From Tubulanus polymorphus (Eukaryota > Nemertea > Palaeonemertea > Tubulaniformes > Tubulanidae), in the NCBI RefSeq assembly GCF_964204645.1, contig NC_134034.1, forward strand, positions 10,039,414 to 10,103,413: DNA of 64,000 nucleotides, read 5' to 3'. Made by a program: the position numbers and the translations under genes. Below the pieces are notes generated by a model. The model had not been told where the DNA came from, ran no database searches, and saw only the letters and a program-made list of their open reading frames with translations. Shown here one piece after another: positions 1 to 64,000 of this stretch. The first letter of the stretch is position 1. Each line of letters begins with the position of its first letter.

Positions 1-447
1 CTGCCGTTGGACGATGCTATGATACTGTTGTTTTTCCATTGACAATCTCATTCACCTGATGAAGCTGCTATGCGTGTGCGAAAGCTCGTGTGCCAGTCGT
101 AGTAATACTCGTCTCGTGATCAACACGGACCAAAGTGTTTCTCGTCACTCTCGTCAGCAGCAGATCGTGGGGCCTTATGGTACTTCCGTTATACCATGAA
201 ACCTGAGCACAATATTGTTAGAGGCACCTTGTCGAAAATGATACTTTGTTGTTAAAAACAGCACATTCTGTTAAACAAAGCAAGAATTTGGAATAGGAAT
301 CTTTTGCCTGGGCACAGCTTGGACGTGGTAGGTTGATATGTAATGTCAATTCTACAAACTGCGAAGTCCACGAATATTTTATACATGAACAACAAAAAGT
401 ATTTTGTAGACGATTTTATTTGAGGTCAGTTTGAAGTTCTTTTTTTA
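1..447. other. 3' flank of CAP gene 1; no gene seen
   Basis: I see no coding segment here. Bases about 48-95 resemble one half of the palindromic element at 39398-39525 (shared words around 'cctgatgaagct' and 'gcgaaagct'), so this is probably a decayed copy. On the minus strand an AATAAA signal (plus-strand tttatt, 415-420) lies 28 bases past the stop of the CAP gene. The second CAP gene has one at the matching place. Confidence 0.5.
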
Positions 448-1568
448 TTATTCGTATCTACAAACTAAAAACAATTTAAGTTCCCTATTACAGGTCGCAA
501 TTCCACATCCAACTTTCGACGCCGATTTCCAAGAATCCTAGATGATGAAATTAATAAAATATCACTGCCTGTGACAGAAAGGGTAGCACCAGTTAAAAGG
601 CAGAGGTCGGGTCCACCGAAAATACCAATATATATACATGCACCTTTAAGTTATTTTACTATATCGGAATATTTTTTACGGTTAACCGCCGATCACACAA
701 CTAGTATATATGTACTTCGATTTCAAAATCAAACCCCCTTTTTCGTTCCCGGCAGGTGTGTGTGGTGGGTTTGTAAGATACACCAAATAAAAACAAATCA
801 AACGAAATCTACCAATTAATTAGATAATAGGGTCAATCCATAGTTAAAGATAAAAAAAGAAAGAAAAATTTTTTTACCATAGATGTGGATTGTGCGCAGT
901 ATTTGGCATTTCCCGGACAACCTTTTAGCATATAGTTGGTTTTCGTCGACCAGGCTTTAACAGCCACTCTCATCAGATTCCTGTTGGCGATCACCTCGCT
1001 GACCATGTACAGGTTTTCGGGGTATAGGTAAGCGTGCGACGAAGATTCCATGCTGCAATAATTGGCGTGTGCTTTAGCCTTTTTCGCCAAATCGCTCGAC
1101 CATTCCTTTGAAGGCACAAAAAATGTGTTTATCGTTAGCATGAAAATAGCGACACAAATTTGAAAATATCTCGGGTAGTGCTGAACACATGAAGTCTAAA
1201 AGATCAGTTTTCGAAAGTGTGCTGATAGATGTCTAATGTCTGGTGTTTGTAGTTCTTTTTTAATTAAACATGTCTCAGGCGAAGAACTGAACACATGCGA
1301 AGTGTTGGACGATCAGAAATTAGAATAATAGTGATGAAATATCTAATTATGTCTGGGCGCAGGGTCCGGGCATGAAAGCAGATGTAGGAATGACACCAAA
1401 ACAGATTGTAGTCCTTAGTTTCATCTGTGTTTTTCATTCAAGATCAAAATATTCACTTACGATTCCAGTCGATATTTTGTCGTGTTCAGCAATGGCTGTT
1501 GATCTCAGTTCACCGGCCGCGGCCACTCCCAAAAATACCAACAATAACGAAGCGCTAAGATACATCAT
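448..1568 (-). CDS. Short secreted CAP/SCP-domain-like protein, copy 1
   Basis: Three coding exons, all phase 0: 1568-1461 (36 codons), 1105-878 (76) and 537-448 (29 plus stop), giving 141 residues. Exon 1 encodes a signal peptide (MMYLSASLLLVFLGVAAAG). Exon 2 has the CAP-like run EWSSDLAKKAKAHANYC, then ENLYMVS and AVKAWSTKTNYM. Exon 3 has SKVGCGIATC and ends FLVCRYE, matching the usual CAP ending of VGCG.A.C followed by VC.Y. The family (CRISP, antigen 5, PR-1) is extracellular, with roles from sterol binding to immunity. This copy is shorter than a normal CAP domain and I cannot find the GHYTQ segment, so the canonical metal site looks incomplete. An acceptor ends exactly at the ATGATG start. 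An untranslated first exon lies upstream at about 2003. A close paralogue lies at 5263-6264. Confidence 0.75.
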
Positions 1569-2002
1569 CTGTAATTTACAAATATGGTAATACCTGATAT
1601 GAGTATGATTGCTTCTCCGCCAGATGGTGCTAGTAGTCAGCAGGTCGTCTGCAGATTCGATTAAAACCTATTCTTATTTTCTCATATTCAATGAATTACG
1701 AACAACAGCAATATTATATATAACCTTGAAGCTCAACGCACACGACACGGAAACAAAACAGGCTTGATTTCGGAAAAGTTGTTCCCGAAACCGGGTTTCT
1801 CGTTTCTCGTAAAGGCTCACAGTCAAGGAAACGCTCGAAAACACGTTTCTGTGTCCTGTTTCAGTGTGTCCCTGCGTCGTAGGCGTTGGGCTTTAGATCA
1901 ATCACCAGGCATTAATTGATAAAAATCAATTGAAAATGAACTGAATTTTCATCGACCAACTCTGAAACGGCTCGCTGTCGAAAAGAAAATCCCAATACTC
2001 AC

Positions 2003-2066
2003 GACTCTTCACGGTGCAGACGAATGAGTTCGATGAGCGATGATGACATCTAGGAATGTATTTATA
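2003..2066 (-). promoter_or_regulatory. TATA box and 5' untranslated exon of CAP gene 1
   Basis: On the minus strand a TATAAATA box (2059-2066) is followed within about 30 bases by a short exon ending in a good donor (GAGTC|gtgagt, exon end 2003). The exon has an ATG frame that runs through the splice into TC|A TGA and stops, overlapping the real ATGATG start in another frame. So this exon is non-coding and carries a short upstream ORF. The same layout (TATA, 47 bases from ATG to donor, overlapping stop) is kept upstream of copy 2, which argues it is functional. Confidence 0.6.
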
Positions 2067-3535
2067 CGCTGTAGAATCAGATCCCGATAAAACCGGGCTG
2101 GTTCATGAGGTGATCAACTTCATGTTACACGCAATGATACCTCAGTTTATCGCGTCCATATCCGTTTCGACAACGTGTCTGAGAGACAGACATAGCACGT
2201 GCAAACTTTTCCGATCGTTCCCTGCAATTGGGTAGCAGCTTTTACGCCGGGTGTTAGGACAGTAAATATTTCAGAGGTGACAGAATAAGAAGAATGTTCT
2301 TCTATTGCGAGGATTTGAGTCGAAAAGATAACTATAGTATATCTACGTATATACGGGAAAAGTGGTCAAGGAAAAGTTTTGAAATACACACAAACTTTGG
2401 TAAAATACATAACCTTCGGTAAAATACCTCTATTTATCTTTAAATTACGTTCAAAACGTCGAACATCGTCACGCGACACTGTCACCTTGTAACGGAAGGT
2501 GACGGGTTTAGAGGGGATGGGAATGGTCAGGCGGCTCAGCCCTACGTACCTGTATACTTGCGGCGGTTAAGATTTTTAAAACCTGGCTCAAGTAAGTTAC
2601 ACGAATAGAGGCAATACGTTCCTTGTCATTTTTTTCTAATGCTCAGAAAATGATTCACTTTTTCGATTTATAAGCACCCGACTTTACCTGTGAAGTCGTG
2701 AGGAGCTATACACCTAAACGTATCCGTTGCCCCAGTCGACGCAGATACCTGTCGACGTGGAAAAGAAAGACTTGGTAGATGTTGGCTACAGAACTAGGTT
2801 GGTCTCTGAAACTGGTCTCAAATCTAAGCCATGACTATAACGTATGCAATTCGGGTCAGGGGGTGGTTGCACAGTTGTGGCTTAAGTCCAATAGTGGTCT
2901 TATAAATTTCAAGTCTGGTCTTGAATTGTTACATTGGCTACAGAACTAAGTTGGTCTTAGACTGGTTTTAAGTCTAAGCCGTGACTATGCAACCGGCCCC
3001 TGGCCTGTAACCAGAGACCGAATCGTCGTGAAGTTTTGATTTTAAACTTTGCACATCTTTGAGCCCACGATGCAGAGAAACACAGGAAGAGAGACAGCAA
3101 AACGTCTCCCGCGTTTCCCCGTGTTGACACGTTTACGATAATTATCATTAATAATTTCATTTCCACAATAAATTACAACATGTCATAAAGAAATATACGA
3201 AAATATAAAAATATGAAACATTTTAATATAATGTGGAGGAGATTAGATGAAGCCAATGAAGGCTTATATAAACTCTAATCCCCTGGCACACACCGATTCG
3301 CACAACCTCATACACACATGCAGTCATACACCTTCACCCAACATACACACAAGAAACAAGAAACTTAGTTTCCGAAACAACGTTTCCGAGATCTAACACG
3401 TTTGTTTCCGTAGTTTGATGTTTCCGCGTTCCACCGCCGGGCGAGGATCGAGAAACATGGTTTTGGGAAACAACGTTGATTCCGTGTTTCCGCGTTTCAT
3501 TGCACCGTGTGCGTTGGGTTAAATAAACCCGCGCA
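2067..3535. other. Spacer between CAP gene 1 and the GPCR
   Basis: No gene is supported. Bases 2780-2990 hold a diverged repeat built on 'gttggtct...ggtct..agtctaagcc', related to stretches at 22790-22990 and 63010-63130. Bases 3360-3510, like 1780-1870, repeat the word 'gaaacacgtttcc' in several degenerate forms. Confidence 0.4.
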
Positions 3536-4636
3536 CTAGTCGCAACTAGACCGTTGATTGGTGATCGTTCTGAACGAAGGGACGACGCACACTCGTCTCG
3601 TGGCGTCTCTGAACCTCGCGTTCGTTAAACAATAGATGAAAAAGTTGCCGCACGAATCGACGATAGTCAACAACAGCGCCAATTTACGAAACACCATTTT
3701 CGTTTCGACGCTGAGAAATTTCGTATCGACGCGAAATAAAACGAGTAAACGATCGACGCTACCGGGCATCTCGCAGACGAAAAAGAAAATAACGACGATC
3801 GTGACCATTTTGAGTATTTGTTTACTCTGCTGTGCGCTCTGAGTCGACGTCCTCGACATCGTGGTCGCGTTGACGAATTTGCCGCGTTGCTTTTTCGCCG
3901 ATTTCAAAGCTGTCATCAACAAACAGTTTGAGACGATTACTCCCACGATGGGGAGCACGACGCCACCTATTGTGAATGAATATCGGTCAGGTACGGCGTA
4001 TTTTTGTTTGATTTCGGGTTCTAGCAACGTTTTCCCCTCTAAGACGTAGGCGTATTGACCAGGTTTTAGGCAACGCCAACGCCACAGGGACGGGGATCTA
4101 TCGGGAGCTATGAAATGCCAGAACAAGCCGAAGCTCCCGAGCCCGAATACGACCACGACTACGACGACAATTTTAGTCTTGAGGATGTTTTGGTGCGTGA
4201 AGGGAAACCGGACGGCCAGAAATCGCTCGACGCTGACCAGCACGACGGTCCAGTTGCGCAAAAGCAGCAACGGGAAAAAGAACGGCAGAGTTACCGTCGA
4301 AATGTCCCAGCCGAACGTCCAGTCGTCGAAACGAAATAAAGCCTCGCCTAGCGTGTGATGGACGCGTACTATACGAACGGGGTACATGAAGAACATGTCC
4401 AGCGAGAACAGCAAATCAAAAACGGCCAGGATTTTGATACCGCGGTATGCGCTCGAGTTGTCCAACTGTCGCAGAACGACTAGCGTAAGGATATTGACGA
4501 CGATGGCGATGGCGCAAACCGGGAAAATTACGAAAGCGAAGAGGTAGAAACTGAAGCGTGTGTACCATGTTATCGGCGGAATATCGTCACTAGTGCACGG
4601 TCTGCTGCTGCTGGTACTGCTGCTTGTCGTATTCAT
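3536..4636 (-). CDS. Class A (rhodopsin-like) GPCR, peptide-receptor type
   Basis: Single-exon gene of 366 residues with seven hydrophobic segments at about 28-56, 66-86, 112-140, 155-176, 220-244, 274-297 and 315-338. Class A landmarks: N48 in TM1 (VVNIL), D74 in TM2 (FDLLF), ERF at 137-139 replacing DRY at the end of TM3, P229 in TM5, P291 in TM6 (VCEMPG, a CWxP variant) and NFFIY at 331-335 replacing NPxxY. The N-terminus has a glycosylation site (N2-T-T). The third loop is basic and Ser/Thr-rich. The layout resembles the large invertebrate neuropeptide (FMRFamide-receptor-like) group. The ligand cannot be told from sequence. It lies between two CAP genes on the same strand. Being intronless is common in this family, so it could be an old retrocopy that remained open. 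Confidence 0.85.
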   Translation of the reverse strand: MNTTSSSTSSSRPCTSDDIPPITWYTRFSFYLFAFVIFPVCAIAIVVNILTLVVLRQLDNSSAYRGIKILAVFDLLFSLDMFFMYPVRIVRVHHTLGEALFRFDDWTFGWDISTVTLPFFFPLLLLRNWTVVLVSVERFLAVRFPFTHQNILKTKIVVVVVVVFGLGSFGLFWHFIAPDRSPSLWRWRCLKPGQYAYVLEGKTLLEPEIKQKYAVPDRYSFTIGGVVLPIVGVIVSNCLLMTALKSAKKQRGKFVNATTMSRTSTQSAQQSKQILKMVTIVVIFFFVCEMPGSVDRLLVLFRVDTKFLSVETKMVFRKLALLLTIVDSCGNFFIYCLTNARFRDATRRVCVVPSFRTITNQRSSCD

Positions 4637-5032
4637 TTAACTGCCAATTAATCAAGCACCCTGGTAACTAAACCTTACCAGGTATCAGATTTTAGTAACA
4701 CATATCTTATATAGCTAATAATCCAAATAGCGATAGAGGAATCAAATATTTTTCCTTTCCATGAGATAACCTGAATGATATTTGGACTGAATTTTCAGAT
4801 GGATGGATTTCCCAATTAAACTCGTTTTTTTCACATGCAATTCCGCGTTTTTGCTAAGTGCATGTTGTAGTTGTAGGGTGTTATTTCATTTCAAATTTAA
4901 CTCATTAGTTAGGATAGATTTTCTTCGATAATCATTATTCTACTCGTTCCAACATCTTCCATCACATCTACATAATGCGTTGTCCCTAGCTCCTGTCAGA
5001 CTCCGTATCGAGTTTTAGATCAGAAAACTTTG

Positions 5033-5158
5033 AGAATCAGGGAACTCGGTAGCGTGTTGAGACTGCTGTAAATATTTCACCGAGTTGAGAATCAGGGAAC
5101 TCGGTAGCGTTGAGACTGCTGTAAATATTTCACCGAGTTGAGAATCAGGGAACTCGGA
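5033..5158 (-). repeat. Two copies of a ~54-bp minisatellite unit
   Basis: Two tandem units of 'gagaatcagggaactcggta...ttcaccgagttga'. The reverse complement forms the 11-12-copy array at 26165-26770 inside the KDM4 gene, so the same unit occurs at two loci 21 kb apart. Confidence 0.8.
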
Positions 5159-5262
5159 ATAGAGTGGAAATAGGTTTTTCTCAAATGAGTTAAACATAAA
5201 CAACATAAAGTGGTTTATAAACGATTTTTATTTGAAGTTACTATTCAGGTAGCTTCTATTAA

Positions 5263-6264
5263 TTATTCGTATTTACAAACTAAATACGATTTTAACCATT
5301 TATCACACGTTGCGACTCCACATCCAACTTTCGATGCCGATTTCCAAGAATCCTAAATGATAAAATGAATACAATTTCATTGTCTCGAGTTAAGTTATTA
5401 CGATTTAGTTATCTATGAATTCGACCAGTTCATTTTCAATATTTTAGCTCTGGGTCAAATCTGCATATGCACAATCGTGGCGGAACTGGATCCTGAATAT
5501 TTTCAACGATTTAAAAGAAAAAAAAAACAATTCTACAATCAATACCTTTGTTACTGATCGTACGCAGTATTTGGCATTTCCCGGACAACCTTTTAGCATA
5601 TTGTTGGTTTTCGTCGACCAAGCTTTAACAGCCGCTCTCATCAGATTCCTGACGGCGATCTCCTCGCTGACCATGTACAGGTTTTCCGCCTCGTCGTTAC
5701 GGTACGATTCCATCGATGACTCGAATCCGCATATATTGGCGTGCGCTTTCGCCCGTTTCGCCAAATCGTTCGACCATTCCTATTTAAGAAACAAAACGCG
5801 TTACGATCGTTAGTAAGAATATATGCCAAGCCTAAACGACAAAAAATTACGTATTGATTTCCATACGAAACCTTGTTAGTTGTTTAAATTATAATGTAAT
5901 TTCTGAACGCGAAATTAATTAATTCATTCATTATTTTGAATATGGTCGACATACGCAGCCTGGAACCAGGCGTTCTCTTTAGTCTGGACGTTCAATCTCT
6001 TAATAACAATCAATGTCTGGTGTTTGTAGTTCATATTCAAGCTCATGAAGTATGGTGATAACATCGCGAGATTCGTAATAAATATCTGAATAGGGGGCCA
6101 GGTAGCTAGCTACATGATGCTAACATGAGTAGAAAAAACGCACGAGATTCACTTACGATTCCAGCCGATATTTTGTCGTGTTCAGCAATGGCTGTTGATC
6201 TCAGTTCACCGGCCGCGGCCACTCCCAAAAATACCAACAATAACGAAGCGCTAAGATACATCAT
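5263..6264 (-). CDS. Short secreted CAP/SCP-domain-like protein, copy 2
   Basis: Paralogue of the gene at 448-1568 with the same three phase-0 exons: 6264-6157 (36 codons, signal peptide nearly identical at DNA level), 5779-5546 (78) and 5352-5263 (29 plus stop), 143 residues. Motifs: EWSNDLAKRAKAHANIC, ENLYMVSEE, AVKAWSTKTNNM, SKVGCGVATC and a YLVCKYE ending. Exon 2 is two codons longer, around the second cysteine region. The GHYTQ motif is again absent. An untranslated exon and TATA box lie at 6841-6904, and an AATAAA signal lies at 5227-5232 on the minus strand. Conserved frame and splice sites in both copies suggest both are expressed. Cys pattern and length suggest a minimal or specialised CAP fold; function unknown. 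Confidence 0.75.
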
Positions 6265-6840
6265 CTGTAATCGACAATAATAGTGGGGAGAATTCTAAGT
6301 ATTTCTTTACTTAGTCACTAGTGTCGCTAGTGTGCGGTGGGATACCAACTACTGTGACAATAGAGGATACCGCGTAAGCATCCACCAGGTGTCGCTAGCG
6401 TGCAGGAACTAGTTCTATAAATGAACGTAAACGATCTAGACACGATTTTTAAAAACCAGTTTATCTTGATCGAGAACTAAATTTTGATCAATAATGTTTC
6501 CTACATCCTCGCTTGCCAGGGTTTGATTGCCTCCCGCCGCCGAAGTTCACGCCAACACAAACCAAGCTGGCCGCAATTCATTCATTGATTCCACTCAGGG
6601 GCCATCGGTCTAACATATATTAAGCTTCTCAGAAGCGTTCCAAGATTCCTAAGGCGGACAGGTTGCCGTTCAGCGGCCACCAGTCTATACACATCTAGCC
6701 AATAAGATGCGTTGTATTGGTTGAGCGAATCCACCGGTGAAAAACAACGCATCTGATTGGCTTAATGCAATCAATCCCTGGCAAGCGAGGTTGATATCCT
6801 CCTCTGAGGCACGCTGTCAGATATACATTCAAATACTTAC

Positions 6841-6904
6841 GATTCTTTACGGTGCAGACGAGTGAATTCGATGAACAATGATGACATTCAGACGCGTATT
6901 TATA
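6841..6904 (-). promoter_or_regulatory. TATA box and 5' untranslated exon of CAP gene 2
   Basis: TATAAATA at 6897-6904 (minus strand), then an exon ending at donor GAATC|gtaagt (6841). As in copy 1, an upstream ATG frame of 47 bases splices into a stop that overlaps the true start. The sequence is clearly related to 2003-2066. Confidence 0.6.
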
Positions 6905-7462
6905 TCTAGATTCTGATTAAACGTCACGATCAAGCTGATGTTACATGCAATGATAGCTCGGTTATCGGGTTCATATCCGTCTGGATATGGTCTACCAGTG
7001 AGTGATAGGACGCGCAAACGCATCTGGCCCATTCCCAAAATCTTAGCAAGCCAGACTAAGTTTGTAGCGGTCGCGTTGTAACGAAAAAAAGATATAGTTC
7101 CTCGAGAAAAGCACCATTATCATGTCAATAAATCAACAAAGATTGCAGATATATATCTGATACAGATGATAGTATTGATTTAATATCCACGTTATTATTA
7201 AGTTTTGTATGTTCTATATATCTGTATTGTAATTATATTAAAATCAATATTATCTTTATCTTTTAATCCTAACCTTTCATTTCACCCAGCACTAGCCATT
7301 TGGACTTTGTTCCTTTTGTGACGTACCTTTGGTAAACATCTATTTTTATCTTTACTCTCACCCGATAATGATTGACGAACTTGTTTTTATTTCTGTTTGC
7401 ATAGCCATACGGGGTGACATTGAAGCATGATTGAATTAACGCATACATAGTATTGCGTAATC
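6905..7462. other. Spacer upstream of the methyltransferase gene
   Basis: AT-rich with no repeat or gene I can support. It is the shared upstream region of the divergent CAP gene 2 (minus) and the methyltransferase (plus). Bases 6370-6420, in the CAP gene 2 upstream intron, carry a word 'ccaccaggtgtcgctagcgtgcag' that recurs at 8845, 11545 and 24080. Confidence 0.35.
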
Positions 7463-8813
7463 ATGAACCCAACCGGACAACTTTATTCGCAAAACAATGG
7501 TTTTTCAAAAAGATGGGCTACTGATGTTCTGTCATTGATCGAATTTAAACAACAGGGTTATACAGACATCCTGGATATAGGCTGCGGTACCGGAGAAGTC
7601 ACTAACGTGTTACTGAACCAAATCAATAATGTTGAAAAGATTATTGCTTTCGATAAGGTAAATATATATATAAAGGCTCAATTCTAAGAGACATTTAAAA
7701 AAACTAAGAGAGTATATAGTGACGTTTAAACATGAAAGATGTGAATGACTCACAGCTAAATTTTCCACTCACGGCTATCAAATATTCTATTTCAGAACGA
7801 ATCAATGATTGAATTGGCTCGATCAGAAAATTCGAATCCCAAAATTGAATATCTAGTCGCTGATGTGACCAAACCCGAATCGTTCAGACCGGAGTGGCGA
7901 CAGAAGTTTGATTTGATAACTTCATTTCTAGTCATCCACTGGACTCCGAATCAGTATTCGAATTTAGAAACGATGAAATCTCTACTTGCTCCGAACGGTG
8001 AAGTCATCCTGTTGATGTCAACAACATCGTCCATCGTCAGTATGTCCGAATTGGTAACAAACTTGGAAAAATGGTCCCCTTATTTTCAGGTATGAAACTA
8101 AAGCAGTTATGGATACTTGTAACTGCCCAGAAGACACTGATATTCCCAAAATCCCCGCATTAACCCCAGATCCCAGTCTTTCCTGGCTCCGTTACTTGGG
8201 AGCCTAATACTAAAGGTTTCTGACTAAACTGGTCATAAAAGAAACTATACATATAACTTTTATAATTTTTCAGGGATTCACTCCGGAATGGATATACGAA
8301 CCGGGCTGGGAGGAATATACTGAATGGAGATATCCTGATGAAGTTACCGGATATCGACGAATGGCTGAATCGTTGGGGTTCACCGTTAAACAATGCACGA
8401 ACAATTCTATCGATTATGTATACCCGGATCTACAATCTGTAAAAGGTTAGTGTTGGGAAACCTCCCCAGTCAGTCTCGAACTTAACGAGGAACAAGAAAA
8501 AAAATGAGTAGAACAAACGATCGTTTGTGTTTTGTGGTGCGACGCTGCAAGGGATGGAAGGGGAGTGAATATGTAGCCCATTGAATATGATCCACAAGCC
8601 TGGACTGGTTATGTCCGGAAATAACGTTATCAATCGATTTCAGATGCCTACAGGACGTATCTACCGCAGGCAAAGCGAATTCCCGAAGCGAAAATATCCG
8701 AAATCATCGACGACGCCATGGACGTTTTCTTGACGAAATTCCCACTGGATGAAAATGGAAAGTCGCATATGATTGGCGACGCGTTTGTTATGCATTTGCA
8801 AAACAACTCATAG
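7463..8813 (+). CDS. SAM-dependent methyltransferase, JHAMT-like
   Basis: Four exons: 7463-7657, 7796-8089, 8274-8445 and 8644-8813, with phases 0, 0 and 1, giving 276 residues. The class I methyltransferase motif I is ILDIGCGTGEVT (about residues 36-47), followed by the acidic end of strand 2 (IAFDK, 61-65), VADVTKPE (about 85-92) and the TSFLVIHWT segment (about 108-116). The C-terminal half has the aromatic run GWEEYTEWRYPDE. Length and motifs resemble juvenile hormone acid methyltransferase-like proteins, which O-methylate farnesoic or JH acid in arthropods. Related genes occur in other animals, where substrates are less clear. The start is the first ATG of an open exon, MNPTGQLYSQ, as expected for the family. 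An AATAAA lies at 9115-9120. The substrate is inferred only by family. Confidence 0.82.
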
Positions 8814-8835
8814 ATACGATCCACCATCCGGTACT

Positions 8836-8880
8836 GGTGTGGCAAGCGAGGATCCACCAGGTGCGCTAGCGTGTACTCGA
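8836..8880 (+). repeat. Dispersed 'gaggatccaccaggtg..ctagcgtg' element
   Basis: A short word of about 40 bases, 'ggcaagcgaggatccaccaggtgcgctagcgtg', recurs with small changes at 11534-11570 and 24072-24105, and in shorter form at 6383-6410. It has no coding frame of its own and probably marks one family of short interspersed repeats. Confidence 0.5.
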
Positions 8881-9154
8881 ACAACGATGCCGTATGTTTT
8901 GCACACATTCAATTAAACTCTATCCGTTTGTTCTCAAATTATAGTGAAATACTTGCGTTTGAGTTTTACTTGAACTTATCGTTAACGAAGTTGGTATACG
9001 ACTTTCTGCGATAGACACGAATGGTACGGATCTAAAAACATTATTCAATATTTACTTCATTCAATGTCATTTAATCGTGTAACGTATTTAGTAGTAAGCA
9101 TTGAAATTTTACACAATAAACATTTCGCAAATCTGGTGAAATTGTATTAGATTT

Positions 9155-9535
9155 ATGAGAGGGTTGGTTTTCACTTGTTATTCGATGACATATTGTAACG
9201 TTGTGTTATTTAGATCATACAATCCCTATACCCAGTTTGCCATGGGTTGCTACTATCACTTAACCGATCAATTCGTCTGTTTGATGACATATGTCATCCA
9301 CGTCTATATTCTACCTTTAACTTTGATAATTGTATCAAATTCTGTGATAATAATTCAGTTATTCAGAGGCTCTAAAATGGTTTCGTCCGATCAGAAAACT
9401 ACAAAATCGCAACGAACAACAATAATGCTTGTAACAGTTTCACTAGCATTCGCAATATTTACACTTCCATCCACTATAACTATTCCTACCAATATCGTTG
9501 CATCAAAAAGAATTCATTTTAGACATATTCAGTAA
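9155..9535 (+). pseudogene. GPCR fragment (TM5-TM6 region)
   Basis: An open stretch of 126 residues holding two hydrophobic segments typical of a class A GPCR: a TM5-like run YVIHVYILPLTLIIVSNSVI with the conserved proline, and a TM6-like run TIMLVTVSLAFAIFTLPS with proline near its end, joined by a basic third loop (KTTKSQRTT). An upstream Cys in GCYYHLTD suits extracellular loop 2. An in-frame stop lies just upstream (9137-9139) and the frame stops at 9533-9535 before TM7. No TM1-4 or TM7 exons are visible nearby. Best read as a truncated relic; an exon of a split receptor gene is less likely. It is not a piece of the GPCR at 3536-4636 by simple comparison. Confidence 0.6.
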
Positions 9536-10262
9536 AATGTTGTTGTATAACTAAGACCTTCAGCCATACCACACCAGACAGACGCGTGATTTATTGATTA
9601 TCATTTGTTCTAAAATGATAAGTTTATTTTATTGAAGAGGTCCATAGAACTGTCCAGTGGTTTACGCTACAACTTCACAACTCGATTCACTTCAATCCTA
9701 CTTTCTCGTTCTTAATAACTTGATAACTGTCATTCTCTTGATTATCATTATATTTTTCCACTTTTTTCATTTTCGTATGAAACAATCTTTCTCGCATGAA
9801 ATGGGACTAACTAACTGCTTCTAAACGGCTCGCTAATGCTGACAAAAATATAACAATCCATCCGAACTCATAGTTCTTATCTATGTATTGTCTATCATAT
9901 TTTAAAGTTGATTATCACTGAAGAAACACCGTTCGCGTACGTGTCTGCTGACTCACAACAAAATATTGACTCGCTTTAAATCAATAATTTACTAGTAAAA
10001 CGAATACCCCTTGACCGATTTACTTGAAATTTACGTCAGATGTACCAAATGCAGGTACCTATTAACCCCCGGAAGGGATTTCTTATTGTTGACTTAGTTC
10101 ACCCACCAGGGGGCGTTTGTTCAGACTACTTATTAGGAGATGCCACTCAGACAGCAAAGTAGTATCCTGCCCTCAAGAAGACGTAGTCAAACCGGTGTCT
10201 CCTACCTACAAGGGATTGAAAATCATTAACATTGCGATACTAGATGAAAGGCCACTTCAATT
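9536..10262. other. Spacer, nothing supported
   Basis: AT-rich sequence with no open frame, repeat or signal I can support. Confidence 0.4.
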
Positions 10263-12087
10263 TCAAAGATGCACTTCGCCGATATTCAGATTCTTTTCGG
10301 CGAAATATTCCCGCATTTGCGCGGCAAAATTTTGCATTCGCCAAAGCTCGAGTAGCGACCCGCGCTCTTTGAAAAAGTTCCGCTTTCGTTCAAATTGGCT
10401 AACGGGCAACACGTAATGGCGCTTAGAACCGTCTTTCAATACCTGTTCGTAGTTATAGGTTAACGCGTATTCGGTATTATCGATCGTCACGGCCCCGCTG
10501 TCGTATTTCCTCAGCGAAATTCGCAACACCGCCGCACCGTCGACCCACTGTATACGATATCGCTGGCGACTGTAAAAGTTACCCAAAGAAAACGCGACGA
10601 ACGTGTCGGCGTCTCGGTTCCAGAGCATCGGCTGCAGCACGTGCGCGTGCGACCCGACGACCACGTTGACGCCTAATCTCGAGAAGATGTTCAACCAACG
10701 CGTCTGGCGCGAGGACTCGCATTCCTGGTATTCCTTACCCCAGTGAACGTACGCTATCATCTGATCGACGTTCTTGACAGCTGCAAACGATACGTCCCGT
10801 TCGATCGCCGCCTCGTCCAGCACGTTCACGATGTAAGGCAACGGGAACGAACTGAAGCTATTGTACGCGTCGGTATAGAACAAAATGGCGATTTGTATAC
10901 TGCGTTTAGTTAGAATCAGCGGCGAATTCTTTTTCCTGTCGCGTTCGTTTAGAAACGTACCCGAACGTCGAATGCGAAGGGAATCGAGGGTTTTGATTGT
11001 GCTTTCTACTCCGTCGGTTTTTCGATCGAAAGCGTGGTTGTTCGCAGTCGACAGCGCGTCGAAGCCGACATCTCTCAGGGCTCGAGGTAGCGCCGCCGGA
11101 CCGCTGAAACGTGGGAAGCCGGTGTAAGGTTTATGACCGATTGGCAATTCCAAGTTGCCGATTGTGAAATCGGTAGCATTCAGTATATGCCGCATGTACC
11201 TGGAAAAATTAATTCTATGTAAATTACTGAAATAAAGAATCTCACAATAAGAATAGTAACTAAAATTCCGAAATTTGCCAAATTTCGGAATTTTAGTTAC
11301 TATTCTTATTGAAGCTCAAAGATGGTCCTTGAGCTACTAGTTTATTTCGACTTCTACTTGATCCCAATAGTCATCTTCAGGATTATGGGAATGAAGTCAA
11401 AACGTTGAAATAACCTATGGTAGGTCAAGGAAATATTTTGGACTGGCTCTATTTCTTATAGTGGCATTTCACATTATCGTTACAACACGTGCACTGTGTT
11501 TCATCAATGGGTACTAAGTATATTATTCACTGTGGCAAGTGAGGATCCGCCAGGTGTTCTAGCGTGCAGTAGGACATCAACTACCGGTACAGTGACATGA
11601 TTCCATATTATGATTCCACATATTCCATAAGTCGTCATCCACAAAAAAAGCATCGAAGATCTCTCTGTCCGTGATGATACTGTGCTCAAATAGTGCCATG
11701 TACCCGTCGTCTTTGGTACAGTTTTATCACACAAGAAGATCGTAGAAATGCCGTTTTCACAATTATACGACACGTTTTTAGTACGGTAATGATACATTGG
11801 CACGGTTTGGTGACGTTAAACTGTACCAAAAATGTACCGAAATTTTACCAGTGAACCGTAAAATGGAAAAAGTGTTATACCTGAACGAGTAGTCAAAATT
11901 GTAGAGTCCAGTTTTGTTGTTGAATGCAGCTTTCTGTAACGTATCGTGTCCCATTATATCTCCTGTGAACTGTAGAGTCACTGTTTGATAACGACCATAG
12001 TGATTGCGACGCCTTCTCAACATCAGGGTGTAATACACAACAACCAATATCAACAGTATAAAACCTGCTCCTACAAGTCTCTTTATT
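10263..12087 (-). CDS. CapA/PGA_cap-like protein 1, 5' end unresolved
   Basis: Two visible coding exons: 12087-11881 and 11199-10263, joined in phase 2 (TTC AG|G TAC), giving about 380 residues. The first encodes a membrane anchor (IKRLVGAGFILLILVVVYY) followed by LQFTGDIMGHD. The second has GNLELPIG, STANNHAFD, AYVHWGKEY, VVGSHAHVLQP and FSLGNF. These are the hallmark blocks of the PGA_cap family (PF09587; bacterial CapA/PgsA of capsule and poly-gamma-glutamate synthesis), which has a metallophosphatase-like fold. The His, Asp and Asn positions of those blocks are intact. The protein is predicted to be a type II membrane protein facing outward or into the lumen. The exon at 12087 starts mid-codon after a clear acceptor and has no ATG where copy 2 has one, so a start exon must lie upstream or this copy is losing function. 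The animal role is unknown. Confidence 0.8.
11245..11311. repeat. 67-bp perfect palindrome (hairpin)
   Basis: Two 33-base arms, perfect reverse complements by eye, flank a single base at 11278 (centre 'ccgaaatttg c caaatttcgg'). It lies in the intron of CapA-like gene 1, about 45 bases from the exon 2 acceptor on the minus strand. It would form a very stable hairpin in the pre-mRNA. Confidence 0.85.
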
Positions 12088-12164
12088 CTGAAACAAAAAA
12101 ATTACTCAGTGATCCATCTCAGACTTGTTACATTTCTGTTTTTGTCCATCGGAAAAATTAGAAC

Positions 12165-12509
12165 CCCCGTGAAGCTGGCTCCCAGTTCCCGGTTCCCGGT
12201 TTGGCTCCCGATTCAAAACCATTGAATCGGGAGCCGAATCGGGAACCGGGAGCCGGCTACGGGTTCGGCTCCCGATTCAAAATGTGAAGCTGGCTACTTA
12301 TTCGATTCGACTCTATTGCGGACAGCAGGTAAACATAATTGCATAACTATGTCTGCTGATATGAGTTGACCGCAACCTTGTCCTCGGCCACCAGGCTAAT
12401 CGAGACGTCTGTATTAACACCATGCGTGTGACGATTGCCTCCCGATTCAAAACCATTTTGAATCGGGAGCAGAATCGGGAACCGGGAACCGGGAGCCAGC
12501 TTCACGGGG
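12165..12509. mobile_element. GC-rich fold-back element
   Basis: Terminal inverted repeats of about 50 bases (left 'ccccgtgaagctggctccc', right its complement) surround further internal inverted copies of 'ggctcccgattcaaaacc'. The whole 345 bp can fold into nested hairpins. No coding content. It lies between the two head-to-head CapA-like genes, just upstream of gene 1. Likely a fold-back or MITE-type element. Confidence 0.7.
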
Positions 12510-12885
12510 TGAAATTAGATGGGTGTCCATGAGGTGAGGACAAGTTTCGACTTTCAAGTTTAGTGAAAATTTTACATAAATCTTACAAAATTATACATAT
12601 AGTAGGTTTTGATTGTGTGGCTATTCGACTACGGGGAATGAACTACCTTAATGAACTTGGTGAATATGTTGTTTACCTACTGATCATGACTCCTATGCGA
12701 CTTGCACGACTTGCATCGACTGATCTGTAAAGCTTGAAGGCGTATAGGGATACACCAGCAGCGCTAGAACAGCTGCAGATGTTTTATAATGAACCTAACA
12801 CAGAATACAGGACTTTCGCGAGTGACAGCTTGTGGGCCGCCGCCTGTTTAACAACAGGGAACCTTATTGGGTAATATTGGGTAAT

Positions 12886-13428
12886 AGACCAGGAGCCACG
12901 GACATTTTATTCATAGGAAGAGAGAAAAATTGTTTAACATGCCCAATTTGTAGGAAACCACCCGAGTAACAACGAATGACGTTGCTGCCGGGTCATAGCC
13001 TGTACCTTTGGCCTAGGCGAGCCCCTAAAAGGGGGGTAAAATTTATTTTCAAGTAGCCTTATACACATGGAAGTAAATAATGTAAGTTTCATTCATTTCT
13101 CGCTATCTTTGAATAACTTTATTTTCAGCCCCCCCCCCCAAAAAAAATGCCACTGTTTAGGCCCCGGTACAGAAAAAAACTGCTGTCATGCTGAAAAATG
13201 ATATACCTACATTCATTTCTATGATTATCGATTAAATTATGCATTTCTAATGATCTTTGAATAAAGATAAATTTTACCCCCCTTTTAGGGGCCCGCCCTA
13301 GGCCAAAGGTACAGGTTATGACCCGGCAGCAACGTCATTCGTTGTTACTCGGGTGGTTTCCTACAAATTGGGCATGTTAAACAATTTTTCTCTCTTCCTA
13401 TGAATAAAATGTCCGTGGCTCCTGGTCT
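12886..13428. mobile_element. 543-bp fold-back element with ~165-bp inverted arms
   Basis: Left arm 12886 to about 13049 and right arm about 13265-13428 are reverse complements with few mismatches (ends 'agaccaggagccacgg' and its complement). The 215-bp centre is AT-rich with a C-run at 13130. No transposase frame is present. I could not find a clear target-site duplication. It lies in the intergenic region of the divergent CapA-like pair. Confidence 0.8.
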
Positions 13429-15072
13429 CCACAATCCCAACGTTCTTTTGGTAAAGATCAATGATCATCAACCAGAGCATAGTTGTAGTACAATAGCCAC
13501 ACTTAAACGTGGTGAACGGACGATAAGATAAAAAAACCCACTGGTTGGGTCTTATGCCTTATCTTATGGTTGGGTTTTTATCTTATCAACCACAGCAACT
13601 TGTTGAGATCCCCGCATGAGACCTGCAAGGCCCTCCCAAAATTATCCAAAGCCCTGCTTCAACTTTCAGAATTCGAGCCCATTTATACAAATCTATCTTG
13701 CTGGTACGTTCGTCAAAATAACTACTTCGTAGAAAACAATGATTAATTATTTGCATCTCTTCCTAGAATTGATATTTTGATTGGCATCTCTTACTAGATA
13801 TTTCAATTCTTGAGAGGACTGAATTCTAGTGAGATGATTTATGATAGGGAAGTTAATGATATTCTAGAATATTGAATTTTGTTAGATTGTGCCAGGATGA
13901 TAGATTCAGCTTTTATATGTTCATATGTTCCCCTACTCGTTACACCTGTTATCATTCCATTGTGACCACATTCTCAGTGTCAAGAACCTGCGGACTGTGG
14001 TAGCTCTTCATCTTCACAGATCTATTGTTTAAAAAATAATTTTTCAATCATATTTTCGTTGTTGATTTTTCAATATGGTCGGTATTTCAGATTGGATTAA
14101 ACAAATTTGTTCTCAGAAGGATGCTGGCGTTGAGCAGTGGCATTAACAAGGTTAGGGTTATATAACTGTAACTGGGATCTTGAAACGGTCGCTGGTTGTT
14201 ATGATGCCAATATTATTATATCGTTATGCAAGAAGGACCTAGATATTGAAGATTTAACTATGCTACGCCGATGTGTCGGGCAGAACGCTTCTGTACATCT
14301 CCAGAGATCTGTTCGAAAAAAAGAATATCCTTTTTCAACGGATTTACGTTTTTAATTCTTAACGCGAGCCTCTTGATTTCGATATGTTGATACATGGACA
14401 TAAGAAAATCCCACAATTGGAAAAATATCGATCGTTTCATTGATCATCGGATTTTCAGTCAGCGAATGAACTAGGAATGTCTAGACTAGTTATTTATACT
14501 CCAATATATCTCTCGATAATGCGCATAAACCATTGCTAAATAGAACGATCATTTCAATTTGTGTCATATGCATTAGAAATCATCTATGAATTTATGTACC
14601 AGTATCTATGACTCTGGCGCACATTAACGTCCCCTATTTATCCGTCAGCTGCGGCTAATTTCATATTTGTCTGTACATCGTAACAATCGGAACGTACGAT
14701 TTCAGCCAGGATCATATAGAAAGAGAATCTCGATGCGGGAGTATGGGGGCACATACTGAATTTTACTGAATTCTAATTTTTTAATTCTAACGTGTCGCGC
14801 TAGTGGAGCGAAACTGTTGATCCTTTCCCTGCTGTAGATATCCTGTGCGTTAGGTAAGTTTCCATCTTAGCTGAGATAGCTCATTTTGCGATATCCAGGT
14901 AAGCTCCAATTGCTCGAATCATAATTGTATATTTTACCCTGCGAGATAGGTCACTTGATGCGTTTTGCCGCTTTGGAAAATCTTAAGTAGCTGAATAGTA
15001 AATGAAACGGGTAAATAAATTAATTATGATAAACGAATGAATTGATAGCATATAAAACTATCATTTTAGAGA
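13429..15072. other. Spacer upstream of CapA-like gene 2
   Basis: A small imperfect inverted repeat at about 13528-13590 ('gataagataaaaaaaccca' against 'tgggtttttatcttatc') resembles the ends of the fold-back at 62320-62553. Otherwise it is AT-rich with no supported gene. Short open frames around 14137-14440 show no family signal. Confidence 0.4.
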
Positions 15073-16896
15073 ATGTTTCGTCGCTATAAGAAGTTACTAG
15101 CCATCTGCGCGTTGCTCGTGGTCGCGTATTACGTCATCTACCGAAGATCTCCGGCGATGGTTTCCGATGATGCCCGAACACCGCCGAAGACGATATCGAT
15201 GGTATTTACGGGTGACATCATGGCGCACCGGAACATAACGCGATCGGTGTTCGACGAGAAAACTCAAACTTACGATTACAACCCAATATTCAGGTAACTT
15301 TATTTCAATGTAACTGAATGTTTCAACTGAAGTTTTGAACACATGTGAAGTGTGGACGATCAGTTTTTGAAAATGCGCTGAATGTGATAAAATGTCTAAT
15401 GTCTGGTGTTTGTAGTTCATTTTCAATTAAAAAATGTCTTAAGTGAAGTTTTAAACAAAAGAGTTAAGCGTGGACGATCAGTCTTTGAAAGTAAGCAGAT
15501 AAAATGCCTAATATCTGGTGTTTGAAGTTCATGTTCGATTAAAAATGTCTCAGGTGAAGTTTTGAACACAAGTGTGAATGATCAGGTCTTGAAAGTGTGC
15601 TGATAAGATGTCTAATATTTGGTGTTTGTAGTTCGTTTTCAATTAGAAATGTCTCGGGTGAAGCACTCAACTTAATTAATCTTTAACTGAAATTACGAAC
15701 TCATTATTTTACCTGTTTTTAGTTACAATGCTCTATTTGCAGCGAAAACCCGTAATTTATGAAAAAATAATCGGCTACTACTTCTCGTCTTAATCTTAAC
15801 GTAAATATTTGGCATCATCTGTTTAAGGTACGTGAAAAGCAGATTATCAAGCGCAGACTTCGCGATCGGCAATCTTGAATGTACAGTCGGTTCTTCTCCG
15901 GATGCGGACTGGGTGGACGGCCACTTTGCGATGGTCGTGCCTCCGTCGTTCATCGAAGCTTTACGTAACGCCGGATTCGACGTGCTGGTTACGGCAAACA
16001 ATCACGCAAACGATATCGGAAAAGCGGGTATCGTCAAAACGAGCGAAACTCTAGACGAATTCGGCATCAGACACACGGGAGCGTTCGTCGACGGTGACGC
16101 GCGTCGGAGACTCTCACCGTTAATTCTCGAAAAGGACGGGTTCCGTATCGCGCTGCTGGCGTTCACCAGACACGTACCGTCCGAGTTTAAAATGGAACCG
16201 CCGACCGAAATGAACTATCTCGAAGAAACGACTATTCGTCGCGAGGTGGAACGCGCTAAAAACATGAACGTCGACCAGATCATCGCCTTCGTGCATTGGG
16301 GTAAAGAATTCCAAGAACACCCCGATTACTATCGGCAAAAATTGTGGTTTAAATTTTTCAAAGAACTCGGCGTGAATATAGTGATCGGGTCTCACCCTCA
16401 CGTGCTACAACCGATGGTTTGGGATAAAAAGGACGACTCCTTGGTCGTGTATTCGTTGGGTAATTTCTTAGCCGATATGAAATACAAGATTATTTCGCTG
16501 AGAGGTGCGGCCATTTTTCGTCTGGTTCTGGAAAAGTGCGCAGACGGCAAAGTATCGATTAAAACGGCCGACTACGATTTGACTTTCATTCAAAAACGAA
16601 TGACCGAGAACGAAGAAACGTCGTACGTCATTCTACCGATCGACGACTTCGAAAATAACGCGAGTTTTTTCAGCGATTTGAAAACGAAAAACGATTACCT
16701 GCTTCGTTCGGCTTCGGATTTGAGACGATTGATGGCCGCCGAAACGAAGGGAATCTACGAATCGTGTCGCGGGAATAGTCGACGCGGAAGTCTCGAGTTC
16801 GAATCGCAGTACTTGCGCATGAATTCAACGGCGCCGCCTGTTAGAATATATCCATCGATCTATTCGGAAAACCCGGAGGAGTCGATTGCTCCGTAG
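15073..16896 (+). CDS. CapA/PGA_cap-like protein 2, membrane-anchored
   Basis: Two exons: 15073-15293 and 15828-16896, joined in phase 2 (TTC AG|G TAC) at exactly the position used by gene 1. Product 429 residues. N-terminal signal anchor (KKLLAICALLVVAYYVIY, about 6-23), then VFTGDIMAHR (about 44-53), GNLECTVG, TANNHANDIG, FVHWGKEFQEHP, VIGSHPHVLQP and YSLGNFL, the full set of PGA_cap blocks. The C-terminal ~50 residues form a tail absent from gene 1. The start ATG sits three bases after a good acceptor (tttag|aga ATG), so a 5' untranslated exon is likely. AATAAA at 17375-17380. In bacteria the family takes part in polyglutamate or capsule export. In animals it may act on an extracellular polymer or phosphoester, which is inference. 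Confidence 0.85.
15325..15665 (+). repeat. Tandem ~97-bp repeat, four copies
   Basis: Unit 'gaagt...gtggacgatcag..tgaaagtgtgctgataa.atgtctaatgtctggtgtttgtagttcat...aaaatgtctc'. Inside the intron of CapA-like gene 2. Single copies recur at 1170-1310, around 6010-6050, 56530-56625 (reverse), 60440-60545 and 60715-60820, including introns of CAP gene 1 and of the gene at 58978-63875. Confidence 0.75.
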
Positions 16897-16959
16897 CCGG
16901 CCTGACCTTCACCCAGCCCTGGCAGTGGTTGTCTCCACACAGTGATTGGTAAATCAGAC

Positions 16960-17270
16960 ACACTAAAGCCAGGCGTAGGTCGACCTTGCGCCCCCACTTG
17001 TAAGTCAGTTGCGATGTGATTTCCAGCGACTGTGTGCGACTAGTTGCTCCCAGTCGCAAGAGCGCGTAGATCGGTTGCGACGGTCGCGTCGCCTAGCAGA
17101 AAGTAGAACATGTGCGACTCATTGCGACTGGCGTCGCTGGCAGTCGCAACCCGTCAAGGTAGCGTAGGTCGGTTGGTCGTTGCGACGCGATCGTCGCTGG
17201 TGGTCGCAGTGAGTCGCGTCGCATTCAGTCGCAAGCCGTCGCAAGGCCGACCTACGCCCGGCTTAAGGTT
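16960..17270. repeat. GTCGC/GCGAC-rich degenerate repeat
   Basis: More than fifteen copies of GTCGCA/TGCGAC in both orientations within about 300 bases, immediately 3' of CapA-like gene 2. The similar ends ('agccaggcgtaggtcgacc' near 16973 and 'ggccgacctacgcccggct' near 17248) form an inverted pair, so this is probably a short GC-rich transposable element bounded by terminal inverted repeats. Confidence 0.6.
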
Positions 17271-20164
17271 CTTGGTGAAGGCCGACCCTGCTCCGCGCGT
17301 GTTTGGTTCATCTTTTCATTGTTACTATTATTTAATGTATGATGCACAGTCTTAGGAGATAATTATTCTTCTAAAATAAAGATCTCGTATTCGATTGTCA
17401 TTTGATTTCAATGATTTTTCAGAAAAATTACAATTCTTATCAGCAAGCTTTCGCTCTGGTGCTGAGTGCAAAGTGGAATCGCTTTGTGGACCTACAATTT
17501 CGTCTGTCTGTCACGCTGACTGATTTGACACCATGGATGGCTCCGAATACAATTTTTCAAATATCAATCTAGAAAGACACTGACCTGAATGGACTGGATA
17601 AAGGCAAAGCGACAACCGTCGGTATCGATACGGTTCTTTTGAACATGAATCTTTCGGCCACACGCACCCATCGTGCGGCCGGATCCCGACCCGTCCTAAC
17701 CAACGATTAATTCATCTGTACCCCAGGTTTCAAACGACACTTGAGACATTTCTTTTCAAAGTATGTTTCTGGAGAGAGAATTATATCATAACAACAGGGC
17801 CTATCCTCTAAAGTGGTTCAGCTGAGCCTCGACGATCTCATGGAATTACGAGCACCCAGGGCGAACTTCGGTTATCAGAGTTACGACTATTGTCGAACTA
17901 AACGAAAACGAATGTCCGTTAGTCGGTGGTCCGGAGATGGTCGACCATGCAATTGACTTAAATGATTATTGCAGTATCTATATACGGGGTACAGCAGTTT
18001 AGTAACTAAAACTAACAGATTTGTCATAAAGAGTGAGACTTAAATGATTATTTCAGTATCTTTATACGGGGTACAGCAGTTTACTAACTAAAACTAACTT
18101 TGCGCCTAATTATTCATGAGTTTGATTATTCTTACATAAATTAGCAGCATTTTTTGGTTACTCTGTCTCTGCCTACGTACGACTCTTACTCTTAGGCCAT
18201 TTAGACCGAAGAGCATTCGAGATTAATCGTCACGTTTGAGCACGACTGCTCTGTTGAACTGAATCATCATTCATGAACATGTAGACCGGAAATAAATCGG
18301 AGTTACGCATGCGCAACGAAGCACCGACCTGGTGTGAAAAAAAATTCGCGGCTTCGCATCCAGGACTCTGAGCACTGTCTCTATTATACTCCTGACTTCT
18401 GAATGATTACTGTGGAGAAGATAAAACTACCCCGGCCCCGATTCCCAATCAAAAAGTGTTCATTCCTTCAAGTGTCGATTCTTTACACGTATTGCATTAT
18501 AGCATATATCTATATATATATATATCTATATGATGCAATAGTTGGGTCCAAAAAGTTCGGCTTCCTTACTTGTACCTTCGATTTCTGTTGCAGTCGTCAC
18601 ATTTGCTCCCTCACCGATAATCATCTAATTTTTCTGACTTTATAAACGTCTTTCCGACCCATAATTCGGGCAGTTCGCTTAGTATTAGACACTATTACCA
18701 CCAGTGGCCCACGAGAGCAGTTTGTGTGAATTTGGCGGGCATATTTTTAACCGATCGCCCGCTCCGCTAGCCATGAGGCTTGCGTGAGGGTAAAAATACT
18801 ATCTATTAATATTCTGACACTCAATACACTTTTTTCCTTACACTTTCTAAACTTCCTTCCGCGAAGTGACGTCTAAGGCTGGCTTCATGTCGACGCCTAG
18901 ACCAACGCAACCGGCCGGATAATCGCCGATTAGCGCCACATAACCTCAGCGTTTTAAAACTTCGATACATTTTCACACTTCAAAAGAAAAGATGCCATTG
19001 ACCGTAATTCAAGAATGGCCAGTGACCTACCTGCAATACCTTTTGAAATCATTCCCCAAAGCTTTTGTTATCGGCGATGCAACCAATCACCGGCTACGAA
19101 TTTTAAGGGGGTCAGTTAAAAACTGGTGGGCGCTCCTACAAGTTGTCATTACACTTGGAAATTCTACACGGCGAAGAAGTCTCTGTCGCTGGATATTGCT
19201 GAGATAGGACACGTTTTAGAAAAAGAGAATTTTCGTTAGATTGTAACAAACGCAGCTGAGCTGATAAACTATTTGTTATTAATACAACTGGATTTTGGCA
19301 ACAGGACACGGAATTTAAAAATGACTTTAAAATTGACTCTTAAATAAAAGGATTACATTTTCAAAGTGCTGCTTCATCCGCGTAACAAGGTTGCTGTAAG
19401 GTAGGTGGAACATTTATTTAAAATTAGCGGTCGAAATTATGTTTTATAGGTTTAGATTTAGGAAAAAATAGTTGCACTTTAGGTTAGGGTTAGGTTAGGT
19501 TTGATTAACAGGTACCGATACCCAGTATTACAGCTTCATGGAAGATACAACAGACTCGCCTTCTGATGAAAAAAAGAGCGGTCCGAATTGAATAAGGTAG
19601 GACATATTTCAGCGTGGACTTATCAACTAGAGTTGATACGTCCATGATTTCAGTGAGAAGAAAAAGACCCCCCGGGCCACAGAAGATCGAACCCGAAGTT
19701 GAATGATGATGACAGAGTGGCTTGAAAAAATTCAGGTGCGACTTGTATGACATGTCTAATAGTTCTTGTAGATAAATAGAATTGATAGAATTTATGTTAG
19801 TTCTAACTAGTTATTTGACCCCCCAATTAAAACATAATTTCAACTGTTAATTCTTAGGTATTTTGAATATATATCACAATTATCCAACCCCCACCCCCCC
19901 CCCCCCCCACCGTCACCCCTCCCCTTAAAACGAAACTTCCGCGATTTTGTGGGTTAAGCGTGACTTTGGTAGGATGAGGAATTGACGATTTGGACTTGAC
20001 AACTTTTTTCTACATAATAGAAACTACATAAACGTTAACACATGTAGAGCTAGGTGGTTGGACTATTAACCCCCCAAAAATACGCACAGAAACAGTGATA
20101 CAAATATAAAACAATAGACAAATATACACTTATATAATATTACACATTAAAATGATAGAATTAA

Positions 20165-20310
20165 ATTTTTAACGCGCCATTTTATTTTGAAGTAATCTCG
20201 CACCATTTTTTCGAAGTCTCATCTCGCGCCATTTTATTTTTCATCTAACGCCATTTTGTTTGGAGGTAATCTCGCGCCATTTTATTTGGAGGTAATCTCG
20301 CGCCATTTTA
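20165..20310 (+). repeat. ~27-bp 'cgcgccattttatttggaggtaatct' array
   Basis: About five imperfect units built on 'tcgcgccattttattt', one of them replaced by 'tctaacgccattttg'. No coding meaning seen. Confidence 0.75.
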
Positions 20311-20391
20311 TTTGTCTTTTTGCGCATCCCAGATACATCACTTATTGTGTTGTTCTGTAATTTATCATATGTCAACTCACTCAGTTATGTA

Positions 20392-20530
20392 TTGTAATAT
20401 GTATTGTATTGTGTATTGTACCATGTATTATATTATGTATTGTATTATGTATTGTACCATATATTGTAATATGTATTGTACCATGTATTGTATTATGTAT
20501 TGTAATATGTATTGTATTATGTATATGTAA
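20392..20530 (+). repeat. 'tgtattgta' microsatellite-like array
   Basis: About a dozen units of 'atgtattgtaYYatgtatt' type, period 11-12. It gives a spurious open frame of MYC-type repeats and should not be called a gene. Confidence 0.8.
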
Positions 20531-22331
20531 TTACTCTTCTCACTTGGTTCTCTCTAATTAGAGTCAGTCTGCCTATAAATACTGATTAGTAGCGAAAGCT
20601 TGTGCGTCAAATAAACCTATATTGTATACTTATACTTGTCTCATTATAATTATTCTAAACCCGGTTTATACCCCAGGCTCCTCTACGGAATAAGGGAACA
20701 TCTTGTTTTAATTCCTGATTCGGACCCACTGTCGTAGCCTTCGTCAGTGGACACAGGACAACTCGGGCTGGATTCGAACCCTTGAAAGCAGCAGGCCCAT
20801 TTTTCTTGGACAATGAGAAAATCTTCTAAGACTAAGATTCGATTTTCAGCCTTCTTTGACGAAGAGAACTTCGAATGTCAGTTAGTCGGAACCATAGTCC
20901 GGAAATAGTTCGGAAATAAAGCGCATTCGGTTATTAGTTCCGACCACTAGTCGACTAGATACGAGAACTGATTTGGCCCTTACTGAGGAACTAGGATTCT
21001 GACCCGGCGGACACGAACATCAGCCAGGAACAAGATAGTCCCGACCAGTCTGACCAGTGTGTGGTCGGCGGGTGAGAGAGGATTTACGTACAAGGCAAGC
21101 AACATCTGAGCCTCGCTTGGAAGATCTCAACTGAAGGCGCTGCGATGCACTAATCTCGGTAAGTGGACTTTATTAGAATATCATGACACTGAACGCAGAC
21201 GCGAATTTTCACACAAGGTCCATATTGAATGGGACAGGCAACCAGTCTAGCGCAGAATTAGACCGGCGACCAGTCTACCATATCAGGCTGATCCTCGCTT
21301 GCCACAAGTGAAATCCTCAATAGCCACAGTAGACAGCGCAGTTCTTTTGGGATTCGAACCCAAGCGAACGGAGCACCGTCTAATCTTTTCAGTTCTCTAC
21401 TCTGCAGTCAGAAAATGTAAGGAATTCAACACCAGATTTTACAGCTTTTTGTGCCGTTTTCGCCGAGAAGTCGATCTTAATAGCCAGTAATTGTACGGAC
21501 GTAAGTTTCGACCGCGAATTGAAATCGATTCACGGCGAACTTCTGCTGATTGAGGCATAAATACGCGAAAATAGTCTGGGTTTAATTCGTTCAGTTATAG
21601 TAACAGCGACGTCACGTAGGCCTCAAAAAATAAACAAAAGCGGTTTCATTTTTGTCGTAGACCGAAATTTGCTCCATTGTTTTTGAGACGGTATTTGAAA
21701 TTTAGGGGATTGGTTTTGCCTCGTTTAATGAGAAATTTGATAAAGTGAAAGATATGTAAATACACAATTCTTTTTTGTTCATTGCACAAAACAACATAAA
21801 CATTGAAGTTAAATTTGAAGTTTCTATTTCAACATAGCTTGATAGGATGTCAGGTGACCAAGCTAAAGTCAGTTTTCATAGTAAATACAATGTATATCTT
21901 GTTCAGGATCGGCGCAAGTGATCCATTTTTAGGTAGGCCCTATTTGAAGGATCCATCAAAAATTCTTGGACTGACTAAAGTTTTAGCAAAATCCCTTATT
22001 ATTATGTATCTTACCTTAGCTGTAATCCCTCAAATGGGGTCGTCTCAGAGAGTAGAGATATCATTTTCTTAATTAAATCAAGTTTCTTACCTTTCAAGGG
22101 TCTTAAAATCATTTTGCTTTCACAAGTCAATTTAAGCCTACAATTGCTAGGCCGTTCGAATACCCCAACGAAGCCTTCACCAATTCCCCCTGATTGACTG
22201 AACAAATTCTAGATTTAGATCTAGGCCTAGTTTTATTAGAACTTCTAAAATTTCAATTATCTCGCAAAAATTATCCCAGCGCTCAAAATTCACTTTCTGT
22301 GGCAGCCGCGACGCTGGAAGAATAAAGAAAG

Positions 22332-25300
22332 ATGGAGGCGTCGAGCGGAGGGAGCCATATTCCGAAGATCATGGTTTTTCGGCCAACGATGGACGAATTT
22401 AAAGACTTCACTAAATACATCGGTTACATCGAGTCGTGCGGTGGACACAAAGCAGGTGTCTGTAAAGTAAGTTTTCTTTCAGGCGGGTTAAGATTAAGAC
22501 CGGTTTTAACTCGAACCCTCGGGCAAAGTCAGGTCTTGGATGTAAGAGCAGTTGTAAGACCATCTTAATTCTATTGGATAGAAACATCAGGCTAGATGCT
22601 GTCTAAGACCATGGCTAATTGATTCGTAGAATAGCAGTGTTAACTGGGTTTAGAATAAATAACAAGTCGAGTAGTATTTTAAAGATTAACTATTTAGGTA
22701 AACTATTCTATAGATAGTTAACTTAGGCCTATATAGGGCTAGTACTACTTGTCTCGTTATTCATGGCTTATCGAACAACTTAAGACCAGTTTAGGACCAT
22801 CTAAAGCCCATCTAACTTAAGACCAGTCTAAACTCATTTTGGTTCTATAACCAATCTAATATCTGTAAATCAGTCTTTAAGTTCATTTTGGTTCTTATAA
22901 CCGATCCAACAACTTAAGACCAGTCTTTAGATTGAAGTCAAGACCACTTTTAGACTTGTGAACAGTTTTAAATTAACCCCTGGGGTTAAATACATTTCCA
23001 AATTGCAATTAATTTCAACCTAAGATATAGAAATTTCAAGTCAGAAGTAACTTTGATTTTTGCAGGTGATCCCGCCGAAAGAATGGAAGCCTCGACGAGA
23101 GAGATACGATAAATTGGACATGATGATCCCGGCGCCGATCTCTCAGATGATTTCCGGAACGAAGGGTTTATATCAACAGTTCAATATACAGAAAAAACCG
23201 ATACACGTTCAAGACTTCGAACAGTTGGCGTATGATATCAAGTAAGTGAAGCATCCTCTCTCCTTCACATTAACGCCCTCTGGTGTTTAAATCTGATGAC
23301 ATCATGAGACTCTGTTACAGTACACAGTCCTAGTAGACACATCCTCCATCACAGGGATTTGAACCTGATGACATCGTGAGACTCTGTACATTACAGTACA
23401 AACCCCTGCCTTAGTGGACACATCCTCCCTCACAGGGATTTGAACTTGATGACATCATGAGACTGTGTACATCACAGTACAAACCCCTGTCCTAGTAGAC
23501 ACATCCTCCATCGCAGGGATTTGAACTTGATGACATCATGTGACTCTGTCACAGTACAAACCCCTGTCCTAGTAGACACATCCACCATCGCAGGGATTTG
23601 AACCTGATGACGTCATGAGACTCTGACACAATACAAACCCCTGCCTTAGTAGACACATCCTCCATCACAGGGATTTGAACTTGATGACATCATGAGACTC
23701 TGTCACAGTACAAACCTCTGTCCTAGTAGACACATCCTCCCTCACAGGGATTTGAACCTGATGACATCATGAGACTTGTCACATTCTTCTCAGACAGGGA
23801 TTTGAACTGAATCGCATCAGTTTAACAATTTTTCTCCTTAACTTAAATTTAAATTTAAATTTTTAAATTTAAAAACTGTTTAAACTTAAATTTTCGTATT
23901 TGTGAATTGTTAAAGGTATATGACGCCGTATCACGACGATCAGGAGGAACTGGAGCGCAATTACTGGAAGAATATCACGTATAACTCACCGATTTACGGT
24001 GCCGATTTATCCGGGTCACTTTACGATACCGATCAAAATATATGGAATATTAATAAACTAGGTATGTACTGCGGCAAGTGAGGATCCACCAGGTGTTCCT
24101 AGTATGACTGCGAAAGGTGTTAGAAACTCCTTTAATTGAGCAAAATGTCAGAAACTCCTTTGAAACATCAATTTTTAGATGCTTTGAACATGAATGGCTT
24201 CATTAGACTTATTCAGTTTATTTTGAAGCAGGAATTTTTTGTCACCTTATTGAGCGGTTATCAAGTTAAGTGTCGTGTCAAGGAAGAATATTTGCTTATT
24301 AATCCACAAAATCGAGAGTTTACCGAGATCAGCAGGACTGATTAAGGAGGAGTCTGCTGTGATCAGGATATAAAAGTGATGCAAACGCTTCCTCGAAAAC
24401 TGAAATTATCTCCTTTAAAACTCCTTGAAATGAAAACTCTTCATAACCAGGAATGACTGATCTGTAGGGGACCCTGTAATGATTGATCTGTAGGGACCCT
24501 GTATATCCAGGAATGACTGATCTGTTGGGACCCTGTATATCCAGGAATGACTGATCTGTTGGGACCCTGTATATCCAGGAATGACTGATCTGTTGGGACC
24601 CTGTATATCCAGGAATGACCGATCTGTAGGGACCCTGTATATCCAGGAATGGCTGATCTGTTGGGACCCTGTATATCCAGGAATGACTGATCTGTAGGGA
24701 CCCTGTATATCCAGGAATGACTGATCTGTAGGGACCCTGTATATCCAGGAATGACTGCTCTGTAGGGACCCTGTATATCCAAGAATGACTGATCTGTATA
24801 GACCTTCGCTGGGGGTAACTTGAAATTCGATGATTTTCACAAAAACTAAAAACAGTAAAACTGGGTCCAGAACTGAGGAAACAGTTCCGAATTCACGAGT
24901 TGATGATTGTTATTAATTGTTTTAGGTACGATACTGGATTTGGTTCAGGATAATTACGGAGTTAAAATCGAAGGTGTCAACACGGCGTATTTATATTTCG
25001 GAATGTGGAAGGCGACGTTCCCGTGGCACACCGAGGACATGGACCTATACAGCATCAACTATCTGCATTTCGGCGCGCCGAAATCGTGGTACGCGATCCC
25101 GCCTGAACACGGAAAACGCTTTGAACGTTTAGCCGCAGGTAAATGATAATGATAATGATGATAATTATAATGATTTACTGCAGTACTGGGTCCAGTTTCA
25201 CGAATAAGTTTGAGCCTAAAACGGTTAAGTTTGAATTGTTGTCCTCATTGAAAACGTGAAGTAACTAATAGCGATTACACCAAAAATTTGAGTTTAACTT

Positions 25301-28300
25301 TTTTGTGAAACTGGGCCCTGTTCAAATCAGATATCGTAATGCATCCTCTAACTCTAAGATATGGCTACTCGCAGTCTACTGTACCATTTACAACTCTGAT
25401 ATCACTTAGAATCTGACGAATGATTTGAAAATATTTGCACTGTGATTTTATCAATTAGAAAATCTATTCATCGAAACGTTATTACGAATTAATGTAAATT
25501 TCAATTTTGTGTGTAGGATTTTTTCCGACGAGCGCGAAGACTTGCAGCGCTTTTTTGCGGCACAAAATGTCGATCATCTCGCCGAGTATACTGAAACAAT
25601 ACTCGATACCGTTTAACAAGGTTAGTTACGACGTAAGCCACTAGGGGTAGGTGGAGTGGCGATTTAAAAAAGCGAATTCTTTCATTGTAATACGAGCCTC
25701 GAAACACTTGTCCGATCGACCGGGTCAAGTTTATTCTTATAAGGACAAGTAGGCTATGATTATCACTCGTCCACCGGGTTTGTGTAGCTTTTTCCCAATC
25801 GATACTACGAATGATTGTGCCGCCAATCGGACTGCCCTTGTAGGGCTAGAGAAATTTCAGATATGCTTGACCCCCAGGCAAGACGGTGTCTTTCATTCCT
25901 TAGATCGGACCCCGTAATAGAGTATGGATTCAAAATCTTGAGAAAAAATGTGGCCCTTGAATTTACGAATCTATATTTTCTTTTGTAGATTACGCAATAT
26001 GAAAATGAATTCATGATAACATTTCCGTTTGGTTATCATTCCGGTTACAATCACGGTTTCAATTGTGCAGAATCGACGAACTTCGCGACGCTTCGCTGGA
26101 TCGAGTACGGAAAACGATGTACTATGGTACGTATTATGTATAATACTCTTTAGTCGACTACACCTTCCCAGCAGTCCCAACACGCTACCGAGTTCCCTGA
26201 TTCTCAACCTGGTGAAATATTTACAGCAGTCCCAACGCTACCGAGTTCCCTGATTCTCAACTCGGTGAAATATTTACAGCAGTCTCAACACGCTACCGAG
26301 TTCCCTGATTCTCAACTCTGAAATATTTACAGCAGTCCCAACACGCTACCGAGTTCCCTGATTCTCAACTCGGTAAAATATTTACAGCAGTCCCAACACG
26401 CTACCGAGTTCCCTGATTCTCAACTCGGTGATATATTTACAGCAGTCCCAATGCTACAGAGTTCCCTGATTCTCAACTCGGTGAAATATTTACAGCAGTC
26501 CCAACACGCTACCGAGTTCCCTGATTCTCAACCCGGTGAAATATTTACAGCAGTCCCAACACGCTACCGAGTTCCCTGATTCTCAACCCGGTGAAATATT
26601 TACAGCAGTCCCGACACGCTACCGAGTTCCCTGATTCTCAACTCGGTGAAATATTTACAGCAGTCCCGACACGCTACCGAGTTCCCTGATTCTCAACTCG
26701 GTGAAATATTTACAGCAGTCTCAACACGCTACCGAGTTCCCTGATTCTCAACTCTGTGAAATATTCACAGTCTAGAATTAGGTGGATTCGTACCAGAATT
26801 CTATGTTTTGTTACCTAAATTCAAAAACGTGATTTGATTTCGTCGAATTTTCAGTGTAAATGTAAGAAAGACCATGTGAATATCAGTATGGATAGTTTCG
26901 TGAAGAAGTTTCAGCCAGATTTGTACGACAGCTGGAAATCCGGCAAAGACGTGCGCCCACATCCCGAGGACGACCAATCAAAACTTTACAAGAAGAATCT
27001 CGTCGCCGCTGCTGCGGCTGCTGCTGCTGCTGCAGCCATTCCTGAACACACAGCTACCACCAGGTATGACAAATAATCGCCTGCCTTAACCCATTCAGTG
27101 CTGACTTATTGATACCTTAAAGTGCTGGGGATAATTTGAATATTTTGAAAAATTCCACCCTAGTGTTTTGAATAAAGGGAATACCACTGTAGTGGGTCTA
27201 CACCGCAGTGCGGTGTATTGTTAGTTACTAATATTTCACTATGTTTGACTGGTGCTGCCATTTTTCAAGAGAGATAATTAGTAATTACCAATTACATCAA
27301 TACACCGCAGTGCGGTGTACTAATAAAATCCATCACTGATTCATACACCGCACTGAAAGGGTTAAATCATTGTGGTGGTCGTTTACCCGGTATGGACCCT
27401 ATCACAACTCCTTGAAAATATATATACTCCAGGAAACAGTGAAAGCAAGTCAAATAAAAGTTGTCCACGAACTTTTTTAACCCAACCAAAAACTGAAAAC
27501 ATTTCTGGGAGAAAATAGAAATTTTGTCTATTTCGATGAATTTTATTAACTCGTATTTTCTCGTGCAGTTCGACCGCCGAAATAAAATACGAACAAACGT
27601 CGTCGTCGTCCGCCGGGAACGACAATAAAACGGGTGGACTGAAGTTGAAGATTAAAATGGACAGTTTGAAAGCCGAAGTCGTCGAATCAACCGTCGATGA
27701 ATTCTCGATGACGAACAACGCGAAGAAGAAAAAGAGAAAATCCGAAATGAAAAAGCCGAGCGGTAAGTGAGCCCTTATTACAAGTATATTTCACTGAGAT
27801 CTGTTGTTACTTTGGAAATAGAGGATTCCACTTGCGGCGTGTACCTGCGCACCCGGTCTAGTGTGGAAGGGGTTCCTACCGTGCTGTGACTGTAGCAATG
27901 CCATCAGGTTCGAATCCCCGCCGATGCAGGATGGTCTTTCTTGACGTGGTGTCCGCAGTTCGGGGAAATAGGGAAAAACTCTAGAATTTTTGAATATTTG
28001 GGAATTTCGAGAAAATTTCTTCTAATCGGGGAAATATTTGGGAAATTCATTTACATTTCATGTATTGCATTTTGCGGAGGGCAACTTTCTTCGGCAATTT
28101 CCCTTGAGAATCATCTTTATCAACCAGTCACCACTAAAATATTGACTGTAGTTGTATGTCCAATGATGGTATCTGTTTATTTTTACGAAGGCCCCCATTT
28201 TCCATTTGGGAAAATTGAAAGATCGCCTATGAAATACTTGGGAAAAACTTGGTAATTGTGGGAACCATGTCTTCGATTGTCAAATCGATTATAACTATGA

Positions 28301-31300
28301 AAACTATCGAATTCGAATTGTTCTCTTACGTATTAATTTATTTCTAGGGAGCCTGTCTGCCGAAGAGGAGTCGATAGCGATCGACGTTTTAACGATCTCG
28401 CATGAAACCAAAACGGCAAGCAACCAATTAAAACGATTCCCGATTCACATACCTCGCTCGGACGAGGAATCGACGACCGGCTGCACCTGTCCGCGGATAC
28501 CGGCGGCGAAGAAAAAGAGCAAGGGCAAAGTCATCGCGGCGGCGGCAGACGGCGAGGAAACGACGACGTGCGATTATTGTCGAACAGTAAACGTCGGACG
28601 GAGCAAATCTACGGCGACGAAACGTAAATCGACCGATTCTATCAGCGCCGGAGGCGGTAATGATGATTCAAAGGTTTCGTCGAGTCCGAAAAAATCAAAA
28701 CTCGTGCCGTCAGACGCGGAGAAGAAATTGAAAAAAACGGTTTCGACTGCTTCCGCGTCGTCGCCGGGAAAAAAGAAGTCGTCGGAAAATTCCGATTCGA
28801 GTCGAGACACAAAATCGTCGTCGTTATTGAAACTCGAAACGACGAATAAAAAAACGCGGAAATTAGACGATGACGTTAAAGTTCAAACGGCAGCCGTACG
28901 AACGGACTCGAAATCGGAATCCGATTTTAAGAGCGACGTGGATTTAGCGGCTCAGTACGCGACGATGTCGGCGTGGAAGAAGAACGCTCACGAGGTTACC
29001 GTGCCAACGAACTTCACGTTCGACGCCGCGCGAGTCTACGCCGGTTTAGATACGCGCGACGACCTCGACGCGATCCGCTGCGGGTACGGCGAAGTCGACG
29101 CCGCGCCGCCGACCGGTCGCGCCGTCAAGTACGAATGCTTCTACTGCGGCATCCACGTGACGCCGATGCGCGCGTTGATCACGCAGCACGTCAAGCGCCA
29201 CCTATACGGCTGCGCGAGCAAGTGTCGAGTGTGCGGTTTGGCGTTCAAGAGCGATTACATCCTGGCGATGCATGTCGAGGTGGCGCATCGTATCGGCGCC
29301 GCGTCGAAACACTCGTGCGTACGGTGCCACGCCAAGTTCCGAGACGCCGCTGAACATTACAAACACCTGAAATGGTGCGCGCCGGACATCGTCGACAAAT
29401 CGATCGCGGCCATCTTGGATACGTTGTACGCGAAGTGTCGTTCTTCTTCAGCGGCGGAGATCGAACATTTTACTCGAGCGCCAAATGCCAAGTCGACGTT
29501 GCGGTGTAAATATTGCGCCGTGACGAAGATGTCGCCGAAAACGATGGCGGCGCACGTCGACAAGTCTCACCGTGCGGACGGCGCGATCGCGTGTCGGATA
29601 TGTGGCGTTTATTTCTCGTCGTTCGACGCCGTCGAGCGCCACGTGTTCGCCGAGCATTACGCGCGGGGCGCCGCGTGCCCGTATTGCGATCGCGACGCCG
29701 GCTTGGACTCGGCGGCGGCGTTCGCGCGGCACACGCGCGTCGGCTGCTGGCGTAAACCGATTCTGGCGCGTTTATCGCAGTGCAACGTCGCGGCCGATTT
29801 TGCGGACGGCGTCGGTTTGCGCGAGGTCGCGTTGACCGATTTATACGCCGAGTTGAAACTGTCGAAGTTGATCGAGCCGAACTCGGGCTCGAGTGGATAC
29901 CTGCTCAGCGGGCGTCTGTATAAATGCCTTTATTGCGCATATCGCGTCGTGTGCAAGGAGAACATCAAGCAGCACTTGACGGTGCACACGTCGGGCCGCG
30001 CGCACGCTTGCCGCGTCTGCGGCAAACACGCGTGGACGGACGCAGATTTGAAGAAGCATATTCTCGGCGCGCACTACGGCTTCGACGTCAGCATCAAACG
30101 GTGTCGTCTGTGCAACACGGGTTTTCACGACGCGTATTCGCTGCAGCAGCATCTGAAGGCGAAGACATCGCGCGATCGCGCGTCGGATTCGCGATGCGCA
30201 TTTTTCACGGCGTTCGGCGGGGAGTTCTATTGCCGCGCGTGCAAAACGAACGAGGACATACAGACGTATCACGCGCACGAGTGCGACGCGTCGTCGGACG
30301 CCGGCGACGAACGCTTCGTCTACCGCTGCCCGAACTGTTACGCCAGCTACCGCAACGTGGCGAGCCTCGTCGGGCACTTGCGACGCGAGCGCTGTCGTCG
30401 CAAGTCGACAGCGGCGGCGCGCGTGCGTTTAAATGAGGCGTCGGCGCGATGGAAACTGAAGTGCATCGCGTGCAAGCAGATATTCGTGCGTCTGGCCGAC
30501 TTTCTGAAACATGGGCACGCGCGCGCGCTCCGTGACAACGGACTCGAGGCGTTGGCGTCGACGCCGCCTGACGGCAAGGAATCGCCGGTCGTGTCGATCA
30601 TGCGCGCTGTGCGCTGCGACGTGTGCGCACGTTCGTTCCAGTCGAAGTACCAGCTAGGCGTGCACGTCGCGTATAGGCACAGGGCAACCGCGCACACGGC
30701 CGCAGCCGCGTTTAAATGCGATCACTGCGGGAACTTGTTTGCGCGCGAACACCTACTGAAAATGCACGCCTCGTTGCGCCATAGCGGTACCGCGACTATA
30801 CGCCACCGGCGCCATCGATGCCGCGTTTGTTACAAGGATTTCGCGTCGCGCGGTCAACTCGTCTCGCATGAGAATCTCAACTCGCTCTGTGGGCAGTTCG
30901 TCTGCGGCAAGTGCTACAAGGTGTTCGCGGCTAAACGCGCGCTCGAGCGCCACCTGTTGACCGCACACAAAATGACGGCGCACCGTTGCGCTGCGTGTCG
31001 CAAGGCGTTCACGTCGACGAAGATATTCATGCGCCATCAGAGATTGTGCGACAAGTCGACGAGAACGGCGGCGGGCAAGAAGGTCGCGGCGCCGCCGACG
31101 GCCGAAGTCAAGGTCGAATCGGAAATCGGAACGATCATCAAAGTCGAACCCGGAAAATCGTCGTCGTCGGACGAATCGGGAAAACCGTTCGTTTGCGACG
31201 TCTGTTCGAAGTCGTTCGCGAAAAAGTATTACCTGAAGCGACATCGGATTCGAGTGCACGACGTATCGTCATCGGACGCCATGACAACCGCGGCGAACTC

Positions 31301-31397
31301 GTCACCGGTCGAGTGTCGCGTCTGCCGCAAAACGTACAAAGGATCGAAGAACCTGGCGAAACACCAGCGGAAACATCACCCGGAATCGGTGTCCTAA
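22332..31397 (+). CDS. KDM4-type histone demethylase fused to ~19 C2H2 zinc fingers
   Basis: Nine exons: 22332-22466, 23066-23241, 23916-24061, 24926-25138, 25517-25620, 25989-26126, 26855-27063, 27569-27762 and 28348-31397. Every junction keeps frame; 1454 residues. JmjN at about 12-55 ([14 protein letters not shown]). JmjC at about 140-305 with Fe(II) ligands H187 and E189 (WHTED) and H275 ([11 protein letters not shown]). The Cys3-His zinc site is C233, H239, C305 and C307. These match KDM4A H188/E190/H276 and C234/H240/C306/C308 one place off, so H3K9/H3K36 demethylation is expected. A poly-Ala run (27007-27036) and a Lys/Ser-rich linker follow. The last exon encodes about 19 C2H2 or C2HC fingers (about residues 700-1450) and no PHD or Tudor domain. 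There is no in-frame ATG between 28348 and 28965, so the fingers read from the upstream exon (phase 1). I infer sequence-guided demethylation in the nucleus. Confidence 0.9.
23270..23790 (+). repeat. ~75-bp minisatellite, about seven copies
   Basis: Unit 'cacagggatttgaacctgatgacatcatgagactctg...cacagtacaaacccctg.cctagtagacacatcct' in KDM4 intron 2. The word 'gggatttgaacctgatg' is close to a reversed tRNA B box, so the unit may have been amplified from a SINE head. Confidence 0.85.
24440..24800 (+). repeat. ~39-bp minisatellite, about nine copies
   Basis: Unit 'aggaatgactgatctgtagggaccctgtatatcc' in KDM4 intron 3. Copies differ by single bases, mainly 'ctgtaggg' against 'ctgttggg'. On the minus strand it gives spurious long open frames. 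Confidence 0.9.
25705..25915. mobile_element. Dispersed ~210-bp element, copy 1
   Basis: From 'gatcgaccgggtcaag' to 'cattccttagatcggaccccg', in KDM4 intron 5. A second, closely similar copy lies at about 61470-61710. The shared internal words include 'atcactcgtccaccg' and 'aagacggtgt'. No coding content. The class is not clear. Confidence 0.65.
26165..26770 (+). repeat. ~54-bp minisatellite, 11-12 copies
   Basis: Unit 'ctaccgagttccctgattctcaactcggtgaaatatttacagcagtcccaacacg' in KDM4 intron 6. The reverse-complement unit occurs twice at 5033-5158. Each unit carries a small inverted word, 'aactcgg' against 'ccgagtt'. Confidence 0.9.
27086..27365. mobile_element. TTAA-flanked MITE (piggyBac-like), copy in KDM4 intron 7
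   Basis: Bounded by 'ttaacccattcagtgctgac' and 'gcactgaaagggttaa', about 280 bp, non-coding. Inside are two copies of the palindromic word 'acaccgcagtgcggtgta'. Further copies lie at 46656-46944, 47808-48075, 48076-48319 and 59254-59549, with fragments at 31529-31560 and 34805-34832. TTAA target sites and a CCCTTT start are typical of piggyBac-type non-autonomous elements. Confidence 0.8.
27845..27935 (+). repeat. tRNA-derived SINE-like head
   Basis: An A-box-like word 'ggtctagtgtgg' (about 27856) and a B-box word 'ggttcgaatcc' (about 27909) stand about 52 bases apart, the spacing of a tRNA-type RNA polymerase III promoter. A full cloverleaf cannot be drawn, so this is not called a tRNA gene. 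In KDM4 intron 8. Confidence 0.55.
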
Positions 31398-33294
31398 TAG
31401 CGGCCGCCGTTAACCCTTAACCTCTGCGGCTTATCGACGTTAGCAGACTGTTTTCAGAATTTTTCAGTCGAGTTCGAAGAATTAACGAATATATTGAAAG
31501 CGACTGTTTGGACCCTCGGTCTGTTACAACCCCTTTCAGTGCTGACTAATAAACTAGGTCCCGAGTGTTTAATTGTATTTTCAGTATTTATCGCGATGGA
31601 ACGTATATCCCCTCGGTTCTAGTAGCGTTTATACGTTAAGCGTTTGAGTGGTAGCTACCGATATACGGAATATTTATTGCTTTGAAATTTGTTTTTTTCG
31701 TTCGTATATATATATAAATGATGTTTTACACGCGTGAGTTGTTTTATTTTAGATTTCTGAAAAATCATGTAGAGAGCGGGTTATTTTTTTGTAGCTAGAC
31801 AGAACGATGATTATGGGAAGCGATTTGACCGGGCTTCGATAAAGGCGCGGGTTAGATTCAGAAAAATCCGGAAAAATGGATGTCAATGAAAACTATAAAG
31901 AAATGCACAAAAAAATCTGTGAAAAATCATGAAAGTTTGTCTAAATATTTTGATCACCTTTTCATGCCATGTGCTGTGCGTAACTCGGACTTAATGCGTG
32001 AGCTGGGTTAATAAAAAGAGATTTTATTCTAATCTGTTCGCATAGGTGGCCCCAGGAATTTTCATAGGGGGTTCGAATAAGCGTCAATCCAGTATCCATG
32101 CACAATGTCGGATGTTCGGTGGGCCTCCCCAAAAAAACTTTTTAAAAATTGGAGGCTTTAGAGACGTTTTCCAGGCTCTAAATGAATCATTTAGTTAAAA
32201 GACTGGTGAAATTGGCAAGAAAAATCTTGAACATTGAATACATATCAACTTGAGGAGTAAACTATCTCGAAAAGGGGTTGCGTCCGCTACCCCCGCACCC
32301 CCCCTGTGGGGACGCCTATGGTTCAGGTCGTGATCCTTGTGACCCTTAATGTTATTGTACTTCGACATGTTCGACACGAAAAAAGGTACGAGAAAATTGT
32401 AGAAAAATCCTGGTATTTCGTCGCGATTGAATGTAAACAAAAAGGCGATTGTCGGGATGTGAAAAAATGTGTTAAATTCCACATTTCGTCACTTAACTTG
32501 TCACTATTTTTCAAGTGTTAATTTGTATTTCTGATTCATTTATACGAAGCGCAAGTCATCATTTGGATAAGTCCTCTATATAGGGCCAACTACGGCGACT
32601 TACTTGCGAAAATGACCCCCCCCCCCCCACTAATAACCCCCCTCTCCTTTAACAACTATACCTCAGTCGATGACGTCAGTTCTTGCTGCTGCTGCTGCTG
32701 CTGCTGCTGTTTATTGAGCGCTCCTATCGTTTTCTGTGTATAATGCTATTATTTAATATATTTATATCGATATGCAACTGATCAGATATATGTACGTGCA
32801 GGGTTCTTATGGGTTTTGGAAATTTTTTCGTTATCGCTATGGAAATGTGGAAAATCAGAAAATGCTCTCAAAGTAGAATTTTCTTTTTGTTTTGAATTCA
32901 AGGCTATATACTTAGATGTCTCAAAGCCATAAACAATGCGAAAACACTTGGCCGATGATATTGATAATTGGCACATATTTACTTTGATTGGGCCTATATT
33001 ACCTGTTGTAGGTTGGTGATGTGTAACTCAGGGGTACCGGTATGGAAAATTTATAATCTCGGGTGTGGAAAAAATTATGGAAAACGAAATCGGAAAACCC
33101 ATAAGAACTTTGTCTGTAATGATAATTGTAAATATTGTTTCGCGAATGATGTAGAGTTATTTCTTTGTGTTTCATCACGAATTGCATTTTGCGGTTTTTC
33201 CACGCCTGTCACGCGGTTCCACAGTTATGAGTTATCAATCAGGGTCCAGGGGATTCTCTGTGTATCGTCACAATAATGACATAACGTTTCACAA

Positions 33295-33416
33295 ATGTCA
33301 GTGCAATTGCGTACTACTACTGTAATGCTTAATTTATATGAAAAAATGGCCGATTTTGCGTACAGGGAGGGGGTGAACAGTCAAAATTCATGCGTACGTA
33401 ATGAATGAATGAACCC
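33295..33416. mobile_element. MITE with 'cattcattt..acgtacgcat' ends, diverged copy
   Basis: Reverse-orientation copy of the elements at 55754-55914 and 59930-60087: contains 'cagtgcaattgcgta', 'aaaaaatggccgattttgcgtac' (read in parts) and 'tgcgtacgtaatgaatgaatgaaccc' (end). Shorter than the other two. Confidence 0.6.
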
Positions 33417-33759
33417 AGATTGTTTTTGCTCCGATTATGAAATTGTGTGTAAATTGAAAAGTCGTTAGTTGAAATATCTAATAATGTATACAAATACGTA
33501 GTGTGTGTGTATATTATAATAATCATCAGTTATTGATTAATGAGTTATTGATTAATTATTATTACTAATTATCATATTAAATGCATGATTCCTCAGCTCT
33601 ATACAGATATAGTCGTTTTCTCGATTCCTTCTCGGGCGCTGTTGATTCCTCATCGTAAATTGATCAAATTTTCAGATTTTAGACCGATTACAATACGCCG
33701 GAACCTCGTTTACAAACTAACAAACTTTGATATAACATCCCAAATAAGACAACTTGATT

Positions 33760-34210
33760 AATTTCATACTGGATATAACAAACTATCAGTTATAACGAAC
33801 AGATTTTCTGGTCTCCTGAAGTTCGTTGTATCGAGGTTCTGCCATATATAGAACTATCGGTTATAACAAACAGATTTTCTGGTCTCCTGAAGTTCGTTGT
33901 AACGAGGTTCCGCTGTATATAGAACTATCAGTTATAACGAACAGATTTTCTGGTCTCCAGAAGTTCGTTGTAACGAAGTTCCGCTGTGTATAGAACTATC
34001 AGTTATAACAGATTTTCTGATGCCCTGAAGTTCGTTGTAACAAGGGTCCGCTGTATATAGAACTATCGGTTATAACGAACAGATTTTCTGATGCCCTGAA
34101 GTTCGTTGTAACGAGGTTCTGCCATATATATAGAACTACCGGTTATAACGAACAGATTTTCTGGTGCCCTGAAGTTCATTGTACGAGGTCCCGCTGTATA
34201 AGGTATGCTC
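33760..34210 (+). repeat. ~72-bp minisatellite, about six copies
   Basis: Unit 'agaactatcagttataacgaacagattttctggtctcctgaagttcgttgtaacgaggttccgctgtat'. A single diverged unit recurs at 58050-58130. Confidence 0.85.
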
Positions 34211-35137
34211 TGTGGAGGCTGTTTCTTATGGGGAGAGGTTCCGTAAAAATTCGAATTCCGAATTCCCTGCGGCATTTTTCCTGGCCCATGGATCCATCTT
34301 AAGAGACGGGAGTGCTGAAATTCCTGCTGGGTTGGGACCAATGGACAACTGAGTTGTTGCAAGTGATACGCAATCAGCTTAATAATGTTCTCCCAAAAAA
34401 TTTAAAAAAATAAACAATAGAATGTATGGTTTTGTACATGAATTCAGAAGCCGGTTTATTTGGCACTGATTAAATCTATTTCGCTAGAAATGACATCTAT
34501 ACAATAATGACCGATGATTGAAGATACAAATCTCGAGTACGTAAAGAAATATTGCTGTAAAAATGAAATCAGGATTATCAGGGTTCAAAGGTGGCTTAGG
34601 AAATTTAGGGCCATTTTCTCAGCTCATGGTTCTCACAGTTACATGAATTAAAAATTCCCGAGTATTTCATGGGTGATTATTCAATTTTGTCAAATGGAAA
34701 ATGGGGGCCTTGGTAAATAGGGAAAAAAAGATCAGATACCTGTTACCATCATAATACAGTCAATAGTGGTGACTGGTTGATAAAGGTGAAGCACTTTCGG
34801 AAATTAATAAGTCAGCACTGAAAGGATTAAGTTTCACTGTAATGTATTAAATCTGAGCTACAAAATATCTACAAAGCGAAAATTATGCAATTCCCGACCC
34901 CCTTAGGACATATTTTGAGTATAACGCACACAAAATCTGCTAACAATTAAAGTAGCATATTTCTACGGGTAGCAAATTCATCTAGTTCAGAATAACTTTC
35001 TTATTAACAAAAAAAATGCATAAAATTAATCGTCCGTCGAACTGCAACGTAGAAATTTACTTCTTTTTCGAAGCTGAAAAAAAAAACATTGAAATGAATT
35101 TGAAGCAATCTCTAGAGAAACTAGCGAAAACAACGCA

Positions 35138-38100
35138 CTAACGAATTTTGTTCTTACCCGCGACGCCGAAACATTTATCCCCTTGACGAAGTTTACTGTG
35201 TAAAAGAAAATATATGCCGTTTAAAATGTATCTAGACCCTTAAAGAAAAGATACGTGTCCCTAAACAAAATCCCCCTATGACGTCATCAAATTGTTTAAG
35301 TAATTTGATAGTTCCATTAAATTCCCTCAACGACATCACCGCGCTATGTTTATTCTCATTGGAGTGATTATAGGCTAGAATACTTACGCTCCAACCGGGA
35401 GTTCTTTATAGCTGACTTGCTTGCGATTTCTAGACGAGCGTTTGCCCTCCGGAGCGCTGCCACCATCATCCGAGCTATCGGAAAAATATAGACAACAATT
35501 TTTTCACAGGGTGGCTACTTTCATTTGAACGAAATTCCTCGACTTTTCTCTGATTTCCAGGTTAAAAACCCACCCTCATTTCCATCATTTATGCATTTTA
35601 GGATCATTTCAGAGAAGAACTTGACGAAATTCAGACCCATCACTCACCCGGCTAGCGAGACAATTGATGTTTTTCGACGCAGGGGGAACGACGTTTCCAA
35701 CTCCTCCTGTTTTTCTGTATTTTCTTCCTGTGAAACCGCGCGACGAAACGATGAAAAAGAAAAAAAAGAACATTTTTCAAATATCTTCTTTTAAGTTGCA
35801 TTCGCTAATTTTCAAGTGCAGCGTTGTATCAATCATCGATTACTTGGCTGTCGTGTACCTGATTTTCGATTTCTGGTGCGATATTTTCCACTTCGTCCAT
35901 ATCTAACTGTTTTTCCACTTTAACCTTCGTCGTGCGTCGAGACGACGTCGTTTTCTTGGCCGCCGCGCTTTTCTTGGTCGTCGATTTTTTCATTTTCGTC
36001 GGTGGTGGCGCCACGAACTCGTCGTACGAGTCGCGGTCCGCGTTCCTCGCCGATAAATCCGTTTTGCTCGTACGTTTACGAGATATTGTCGATTTCGATC
36101 GTTTTTTCGTCGCGTCGTTGTCCGCTGTCATCGTCGTCTGTTCCCCGACGACGTCTGCTGTTCTCCGTCGGCTCGTCGTCTGCTCTTCCTCCTCGTCGTC
36201 GTCGGAAACGACTACACGACGATTCGTCAGGTGGCGCTTGCGTTGCACTGGTACGACTGGTGAATCGTCGCGTTCGTCCGACGACGATTTCGTCGCCGTT
36301 TTGCGCCAGTGGCTTTCGCGGCGCTTTTCCGCAACGTTGCTACTAGCGCCACCTTCGATCCGTTTCAATAATTTCTGAGTTTCGTCCTCGCCGTTCCCAT
36401 CATCACTCTTTTCGCCGATTATTGCACTTTCCTCCTTCCTAGTTTTTGTTCGTCTGGCGTTTGATTTCTTGCTATTACCCATTTCTTCATTGCCCAAAAT
36501 TCGTTCCTCCTCCAAATCATCCTCAACTTCATCCTCCTCCTTTACCTTCCTCTTTTGCACCTTTTCCTTCACCTCCGCGTCATCATCGCTACCACAAACC
36601 ACCTCCTTTTCTTTCTTTTTTCGCTCATTTTTCACACCCTTCGAATCATCATTTACTTTCTTGCTATTACCAATTTCATCTCCAATTTCTTGATCGCCCA
36701 AAATCTGTTCCTCCTTCAAATCATCCTCAACTTCATTCACCTCCTTTACCTTTCTCTTTTGCACCTTTTTCTTCCTCTCTCTGTCATCATCACTCCCATG
36801 AACAACCTCCTTTTCTTTCTTAATTCGCTCATTTTTCGTTTCCTTCAAATCATCATTAGATTTCTTGCTATTACCATTTATTACCATTATTTTGTCATTG
36901 CCCAAAATTTGTTCCTCCTTCAAATCATCCTCAACTTCATCCACCTCCTTTACCTTCCTCTTTTGTACCGATTTCTTCCCGTCCGCGTCATCCTCGCTAC
37001 CATGAACGACCTCCTTTTCTTTCTTCTTTCGTTCCTTTTTCCTTCGCTTCAAATCATCACAATCTTCATCAACTTTTTCTGCCATTTTTTGTGCCTTACA
37101 GATTACATCTTCCTTTTGCTCCTTAACTTTGGACTTTTCATCGAGACAATCTTCCGCGAATACCATTCGGACATCCTCTACCGCTGCAGCTCCTTTTTCC
37201 GTCGGCGCAAAATCTGAATAATCGCCGACTTGTTTCGCCATTTTGCTTTTACTTTTCGTAGCGACTTTATTCCGCGTTTCCTCCTTATTTTCATCGTCCA
37301 AAATATCCCCCTCATCATCGGAAGGTAATTTCGCCTTTTTGCGCAAAACTTTCGTCCGCGTGGAAATTTTCTTTTTCGCGACTTCTTTCTTCGGTTTCGT
37401 CGCCGCGTCGATGGCAGCAGCAGCGTCCGTCTGCTTCGATTCATCCGCCGAATCCGGAACTTTCCTCTTCTCAACGCGAGCATTTACCACCTTTTCATCA
37501 TCGGCATCTTTCTCGTCGTTATCATCTTCATTTATCAAGGCGTCGTCGTCTTTATCGTACGTCGTATTCAGAACTGATTGCTTTCGATGGGAATCCGCGG
37601 CCACCTTGTCGCCGCCGACGACGACCGTCTCGTCCGCCATGTTATACTCCCCGCTGCCGGCGGGTGGCGTTGCTTTCTCGGTTGAAACGGCTGCCACGTC
37701 TGAGGCTTTGTTATTCTCGCGGAACTGATTCAGCGTGATCATCGGTTTACGTACGGACTCGTTCGCCGACATGTCGAAAACCGTCAGATTTGCATTGGCA
37801 GCCGCTTTATCCGGAGTGAAGCCTCGGAAATCGAATTTCGACGACGAATCCAGTTTCGAGTCCGCTGCTACCGCTGCCGCAACACGGGTTTTCGTTTTTG
37901 TCTTCTTCTTCGGCAGCGGCGCGTCTTTCTTCGCGATCGTGACCGACGCGACCGTTTTCGAGAAATCGCGTCGACCGGCTTTGAATCCGAATTTGCCCGG
38001 TTTGTTGACAGTCAAATGAAACTGTTTCAGTTTATTTACCGCCGCCCCCGACGACGAAGACTCGTCCGACGAAGCAGACGTCGACGACGACTCCGTTTTC

Positions 38101-41100
38101 TGTTTCGTCGGCGCCATTTCGATCTTACCGCTCTCGTTGACGGCCGCTTTCCGCGCTCGAACGCCCGGCGGTTTCAAACGCGATTCGTGCGTCACCAACG
38201 ACAACTGACGACGTTCGATTTGATTATCGACGACGTCGGCAGACGGCGCCACGTGCGCTTGCTCCGAATCCGACTCCAATTCGGGCATCACTTCGTTTTC
38301 GAGCAGGTCGAGGTCGTCGACGTGGGGTAGCTCGATATCGATCGCTAACGTAGCAGTCATGTCCATCGGACTGTTCGGGAACGTCGTTTTCTCGAACGCC
38401 TGCGCCGGACTTTTAGTCGGACTCAACGAATACGTCCGACGTTTTCGCGCCGTTCTAGATTTATCGTCGTCATCGCCGTTGACGACGATCGACGGAACTT
38501 TCGCGGCAGCGCCATTGTTGCTATCGCTTGCCCTCGATGGCTTACTACCTCCGGATTTCGATTTTTTCCGCGTGGAAAGTCGTTTCGCGCCGAGCGACGT
38601 TTTCGGAGGCGAACACGCGATGAACGTGTACGAAAACGGCCGATCCGCATTTTCCGGGGTAGCGCTATCGCTCGTATTCGTAATGCCGGAACCGGACTCG
38701 GCGGCGGCGCACATCTTTTTAACGAGCGTCGGTATCGGACGATCGTCCGGATTGACGAACGGTTTGCAACTATTTTCCGCGGTGCCCGACTCGCCGTTGT
38801 TATCTACCGGCTCGTCTGCTGCCGCCGCCGTTGCTAAGGTCGCTGTCATCTCTTCGCAGTCGCTCGGTATGTTCGAATGTCGGATTTTTTTCGATTTTTG
38901 GAACGCGGCGGCCGTTTCGTAATCCGTCGGCGCGTCGCTACCCGCTCGTTCGTTATTCCCAGTGTCGCCGTCGTCTTGGTTTGGTCGGGTTACGACCGAC
39001 AGCCGGTCGACCAGTGCCTGAGCGATCGAACCACGCTCCAGTAACCCCGAACGACGACTGTTGCAGCTGCTACGACTGGAGTTACGTCGAGACAACGCCT
39101 CGTCATCCTCATTTACTGAAACAAGAAACCAGATTCTTAATACAGACTTTCAAGATTTTACTGCATTGAATGTTTTGAAAGTTCAGGGCCTGGTTTCATA
39201 GACTGAGTATCAAAGTTATCCCTAGGGGTAAATCCTCAATCTGGGTGACAACCACCATAGTTACAATGAGAAACCATGGTTATAACTGACAAATTTTAAA
39301 ATGTTCCCAGGGACTATTTCTCTTCCACATCTATGAAACCTAGCCCAGAAGAGAAACTCAGTGACCTCTAAGGTTAGCACTATCTATCGCTATATAGGTA
39401 AACTATTTATTTGACGCATGAGCTTTCGCTACTAATGTAATATATAGAAGCTTCATCAGGTGATTGAGTGATGAAGCTTCTATACATTAGAAGCGAAAGC
39501 TTGTGCGTCAAATAAATAGTTAACCTCCACGAGCGAATAAATCAGAAAAAATATCTTGGTTTAAAATCTAACAATTCCTTCATTTCTCATTGAACCACTG
39601 ATAGAGAAATGTGTGGTCAATAGCATTATCTGACTTTCCCGAGTTCTCCAGGTTTTCGGAAAAATTCGTCAAATTCCTTTAGTTTTTCCAGATTTTTTTC
39701 TAGATTTGTCTGATTGTCTGAGTTTTCCAGATCAGTGGCTATGTGAAACTACACCAAGAATTTAAGTTGAACATTTTCAACATCGTATGTGCTTGAAACA
39801 TTGTTTTTACCTGTCGACATGTTGTGAGCGGGAGCGTCCGCGTATAACGATATGTTGTTCAATTCGTCCAATAGCACTGATTTTTCCACGATCAATGACA
39901 GATCAGATGGCGCCGCTGTCGGCTGATCAGCAACCGGCACGCGAGCGGCAACTTTGTTCAAACAACGTCGTTTCAGTGGTACACTTGAAAAAAAACAAAC
40001 AAATTCTATAGAAGTTTTTTGTGACATACCGGCATATTTTTCACTGATCGGATTTGAGCGGAGTCTACTGTATCATCCAACTCAGATATATCACTCTCAA
40101 GTCAAAAGATCAGACTTGAGCCGAGTCTACTGTACCATCCAACTCAGATATCACTGTCAAGTCAAAAGATCCGACTTGAGCGCAGTCTACTGTACCATCC
40201 AACACAGATATCACTCTCAAGTCAAAAGATCTGACTCGAGCGGAGTCTACTGTATCATCCAACTCAGATATCACTTTCTAGTCAAAAGATCGGACTTTAG
40301 CGCAGTCTACTGTATCATCCAACTCAGATATATCACTCTCAAGTCAAAAGATCAGACTTGAGCGGAGTCTACTGTACCATCCAACTCAGATATCACTGTC
40401 AAGTCAAAAGATCAGACTTGAGCGGAGTCTACTGTACCATCCAACTCAGATATCACTGTCAAGTCAAAAGATCTGACTTTCAGCGGAGTCTACTGTACCA
40501 TCCAACTCAGATATCACTCTCAAGTCAAAAGATCCGACTTGAGCGCAGTCTACTGTACCATCCAACACAGATATCACTGTCAAGTCAAAAGATCCGACTT
40601 GAGCGGAGTCTACAGTACCATCCAACTCAAATATCACTCTCAAGTCAAAAGATCAGACTTGAGCGCAGTCTACTGTATCATCCAACTCAGATATCACTGT
40701 CAAGTCAAAAGATCCGACTTGAGCGGAGTCTACTGTACCATCCAACTCGGATATCACTGTCAAGTCAAAAGATCAGACTTGAGCGCAGTCTACTGTACCA
40801 TCCAACTCAGATATCACTTTTTACTCAAAAGATCCAACTTGAGCGGAGTCTGCTGTATCATCCAACTCAGATATATCACTCTCAAGTCAAAAGATCAGAC
40901 TTGAGCCGAGTCTACTGTACCATCCAACTCAGATATCACTGTCAAGTCAAAAGATCCGACTTGAGCGCAGTCTACTGTACCATCCAACACAGATATCACT
41001 CTCAAGTCAAAAGATCTGACTCGAGCGGAGTCTACTGTATCATCCAACTCAGATATCACTTTCTAGTCAAAAGATCGGACTTTAGCGCAGTCTACTGTAT

Positions 41101-42265
41101 CATCCAACTCAGATATATCACTCTCAAGTCAAAAGATCAGACTTGAGCGGAGTCTACTGTACCATCCAACTCAGATATCACTGTCAAGTCAAAAGATCAG
41201 ACTTGAGCGGAGTCTACTGTACCATCCAACTCAGATATCACTGTCAAGTCAAAAGATCTGACTTTCAGCGGAGTCTACTGTACCATCCAACTCAGATATC
41301 ACTCTCAAGTCAAAAGATCCGACTTGAGCGCAGTCTACTGTACCATCCAACACAGATATCACTGTCAAGTCAAAAGATCCGACTTGAGCGGAGTCTACAG
41401 TACCATCCAACTCAAATATCACTCTCAAGTCAAAAGATCAGACTTGAGCGCAGTCTACTGTATCATCCAACTCAGATATCACTGTCAAGTCAAAAGATCC
41501 GACTTGAGCGGAGTCTACTGTACCATCCAACTCGGATATCACTGTCAAGTCAAAAGATCAGACTTGAGCGCAGTCTACTGTACCATCCAACTCAGATATC
41601 ACTTTCTAGTCAAAAGATCTGACTCGAGCGCAGTCTACTGTATCATCCAACTCAGATATATCACTCTCAAGTCAAAAGATCAGACTTGAGCGCAGTCTAC
41701 TGTACCATCCAACTCAGATATCACTTTTTACTCAAAAGATCCAACTTGAGCGGAGTCTGCTGTATCATCCAACTCAGATATATCACTCTCAAGTCAAAAG
41801 ATCCGACTTGAGCCGAGTCTACTGTACCATCCAACTCAGATATCACTGTCAAGCCAAAAGATCTGACTTGAGCAGAGTCTACTGTACCATCCAACTCAGA
41901 TATCACTCTCAAGTCAAAAGATCTGACTCGAGCGGAGTCTACTGTACCATCCAACTCAGATATCACTGTCAAGTCAGATATTGTTGCTGTATTTTCTTAC
42001 TCACGTGTTCGTTGTTTTGGCGTCGATCTCGTTCTCTTTATCACTCGACTCACCGGCCGGTGGTGCAAGCGATAGTTCGTTGTGCCCACCATCGTTGCCG
42101 ACCATGTCCATCGCTTCACAAGTCAGTGAACCGATGTTCCGCAATACGGCGCGCAACTTTTCATTCACCACCTTACAATGAAAATATTTTAGATAAAACG
42201 GTTAAAATCTTAACCCAAAACTAGCTGGCAGTACACTCCAGTAATGCAAGTTCAGGTTAGTTTGT

Positions 42266-42357
<92 letters not shown>

Positions 42358-43253
42358 CATAGTATATGCATTATTTTATTTTCTCCAAAAAGATTGTTAA
42401 AAGGAAGGAGAGGGAAGGACCAAGAACTGGGGAGTCTAGAGGGAGGGAGGAAAAGGATGGGAGAGGGAGTGAGAGGTGACAGGGAGGTGGGGAGTGAGTA
42501 GTGAGACCTAGAGCAGATAGCGGGGATGAGGTGAGGGGGAAAGAGGATAAGGAAAAGAGGGAGTGCGAGGTCGCGCCATCTATCACGGCGTACCTGCATT
42601 CGCCGCTCAACTTCGATTTCGATCTCTTCGTTTTTCAGGTTCGTCAGTTTTTCCATCGTGACCAGACGTTCGTGTAAATCCTGTTTCTCTTGCTCCATCT
42701 TCAACAGCGCCACCTGCATTTTGTTCAACTCTTCTTTATATTGCGTCAGCGCCTTGGCCAACGCGCGATTGTTCACTTGCAAAGTACGCTTGACCATCGA
42801 TACTGAATTATAAGAAAAATATTTTCGTAGCTAAACCAGAATTTTCTCCGATGAGCAGACGCTGAAAATAGCGAGTCAATTCGAAGCCACCCACTATACA
42901 AAAAGGGTGGCTCCAAATGTGCTTATCATGATATTCTCAGCATCATCCTCTAGAAAAAAAGGGATAATGCTGAATTCTGCGATGAAGATATTCCCGGAGC
43001 CACCCACTATACAAAAGGGTGGCTCCAAATTATGTTGCAACCACAGAGCAACGCTCTAAGAGATAATAGGACCGAATTCTGCGACAAGGATATTCTAGGA
43101 GCCACCCACTAGATTATGGGATGGTTCCGAATGAGTAAATAAGGAGGATTCAAAATTTGAAACTGATCGATACGAACCATTCAGACTGGTGTTCAATTTT
43201 CTTGAACGCGACCCCGTGCTCGCGTTCATCTTTTTCTTCTGTCTTAAAACCAT
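35138..43253 (-). CDS. Shugoshin, large form
   Basis: Eight exons: 43253-43178, 42802-42594, 42171-42005, 39983-39811, 39115-35859, 35727-35648, 35474-35388 and 35195-35138. All phases match; about 1368 residues. Residues about 25-95 form the shugoshin coiled coil (VNNRALAKALTQYKEELNKMQ), the PP2A-B56 and dimer segment. A KEN box lies at 140-142 (SSDKENEID), an APC/C degron. The last two exons encode RSSRNRKQVSYKE and then KLRQGD (about 1332-1356), the basic C-terminal shugoshin motif that reads H2A phosphorylation at centromeres in other species. The middle exon encodes a Lys/Glu/Asp-rich region with about four ~65-residue repeats (KRKVKEVDEVEDDLKEEQIL). The role is protection of centromeric cohesin. 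The start is uncertain: the ATG at 43253 is preceded by a plausible acceptor (43292) and in-frame stop. Donor 35844 is an alternative to 35859. Confidence 0.88.
39187..39345. mobile_element. MITE with 'ggtttcatagactg' ends, copy 1
   Basis: About 160 bp from 'ggtttcatagactgagtatc' to 'ccacatctatgaaacc', with short terminal inverted repeats. A near-identical copy lies at 60548-60710. In shugoshin intron 4. No coding content. Confidence 0.75.
39398..39525. mobile_element. 128-bp palindromic element
   Basis: Left arm from 'ggtaaactatttatttgacg' and right arm 'cgtcaaataaatagttaacc' are reverse complements, and the centre 'gaagcttcatcaggtgattgagtgatgaagcttc' (read in parts) is itself inverted. Half copies are seen at 20585-20620 and, decayed, at 48-95. 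In shugoshin intron 4. Confidence 0.75.
40070..41985 (+). repeat. 60-bp minisatellite with 785-bp higher-order unit
   Basis: About 32 copies of 'agatatcactgtcaagtcaaaagatccgacttgagcggagtctactgtaccatccaactc' (in parts) fill shugoshin intron 3. Single-base variants repeat in the same order with an offset of 785 bases: for example, the 'tttcagcgg' variant at about 40478 recurs at about 41263, and the 'tcaaatatc' variant likewise. This shows duplication of a 13-unit block, followed by a partial third block. Gives spurious long open frames on the plus strand. Confidence 0.92.
42268..42352. repeat. (TA)n microsatellite
   Basis: An almost pure TA run of about 85 bases in shugoshin intron 2, followed by purine-rich (GGGA/GAGG) sequence to about 42560. 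Confidence 0.95.
42883..43129. repeat. Three hairpin-forming repeats in shugoshin intron 1
   Basis: Units at about 42885-42915, 43000-43026 and 43099-43129 each have the form 'ggagccaccc-actatacaaaag-ggtggctcc', a stem of 9-10 bases around an 11-12-base loop. They are spaced by about 105 bases, with shared spacer text ('tgctgaattctgcgatgaagatattcc', in parts). Confidence 0.7.
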
Positions 43254-43490
43254 TTTCAAGACCTTCTTTCGAGGAGGCTCTTGCCTGACGGCGACCGGAG
43301 GCTACAAGATAGAAGAGAGAGGAAAAACCTTTTTAATATTTTTTTCAATTTCAGCCTGGAAACTTTTTTTTGTGAAATCGTTTTACCAAAATGTTTAATT
43401 CTGAGGAAAAAAACCTGCCAAATGCTGAACTTCTGATGATTCAAACACTTCATTACATTTTTGGACCCCTCCAAGAAGCCCAACCTTGGC

Positions 43491-44038
43491 CTAATGTCTA
43501 TTTATTAATGGATGAGACCTGTTCTTCTGGGATATTTTGCTTACTTTTTGGGATACATACCTCTTTTATGTCTTAACAGAATGCCAAAAGTCGCGGACAA
43601 CAACTGAATATCCGATATATTTCCAGTTCTGTACCAATTAGATGGATTGGCAAAAAGACTCCTTAAGTCCAGTTTAATGAGAGAGAAAATCCTCCATTTT
43701 GTGAAATTTCTTGAATTTTTACATTGTCACCACGCCTACAAAATGAAGTTATTTTTCTTGTGGGGTCTCAACAACTAAATCAGGGTGGCGTAGGCATGGT
43801 AACAATGTTCAAATCCAAGAAATTTCACAAAATGGAGGATTTTCTCTCTCATTCAACTGGACTTAAGGAGTCTTTTTGCCAATCCATCTAATCGGTACAG
43901 AACTGGAATAATATCGGATATTCAGTTGTTGTCCACGATTTTTGGCATTCTGTTAAGACATAAATGAGGTATGTTCCCCAAAAAATAAGCAAAATATCCC
44001 AGAAAAACAGGTCTCATCCATTAATAAATAGACATTAG
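43491..44038. mobile_element. 548-bp fold-back element with ~240-bp inverted arms
   Basis: Left arm 43491 to about 43735 ('ctaatgtctatttattaatgg') and right arm about 43795-44038 are reverse complements with few differences. A ~60-bp loop separates them. No transposase. It lies upstream of shugoshin, between it and the divergent gene at 47220. Confidence 0.85.
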
Positions 44039-44879
44039 TCAGTAACCTGGCTGTGGTTTAGTTTCACGATCGGATATTTTCATGTTGGTATAAGCCCATC
44101 CGATTATAAAAAGCTTACCACCAACGATTAGGTAACTAACTAAACCTGGCCTAGCCCAACAAGCCAAGGAAGGCCTGCTGGGGCCAGCCTTCTATTCCAT
44201 CCGCCCGGTGTCTCGTAAAAGAATTAATTTCTGCACAGCCTAGGGAATCAAAATGAATAGCTTTTCACCCAAATATTTCATTCTTTTTAGGCCAATTTCG
44301 AATCCTTAACACGTCACAGGCCTCTTTAAAAATAGAGATTCTCAACAAGATTTCCATCCATCCAGAATGAATTTTTTCTTTCGATCGCAATCATTCTCAC
44401 TCAAATGCACGAAAATTATACTACGATATTCTCGTTTTATTAAATTGCCAAATTTCATGAAAAGCTCGAATTTATTACCGTCTCCATTTTAAGGCGCAGA
44501 TCTCAGCGAAATTTAGACGTCATAAAATCTTCCCCGAAATGAAAATTTTCAAATCCGCCGCTTCGACTTCCGTGTCAAATCAATTCAATCAACCGCATTT
44601 ATTGAAGAACAAATTTGACCGCGATCATAGAACTATGCCGCGATCAAGCTAGGTCTAGATCGATATCAAGACTCCAGGAACCATGGGTGAAAATTCCTTA
44701 TTGGGAAAAGAGTCGACAATTTTTTACAGCAGTAAATTTTGAAACTGCGTACGATATAAAGTTAATTGAATTTGTACAGTCCGTTCGTTAATCATTTGTT
44801 CCGCATTTTGTTCCGCGTGTGTCCGTGACAGCGTTCCCTTTGTTCCGCGTGTGTCCGTGACAGCGTTGATTTGTTTTGA

Positions 44880-45022
44880 CAAGAAAGAAGAGGAGGGAAA
44901 TGAATGAAAAAGTTTTTTGACGTTTCATTAATGATTGCCGACAGCTTTCCGAATTGTAGCCGATATGTCAGTTTAGTTTGTCAGTGTCACGCGAAAAAAA
45001 GAAGTTTCGACTGTTTTTGGTG
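44880..45022 (+). promoter_or_regulatory. Candidate 5' untranslated exon of the 47-55 kb gene
   Basis: A strong donor (TTTGGTG|gtaagtact, exon end 45022) follows sequence without repeats. The next gene's first coding exon opens with a strong acceptor (tttctttcag|GCATAATT, exon start 47161) 59 bases before its ATG. The pair fits a spliced 5' UTR. The exon's 5' edge is a guess. Confidence 0.35.
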
Positions 45023-46655
45023 GTAAGTACTGAACTTTTTGAAGACCAAACAATTTTTCAGTTTTTGAAATTCTGAAAATAATGGAAATCAAATTCCCCA
45101 AAAAAACTTTCGCTCCAAATCCTTATTCTGTGCTGTTGACAAGTTACTCTTTTGACTTTGGCCTTGCTCTTTATTTTCACTGTCTCTAACCGGACTGCTT
45201 TTCTTAAAATGAAAAATGTTGACTGTGGTGGACTGTGTCCCATTATTGTTGGTGGTCCGCAATGAGCTTACCAACGCTACTCTTAGGCATGCACGTTCAT
45301 TGCAAGCTATTTCTGATTGCCACGGTCATCAATTGCTAATTTTTGACAGGTGCTAATATGTTGCCGCAGCAAATTTATTTCAATTTTGTAAAAAAATGGT
45401 AAATTTAAAAAATGTCATTCAGGGAATTATTGCATGCATTCGCTACCAATAGTTCCAGCGCCATTGGGCGGGGGGCTTATGGATGACAAGAGCTAGTAAA
45501 ACTAAAACAAAAAAAAAGTAGTGAAAAAAGTAACGCTTCTAAAATATGCTTTCTAGGCCTATTGACTAATTTTCAGTTCACAGGCCTAATTAATTATTAA
45601 ATGTAGTTTGTGACAATAATCCGATCATGAAAATAAACCACTGACAGATTGATGACTAGGCCTACCCCGCACTGGACCAAGAAGTGCTTACGTCAGAAAC
45701 CTTATTATTGGTAGTATTTCAGTAACCAAACTGTATGGTTCAAATGTGGTTTAGTTTCCTGATTGGATACAACACAGGTCTATGGGTAGCCTAGTCTGAA
45801 TACTAGTGATCACGGCTAGGTACTAGACTATGGGTAGCCCTGTCCCTTTCCGATAGGCCTAAGAGTAAACAAGAAGTTGTGCTAGACCCTAGGTGAGGCG
45901 GGAGGGGGTTAGCAAGGGTGTCAAATTTATATTTTCAGTTCTGCGCGTGCTTTCAGTTGATACACATAGACCTGAGCGTGACCTATTGGAAATAGTCGTT
46001 AACTAATCAATTCAGATCAATTAGTAATCATCTATCAGTTCTATAGAAACGAATAATTATCTGCCTAATCAATCAATAATTAATTAGTAATTAGCGCCTG
46101 ACCTGCCTCTATATGTATCGAGGTATTTGGTCAGCATATTCACTTCAGCTTATTGGAATATTTCTACAAGGTTTGACATACCGTGTAGATAAGTAGAAAT
46201 TAGTTTTTCTTTTCTGATTACCCGTAGGTATTTCACCCTATAGGCCTTAGGCTATTTAGAGTAGTTGGATTTTAGCGATCCTGGAGCCAGTCACTCGAAA
46301 GTTTCCTGGCAGATAAACGTCATATTGACAAATTGAAATTGCATTAGTGGCGTTTGTTCTAGCAACTTTTGAGCGAATCCTAGATCTAGTTCCATAGTTG
46401 TGCGTTAAATAGTTAAAACCTGAGTTCAGAATCAGTTCATTTTTGTTACATTTCGATATAAAAATGAGAAAACCAAAGAATAGGGCCTATTGTAAAAACT
46501 AAAGTGAATGTCTTTCTGACAGTCAGAAAGTTGATTGATATTTTACAAGGACGTTCATTGAGATCTAATGAATACAAATTACCGTTTGAGGAATTTCGAC
46601 TTAACTTTTTGTTTTAGTTTAGTCAATAGATTTTGAAACTTTAAGTTTTTCATCA

Positions 46656-46944
46656 TTAACCCTTTCAGTGCGTCTACACCGCAGTGCAGTGTATGAATCG
46701 GTGATGGATTTTGCTAGTACACCGCACTGCGGTGTATTGATGTAATTAGTAATTATCTCCCTTGAAAGATGGCAGCACCTGTCAAACATAGTGAAATATT
46801 AGTAACTAACAATACACCGCACCGCAGTGTAGACACACTATAGTGGTATTCCCGTTATTCAACACACTAGGGTGGAATTTTTCAAAATTTTCAAATTATC
46901 TCCAGCACTATAGGTTATTGATTAGTCGGCACTGAAAGGGTTAA
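46656..46944. mobile_element. TTAA-flanked MITE, copy 2
   Basis: Full-length copy, opposite orientation to 27086-27365, from 'ttaaccctttcagtgcg' to 'cggcactgaaagggttaa'. It ends 276 bases before the ATG of the next gene, within its likely 5' UTR intron. Confidence 0.85.
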
Positions 46945-47219
46945 CATGCAACAAGTTTATCGTCGTATTATGTACGATAAAGAATTTCTCGGTGTTTTCG
47001 CTACTTTACAAAGTAAAACGTTCGCCATGAATGTAGCCTCTCCGCAAATTTTCATTGAATATCTTAACTCACAGAACCAAACCTTAACGCAGAGAACTGC
47101 TCAACCGGATCCGCGATCATCATCTAGACCTTATCCCGTGTTTCGATATTTTTCTTTCAGGCATAATTGGAGAGTCGCGATCGTCCGACTTCTCTCAATT
47201 CGAGTGAAAATTCGTAAAT

Positions 47220-50200
47220 ATGTCCGTTTCGAAGAAGGATATGAAAGATGTGGCCGACATGGTTAAACATAAATTGTAAGTTAGGTTTTTTTTTGATACA
47301 GCTCTTCGATAAAAATGATTTTCGATGAAGAAAAAATGATGAATATATCGTAACATTTTAAACCGGGAAGAATTTAAATGATTTGCTCAGGGGTAATTTT
47401 TTGCGTTATAACATGGACAAATCAGGTAAAAGTCAGGGAATTGCTCAAAGGTTTGTTTGAGTTAACCAGTGGATAGTTGACATAGTGGCAATTAAAAGTT
47501 CATTGTTACTATGGCATCTATCCACTGGTTATCTTCAACCAACTTTCGAGCAACTGACCCCAGGGAATTTGTAAATCAGCGGAAAATGGCCACCCTGATG
47601 ATGCGATATGGCGTAAAAGATTTAAAATTGTTCGTGAAGTTTTTTTGTTTTTCCATAATCAGGGAACTGTATTTCAACGAAGAAGTGCGAGCCGGCCGTT
47701 TTCATTCCAAGGGCAAATTTGTCACCACTCCTCGCATGGTAAGTAAGGGAAACATGAAACCATCTCTAGAAAGAGTAGAAACGATGATTTATTGTCGTAT
47801 AAAGTGGTCAACCCTTTCAGTGCGTCTATACCGCAGTGCTGTGTATGAATCGGTGATGGATTTTGCGAGTACTCCGCACTGCGGTGTATTGATTTAATTA
47901 GTAATTAGTAATTATCTCTCTTGAAAAGTACTAGTAACTAATGATACACTGCGCTGCGGTGCAGACGTATTATAGTGGTATTCCCATTATTCAACACACT
48001 GGGGTGGAATTTTTAAAAATTTTCAAATTATCTCCAGCACTAAAGGGTATTGATTAGTCAGCACTGAAAGGGTAAAGCGTGATGAACTTTGCTCGTACAC
48101 TGCATCACGGTAACTAGCAGCTAGTTTTTATCTCTGCTCATCTCTCAAGATGGCAGCACTTTCAATCCTTGTAAAATATTGCAAACTAGTGATACACCGC
48201 TCTGCAGGGTAGATGCACTAAAGTGATATGTCCGTTCTTTCATCGCACTGCAGTGGAATTTTCCGAAATTTTCAAATCATCCCCAACACTCATAAGGTAG
48301 TCGGCACTGAAAGGGTTAATAACGTTCGAGGGCCTCATCAACGCAAGCGTTCGTTTGAGGTTTTTGGTTTTTTTACGCGGTTGCGTTTCGTTGTTTTGCA
48401 GCATCAGTACGATTTCGTGTATAAAGTCATCGAGCGAACCGAATTAGAAAACGTTCATCACCTGAAACGTCGTAAACTGAAACAGCAACGAGAAGAAGAG
48501 GAGAAGGCGAAAACTCATTCTCAAAATGGCAAAAGGTAAAGATTTCGAATTAGACCGAAGCCTGCAGTCTTTTAATCGATTCGCAAAGATTTTTGTTGAT
48601 TTCGCGTCCTTACAGGGTTCTTACAAACCAGGGCAATCAGGAATTCTGGACTAGGGATTGCTTACACAGGAAAAAGTCTAGGAATTTGAATTTTTGGTGT
48701 CTTGTTGTTCTTGCTGGTGACGAGTACCACAATGAACCTCTTGATAAGAAACAGCCCATACTGAGGATATCTTAATAATTGATAAATCCGGGAATTCTCA
48801 AGTCAGGGAATTTTTGGTGTCTTGTTGTTCTTGCTGGTGACAAGTGGCACGAGGAGCTCTTAATAAGAAACAGCCCTCACTGAGGATAATATGATTTGAT
48901 AAGGGAATTTGAATTTTTGGTGTCATGTTGTTCTTGCTGGTGAGGAGTACCACAATGAACCTCTTGATAAAAAAAACAGCCCTCACTGAGGATATCTTAT
49001 AATTTAATCAGGGAATTATAGATCATAATGGTCAGGAAAATATCGCGGAATTTCGGATTCCCTGACCTGTTAGTACCCTGAAGTCACTATTCTAGATTTG
49101 ATCCAAGTCCGAGGATGTTGTGGTCGTTTATATTCACAATTAGATTCCTCAGGAAGTTTCTCTAAATGTTCCCTCAATCAAACGGTCGGGATTTCAATCA
49201 AAACTTTGCGATTATTTTCTCTTATTGAGTCTATTTGTCTGTAATTCAGAAATGCGTCTGTCGCCGCCGTCACTCCGTCTGTGAAGAAAAAACCGGATCG
49301 AATCGCGTTACAAAGAGACGTCGACAGACTGACCGAACAAGCAAATCAATACATCGTAAGCATTTTACCACGTCCTTTCGTAAAATATGCCTGCCTTCAT
49401 AAATAACCCTACGACATCATCAAATTGTCTACGAGTGATTTTATGTTAGACTCGTCCAAAAACGATCGCTGCCTCTAAAAATCCCCCATATGAGATCAAT
49501 GATATCCGAATTGAATTGGAATTCAAGCAGATTCAGGGGCGAAATATCAAATGGATACCTAAAAGAGTTAAGATTCTTCAGCTTCCAAAAAAGATGTGTT
49601 TATGTTCTGCGATGAATTTTTTTTTCGGGGTGCCCTTTTATTATATGATATGCCCTATTAAGGTGGTGTACCACTCCCTGAATCAGATCCTAGATTCGTT
49701 TATTTCGATAAATTATACGATATATTGTTAAATAAATTGAAAGACCGAAAATATCCCTTGACTTCTCGAGCGAGTTACTATAGGCGTATAAACGTGTTTT
49801 CGAAGTATAATGTATTTTACGATCTCCCGATGTTTTTTCCGTAGAGCGAAATACCGTTGAAACGTCTGCAGATTCTACACCGTTACCGACCGACTCGCGA
49901 GTGCGACGATACCGTTTCGAACGGCAAAGTTCACAACTACGTTCGCCACGTCGGGTGTTCGTTGAACACCGATAAATACATCGAGTTCTACATGAAAGAA
50001 GGTCAGTCGGAGTTCATTTGATTTCGCCTTTTGAGCTGTGATCTCCTAAAATGAAAAAAAAATTTAAATTCTTACGTTGCTCTTCCATAAGAGATGCTCC
50101 CTCCTAAATTCCCAGTTGACGTTATCAATTGATCTATAGACACTTAGATGGCTTTGATCCATGATTATTGCTAAAATAACCTATGACATCATCATGATGT

Positions 50201-51293
50201 AATTGAATTTGAAAAGAAAATCGTCGGTATTTTATAGGTCTTGGAACAGGGAATCCTAGTAAAAGTGGACGCCTACAAAGACTACAAAATCCATCGAAGG
50301 TTCGTCCATCATCTTTGATGATCCTTTCGGACATGCATGTCTGTCTTTATTTTCATGCTGTGTCTTGCTTGTTTTCCAGAGTGCCACCAGTCCTAGACAA
50401 CAACAGAAACCACCTGTTGATAAAAAACCACCGCATTTCGTCAAGTAAGTTTCATTTGTTGCGTGTTTTTTCAAATGGAAAGATGGTGGTACGAAAGTTG
50501 CTGGATAGTGTAGAATTATGTAACCTATGCTTACGAATACTTCGCAAAAGTCTCTGCCCTTATTTAATGTTGCTATCGAAAGAAATCCTAATAGTACAAT
50601 AACCACAACGTGGTGAACCGATAACAAGATAAAAACCCACTAAGTACGAATTAAAATCGAGAATTTATTTATTCAAAAATTCTAAATAAAAAGACACGAC
50701 ATTTTGATCTCACACCTGACGATGATGTCCAGGTTTCGTTGTATAAAACAACTCCCTAGGTCTACATAACTTAAATATGTTAAGACCATTATCATTTACG
50801 TTGCACAGAATTAAGAACGTTTCATCATCTCGTTCGGGCTAGAATTCGAGATTATGATTTATAGAATTGTAAGTTTGATTATCAAACTTTATTTATCTAT
50901 ACGAAGGCTTCATTTGATACTTACAGGTCACTGACTAGCGAAGATCTGAAGAGTAACGCGTCGAAAGAGATGACTAGTCCGCGTTCGAGGAAAAGCAGCG
51001 TCCAATCAAACCACCAGACCGAAACGGCGGTTAAAAGCGACGACGCGGCATGCCACGAAGCCGACGTTCCCGAAACCGCTGAGACGGATTCGACGGAGCG
51101 TGAGGATACTCAGGAATCCGGCGAACAAGAAGTATCCGCCGAGAGTCGAAAAGTGGACGTCGTGTTAGGGGTTGAGCGTGATCCTCCGATGAAGGGCGAC
51201 GACGCAAATTCAGTCACCTCAAAGCGTAGTGACGTTGAGATAAGCGTCGAAAGTTCCGGAAATTCTGTGAAATCTGGTGACAAAAATCAGGTC

Positions 51294-51346
<53 letters not shown>

Positions 51347-54300
51347 CAGTGTGCCTGAAGTAGAAGAAAAAGCAGAAGAACGCGTTATAGAAGTCACGAT
51401 CACTAGTCGGGAGAGATCCCAAAGTTCCGCATCGGACGCATCCGCGAAAAAAGGAGAAATGAAAGACAAGGTCGAGAAGGAAAATTCGGGGCGAGCGAAG
51501 AGACATAAATCGCGGAAGATCAGCCAATATTCGACGAGTTCTTCGTCATCGTCGAGTCGGAGAAATTCCGATCGAAGAAAATCGTCTCCGATCGGAGAGA
51601 ATGACGTGAAGAGAAATTCCGTTTTAAAGACCGTTGAGAACGACGCGATCAGCGATGATGGGCATGTTTTCCACGCGTCGACACGAGAGGGCGAAGATGC
51701 GATCATCGCGATCGCCGACGGACGATCGGTGAAGAGTCGCTCGGACTCATCGTCGAAGTTGTTGGAGTCGAGCGTTTTTTCGGATGACGAATGGTCCGCG
51801 GGCGACGAATCAACGGAGAAGACCGACGGAGAACGACAGCCGCGATCCGTCGTTAAAATCGTCGATATTTCGAACGACGGAAAAGTTTCCGCCAACGAAA
51901 AAGAAAAGGATTCGGCCGCCAGTTCTTCGGCGATGGACCGATCTTCTTTGGGCGTCGAAGCGGAGATGTCGCAGACCACGGTCGCTGAAGTCCATCCCGT
52001 TCGAATCGAGGAAGACAAGGACAACTCCGATGCAGAGTCAGTCGCGTCATCGCGGAGCAATCGGTCGTCCGTTTCGTGGAAAAGCACGACAAGTATTTCA
52101 TCGAAATCATCCTCGTCATCGTCGTCGTCTGAGGCATCAACGGAACCGCTTTTGTTTCCGCGTCGCCAACTGTCTTTGTTGGTCGATAACGATCGCGCGA
52201 CGAACGACGACGCCAGTTCGACAGTTGCGAAGGTCGTCGGTGATACAGGCGAAACGAATGAGCGTGATAAAAATGATGGAGATACAGTCGTTAAAAAGGA
52301 CGTTGAAATAGTTGAGGAGAAAGATGAAAATGATGAGGAAGCAGTGGTAAAAAATAATGAAGAAATAGTCGAAGAAAAGGAAAGAATCGTTGAAAAGGAT
52401 GAATTGATAGAAGAGGATATTCTTACTTTGGAACACGTCGCGCCCGAAAGGAGTGAGGTTAAAGATGGAAACTACATGGATCAGTTGGATGTCGAATGCG
52501 CTGTCGAACTGGATTCGTTATTTGATGAAAATGATCGCGATCATGATGATAAAATTCTTGAAGATACAACTGTGACTAATCGTATTGATGATGATGCGGC
52601 GATTGTAGGTTGTATCGATGAAGATGCTGGAAGTCCAGACGCGAGCGATCGCGGACAACCCAATGCGAAGATAGAATTTTCGCTCGGTGTGTCTGTCGGT
52701 ATGGACGACGATGGTCGAATTCCGCATTCAACGCTGTCTTCATCCAGCGACGATAATTCTGAATATAGCAGCGACGAGTCGAGCGTAATCGAAGAAAAGC
52801 TGCAAGAACCAACGATCGAAGCTACTGGTGACCGAGAAAATAGCGAACTCGTAGTTCCAAATTACAGCGATGAAGCTTCAATCGAGATTCGAGAAAACTT
52901 TGAAGAACCAATAATAGAGGCTCCAGATATTCCAGGAAAAAGTGAACTCGCAGCTCTGAATTATAGCGATGAAACTTCAATCGAGATTCGAGAAAGCTTT
53001 GAAGAACCAATAATTGAGGCTCCAGATACTCCAAAAGAAAGTGAACTTGCAGCTCTGAATTATAGCAATGAAACTTCGATTGAGATTGAAGAAAAGCTTG
53101 AAAGTCCTACGATCGCTGCTTGTGTCAGTGATGATTCCGATGATAAAGATAATTTCAATGCTCCAATTTATAGCAATGAAACTGCAATTGAAGAAAAGTT
53201 GGAAGGTCCAACACTCAGTACTTCGGTAAATGAGGATTACCAAGAGAGTCGGCTTATTGCTCCAACTTATGGCAACGAGACTTCGAATGAAATTGAAGAA
53301 AAGTTGGAAGGCTCTTTTACTGCTACTGTGACTGATGGGTCCCAAGCAAGTCGGCTTGTTGCGCCAACTTACAGCAATGAAACTACAATTGAAGGGGAAC
53401 CGCAAGAACGACGATCTGTACCTGCTCCTACTTACGATAATGATATAGAAACTCATGGTGAACTTGTTGCTCCAAGCTACAGCAATGAGCCTAACAAAGA
53501 ACATGGAGAAAATTTCGATAAACCGATGCTCACAACTGTTTCCGATTCTAATGAAGTTGTAATTTCAGTTCGTGGAGACTCAAAAACTGTTGAAGGAAAG
53601 CAATCGGAATCGAACCTTGTCGCTCCAGTTTACGATAACAGTCGTGCTGACGACTTGAACACTTTCTCGAGAATACCCGAAGAAAAGGATTCCGATGTTC
53701 TGACGTCGGACACGAGTTCTTATGTGTCTTCGAATTCCGATTCAGAAACTACGAAGCCGCCATCAGTGCAGCTTGAAATCTCGGGCATGGAAGACCGTGA
53801 AAAGGAAAGCGAGAAGGAAACTAATGACGAAGAGGTTGAGAGAAGAAGGTTGAGAGAAGAAACCGAAAGAAAGCACGAACAGTACGGATTCGGACGGATG
53901 AGATTCAGGGGTGAGGCAACGCTGATTCCGGCTAGAAAAGAAGACTCGGAAACTGATAAAGCGGGAGATGTAAATGTTGAGACAAAGCTCGTTGAAACGA
54001 AGGTGGAAAATGTAGAAGAGAAAGATAACGCGGAACCGGTGTCGTCCGGTGCGCGATTAGATGAAGAAAGCGGAAATCTAGAACTGGATAGAAAAGAAGG
54101 AGTTGAAGTTGTTACAGGTTTTGGCGTCGATGCCGGAGTAGAAATTAACGTTAACAAAGAGGAATATAATGGAAACGAAGCTAATTTCGAGTATCGACAG
54201 CCGAGTCAATGCCCGACGGGGGAAATCGAGCAGAATTGGCAAGTCAAGACCAGCGATGACCAGGAATTTCCTCAAGAAGACTCGAAGATATTCAGCGAAG

Positions 54301-54959
54301 AAGAAAAAGATGTCAACGGATTAGACGACGGGGAACGAGTGGAAGAAGATGGAAAATTGATCGAACATTCGGAAAACGGTGACGAATTCGACGACAGGAA
54401 TCATCACAGGACGCGCGGATTCTTTCGCGACGACTCGTCGTTGAGCAGTCAGTCGACTCTAACGGTCAGCAGTAAGATGAGCGATATAAGCGATGAGGAT
54501 GATAGCGAAGATGACAACAAATCGGTTGATTTCGATGTGCCGCGAATGTACGAAGCGCGCGATGATGACGAAGAGAAGCGAAGCGATTCGTCGCCGACGT
54601 CGTCACCTCCTCAGATTTCATCGTTTTCCGTCGTTAGCGATGAAATCGTTCATAGAAATGCCGGCCCGCCGACGCGAACTCCAGTCAGTCCGCCTACCCC
54701 ACCTCCGGTCCCCGGCGAAAATCATACGCGCCAATATCGATTGCCAGCGCCTCAACCACCGCGAGCGCCAGGTGCCCCGCCGCCTCAAATGCCCACGCCG
54801 ACCCCATCGAGCATTGGTGGTGCGCCCAGTCCACCGCCATCGCCCAGAGATTCACCACCGCGCGTACCGACTCCATCCTCGAGCCCATCCCCGCCACCGA
54901 GCTCGGCTGATCTCGAAATCAAAGCGGCCACCATGCTGGAGAGTATGTACGCTAATTAG
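47220..54959 (+). CDS. Unrecognised 1562-residue acidic, Ser/Pro-rich protein
   Basis: Eight exons: 47220-47275, 47663-47738, 48402-48535, 49250-49355, 49845-50001, 50238-50299, 50380-50444 and 50927-54959. Phases 2, 0, 2, 0, 1, 0, 2 all match. I do not recognise it. The N-terminal ~200 residues look globular or helical (KHKLELYFNEEVRAGRF, QYDFVYKVIERTELENVHHL, then a basic-acidic helix, then YRPTRECDD and HVGCSLNTDKYIEFYM) and are the best search target. The rest is low-complexity: poly-Ser at about 343-359, acidic Glu/Asp/Ser stretches, eight or so degenerate repeats at about 840-1080 (core APNYSDEASIEIRENFEEP), and a proline-rich tail (TPVSPPTPPPVPG) ending in a short helix (EIKAATMLESMYAN). 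A Glu-rich cytoskeletal or ciliary protein such as ERICH3 is a weak possibility. Start: first ATG after the acceptor at 47161. Confidence 0.75.
47808..48319. mobile_element. Two adjacent diverged copies of the TTAA MITE
   Basis: One copy runs from 'caaccctttcagtgcg' (about 47808) to 'gcactgaaagggtaaa' (48075). A more decayed one runs from 48076 to 'ggcactgaaagggttaa' (48319). Both lie in intron 2 of the 47-55 kb gene. Their end-to-end position suggests one inserted next to or into the other. Confidence 0.75.
48680..49030 (+). repeat. ~110-bp minisatellite, three copies
   Basis: Unit 'gaatttttggtgtcttgttgttcttgctggtga..gagtaccacaatgaacctcttgataagaaacagcccTcactgaggatatct' (in parts) in intron 3 of the 47-55 kb gene. 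Two to three further copies lie downstream at 55080-55300. Confidence 0.85.
50590..50740. repeat. Half copy of a fold-back element
   Basis: 'gataaaaacccacta...agaatttatttattcaaa...cacctgacgatgatgtcc' matches the left half of the complete element at 62320-62553. Intron 7 of the 47-55 kb gene. Confidence 0.6.
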
Positions 54960-57900
54960 ATGCCTTTGAAGGACAGCTCATTAAGTGGCTATGATCGCGC
55001 ACATATTCCAATTTCCAGGGTTCCTGACTGCAGGTCACGGAAAATCAAGGAAGTATGGTTTGATTTTTCGTGGAATTCTTGTAACAATTCTTGACTTCAC
55101 GGATGTGATGAGTGGCACAAGGAACCTCTTGATAAGAAACAGCGCTCACTGAGGATATCCGATAATTTGATCAGGGAATTTGAATTTTTTTATTTGAATT
55201 TTCGGTGTCTTGTTATTCTGGCTGGTGATGAGTGTCACAAGGAACCTCTCGATAAGAAACTACTCTCACTGAGGATATCTTGAAATTCAATCAGGCAATT
55301 TTTGGTCAAAGGGTCAGGGAAAATCAGGGGGTAATTTCGGGGAATTTTGGTTTCACTGATCTGTTAGAATCCTGAACTTCAGATATGGCACAAGATGTAT
55401 TTTATCATGTCATTTCGGATGTACGTCCACATCGTATTTGTGATTTTAAAAGGTTGTGATTTTTGTGATATATTTTGCTCACAGGAGTGCGTGCGTGTAC
55501 TTGCTCTGCGTGTTTGCTCAAGAACGATAATGGAGTCTATGCAAACTTTTTTATTGTACTCGTATACAATGTTCACGTGAATTCATTAAAATTGAATGTG
55601 CTCCCATTGTTTCTATAACCACAGTTCCACGGTTGCCTTTTCTAATTCGACTCTCTTAAAAGCCCGACGCGCGTGCGACAAAACGTCTGTTTCATCAAAG
55701 AATGACATAACACGTTTTTCACGAAACGTTTTGCATAAAAGTTTTACCCGCAAGGGATCATTCATTTATTACGTACGCATAAAATTTGAATTTTTCAACC
55801 CCCCTCCCCCTATGTACGCAAAATCGGCCATTTTTTCATATACATTAAGCATAACAGTACGAAATTGCACTGACCCCTCCCCCTCCCCTAATGCGTACGT
55901 AATAAATGAATGACCCGCAAACGAAAATAAAAAACGTCCAACACACGGCAAAACTAAAACACATCATCCAAAACGTTTTTTCCATGCCGTGTGCGTTGAA
56001 CGAAACGAAAACAGATCGAAAATGTTTTTCACAGGAAAAAAAAACATTTTCTACTGGCTTTGCACACCGCGGATTTTATTAGGTTTTTAAGTTCCGACCA
56101 AACGTTTTCTTGCTTTTATCCGACTGTGGATTTAAAATCAAGAGTCAAAGTTCGACTGGTAGTTGTGGAAATGGTTCTTTGATGGACGTGGAAACGTTGG
56201 CTTATTTATGTTTAAGTGTATACCTATTGTAGGCATGTTATCCTACGTGTAGCTTGTTATGTTGCATTTTATTTATGTATTGAGATTATTTTAATAAGTT
56301 TCTTTTTGTAAACTGTAACTGTAAACTGATTCGGTATGTGTTACTTTGAGAGTTTGTACATATGTATCTAACATACTGGATTTATAGACATATAAATCCA
56401 TAAAATTAACTTTAAAATCTTTATTAGACTGCTGAGCTGAGATTGTATGATTTATTAAGGATAATCTGAAATTATTTAAGATTCAACCCTAATGCAAATA
56501 ATCTGCACGAGACATTTCTGATTGAAAATGAACTACAAACACTAGACATTTGACATTATCAGCAGACTTTCAACAACTGATCATCCACACTTCACTCCAT
56601 GAGTTCAGGACTTCACCGGAAACATTTTTAAATGAAAAAATTCCAAAAAATAGACTAGTGGTGTCTAGGCTACCGTGACCTATATTGTAATTCAAATGCC
56701 TTATATTATGTAGCCTAGGTATATTTGAAATTGTTTAATAAGGTACTGGTAGTAATAATTTTTAACGTCATTTATGTATGCAGGCTCTTTCCATTGAATC
56801 AGGAATGGATTTTTTTTTTGGGGAAATTTGGAAAGTTGCCTCACGATGAAACAGATGCCTTAATGAATGAACGATAAGTCTGTGATAATGTATGAAAAAT
56901 ATTGCACAGTTAAGTTTTGAGAATCAAGTTTTGATATCTTATACATGTATTCGCTATTGTTAATCGAATTAATTACCTATTGTTTATTATGCGATAAAAT
57001 TGAGAATATTCCGTCCTGAATAAGATTATTATCTTACCATTGGTTTTCGAGATGTTTTGTTTCAACAAAAATAAATTATTGATCTGCTTTCATGACAGAC
57101 GATGATATAAAAATGTGATACGTTTGTTAGTCTCTTAAGGAAAACCCGTTCAAACTGTTAATCTGCGTTCGAGCCAGGGGTAGATCCAGGGCCTCATTTT
57201 GAAGAACCATGTCACGATCCCAAAAGGGCTGCACTATGATGTCGATACAATCCCGCCAGGCCTCTCATGCATGATAAAAATCTCGAAATGAAATTTAAAA
57301 AAAAAACACGTGATGTTCAAATATTTTTTCAGCTTTTTTCGCAATTTTTATTGATTGATAAATATCAAAGCTACAGCAGTTTAATAGTTTAATACATGAT
57401 TGTTGCCACGCGAGCCGGCGACAGATTCCACAAGGTTAACTAATGATATTAATGATGATCATGATGATCGCGACCTTACTCACAAGTTCTTCTTAACTTC
57501 AACTTAAAACAGATTTAAACACTCCTGATTTTGTAGGCGACTACACAAAACTCCGCTTAAGTCGGATCCGATTTACTCGGAGATAACTGTTTAACTCGAG
57601 AGATGTTTGTCAAAACATTTTGATGACACTAAAATATATTGAGCTGGGAAGTCGGACAAAATCTTGCGGTCCCAAAAGCTGAGCGGAGTCTACTGTATAA
57701 GGGTCAAAGGAATTAAGCAGTTCAACCATGGACTGTAAAACGATGAGTCCATCGTAGAACCACCTCAGATATTGCGATTTAATCAGTTTTTTTCAAACCT
57801 AGAATTTGGGCCGAAAAATCACTATTTTATCCTGAAAAATGAACGACACCTTATTTCTCCTAATTGGCCGGGTCACTTCCATAAACTGCTATAAAATTTG

Positions 57901-58977
57901 TAATCAGTTCATTTCTATAACTGCCGGGTCTGTTATCATAAGCTTGATCATGATTTTTTTTTAAAGTTATGTACATGGCAGATAGGCGGCCGACTGGGTC
58001 AACTTCTAAACTCAGCAGAAATGAGGGAACGAGGTGTCAATTTTTCTACAGCGCCTACCAGTTATAACGAACATATTTTCTGGTCCTCTGAAGTTTGTTG
58101 CATTAACGGGGTGGGTTCCGCTGTAGCTAAATTACAGGCTTCCACCAATAAAGTTCTTACTAATTAGAACTTGATGGTCGAATGTAGCTATACACTAGCC
58201 CTATACATACATACATACATAAATATTCACACATGAAATTGAAGAGTTTTAAAATATTAGCTAAACATAGTGACACCTAAGTTAAGTGTAAGCCAAATTG
58301 ATAACATAGACAAGTAATTCTTTACACACTCATTACCTAAACAACTAGGCTAAACAAAAATGAAACCTTGTCTCTCCGCAGCGGCCGGGTCATTTTTGTA
58401 AAATTTGATAAAATTTCTAAACAGTTCATTTCTATAGCGGCCGGGTCTGTTATGGTAAAATTGATCACGATTTTAAAAAATATTTAATGTATAGGGTAGA
58501 TAGGCGGCCGGCCGGGTCAACATTTAAGTTCAGCAGAGCGGAGAAACAAGGTATCAATTTTTTTTAGCCTAACTAACTACTGTGCTAATTAAATCTTGGT
58601 GGTTGAAAAATAAATGTCAGAAAAAGTTCGACTCGGGGGAAGCTCTTACTTTACCCCATGATTAGCAATTAATTACAAGACTAAAGCAATACGCAAAATC
58701 TATAGAAAATATAAAATCCCCCGAAAACAACAAAAAAGAAATTACCAGGAAATCCTTTTTTTCAGTTAAATTCTGTCGTTACTTTTATAACAGCATCCAA
58801 TTGGAATATCACAAATCAGGTTCCTACAGATTGGTCGTTCCTAGATATAAGGCTTTGTCGAGGAGTTTTAAAGGAGAAAATTTCAAATTTCGAGGAAGCG
58901 TCTGCATCACTTTCATATCCCGATTATGAAATCTATTCTAAGGAATCAAGCAGTCGAAGGGACCCACTACAAAATTT
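54960..58977. other. Intergenic region between convergent genes
   Basis: No gene supported. Contents: 110-bp repeat copies at 55080-55300, a MITE at 55754-55914, a reverse copy of the ~97-bp repeat at 56530-56625, a unit related to the 60-bp shugoshin minisatellite near 57676-57700 ('gagcggagtctactgtat'), a unit of the 33.8-kb repeat at 58050-58130, a short 'catacatacatacata' run at 58205-58220, and an imperfect duplication of about 150 bases built on 'cggccgggtc' at 57860-58030 and 58380-58560. Confidence 0.5.
55754..55914. mobile_element. MITE with 'gggatcattcatttatt' ends, copy 1
   Basis: About 160 bp with terminal inverted repeats ('gggatcattcatttattacg' against 'cgtaataaatgaatgaccc') and internal 'gtacgcaaaatcggccatttt'. 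Copies at 59930-60087 and 33295-33416. Confidence 0.8.
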
Positions 58978-61900
58978 CTACGGTTTCGTTTTTTTCGCCG
59001 AGCGTTTCCTCCTGACGATCGGCAGCTGCTGCGGGCTCTTCTGTTTCAAGATGCTGTTCGGTACTTCTTGTTGCGCGCACGCGTATCGCGCCTCGAGGCT
59101 CTCGCGGCCGAGCGTGCGCGATTTTTTCGGATCGAATATGAGTACCGGCGACGGCCGATCGTCGCTGTACGGGTAAACGTGAGACGGCGACTTCTGCAAG
59201 TACAAACATTTATTAAATCGTGACTTTTCTGCTGTACTTTTCAATTCTTCTTATTAACCCTTTCAGAGCTGAATAATCCATACCCTATAATGCTGAAGAT
59301 AATTTGAAAATTCTGAAAAATTCCACCCTAGTGTGTTGAATAACGGGAATAGCACTATAGTGCGTCTACACCCTGGCGCGGTATATCGTTAGTTACTAAT
59401 ATTTCACTATGTTTGACAGGTGCTGCCATCTTTCAAGAGAGATAATTAGTAATTACTAATTAAATCAATACACCGCAGTGCGGTGTACTAGCAAAATCCA
59501 TCACCGATTCGTACACCGGACTGCAGTGTTGACGCACTGAAAGGGTTAAATCATAATTTATAACTTGAATACCGGTACTTATGAAACTACAAAATTGAGC
59601 TAATTTTCAACCCCTTTCCCTCCATGGTATGGAGATGTGGCCAATTCTAAACTGTAAATTCGTAAACCTCGGAAATCTTTCGCCGTTTTAAGTTTCTGTG
59701 GTTCCCGCAGTTACACGAATTTAAAAAGTTTTTCGCGGGCGAATTTTCAAATTTCTAAACAGAAATAGGACCTTCGTAAAAAAGAACCAAGACCATCGCA
59801 AAAGGTAGGCGATTTTCAAGAAAGATAGCCGACGAAAGTCACTCTTGGAAAAATGCTACACGAAGTTCATTGATTAAATGAATATTTCCCAAATATTTCC
59901 TCCTTTCCAAAATATTTTCAAACCACTATGGGATCATTTATTTATAACATACGCATAAAATTTGAATTTTTCAACCTCCCCTCCCCCTCTGTACGCAAAA
60001 TCGGCCATTTTTTCATATACATTAAGCATTACAGTACGCAATTGCACTGACCCCTCCCCTAATGCGTACGTAATAAATGAATGACCCCCTATACAGAAAT
60101 ATCATTTCAAAATTGCACAAGTTTTTTCCCTATTTGCGGGTATTGCCGGAACCGAGTTTTCCGTCGTACCTGAATCAGAATAGGTTTAGGTTCTAGATGG
60201 TTATGTTTGGCGGTATTTTTCGAGGGAGGCGTGTACCGACTGTTCTCCTCGGTGATCAACGATTCGTGCCAGTGAATCCGTCCCGGTTCTTTATCGGCTA
60301 AAAAAAGGCAGAAAAAACAAAAAATCTCTAGAAAACTTTGATGGTCGTTCATTGAAATATTGAAAATGGACTTCTTTCAATTCTAGAGTCAAAACAGTCC
60401 AGTGCCGACTTCAAATTTACCGAGTTTACTGATAAAACAATTAACATCCGGTGTTTCTAGTTCATTTTAGATTAAAAATGTCTTAGGTACTGAAAGTGAA
60501 GTGTGGACGATCAGTTGCTGAAAGTGTGCCGATAAAATGTCTCTAAGATCTGGGCCCGGTTTCGTAGACTGAGTATCTAAGTTTTATCCCTAGGGGTAAA
60601 TCCTCAATCTGAGTGACAACCGCCATAGTTACAATGAGAAACCATGGTTATAACTGACAAATTTCAAAATGTTCCCAGGGACTATTTTTCTTCCACATCT
60701 ATGAAACCGACCCCTGGTGTTTGTAGTTCATTTTTAATCAGAAATGTCTCAGGTGAAGCACTAAACACACATGTGAAGTGTGGACTAGGTCTACAAATAT
60801 GTGGACAATCAAAAATTGGATGAATGGTGATAAAGTATTGAATATCTAAGGGGTTCATTTGGGCTGCAACAGACGTTGCGCGACCGACAAGAGCTACAAT
60901 TACCTGACACAACGTGTTTCACAACACGCGGAGTAGATGGCGTTGCTGCAGGCAATGGAATCGCTACAAAACGAATCGTAAACAACGTTATTGTTCATCA
61001 AAAGATTCAAGTTCGGGAAGAAGTTTTTTTATGAGGAAAAATAGAAAAAGTCTGTATCTTACACCCGGTGGCGTTTTTATGCTTGACGACTTTCGGTCCT
61101 TTGAGCACTTCGGCCAACGGATTCGAGTTCGAACGCGTGTTCTTCTTCGTGATCGCCGCCAACTCTTTCGGGTCCTGCAAAACGTTTTACGAAAGCGCGA
61201 ATCAAAAATCGATGAAAAAGATTTCGCCGTTTCGATAGATCTCCCTATAGCGTGGTAGATTCGCGCGGAAATGATTTTCCGTAAATCGATCATCAAATAA
61301 TCTCGACGTCTGCACGGATAAATCCCCCTATGACATCGGCAAATTGATCTAATAGACCCTTCTAGAAAAGATTATCTGGCTCCATGAAATTCTCCCTTCG
61401 ACATCATCAAATTGACCTAGACTTTTTTGCACAAATGCCCGTAAATATGGTCCGATCTAAGCATTTAGATCGCCCGGGACAAGTATATTCTCATTAGGAC
61501 AAGTTGTAGGTCATCATTATCACTCGTCCACCGAGCTAGTGCATTTTTATGTCTCAAAGCTTTTATCCAAAAACAACGGATCATTGTTCTGCCAGTCAGA
61601 CCGTCTGCGTGGGGCAGGTAGATTTTTGATGGGGGCAAGTGAAGTTTCAGGTATGCTTGCCCCCCGCGGGTAAGACGGTGTGGCTTTCATTCCTTAGATC
61701 GGACCCCGCCGTATGTCATCATCGCGTTGATCTGTAGACCGCTCCCAGCAAAGATAGCCGCCGCTATAAACCCCCTCGCGACATTTCATCGATAACTTAC
61801 GAGTTGATAAGCGAAGACCGTTTGACTCTGTAGCGGTGCAGGTGCGCAGGACTCCATCTGCTCGCAGACGGCTTTCAAATCCGGTACCTGATCATTCAAA

Positions 61901-63875
61901 AAAAAAAAAAAAATTTCCGATATACTTCCATTTCAGCCGACGATCTAACAGTAGAATAGCATTTTCTTTCTCCGTTCGATATTTACCCATTTCTGGCTCA
62001 ATTTCTGGAGCAGATTTTTCTGTTCGCGGATCAGTTTGCTGCGTCCCTCGTATAAACTTTCGTCCATCGCCGTTCTCTGCGACGACGACGATGACGACAT
62101 TTGCGAAAAACTTTCGTCCAAATTACCAATGACCTCTCGTATCGCGTCCGCAGTGCCTTTCAAGTTTTTCATCGACTCCACGTCGACGACATTTTCCTGC
62201 GGTGGGAATGAAAATAATTCTAAATACTTCTTAGGCTCTTCACCACATAAAGGGCGGCAACTGTTACTGGCTTCTTCCCTGAATTTTTCCCCTGACTGTT
62301 CCCTGACAGGTACGTTGCAAACTAAGATAAAAACCCATTATCTACAAATTAAAAGAATTTAAAAACAAGAATTTATTTATTCAATCTAAAGTATATAGAA
62401 TAACGACGTTTCAATTGCATCCTAAAGATCATCGACACCTGACGATGATCTCTAGGGTGAGATCGAAACGTCGTGTATTCTATATATTTTAGATTGAATA
62501 AATTCTGGTTTTTAAATTCTTTTAATCTGTAGATAGTGGGTTTTTATCTTATTATCCGTTCACCACGTTTGAGTTTGGTTATCGTTCTACGTTGGAAACT
62601 GTTTTATGGATGATCAACAAATTTCCCTGACTTTTCCGCGTTCTTGTAAGCTTTCTTTGTTTTACAGAGTTTCCGGACTATTATTCCTTGACACGCACGA
62701 TGCCCTTTAACAATCCTTAACCCTGACTTTCTCTCAACTTGAGGCCATTTTACTGGTCGCACGCGAGTTAGGCGAGGATTACTGTAGATGGCCACACTTA
62801 CCAACTGACATGACGACGGCATCATTTTTTCACAAGTCGCCTGAAGGTCGGGAACCTGTTCAAAAAAAATACCGAGCAATTACACATTAAAACTCTACTA
62901 TGATAGCTACAACTAATTTTAACTTAACATGCTCAAAATGATCGTGTTGTTCGTGACCTATAAGAATTCTGTAAAAGCCACCATTTTCTGAGGACAGGTG
63001 CGTGGTCATGGCTTACTCTAATAATCTTAGACCAGTCTAAACTCATTTTGGTTTCATAGCCAATCTTTAGACTTAAGACCAGTCTTTAGATTCTTTCATG
63101 AAGATTATCATTGGTCTTAGTGTAGATTTCGGACTCAAGTCACTATACAGTGCAATTGGGCGCTAGTTTAACAAGGCAGCATTTCTCTATTTAGGCTGAA
63201 TTAACTGAAATTTCAAAGTACACGAATCGACGGTACCGACCCATTTCTGTTGTAGTGTTTTGATCAATAGTTGCTGTTGCTCAGCGTTTCCGTCGCTGCT
63301 GCTCAAACGTTCGACGGTTTCGTCGAGTTTCCCGATGACTCGTTTGATCGTTTTCACGTCGTCTGCCTCGAGCGTTGAAGTACGTCGGTTCGATTCCGAC
63401 CGGTCGTCGCCGGTTCCAGCTTCTTCCGTCGTCGCCGCTGCCTTTTTCTGTAAAAAGTTTCCGAGAGAATGAAGTCTCATGTCGTGGATGTTTTCACCAA
63501 AAAGGAAAGAAGGTGCATAGATAATTTTGCATAGATAAATGGCAATCACGAAGATGAATATCCAGACCACATTTCTACGCTTCAAAATATAATTGCTTGC
63601 AAGCTTTTTCATACATTGAGACACAAAATTTACAATTTCTTTAAACTTTTCCACGCTTGCGAATTTAGATTATAAGACTTGTTGATTACCTTCGCCGGTG
63701 ATTTACGTCTGGCCATGAACTGTTTCATCATTCGTCGTTTCTCGGCGACTGCGTCGTAGTTCTCTTCGTCGACAGTAGGCGGCGACGACGGCGCGGTGGC
63801 TACTATCGGAGACGCGCTTTCGGTGTCGTTCGAAAAAACCTCGTCGACTGATGACTTTTCGCTGCAGCTGGCACC
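58978..63875 (-). CDS. Unrecognised protein with duplicated two-exon module, 5' partial
   Basis: Eight visible exons: 63875-63690, 63447-63241, 62855-62802, 62196-61987, 61887-61801, 61174-61063, 60297-60170 and 59193-58978. Phases are 0 except 1 after 61063. About 399 C-terminal residues; the acceptor at 63876 shows the 5' part lies outside the window. I do not recognise it. Exon pairs 63447/62855 and 62196/61887 are copies of one module: helical IKRVIGKLDETVERLSSS and IREVIGNLDESFSQMSSS, each ending LQQKW or LSQKW, then VPDLQATCEKM and VPDLKAVCEQM. After this come the basic DPKELAAITKK region, GRIHWHE, a SILK word (PNSILKQKSP) and a basic tail (RRKRSAKKTKP). RIHW and SILK fit the RVxF and SILK docking motifs for phosphatase PP1, but such short motifs occur by chance. 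Likely nuclear or cytoskeletal. Confidence 0.72.
59254..59549. mobile_element. TTAA-flanked MITE, copy 5
   Basis: Full-length, from 'ttaaccctttcagagctg' to 'gcactgaaagggttaa', same orientation as 27086-27365. In the last intron of the gene at 58978-63875. Confidence 0.85.
59930..60087. mobile_element. MITE with 'gggatcatttattta' ends, copy 2
   Basis: Near-identical to 55754-55914 over most of its length, with a few changes in the left end. Same orientation. In the last intron of the gene at 58978-63875. Confidence 0.8.
60548..60710. mobile_element. MITE with 'ggtttcatagactg' ends, copy 2
   Basis: Near-identical to 39187-39345, and flanked on both sides by pieces of the ~97-bp dispersed repeat. 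The phrase 'ctctaagatctgg' before it and 'ctggtgtttgtagttc' after it suggest it inserted into that repeat. Confidence 0.75.
61470..61710. mobile_element. Dispersed ~210-bp element, copy 2
   Basis: Matches 25705-25915 ('gacaagt..attctcattaggacaagt' to 'cattccttagatcggacccc'). In the intron between exons 61887-61801 and 61174-61063 of the minus-strand gene. Confidence 0.65.
62320..62553. mobile_element. ~235-bp fold-back element
   Basis: Left arm 'aagataaaaacccattatct...attcaatctaaa.tatatagaat..cgacgtttc' and right arm its reverse complement, around a centre 'cacctgacgatgatctctagg'. Half copies at 50590-50740 and around 13528-13590. In an intron of the gene at 58978-63875. Confidence 0.75.
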
Positions 63876-64000
63876 CTAAAACATAGAGATTTTCTACATT
63901 CATAGTAAAAATGGCAGCAATTTTAGAAGTAGGGAAAAGTAGGTGCTCGATTGCATGAAATCTGCTGAAAGATATGTCAAATTTCATAATCTTTATTCTT

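Follow-up and report, generated by a model that had tools for sequence, protein, structure and literature searches.

A predicted KDM4-type demethylase gene that appears to carry its own C2H2/C2HC finger array in a spiralian genome

The locus described here raises the question of whether a histone demethylase of the KDM4 type and a long zinc-finger array belong to one gene and, if so, what the fingers are for. It lies on contig C10 of the genome searched (267.8 Mb, 77 contigs), within the window, by which we mean the whole 64,000-nucleotide stretch of DNA that was analysed. The gene occupies positions 22332-31397 on the + strand and has nine exons, with introns that are all GT-AG. The spliced coding sequence of 4365 nt has an unbroken frame of 1454 residues plus the stop, and the coordinates, frame and length given in the original prediction were correct. 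A TAA is present in frame at -9 to -7 upstream of the ATG, and the frame is terminated by TAA TAG. Along the product the order is JmjN, JmjC, a basic low-complexity linker and fingers. The explanation that we favour, with a probability of about 0.6, is that of one gene for a KDM4-type demethylase in which the PHD/Tudor half has been replaced by a C2H2/C2HC array that would address the enzyme to DNA. The exons of the gene model are as follows.

22332..22466, + strand: exon 1, ATG and most of JmjN (residues 14-48; genome-wide JmjN match C10:10061784)
23066..23241, + strand: exon 2, catalytic core, 176 nt, the length of its counterpart in the canonical copy (gene model, paralogue comparison)
23916..24061, + strand: exon 3, catalytic core with the 2-oxoglutarate-site Tyr131, 146 nt, length as in the canonical copy
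24926..25138, + strand: exon 4, first half of JmjC with Fe ligands His187 and Glu189, and Asn197 and Lys205, 213 nt, length as in the canonical copy
25517..25620, + strand: exon 5, zinc ligands Cys233 and His239, 104 nt, length as in the canonical copy
25989..26126, + strand: exon 6, second half of JmjC with Fe ligand His275 and Ser287-Thr288, 138 nt, length as in the canonical copy
26855..27063, + strand: exon 7, zinc ligands Cys305 and Cys307 at its start, the end of the core with the HPEDDQ-KLYK stretch, then an alanine run
27569..27762, + strand: exon 8, basic linker, open in the predicted frame only, with in-frame ATGs of which the first is at 27657
28348..31397, + strand: exon 9, the remaining linker (28348-29135), then the fingers and the stop codon

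The linker, which is rich in Lys and Ser, thus consists of exon 8 together with the initial 788 bases of exon 9. Upstream of it, Pfam models for JmjN (residues 14-48, 49.5 bits) and JmjC (residues 174-290, 139.9 bits) match the product above their curated cut-offs. With human KDM4B/4C the core shares about 67% identity, and in a search of solved structures it matches KDM4C with an E value of 5e-161; the best 36 matches are KDM4A-D entries (one labelled 2-oxoglutarate oxygenase), and Rph1 follows. Residues to which we assign roles from KDM4A are present at the Fe site (His187, Glu189 and His275), the 2-oxoglutarate site (Tyr131, Asn197 and Lys205) and the Cys3-His zinc site (Cys233, His239, Cys305 and Cys307). 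Asn85 and Ser287-Thr288 match KDM4B/4C. Arg309 of the CxCRKD motif of the KDM4B/4C type is replaced by Lys, a change that counts against our favoured explanation. The original prediction of a full KDM4 core with intact Fe and zinc ligands is borne out by the Pfam search and the residue check, and by its domains and its Fe, 2-oxoglutarate and zinc residues the predicted protein is a member of the KDM4 (JMJD2) family. Pfam identified no PHD, extended PHD or double Tudor domain, as found in the KDM4A-C subtype, in the 1454-residue product.

The JmjN profile has four matches in the genome, and two of these are KDM4 genes, the window gene on C10 and another on C2. In our reading of the sequences the remaining two are KDM5-like and JARID2-like, and the genome appears to have no other KDM4-finger fusion. 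The idea that the window gene is the animal's sole KDM4 was rejected, as PHD-type and Tudor exons are present in the C2 copy. Splicing of that gene covered its core; its 3' part was examined in eight exon reading frames, of which two had no match. Two extended PHD matches (54.6 and 44.5 bits) and a match to the JMJD2A Tudor model (55.9 bits) are above cut-off in these downstream exons; a match to PHD_2 at 22.5 bits (cut-off 28) and a second match to Tudor_2 at 27.3 bits (cut-off 31.4) are below. The C2 copy is also the only place in the genome with a Tudor_2 match above cut-off. Splicing of the window gene to a different 3' exon with Tudor domains had been named in the original prediction as a result that would count against it, and we looked for such an exon; there is no Tudor_2 match in the window. 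We also considered that the C2 copy might be dead, given the Gln in its NQGFN sequence. This was dropped, as both copies keep the His five residues earlier, which we take to be the third Fe ligand.

Exons 2-6 have the same lengths in the two copies, which indicates that the window gene is a KDM4 duplicate with a different 3' half. The cores are identical at 265 of 341 positions (77.7%), and the alignment extends as far as the KLYK stretch of exon 7; comparison of exons 8 and 9 with 20 kb of the C2 gene gave nothing convincing. Identities to human KDM4C and KDM4B are 218/325 and 220/326 for the window copy and 246/325 and 241/325 for the C2 copy. These values are compatible with a duplication that postdates the separation from vertebrates and with a window copy that evolves faster, although an unrooted comparison of this kind falls short of proof; the genome's own KDM5 and JARID2 genes are too distant to serve as outgroups. 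Three annelids are reported to have a single kdm4 each in a survey (PMC12153100). The duplication is thus possibly lineage-specific; alternatively, those annelids may have lost the second copy, or it may have been overlooked in them.

Whether exons 8 and 9 belong with the enzyme was argued in the original prediction from the reading frame, according to which the fingers could not be a neighbouring zinc-finger gene. The facts behind the argument hold: exon 9 is entered in phase 1, and its earliest in-frame ATG is at 28965. The argument itself is incomplete, because the in-frame ATGs of exon 8 (the first at 27657) were missed and because all fingers lie downstream of 28965, so that the frame on its own leaves room for a separate finger gene. 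The locus could then consist of two adjoining genes, an enzyme-only KDM4 that ends after exon 7 and a finger gene that starts at 27657 or 28965. In line with this, reading through exon 7 leads immediately to a stop, giving 377 residues, AATAAA signals are close by in intron 7 (27171, 27322 and 27453), and mispredicted fusions are described as a known problem of metazoan gene models (PMC3927612). A codon-use log-odds model trained on the other exons, with which the stretches upstream of the in-frame ATGs were scored, argues against two genes. The 29 codons of exon 8 upstream of 27657 score +15.1 bits when read as predicted, compared with -7.3 and -8.5 bits in the other two frames, and the 205 codons of exon 9 upstream of 28965 score +138.6 bits as against -12.9 and -3.6 bits. 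Exon 8 as a whole scores +32.2 bits versus -22.3 and -7.6 bits, and in introns 7 and 8 every frame gives a score between about -99 and -144 bits. The coding signal therefore starts with the splice acceptors rather than with the ATGs. The phase of exon 8 also fits both exon 7 and exon 9, an agreement at two junctions with a probability of about 1 in 9 by chance, and a start exon for a separate gene was sought in both introns with no convincing candidate. None of the 10 ATGs in intron 8 opens a frame that reaches a donor-like site of the correct phase, and of the four in intron 7 two reach in-phase GTs (four GTs in total), none of which is GTRAG. The observed/expected CpG ratio shows no promoter-like peak in intron 7 (0.71) or intron 8 (0.97; window median 1.18), which says little since the region of the gene's own start lacks a peak as well (0.64). 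From these sequence features we consider two adjoining genes unlikely and the locus probably one gene, and the joining of a KDM4 core in frame to a C2H2 array as one gene is well supported.

The stop just past exon 7 and the AATAAA signals in intron 7 also make an enzyme-only form of a single gene possible. If this short form were the main product, the finger form might be rare or decaying, and the window copy is indeed less similar to human KDM4C (67.1% identity) than is the canonical one (75.7%). Yet the 3-kb finger exon has no stops in its frame and a GC3 of 0.76, and the catalytic residues are retained, which makes a gene that works mostly through its short form a very improbable reading.

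For the single gene with its fingers, the next question is what the array could do. Pfam matches in the tail of the product include zf-C2H2_4 (66.7 bits) and zf-C2H2 (40.7 bits), both above their curated cut-offs, and zf-met (20.1 bits), under its cut-off of 21.2. With these, the domain search proposed in the original prediction, done here with Pfam, places JmjN, JmjC and C2H2 fingers on the same product. A permissive pattern (C-x2-C-x11-14-H-x3-6-[HC]) finds 16 fingers, 11 C2H2 and 5 C2HC, and a strict C2H2 pattern finds 10. Fingers arising by chance were ruled out with 1000 shuffles, in which the permissive pattern occurred 0.3 times on average and at most three times, and the strict pattern at most twice. 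Three further fingers, which are degenerate, were recognized by eye at residues 1024, 1067 and 1144, so that the predicted total of about 19 was a fair count. The fingers span residues 702 to 1448 and are arranged as follows.

29136..29378, + strand: fingers 1-3, C2H2, C2H2, C2HC (by pattern)
29505..29747, + strand: fingers 4-6, C2H2, C2H2, C2HC (by pattern)
29925..30074, + strand: fingers 7-8, C2H2 (by pattern); nearest to CTCF fingers among the solved-structure matches listed
30102..30530, + strand: fingers 9-12, one patterned C2HC (30327-30395) and three degenerate fingers recognized by eye (starts at 30102, 30231 and 30462)
30615..31049, + strand: fingers 13-17, C2H2, C2H2, C2HC, C2H2, C2HC (by pattern); nearest to ZNF568 among the solved-structure matches listed
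31194..31376, + strand: fingers 18-19, C2H2 (by pattern)

Regular short linkers are absent from this array. Gaps between fingers range from 4 to 84 residues, and 6 of the 15 gaps between patterned fingers measure 6-9 residues; gaps of that size occur within fingers 1-3 and 4-6, and the two triplets are followed by spacers of 42 and 59 residues. A BLAST self-comparison of the finger region gave no internal repeat beyond the whole-length match. The predicted structure of the region had a mean pLDDT of 35.6 and was discarded as unusable. Given the irregular gaps, the 5 C2HC fingers among 16 and the three degenerate ones, DNA binding may be limited to part of the array. The same irregularities would suit fingers that serve protein or RNA contact or dimerisation instead of DNA addressing, as would the lack of any solved finger array that matches the whole length among the 60 solved-structure matches listed, which also include no REF6 finger entry. 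Against such a role, the best of these 60 matches pairs fingers 13-17 with ZNF568 (E 1.2e-18), and CTCF is the best match for fingers 7-9, so that parts of the array resemble arrays that bind DNA. The finger region is also basic, with 130 K+R versus 64 D+E in 764 residues. We regard an array devoted to contacts other than DNA as improbable, and a DNA-addressing array as the better account of the fingers.

A genome search with the finger exon, for which 44 of 462 candidates were scored, gave at least 75 matches. Among the matches listed, the best after the exon itself is C10:12507514-12508356 (E 4.5e-19; the next has 2.6e-14), which lies 2.44 Mb from the window gene. Its BLAST alignment is identical at 91 of 295 positions and collinear for about 270 residues, a stretch that includes C2HC fingers and spacers; no match to a KDM4 core was found in the 17.5 kb around it. 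None of the other 74 matches listed starts before query residue 553, which leaves the linker without a relative among them. The finger exon and the C10:12507514 gene likely share descent from a local finger gene, but this is not certain because the generic finger pattern contributes to the score.

The genome also has a cluster of homeodomain matches at C6:5.32-5.63 Mb, including Lox5-like (with a KLNGP tail), Lox4-like and Lox2-like genes, named here by their signature peptides. This Hox cluster supports the description of the animal as a spiralian in the original prediction.

In other organisms a close parallel is found in yeast. Like the window gene, Rph1 and Gis1 are described as having a KDM4-type JmjN and JmjC with C2H2 fingers in place of PHD/Tudor (PMC4949671, PMC5758875, PMC3384587), and the window gene has such C-terminal C2H2 fingers after its KDM4 core. 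Rph1 is reported to reach the PHR1 promoter through its fingers (PMC3384587), and Gis1 to bind the PDS element with two C2H2 fingers (PMC5758875). These proteins are fungal, however, and the two fingers of Gis1 compare with about 19 here; common descent of the finger parts in yeast and in the window gene seems unlikely. Plant REF6/ELF6 share JmjN, JmjC and a C-terminal finger tail, which in REF6 binds DNA, recognizing CTCTGYTY (PMC7105484). REF6 differs from the window gene in having four fingers, one of a REF6-specific type, and in being an H3K27me3/2 demethylase, according to the same source. The REF6/ELF6 group is characterized by this half-cross-braced finger together with two classical C2H2 fingers. 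The two plant proteins are filed under KDM4 in PMC7105484 and in a plant-only subfamily in PMC2579438, where KDM4 is given as animal-specific among the genomes used.

Among animal enzymes, KDM4A-C have the same core and zinc site as the window gene, whose exon layout is that of the C2 copy; the window gene differs in having fingers and in lacking PHD/Tudor. Human KDM4D consists of the KDM4 core without PHD and Tudor. Drosophila KDM4A and KDM4B are likewise described as KDM4 cores without either domain (PMC3384587). Unlike the window gene, none of these three is known to have C2H2 fingers. A histone-modifying domain and a finger array also occur in one protein in PRDM9 and other zinc-finger chromatin enzymes. 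PRDM9 is a methyl writer with regular tandem fingers, whereas the window gene would encode an eraser with irregular ones.

The original prediction spoke of an undescribed architecture. As a general statement this does not stand, since yeast Rph1/Gis1 precede it; for animals it does so far as the literature searched goes, with its partial coverage that mostly leaves aside subscription papers, where we found no KDM4 with a C2H2 array among the papers listed. Work on oyster Jumonji genes is described without a KDM4-finger layout in the text available (PMC6771004). The layout may already be present in the automatic annotation of other spiralians. A KDM4 with a C2H2 tail is thus known from yeast but apparently unreported for animals, and the number of fingers is far above that in the yeast and plant cases.

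We propose that a KDM4 gene was copied whole, introns included, and that the 3' half of one copy was exchanged for a finger exon related to the nearby zinc-finger gene. The core of this copy would remove H3K9me2/3 and perhaps also H3K36me2/3. DNA would be bound by the canonical fingers 7-8 and 13-17, if not by more of the array, and these would guide the enzyme to particular sites in the manner of Rph1/Gis1 and REF6. The sequence-guided demethylase of the original prediction is in this sense a reasonable suggestion. The C2 copy could find chromatin by PHD and Tudor; the window copy would use its fingers. Our more far-reaching suggestion is a tentative one, which we consider possible but short of probable: that a spiralian KDM4 duplicate, by capturing an exon from among the animal's own finger genes, became a sequence-addressed H3K9me3/H3K36me3 eraser with an origin independent of Rph1/Gis1 and REF6.

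How KDM4 enzymes find their targets in animals is described as an open question (PMC3384587), and histone demethylases are said rarely to contain C2H2 fingers (PMC7105484). With a mark-reading and a finger-tailed KDM4 in one genome, two modes of addressing could be compared in the same animal. If the layout is independent of those in yeast and plants, it would represent a third origin of the same solution. An enzyme of this kind, if the suggestion is true, would be the mirror image of the finger proteins that recruit silencing, opening chosen genes or repeats by means of its fingers and not by mark reading.

Introns of the KDM4-finger gene contain tandem arrays, which differ in unit length:

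window 23286-23783, 77 bp units, intron 2
window 24478-24798, 34 bp units, intron 3
window 26169-26770, 55 bp units, intron 6

Three short motifs in the predicted product (IKYE, VKVE and IKVE; residues 379, 1359 and 1369) resemble SUMO-attachment sites.

Elsewhere in the genome (G000), a KDM5-like gene on contig C3 (locus L006) has one JmjC exon twice, side by side:

L006:220-309 (G000:C3 near 4168754), first copy, interrupted by stops
L006:359-436 (G000:C3 near 4168887), second copy

The stop-bearing copy is possibly a decayed exon duplicate.

Two ORFs in the window match a bacterial capsule synthesis protein family (Pfam PGA_cap), here in an animal genome:

10266-11315 (-), 164.9 bits
15805-16893 (+), 183 bits

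The window also holds long open frames for which a Pfam search returned no match:

35829-39149 (-), 1106 residues
50865-54959 (+), 1364 residues

Given the strong base skew in window 36001-38000, the 1106-residue frame may be a repeat artefact.

On the chromosome that carries the KDM4-finger gene (contig C10), numerous long multi-finger ORFs occur at 3.17-3.35, 10.90-10.93 and 12.39 Mb. Their abundance on the same chromosome points to clusters of finger genes as a possible origin of the gene's finger exon.
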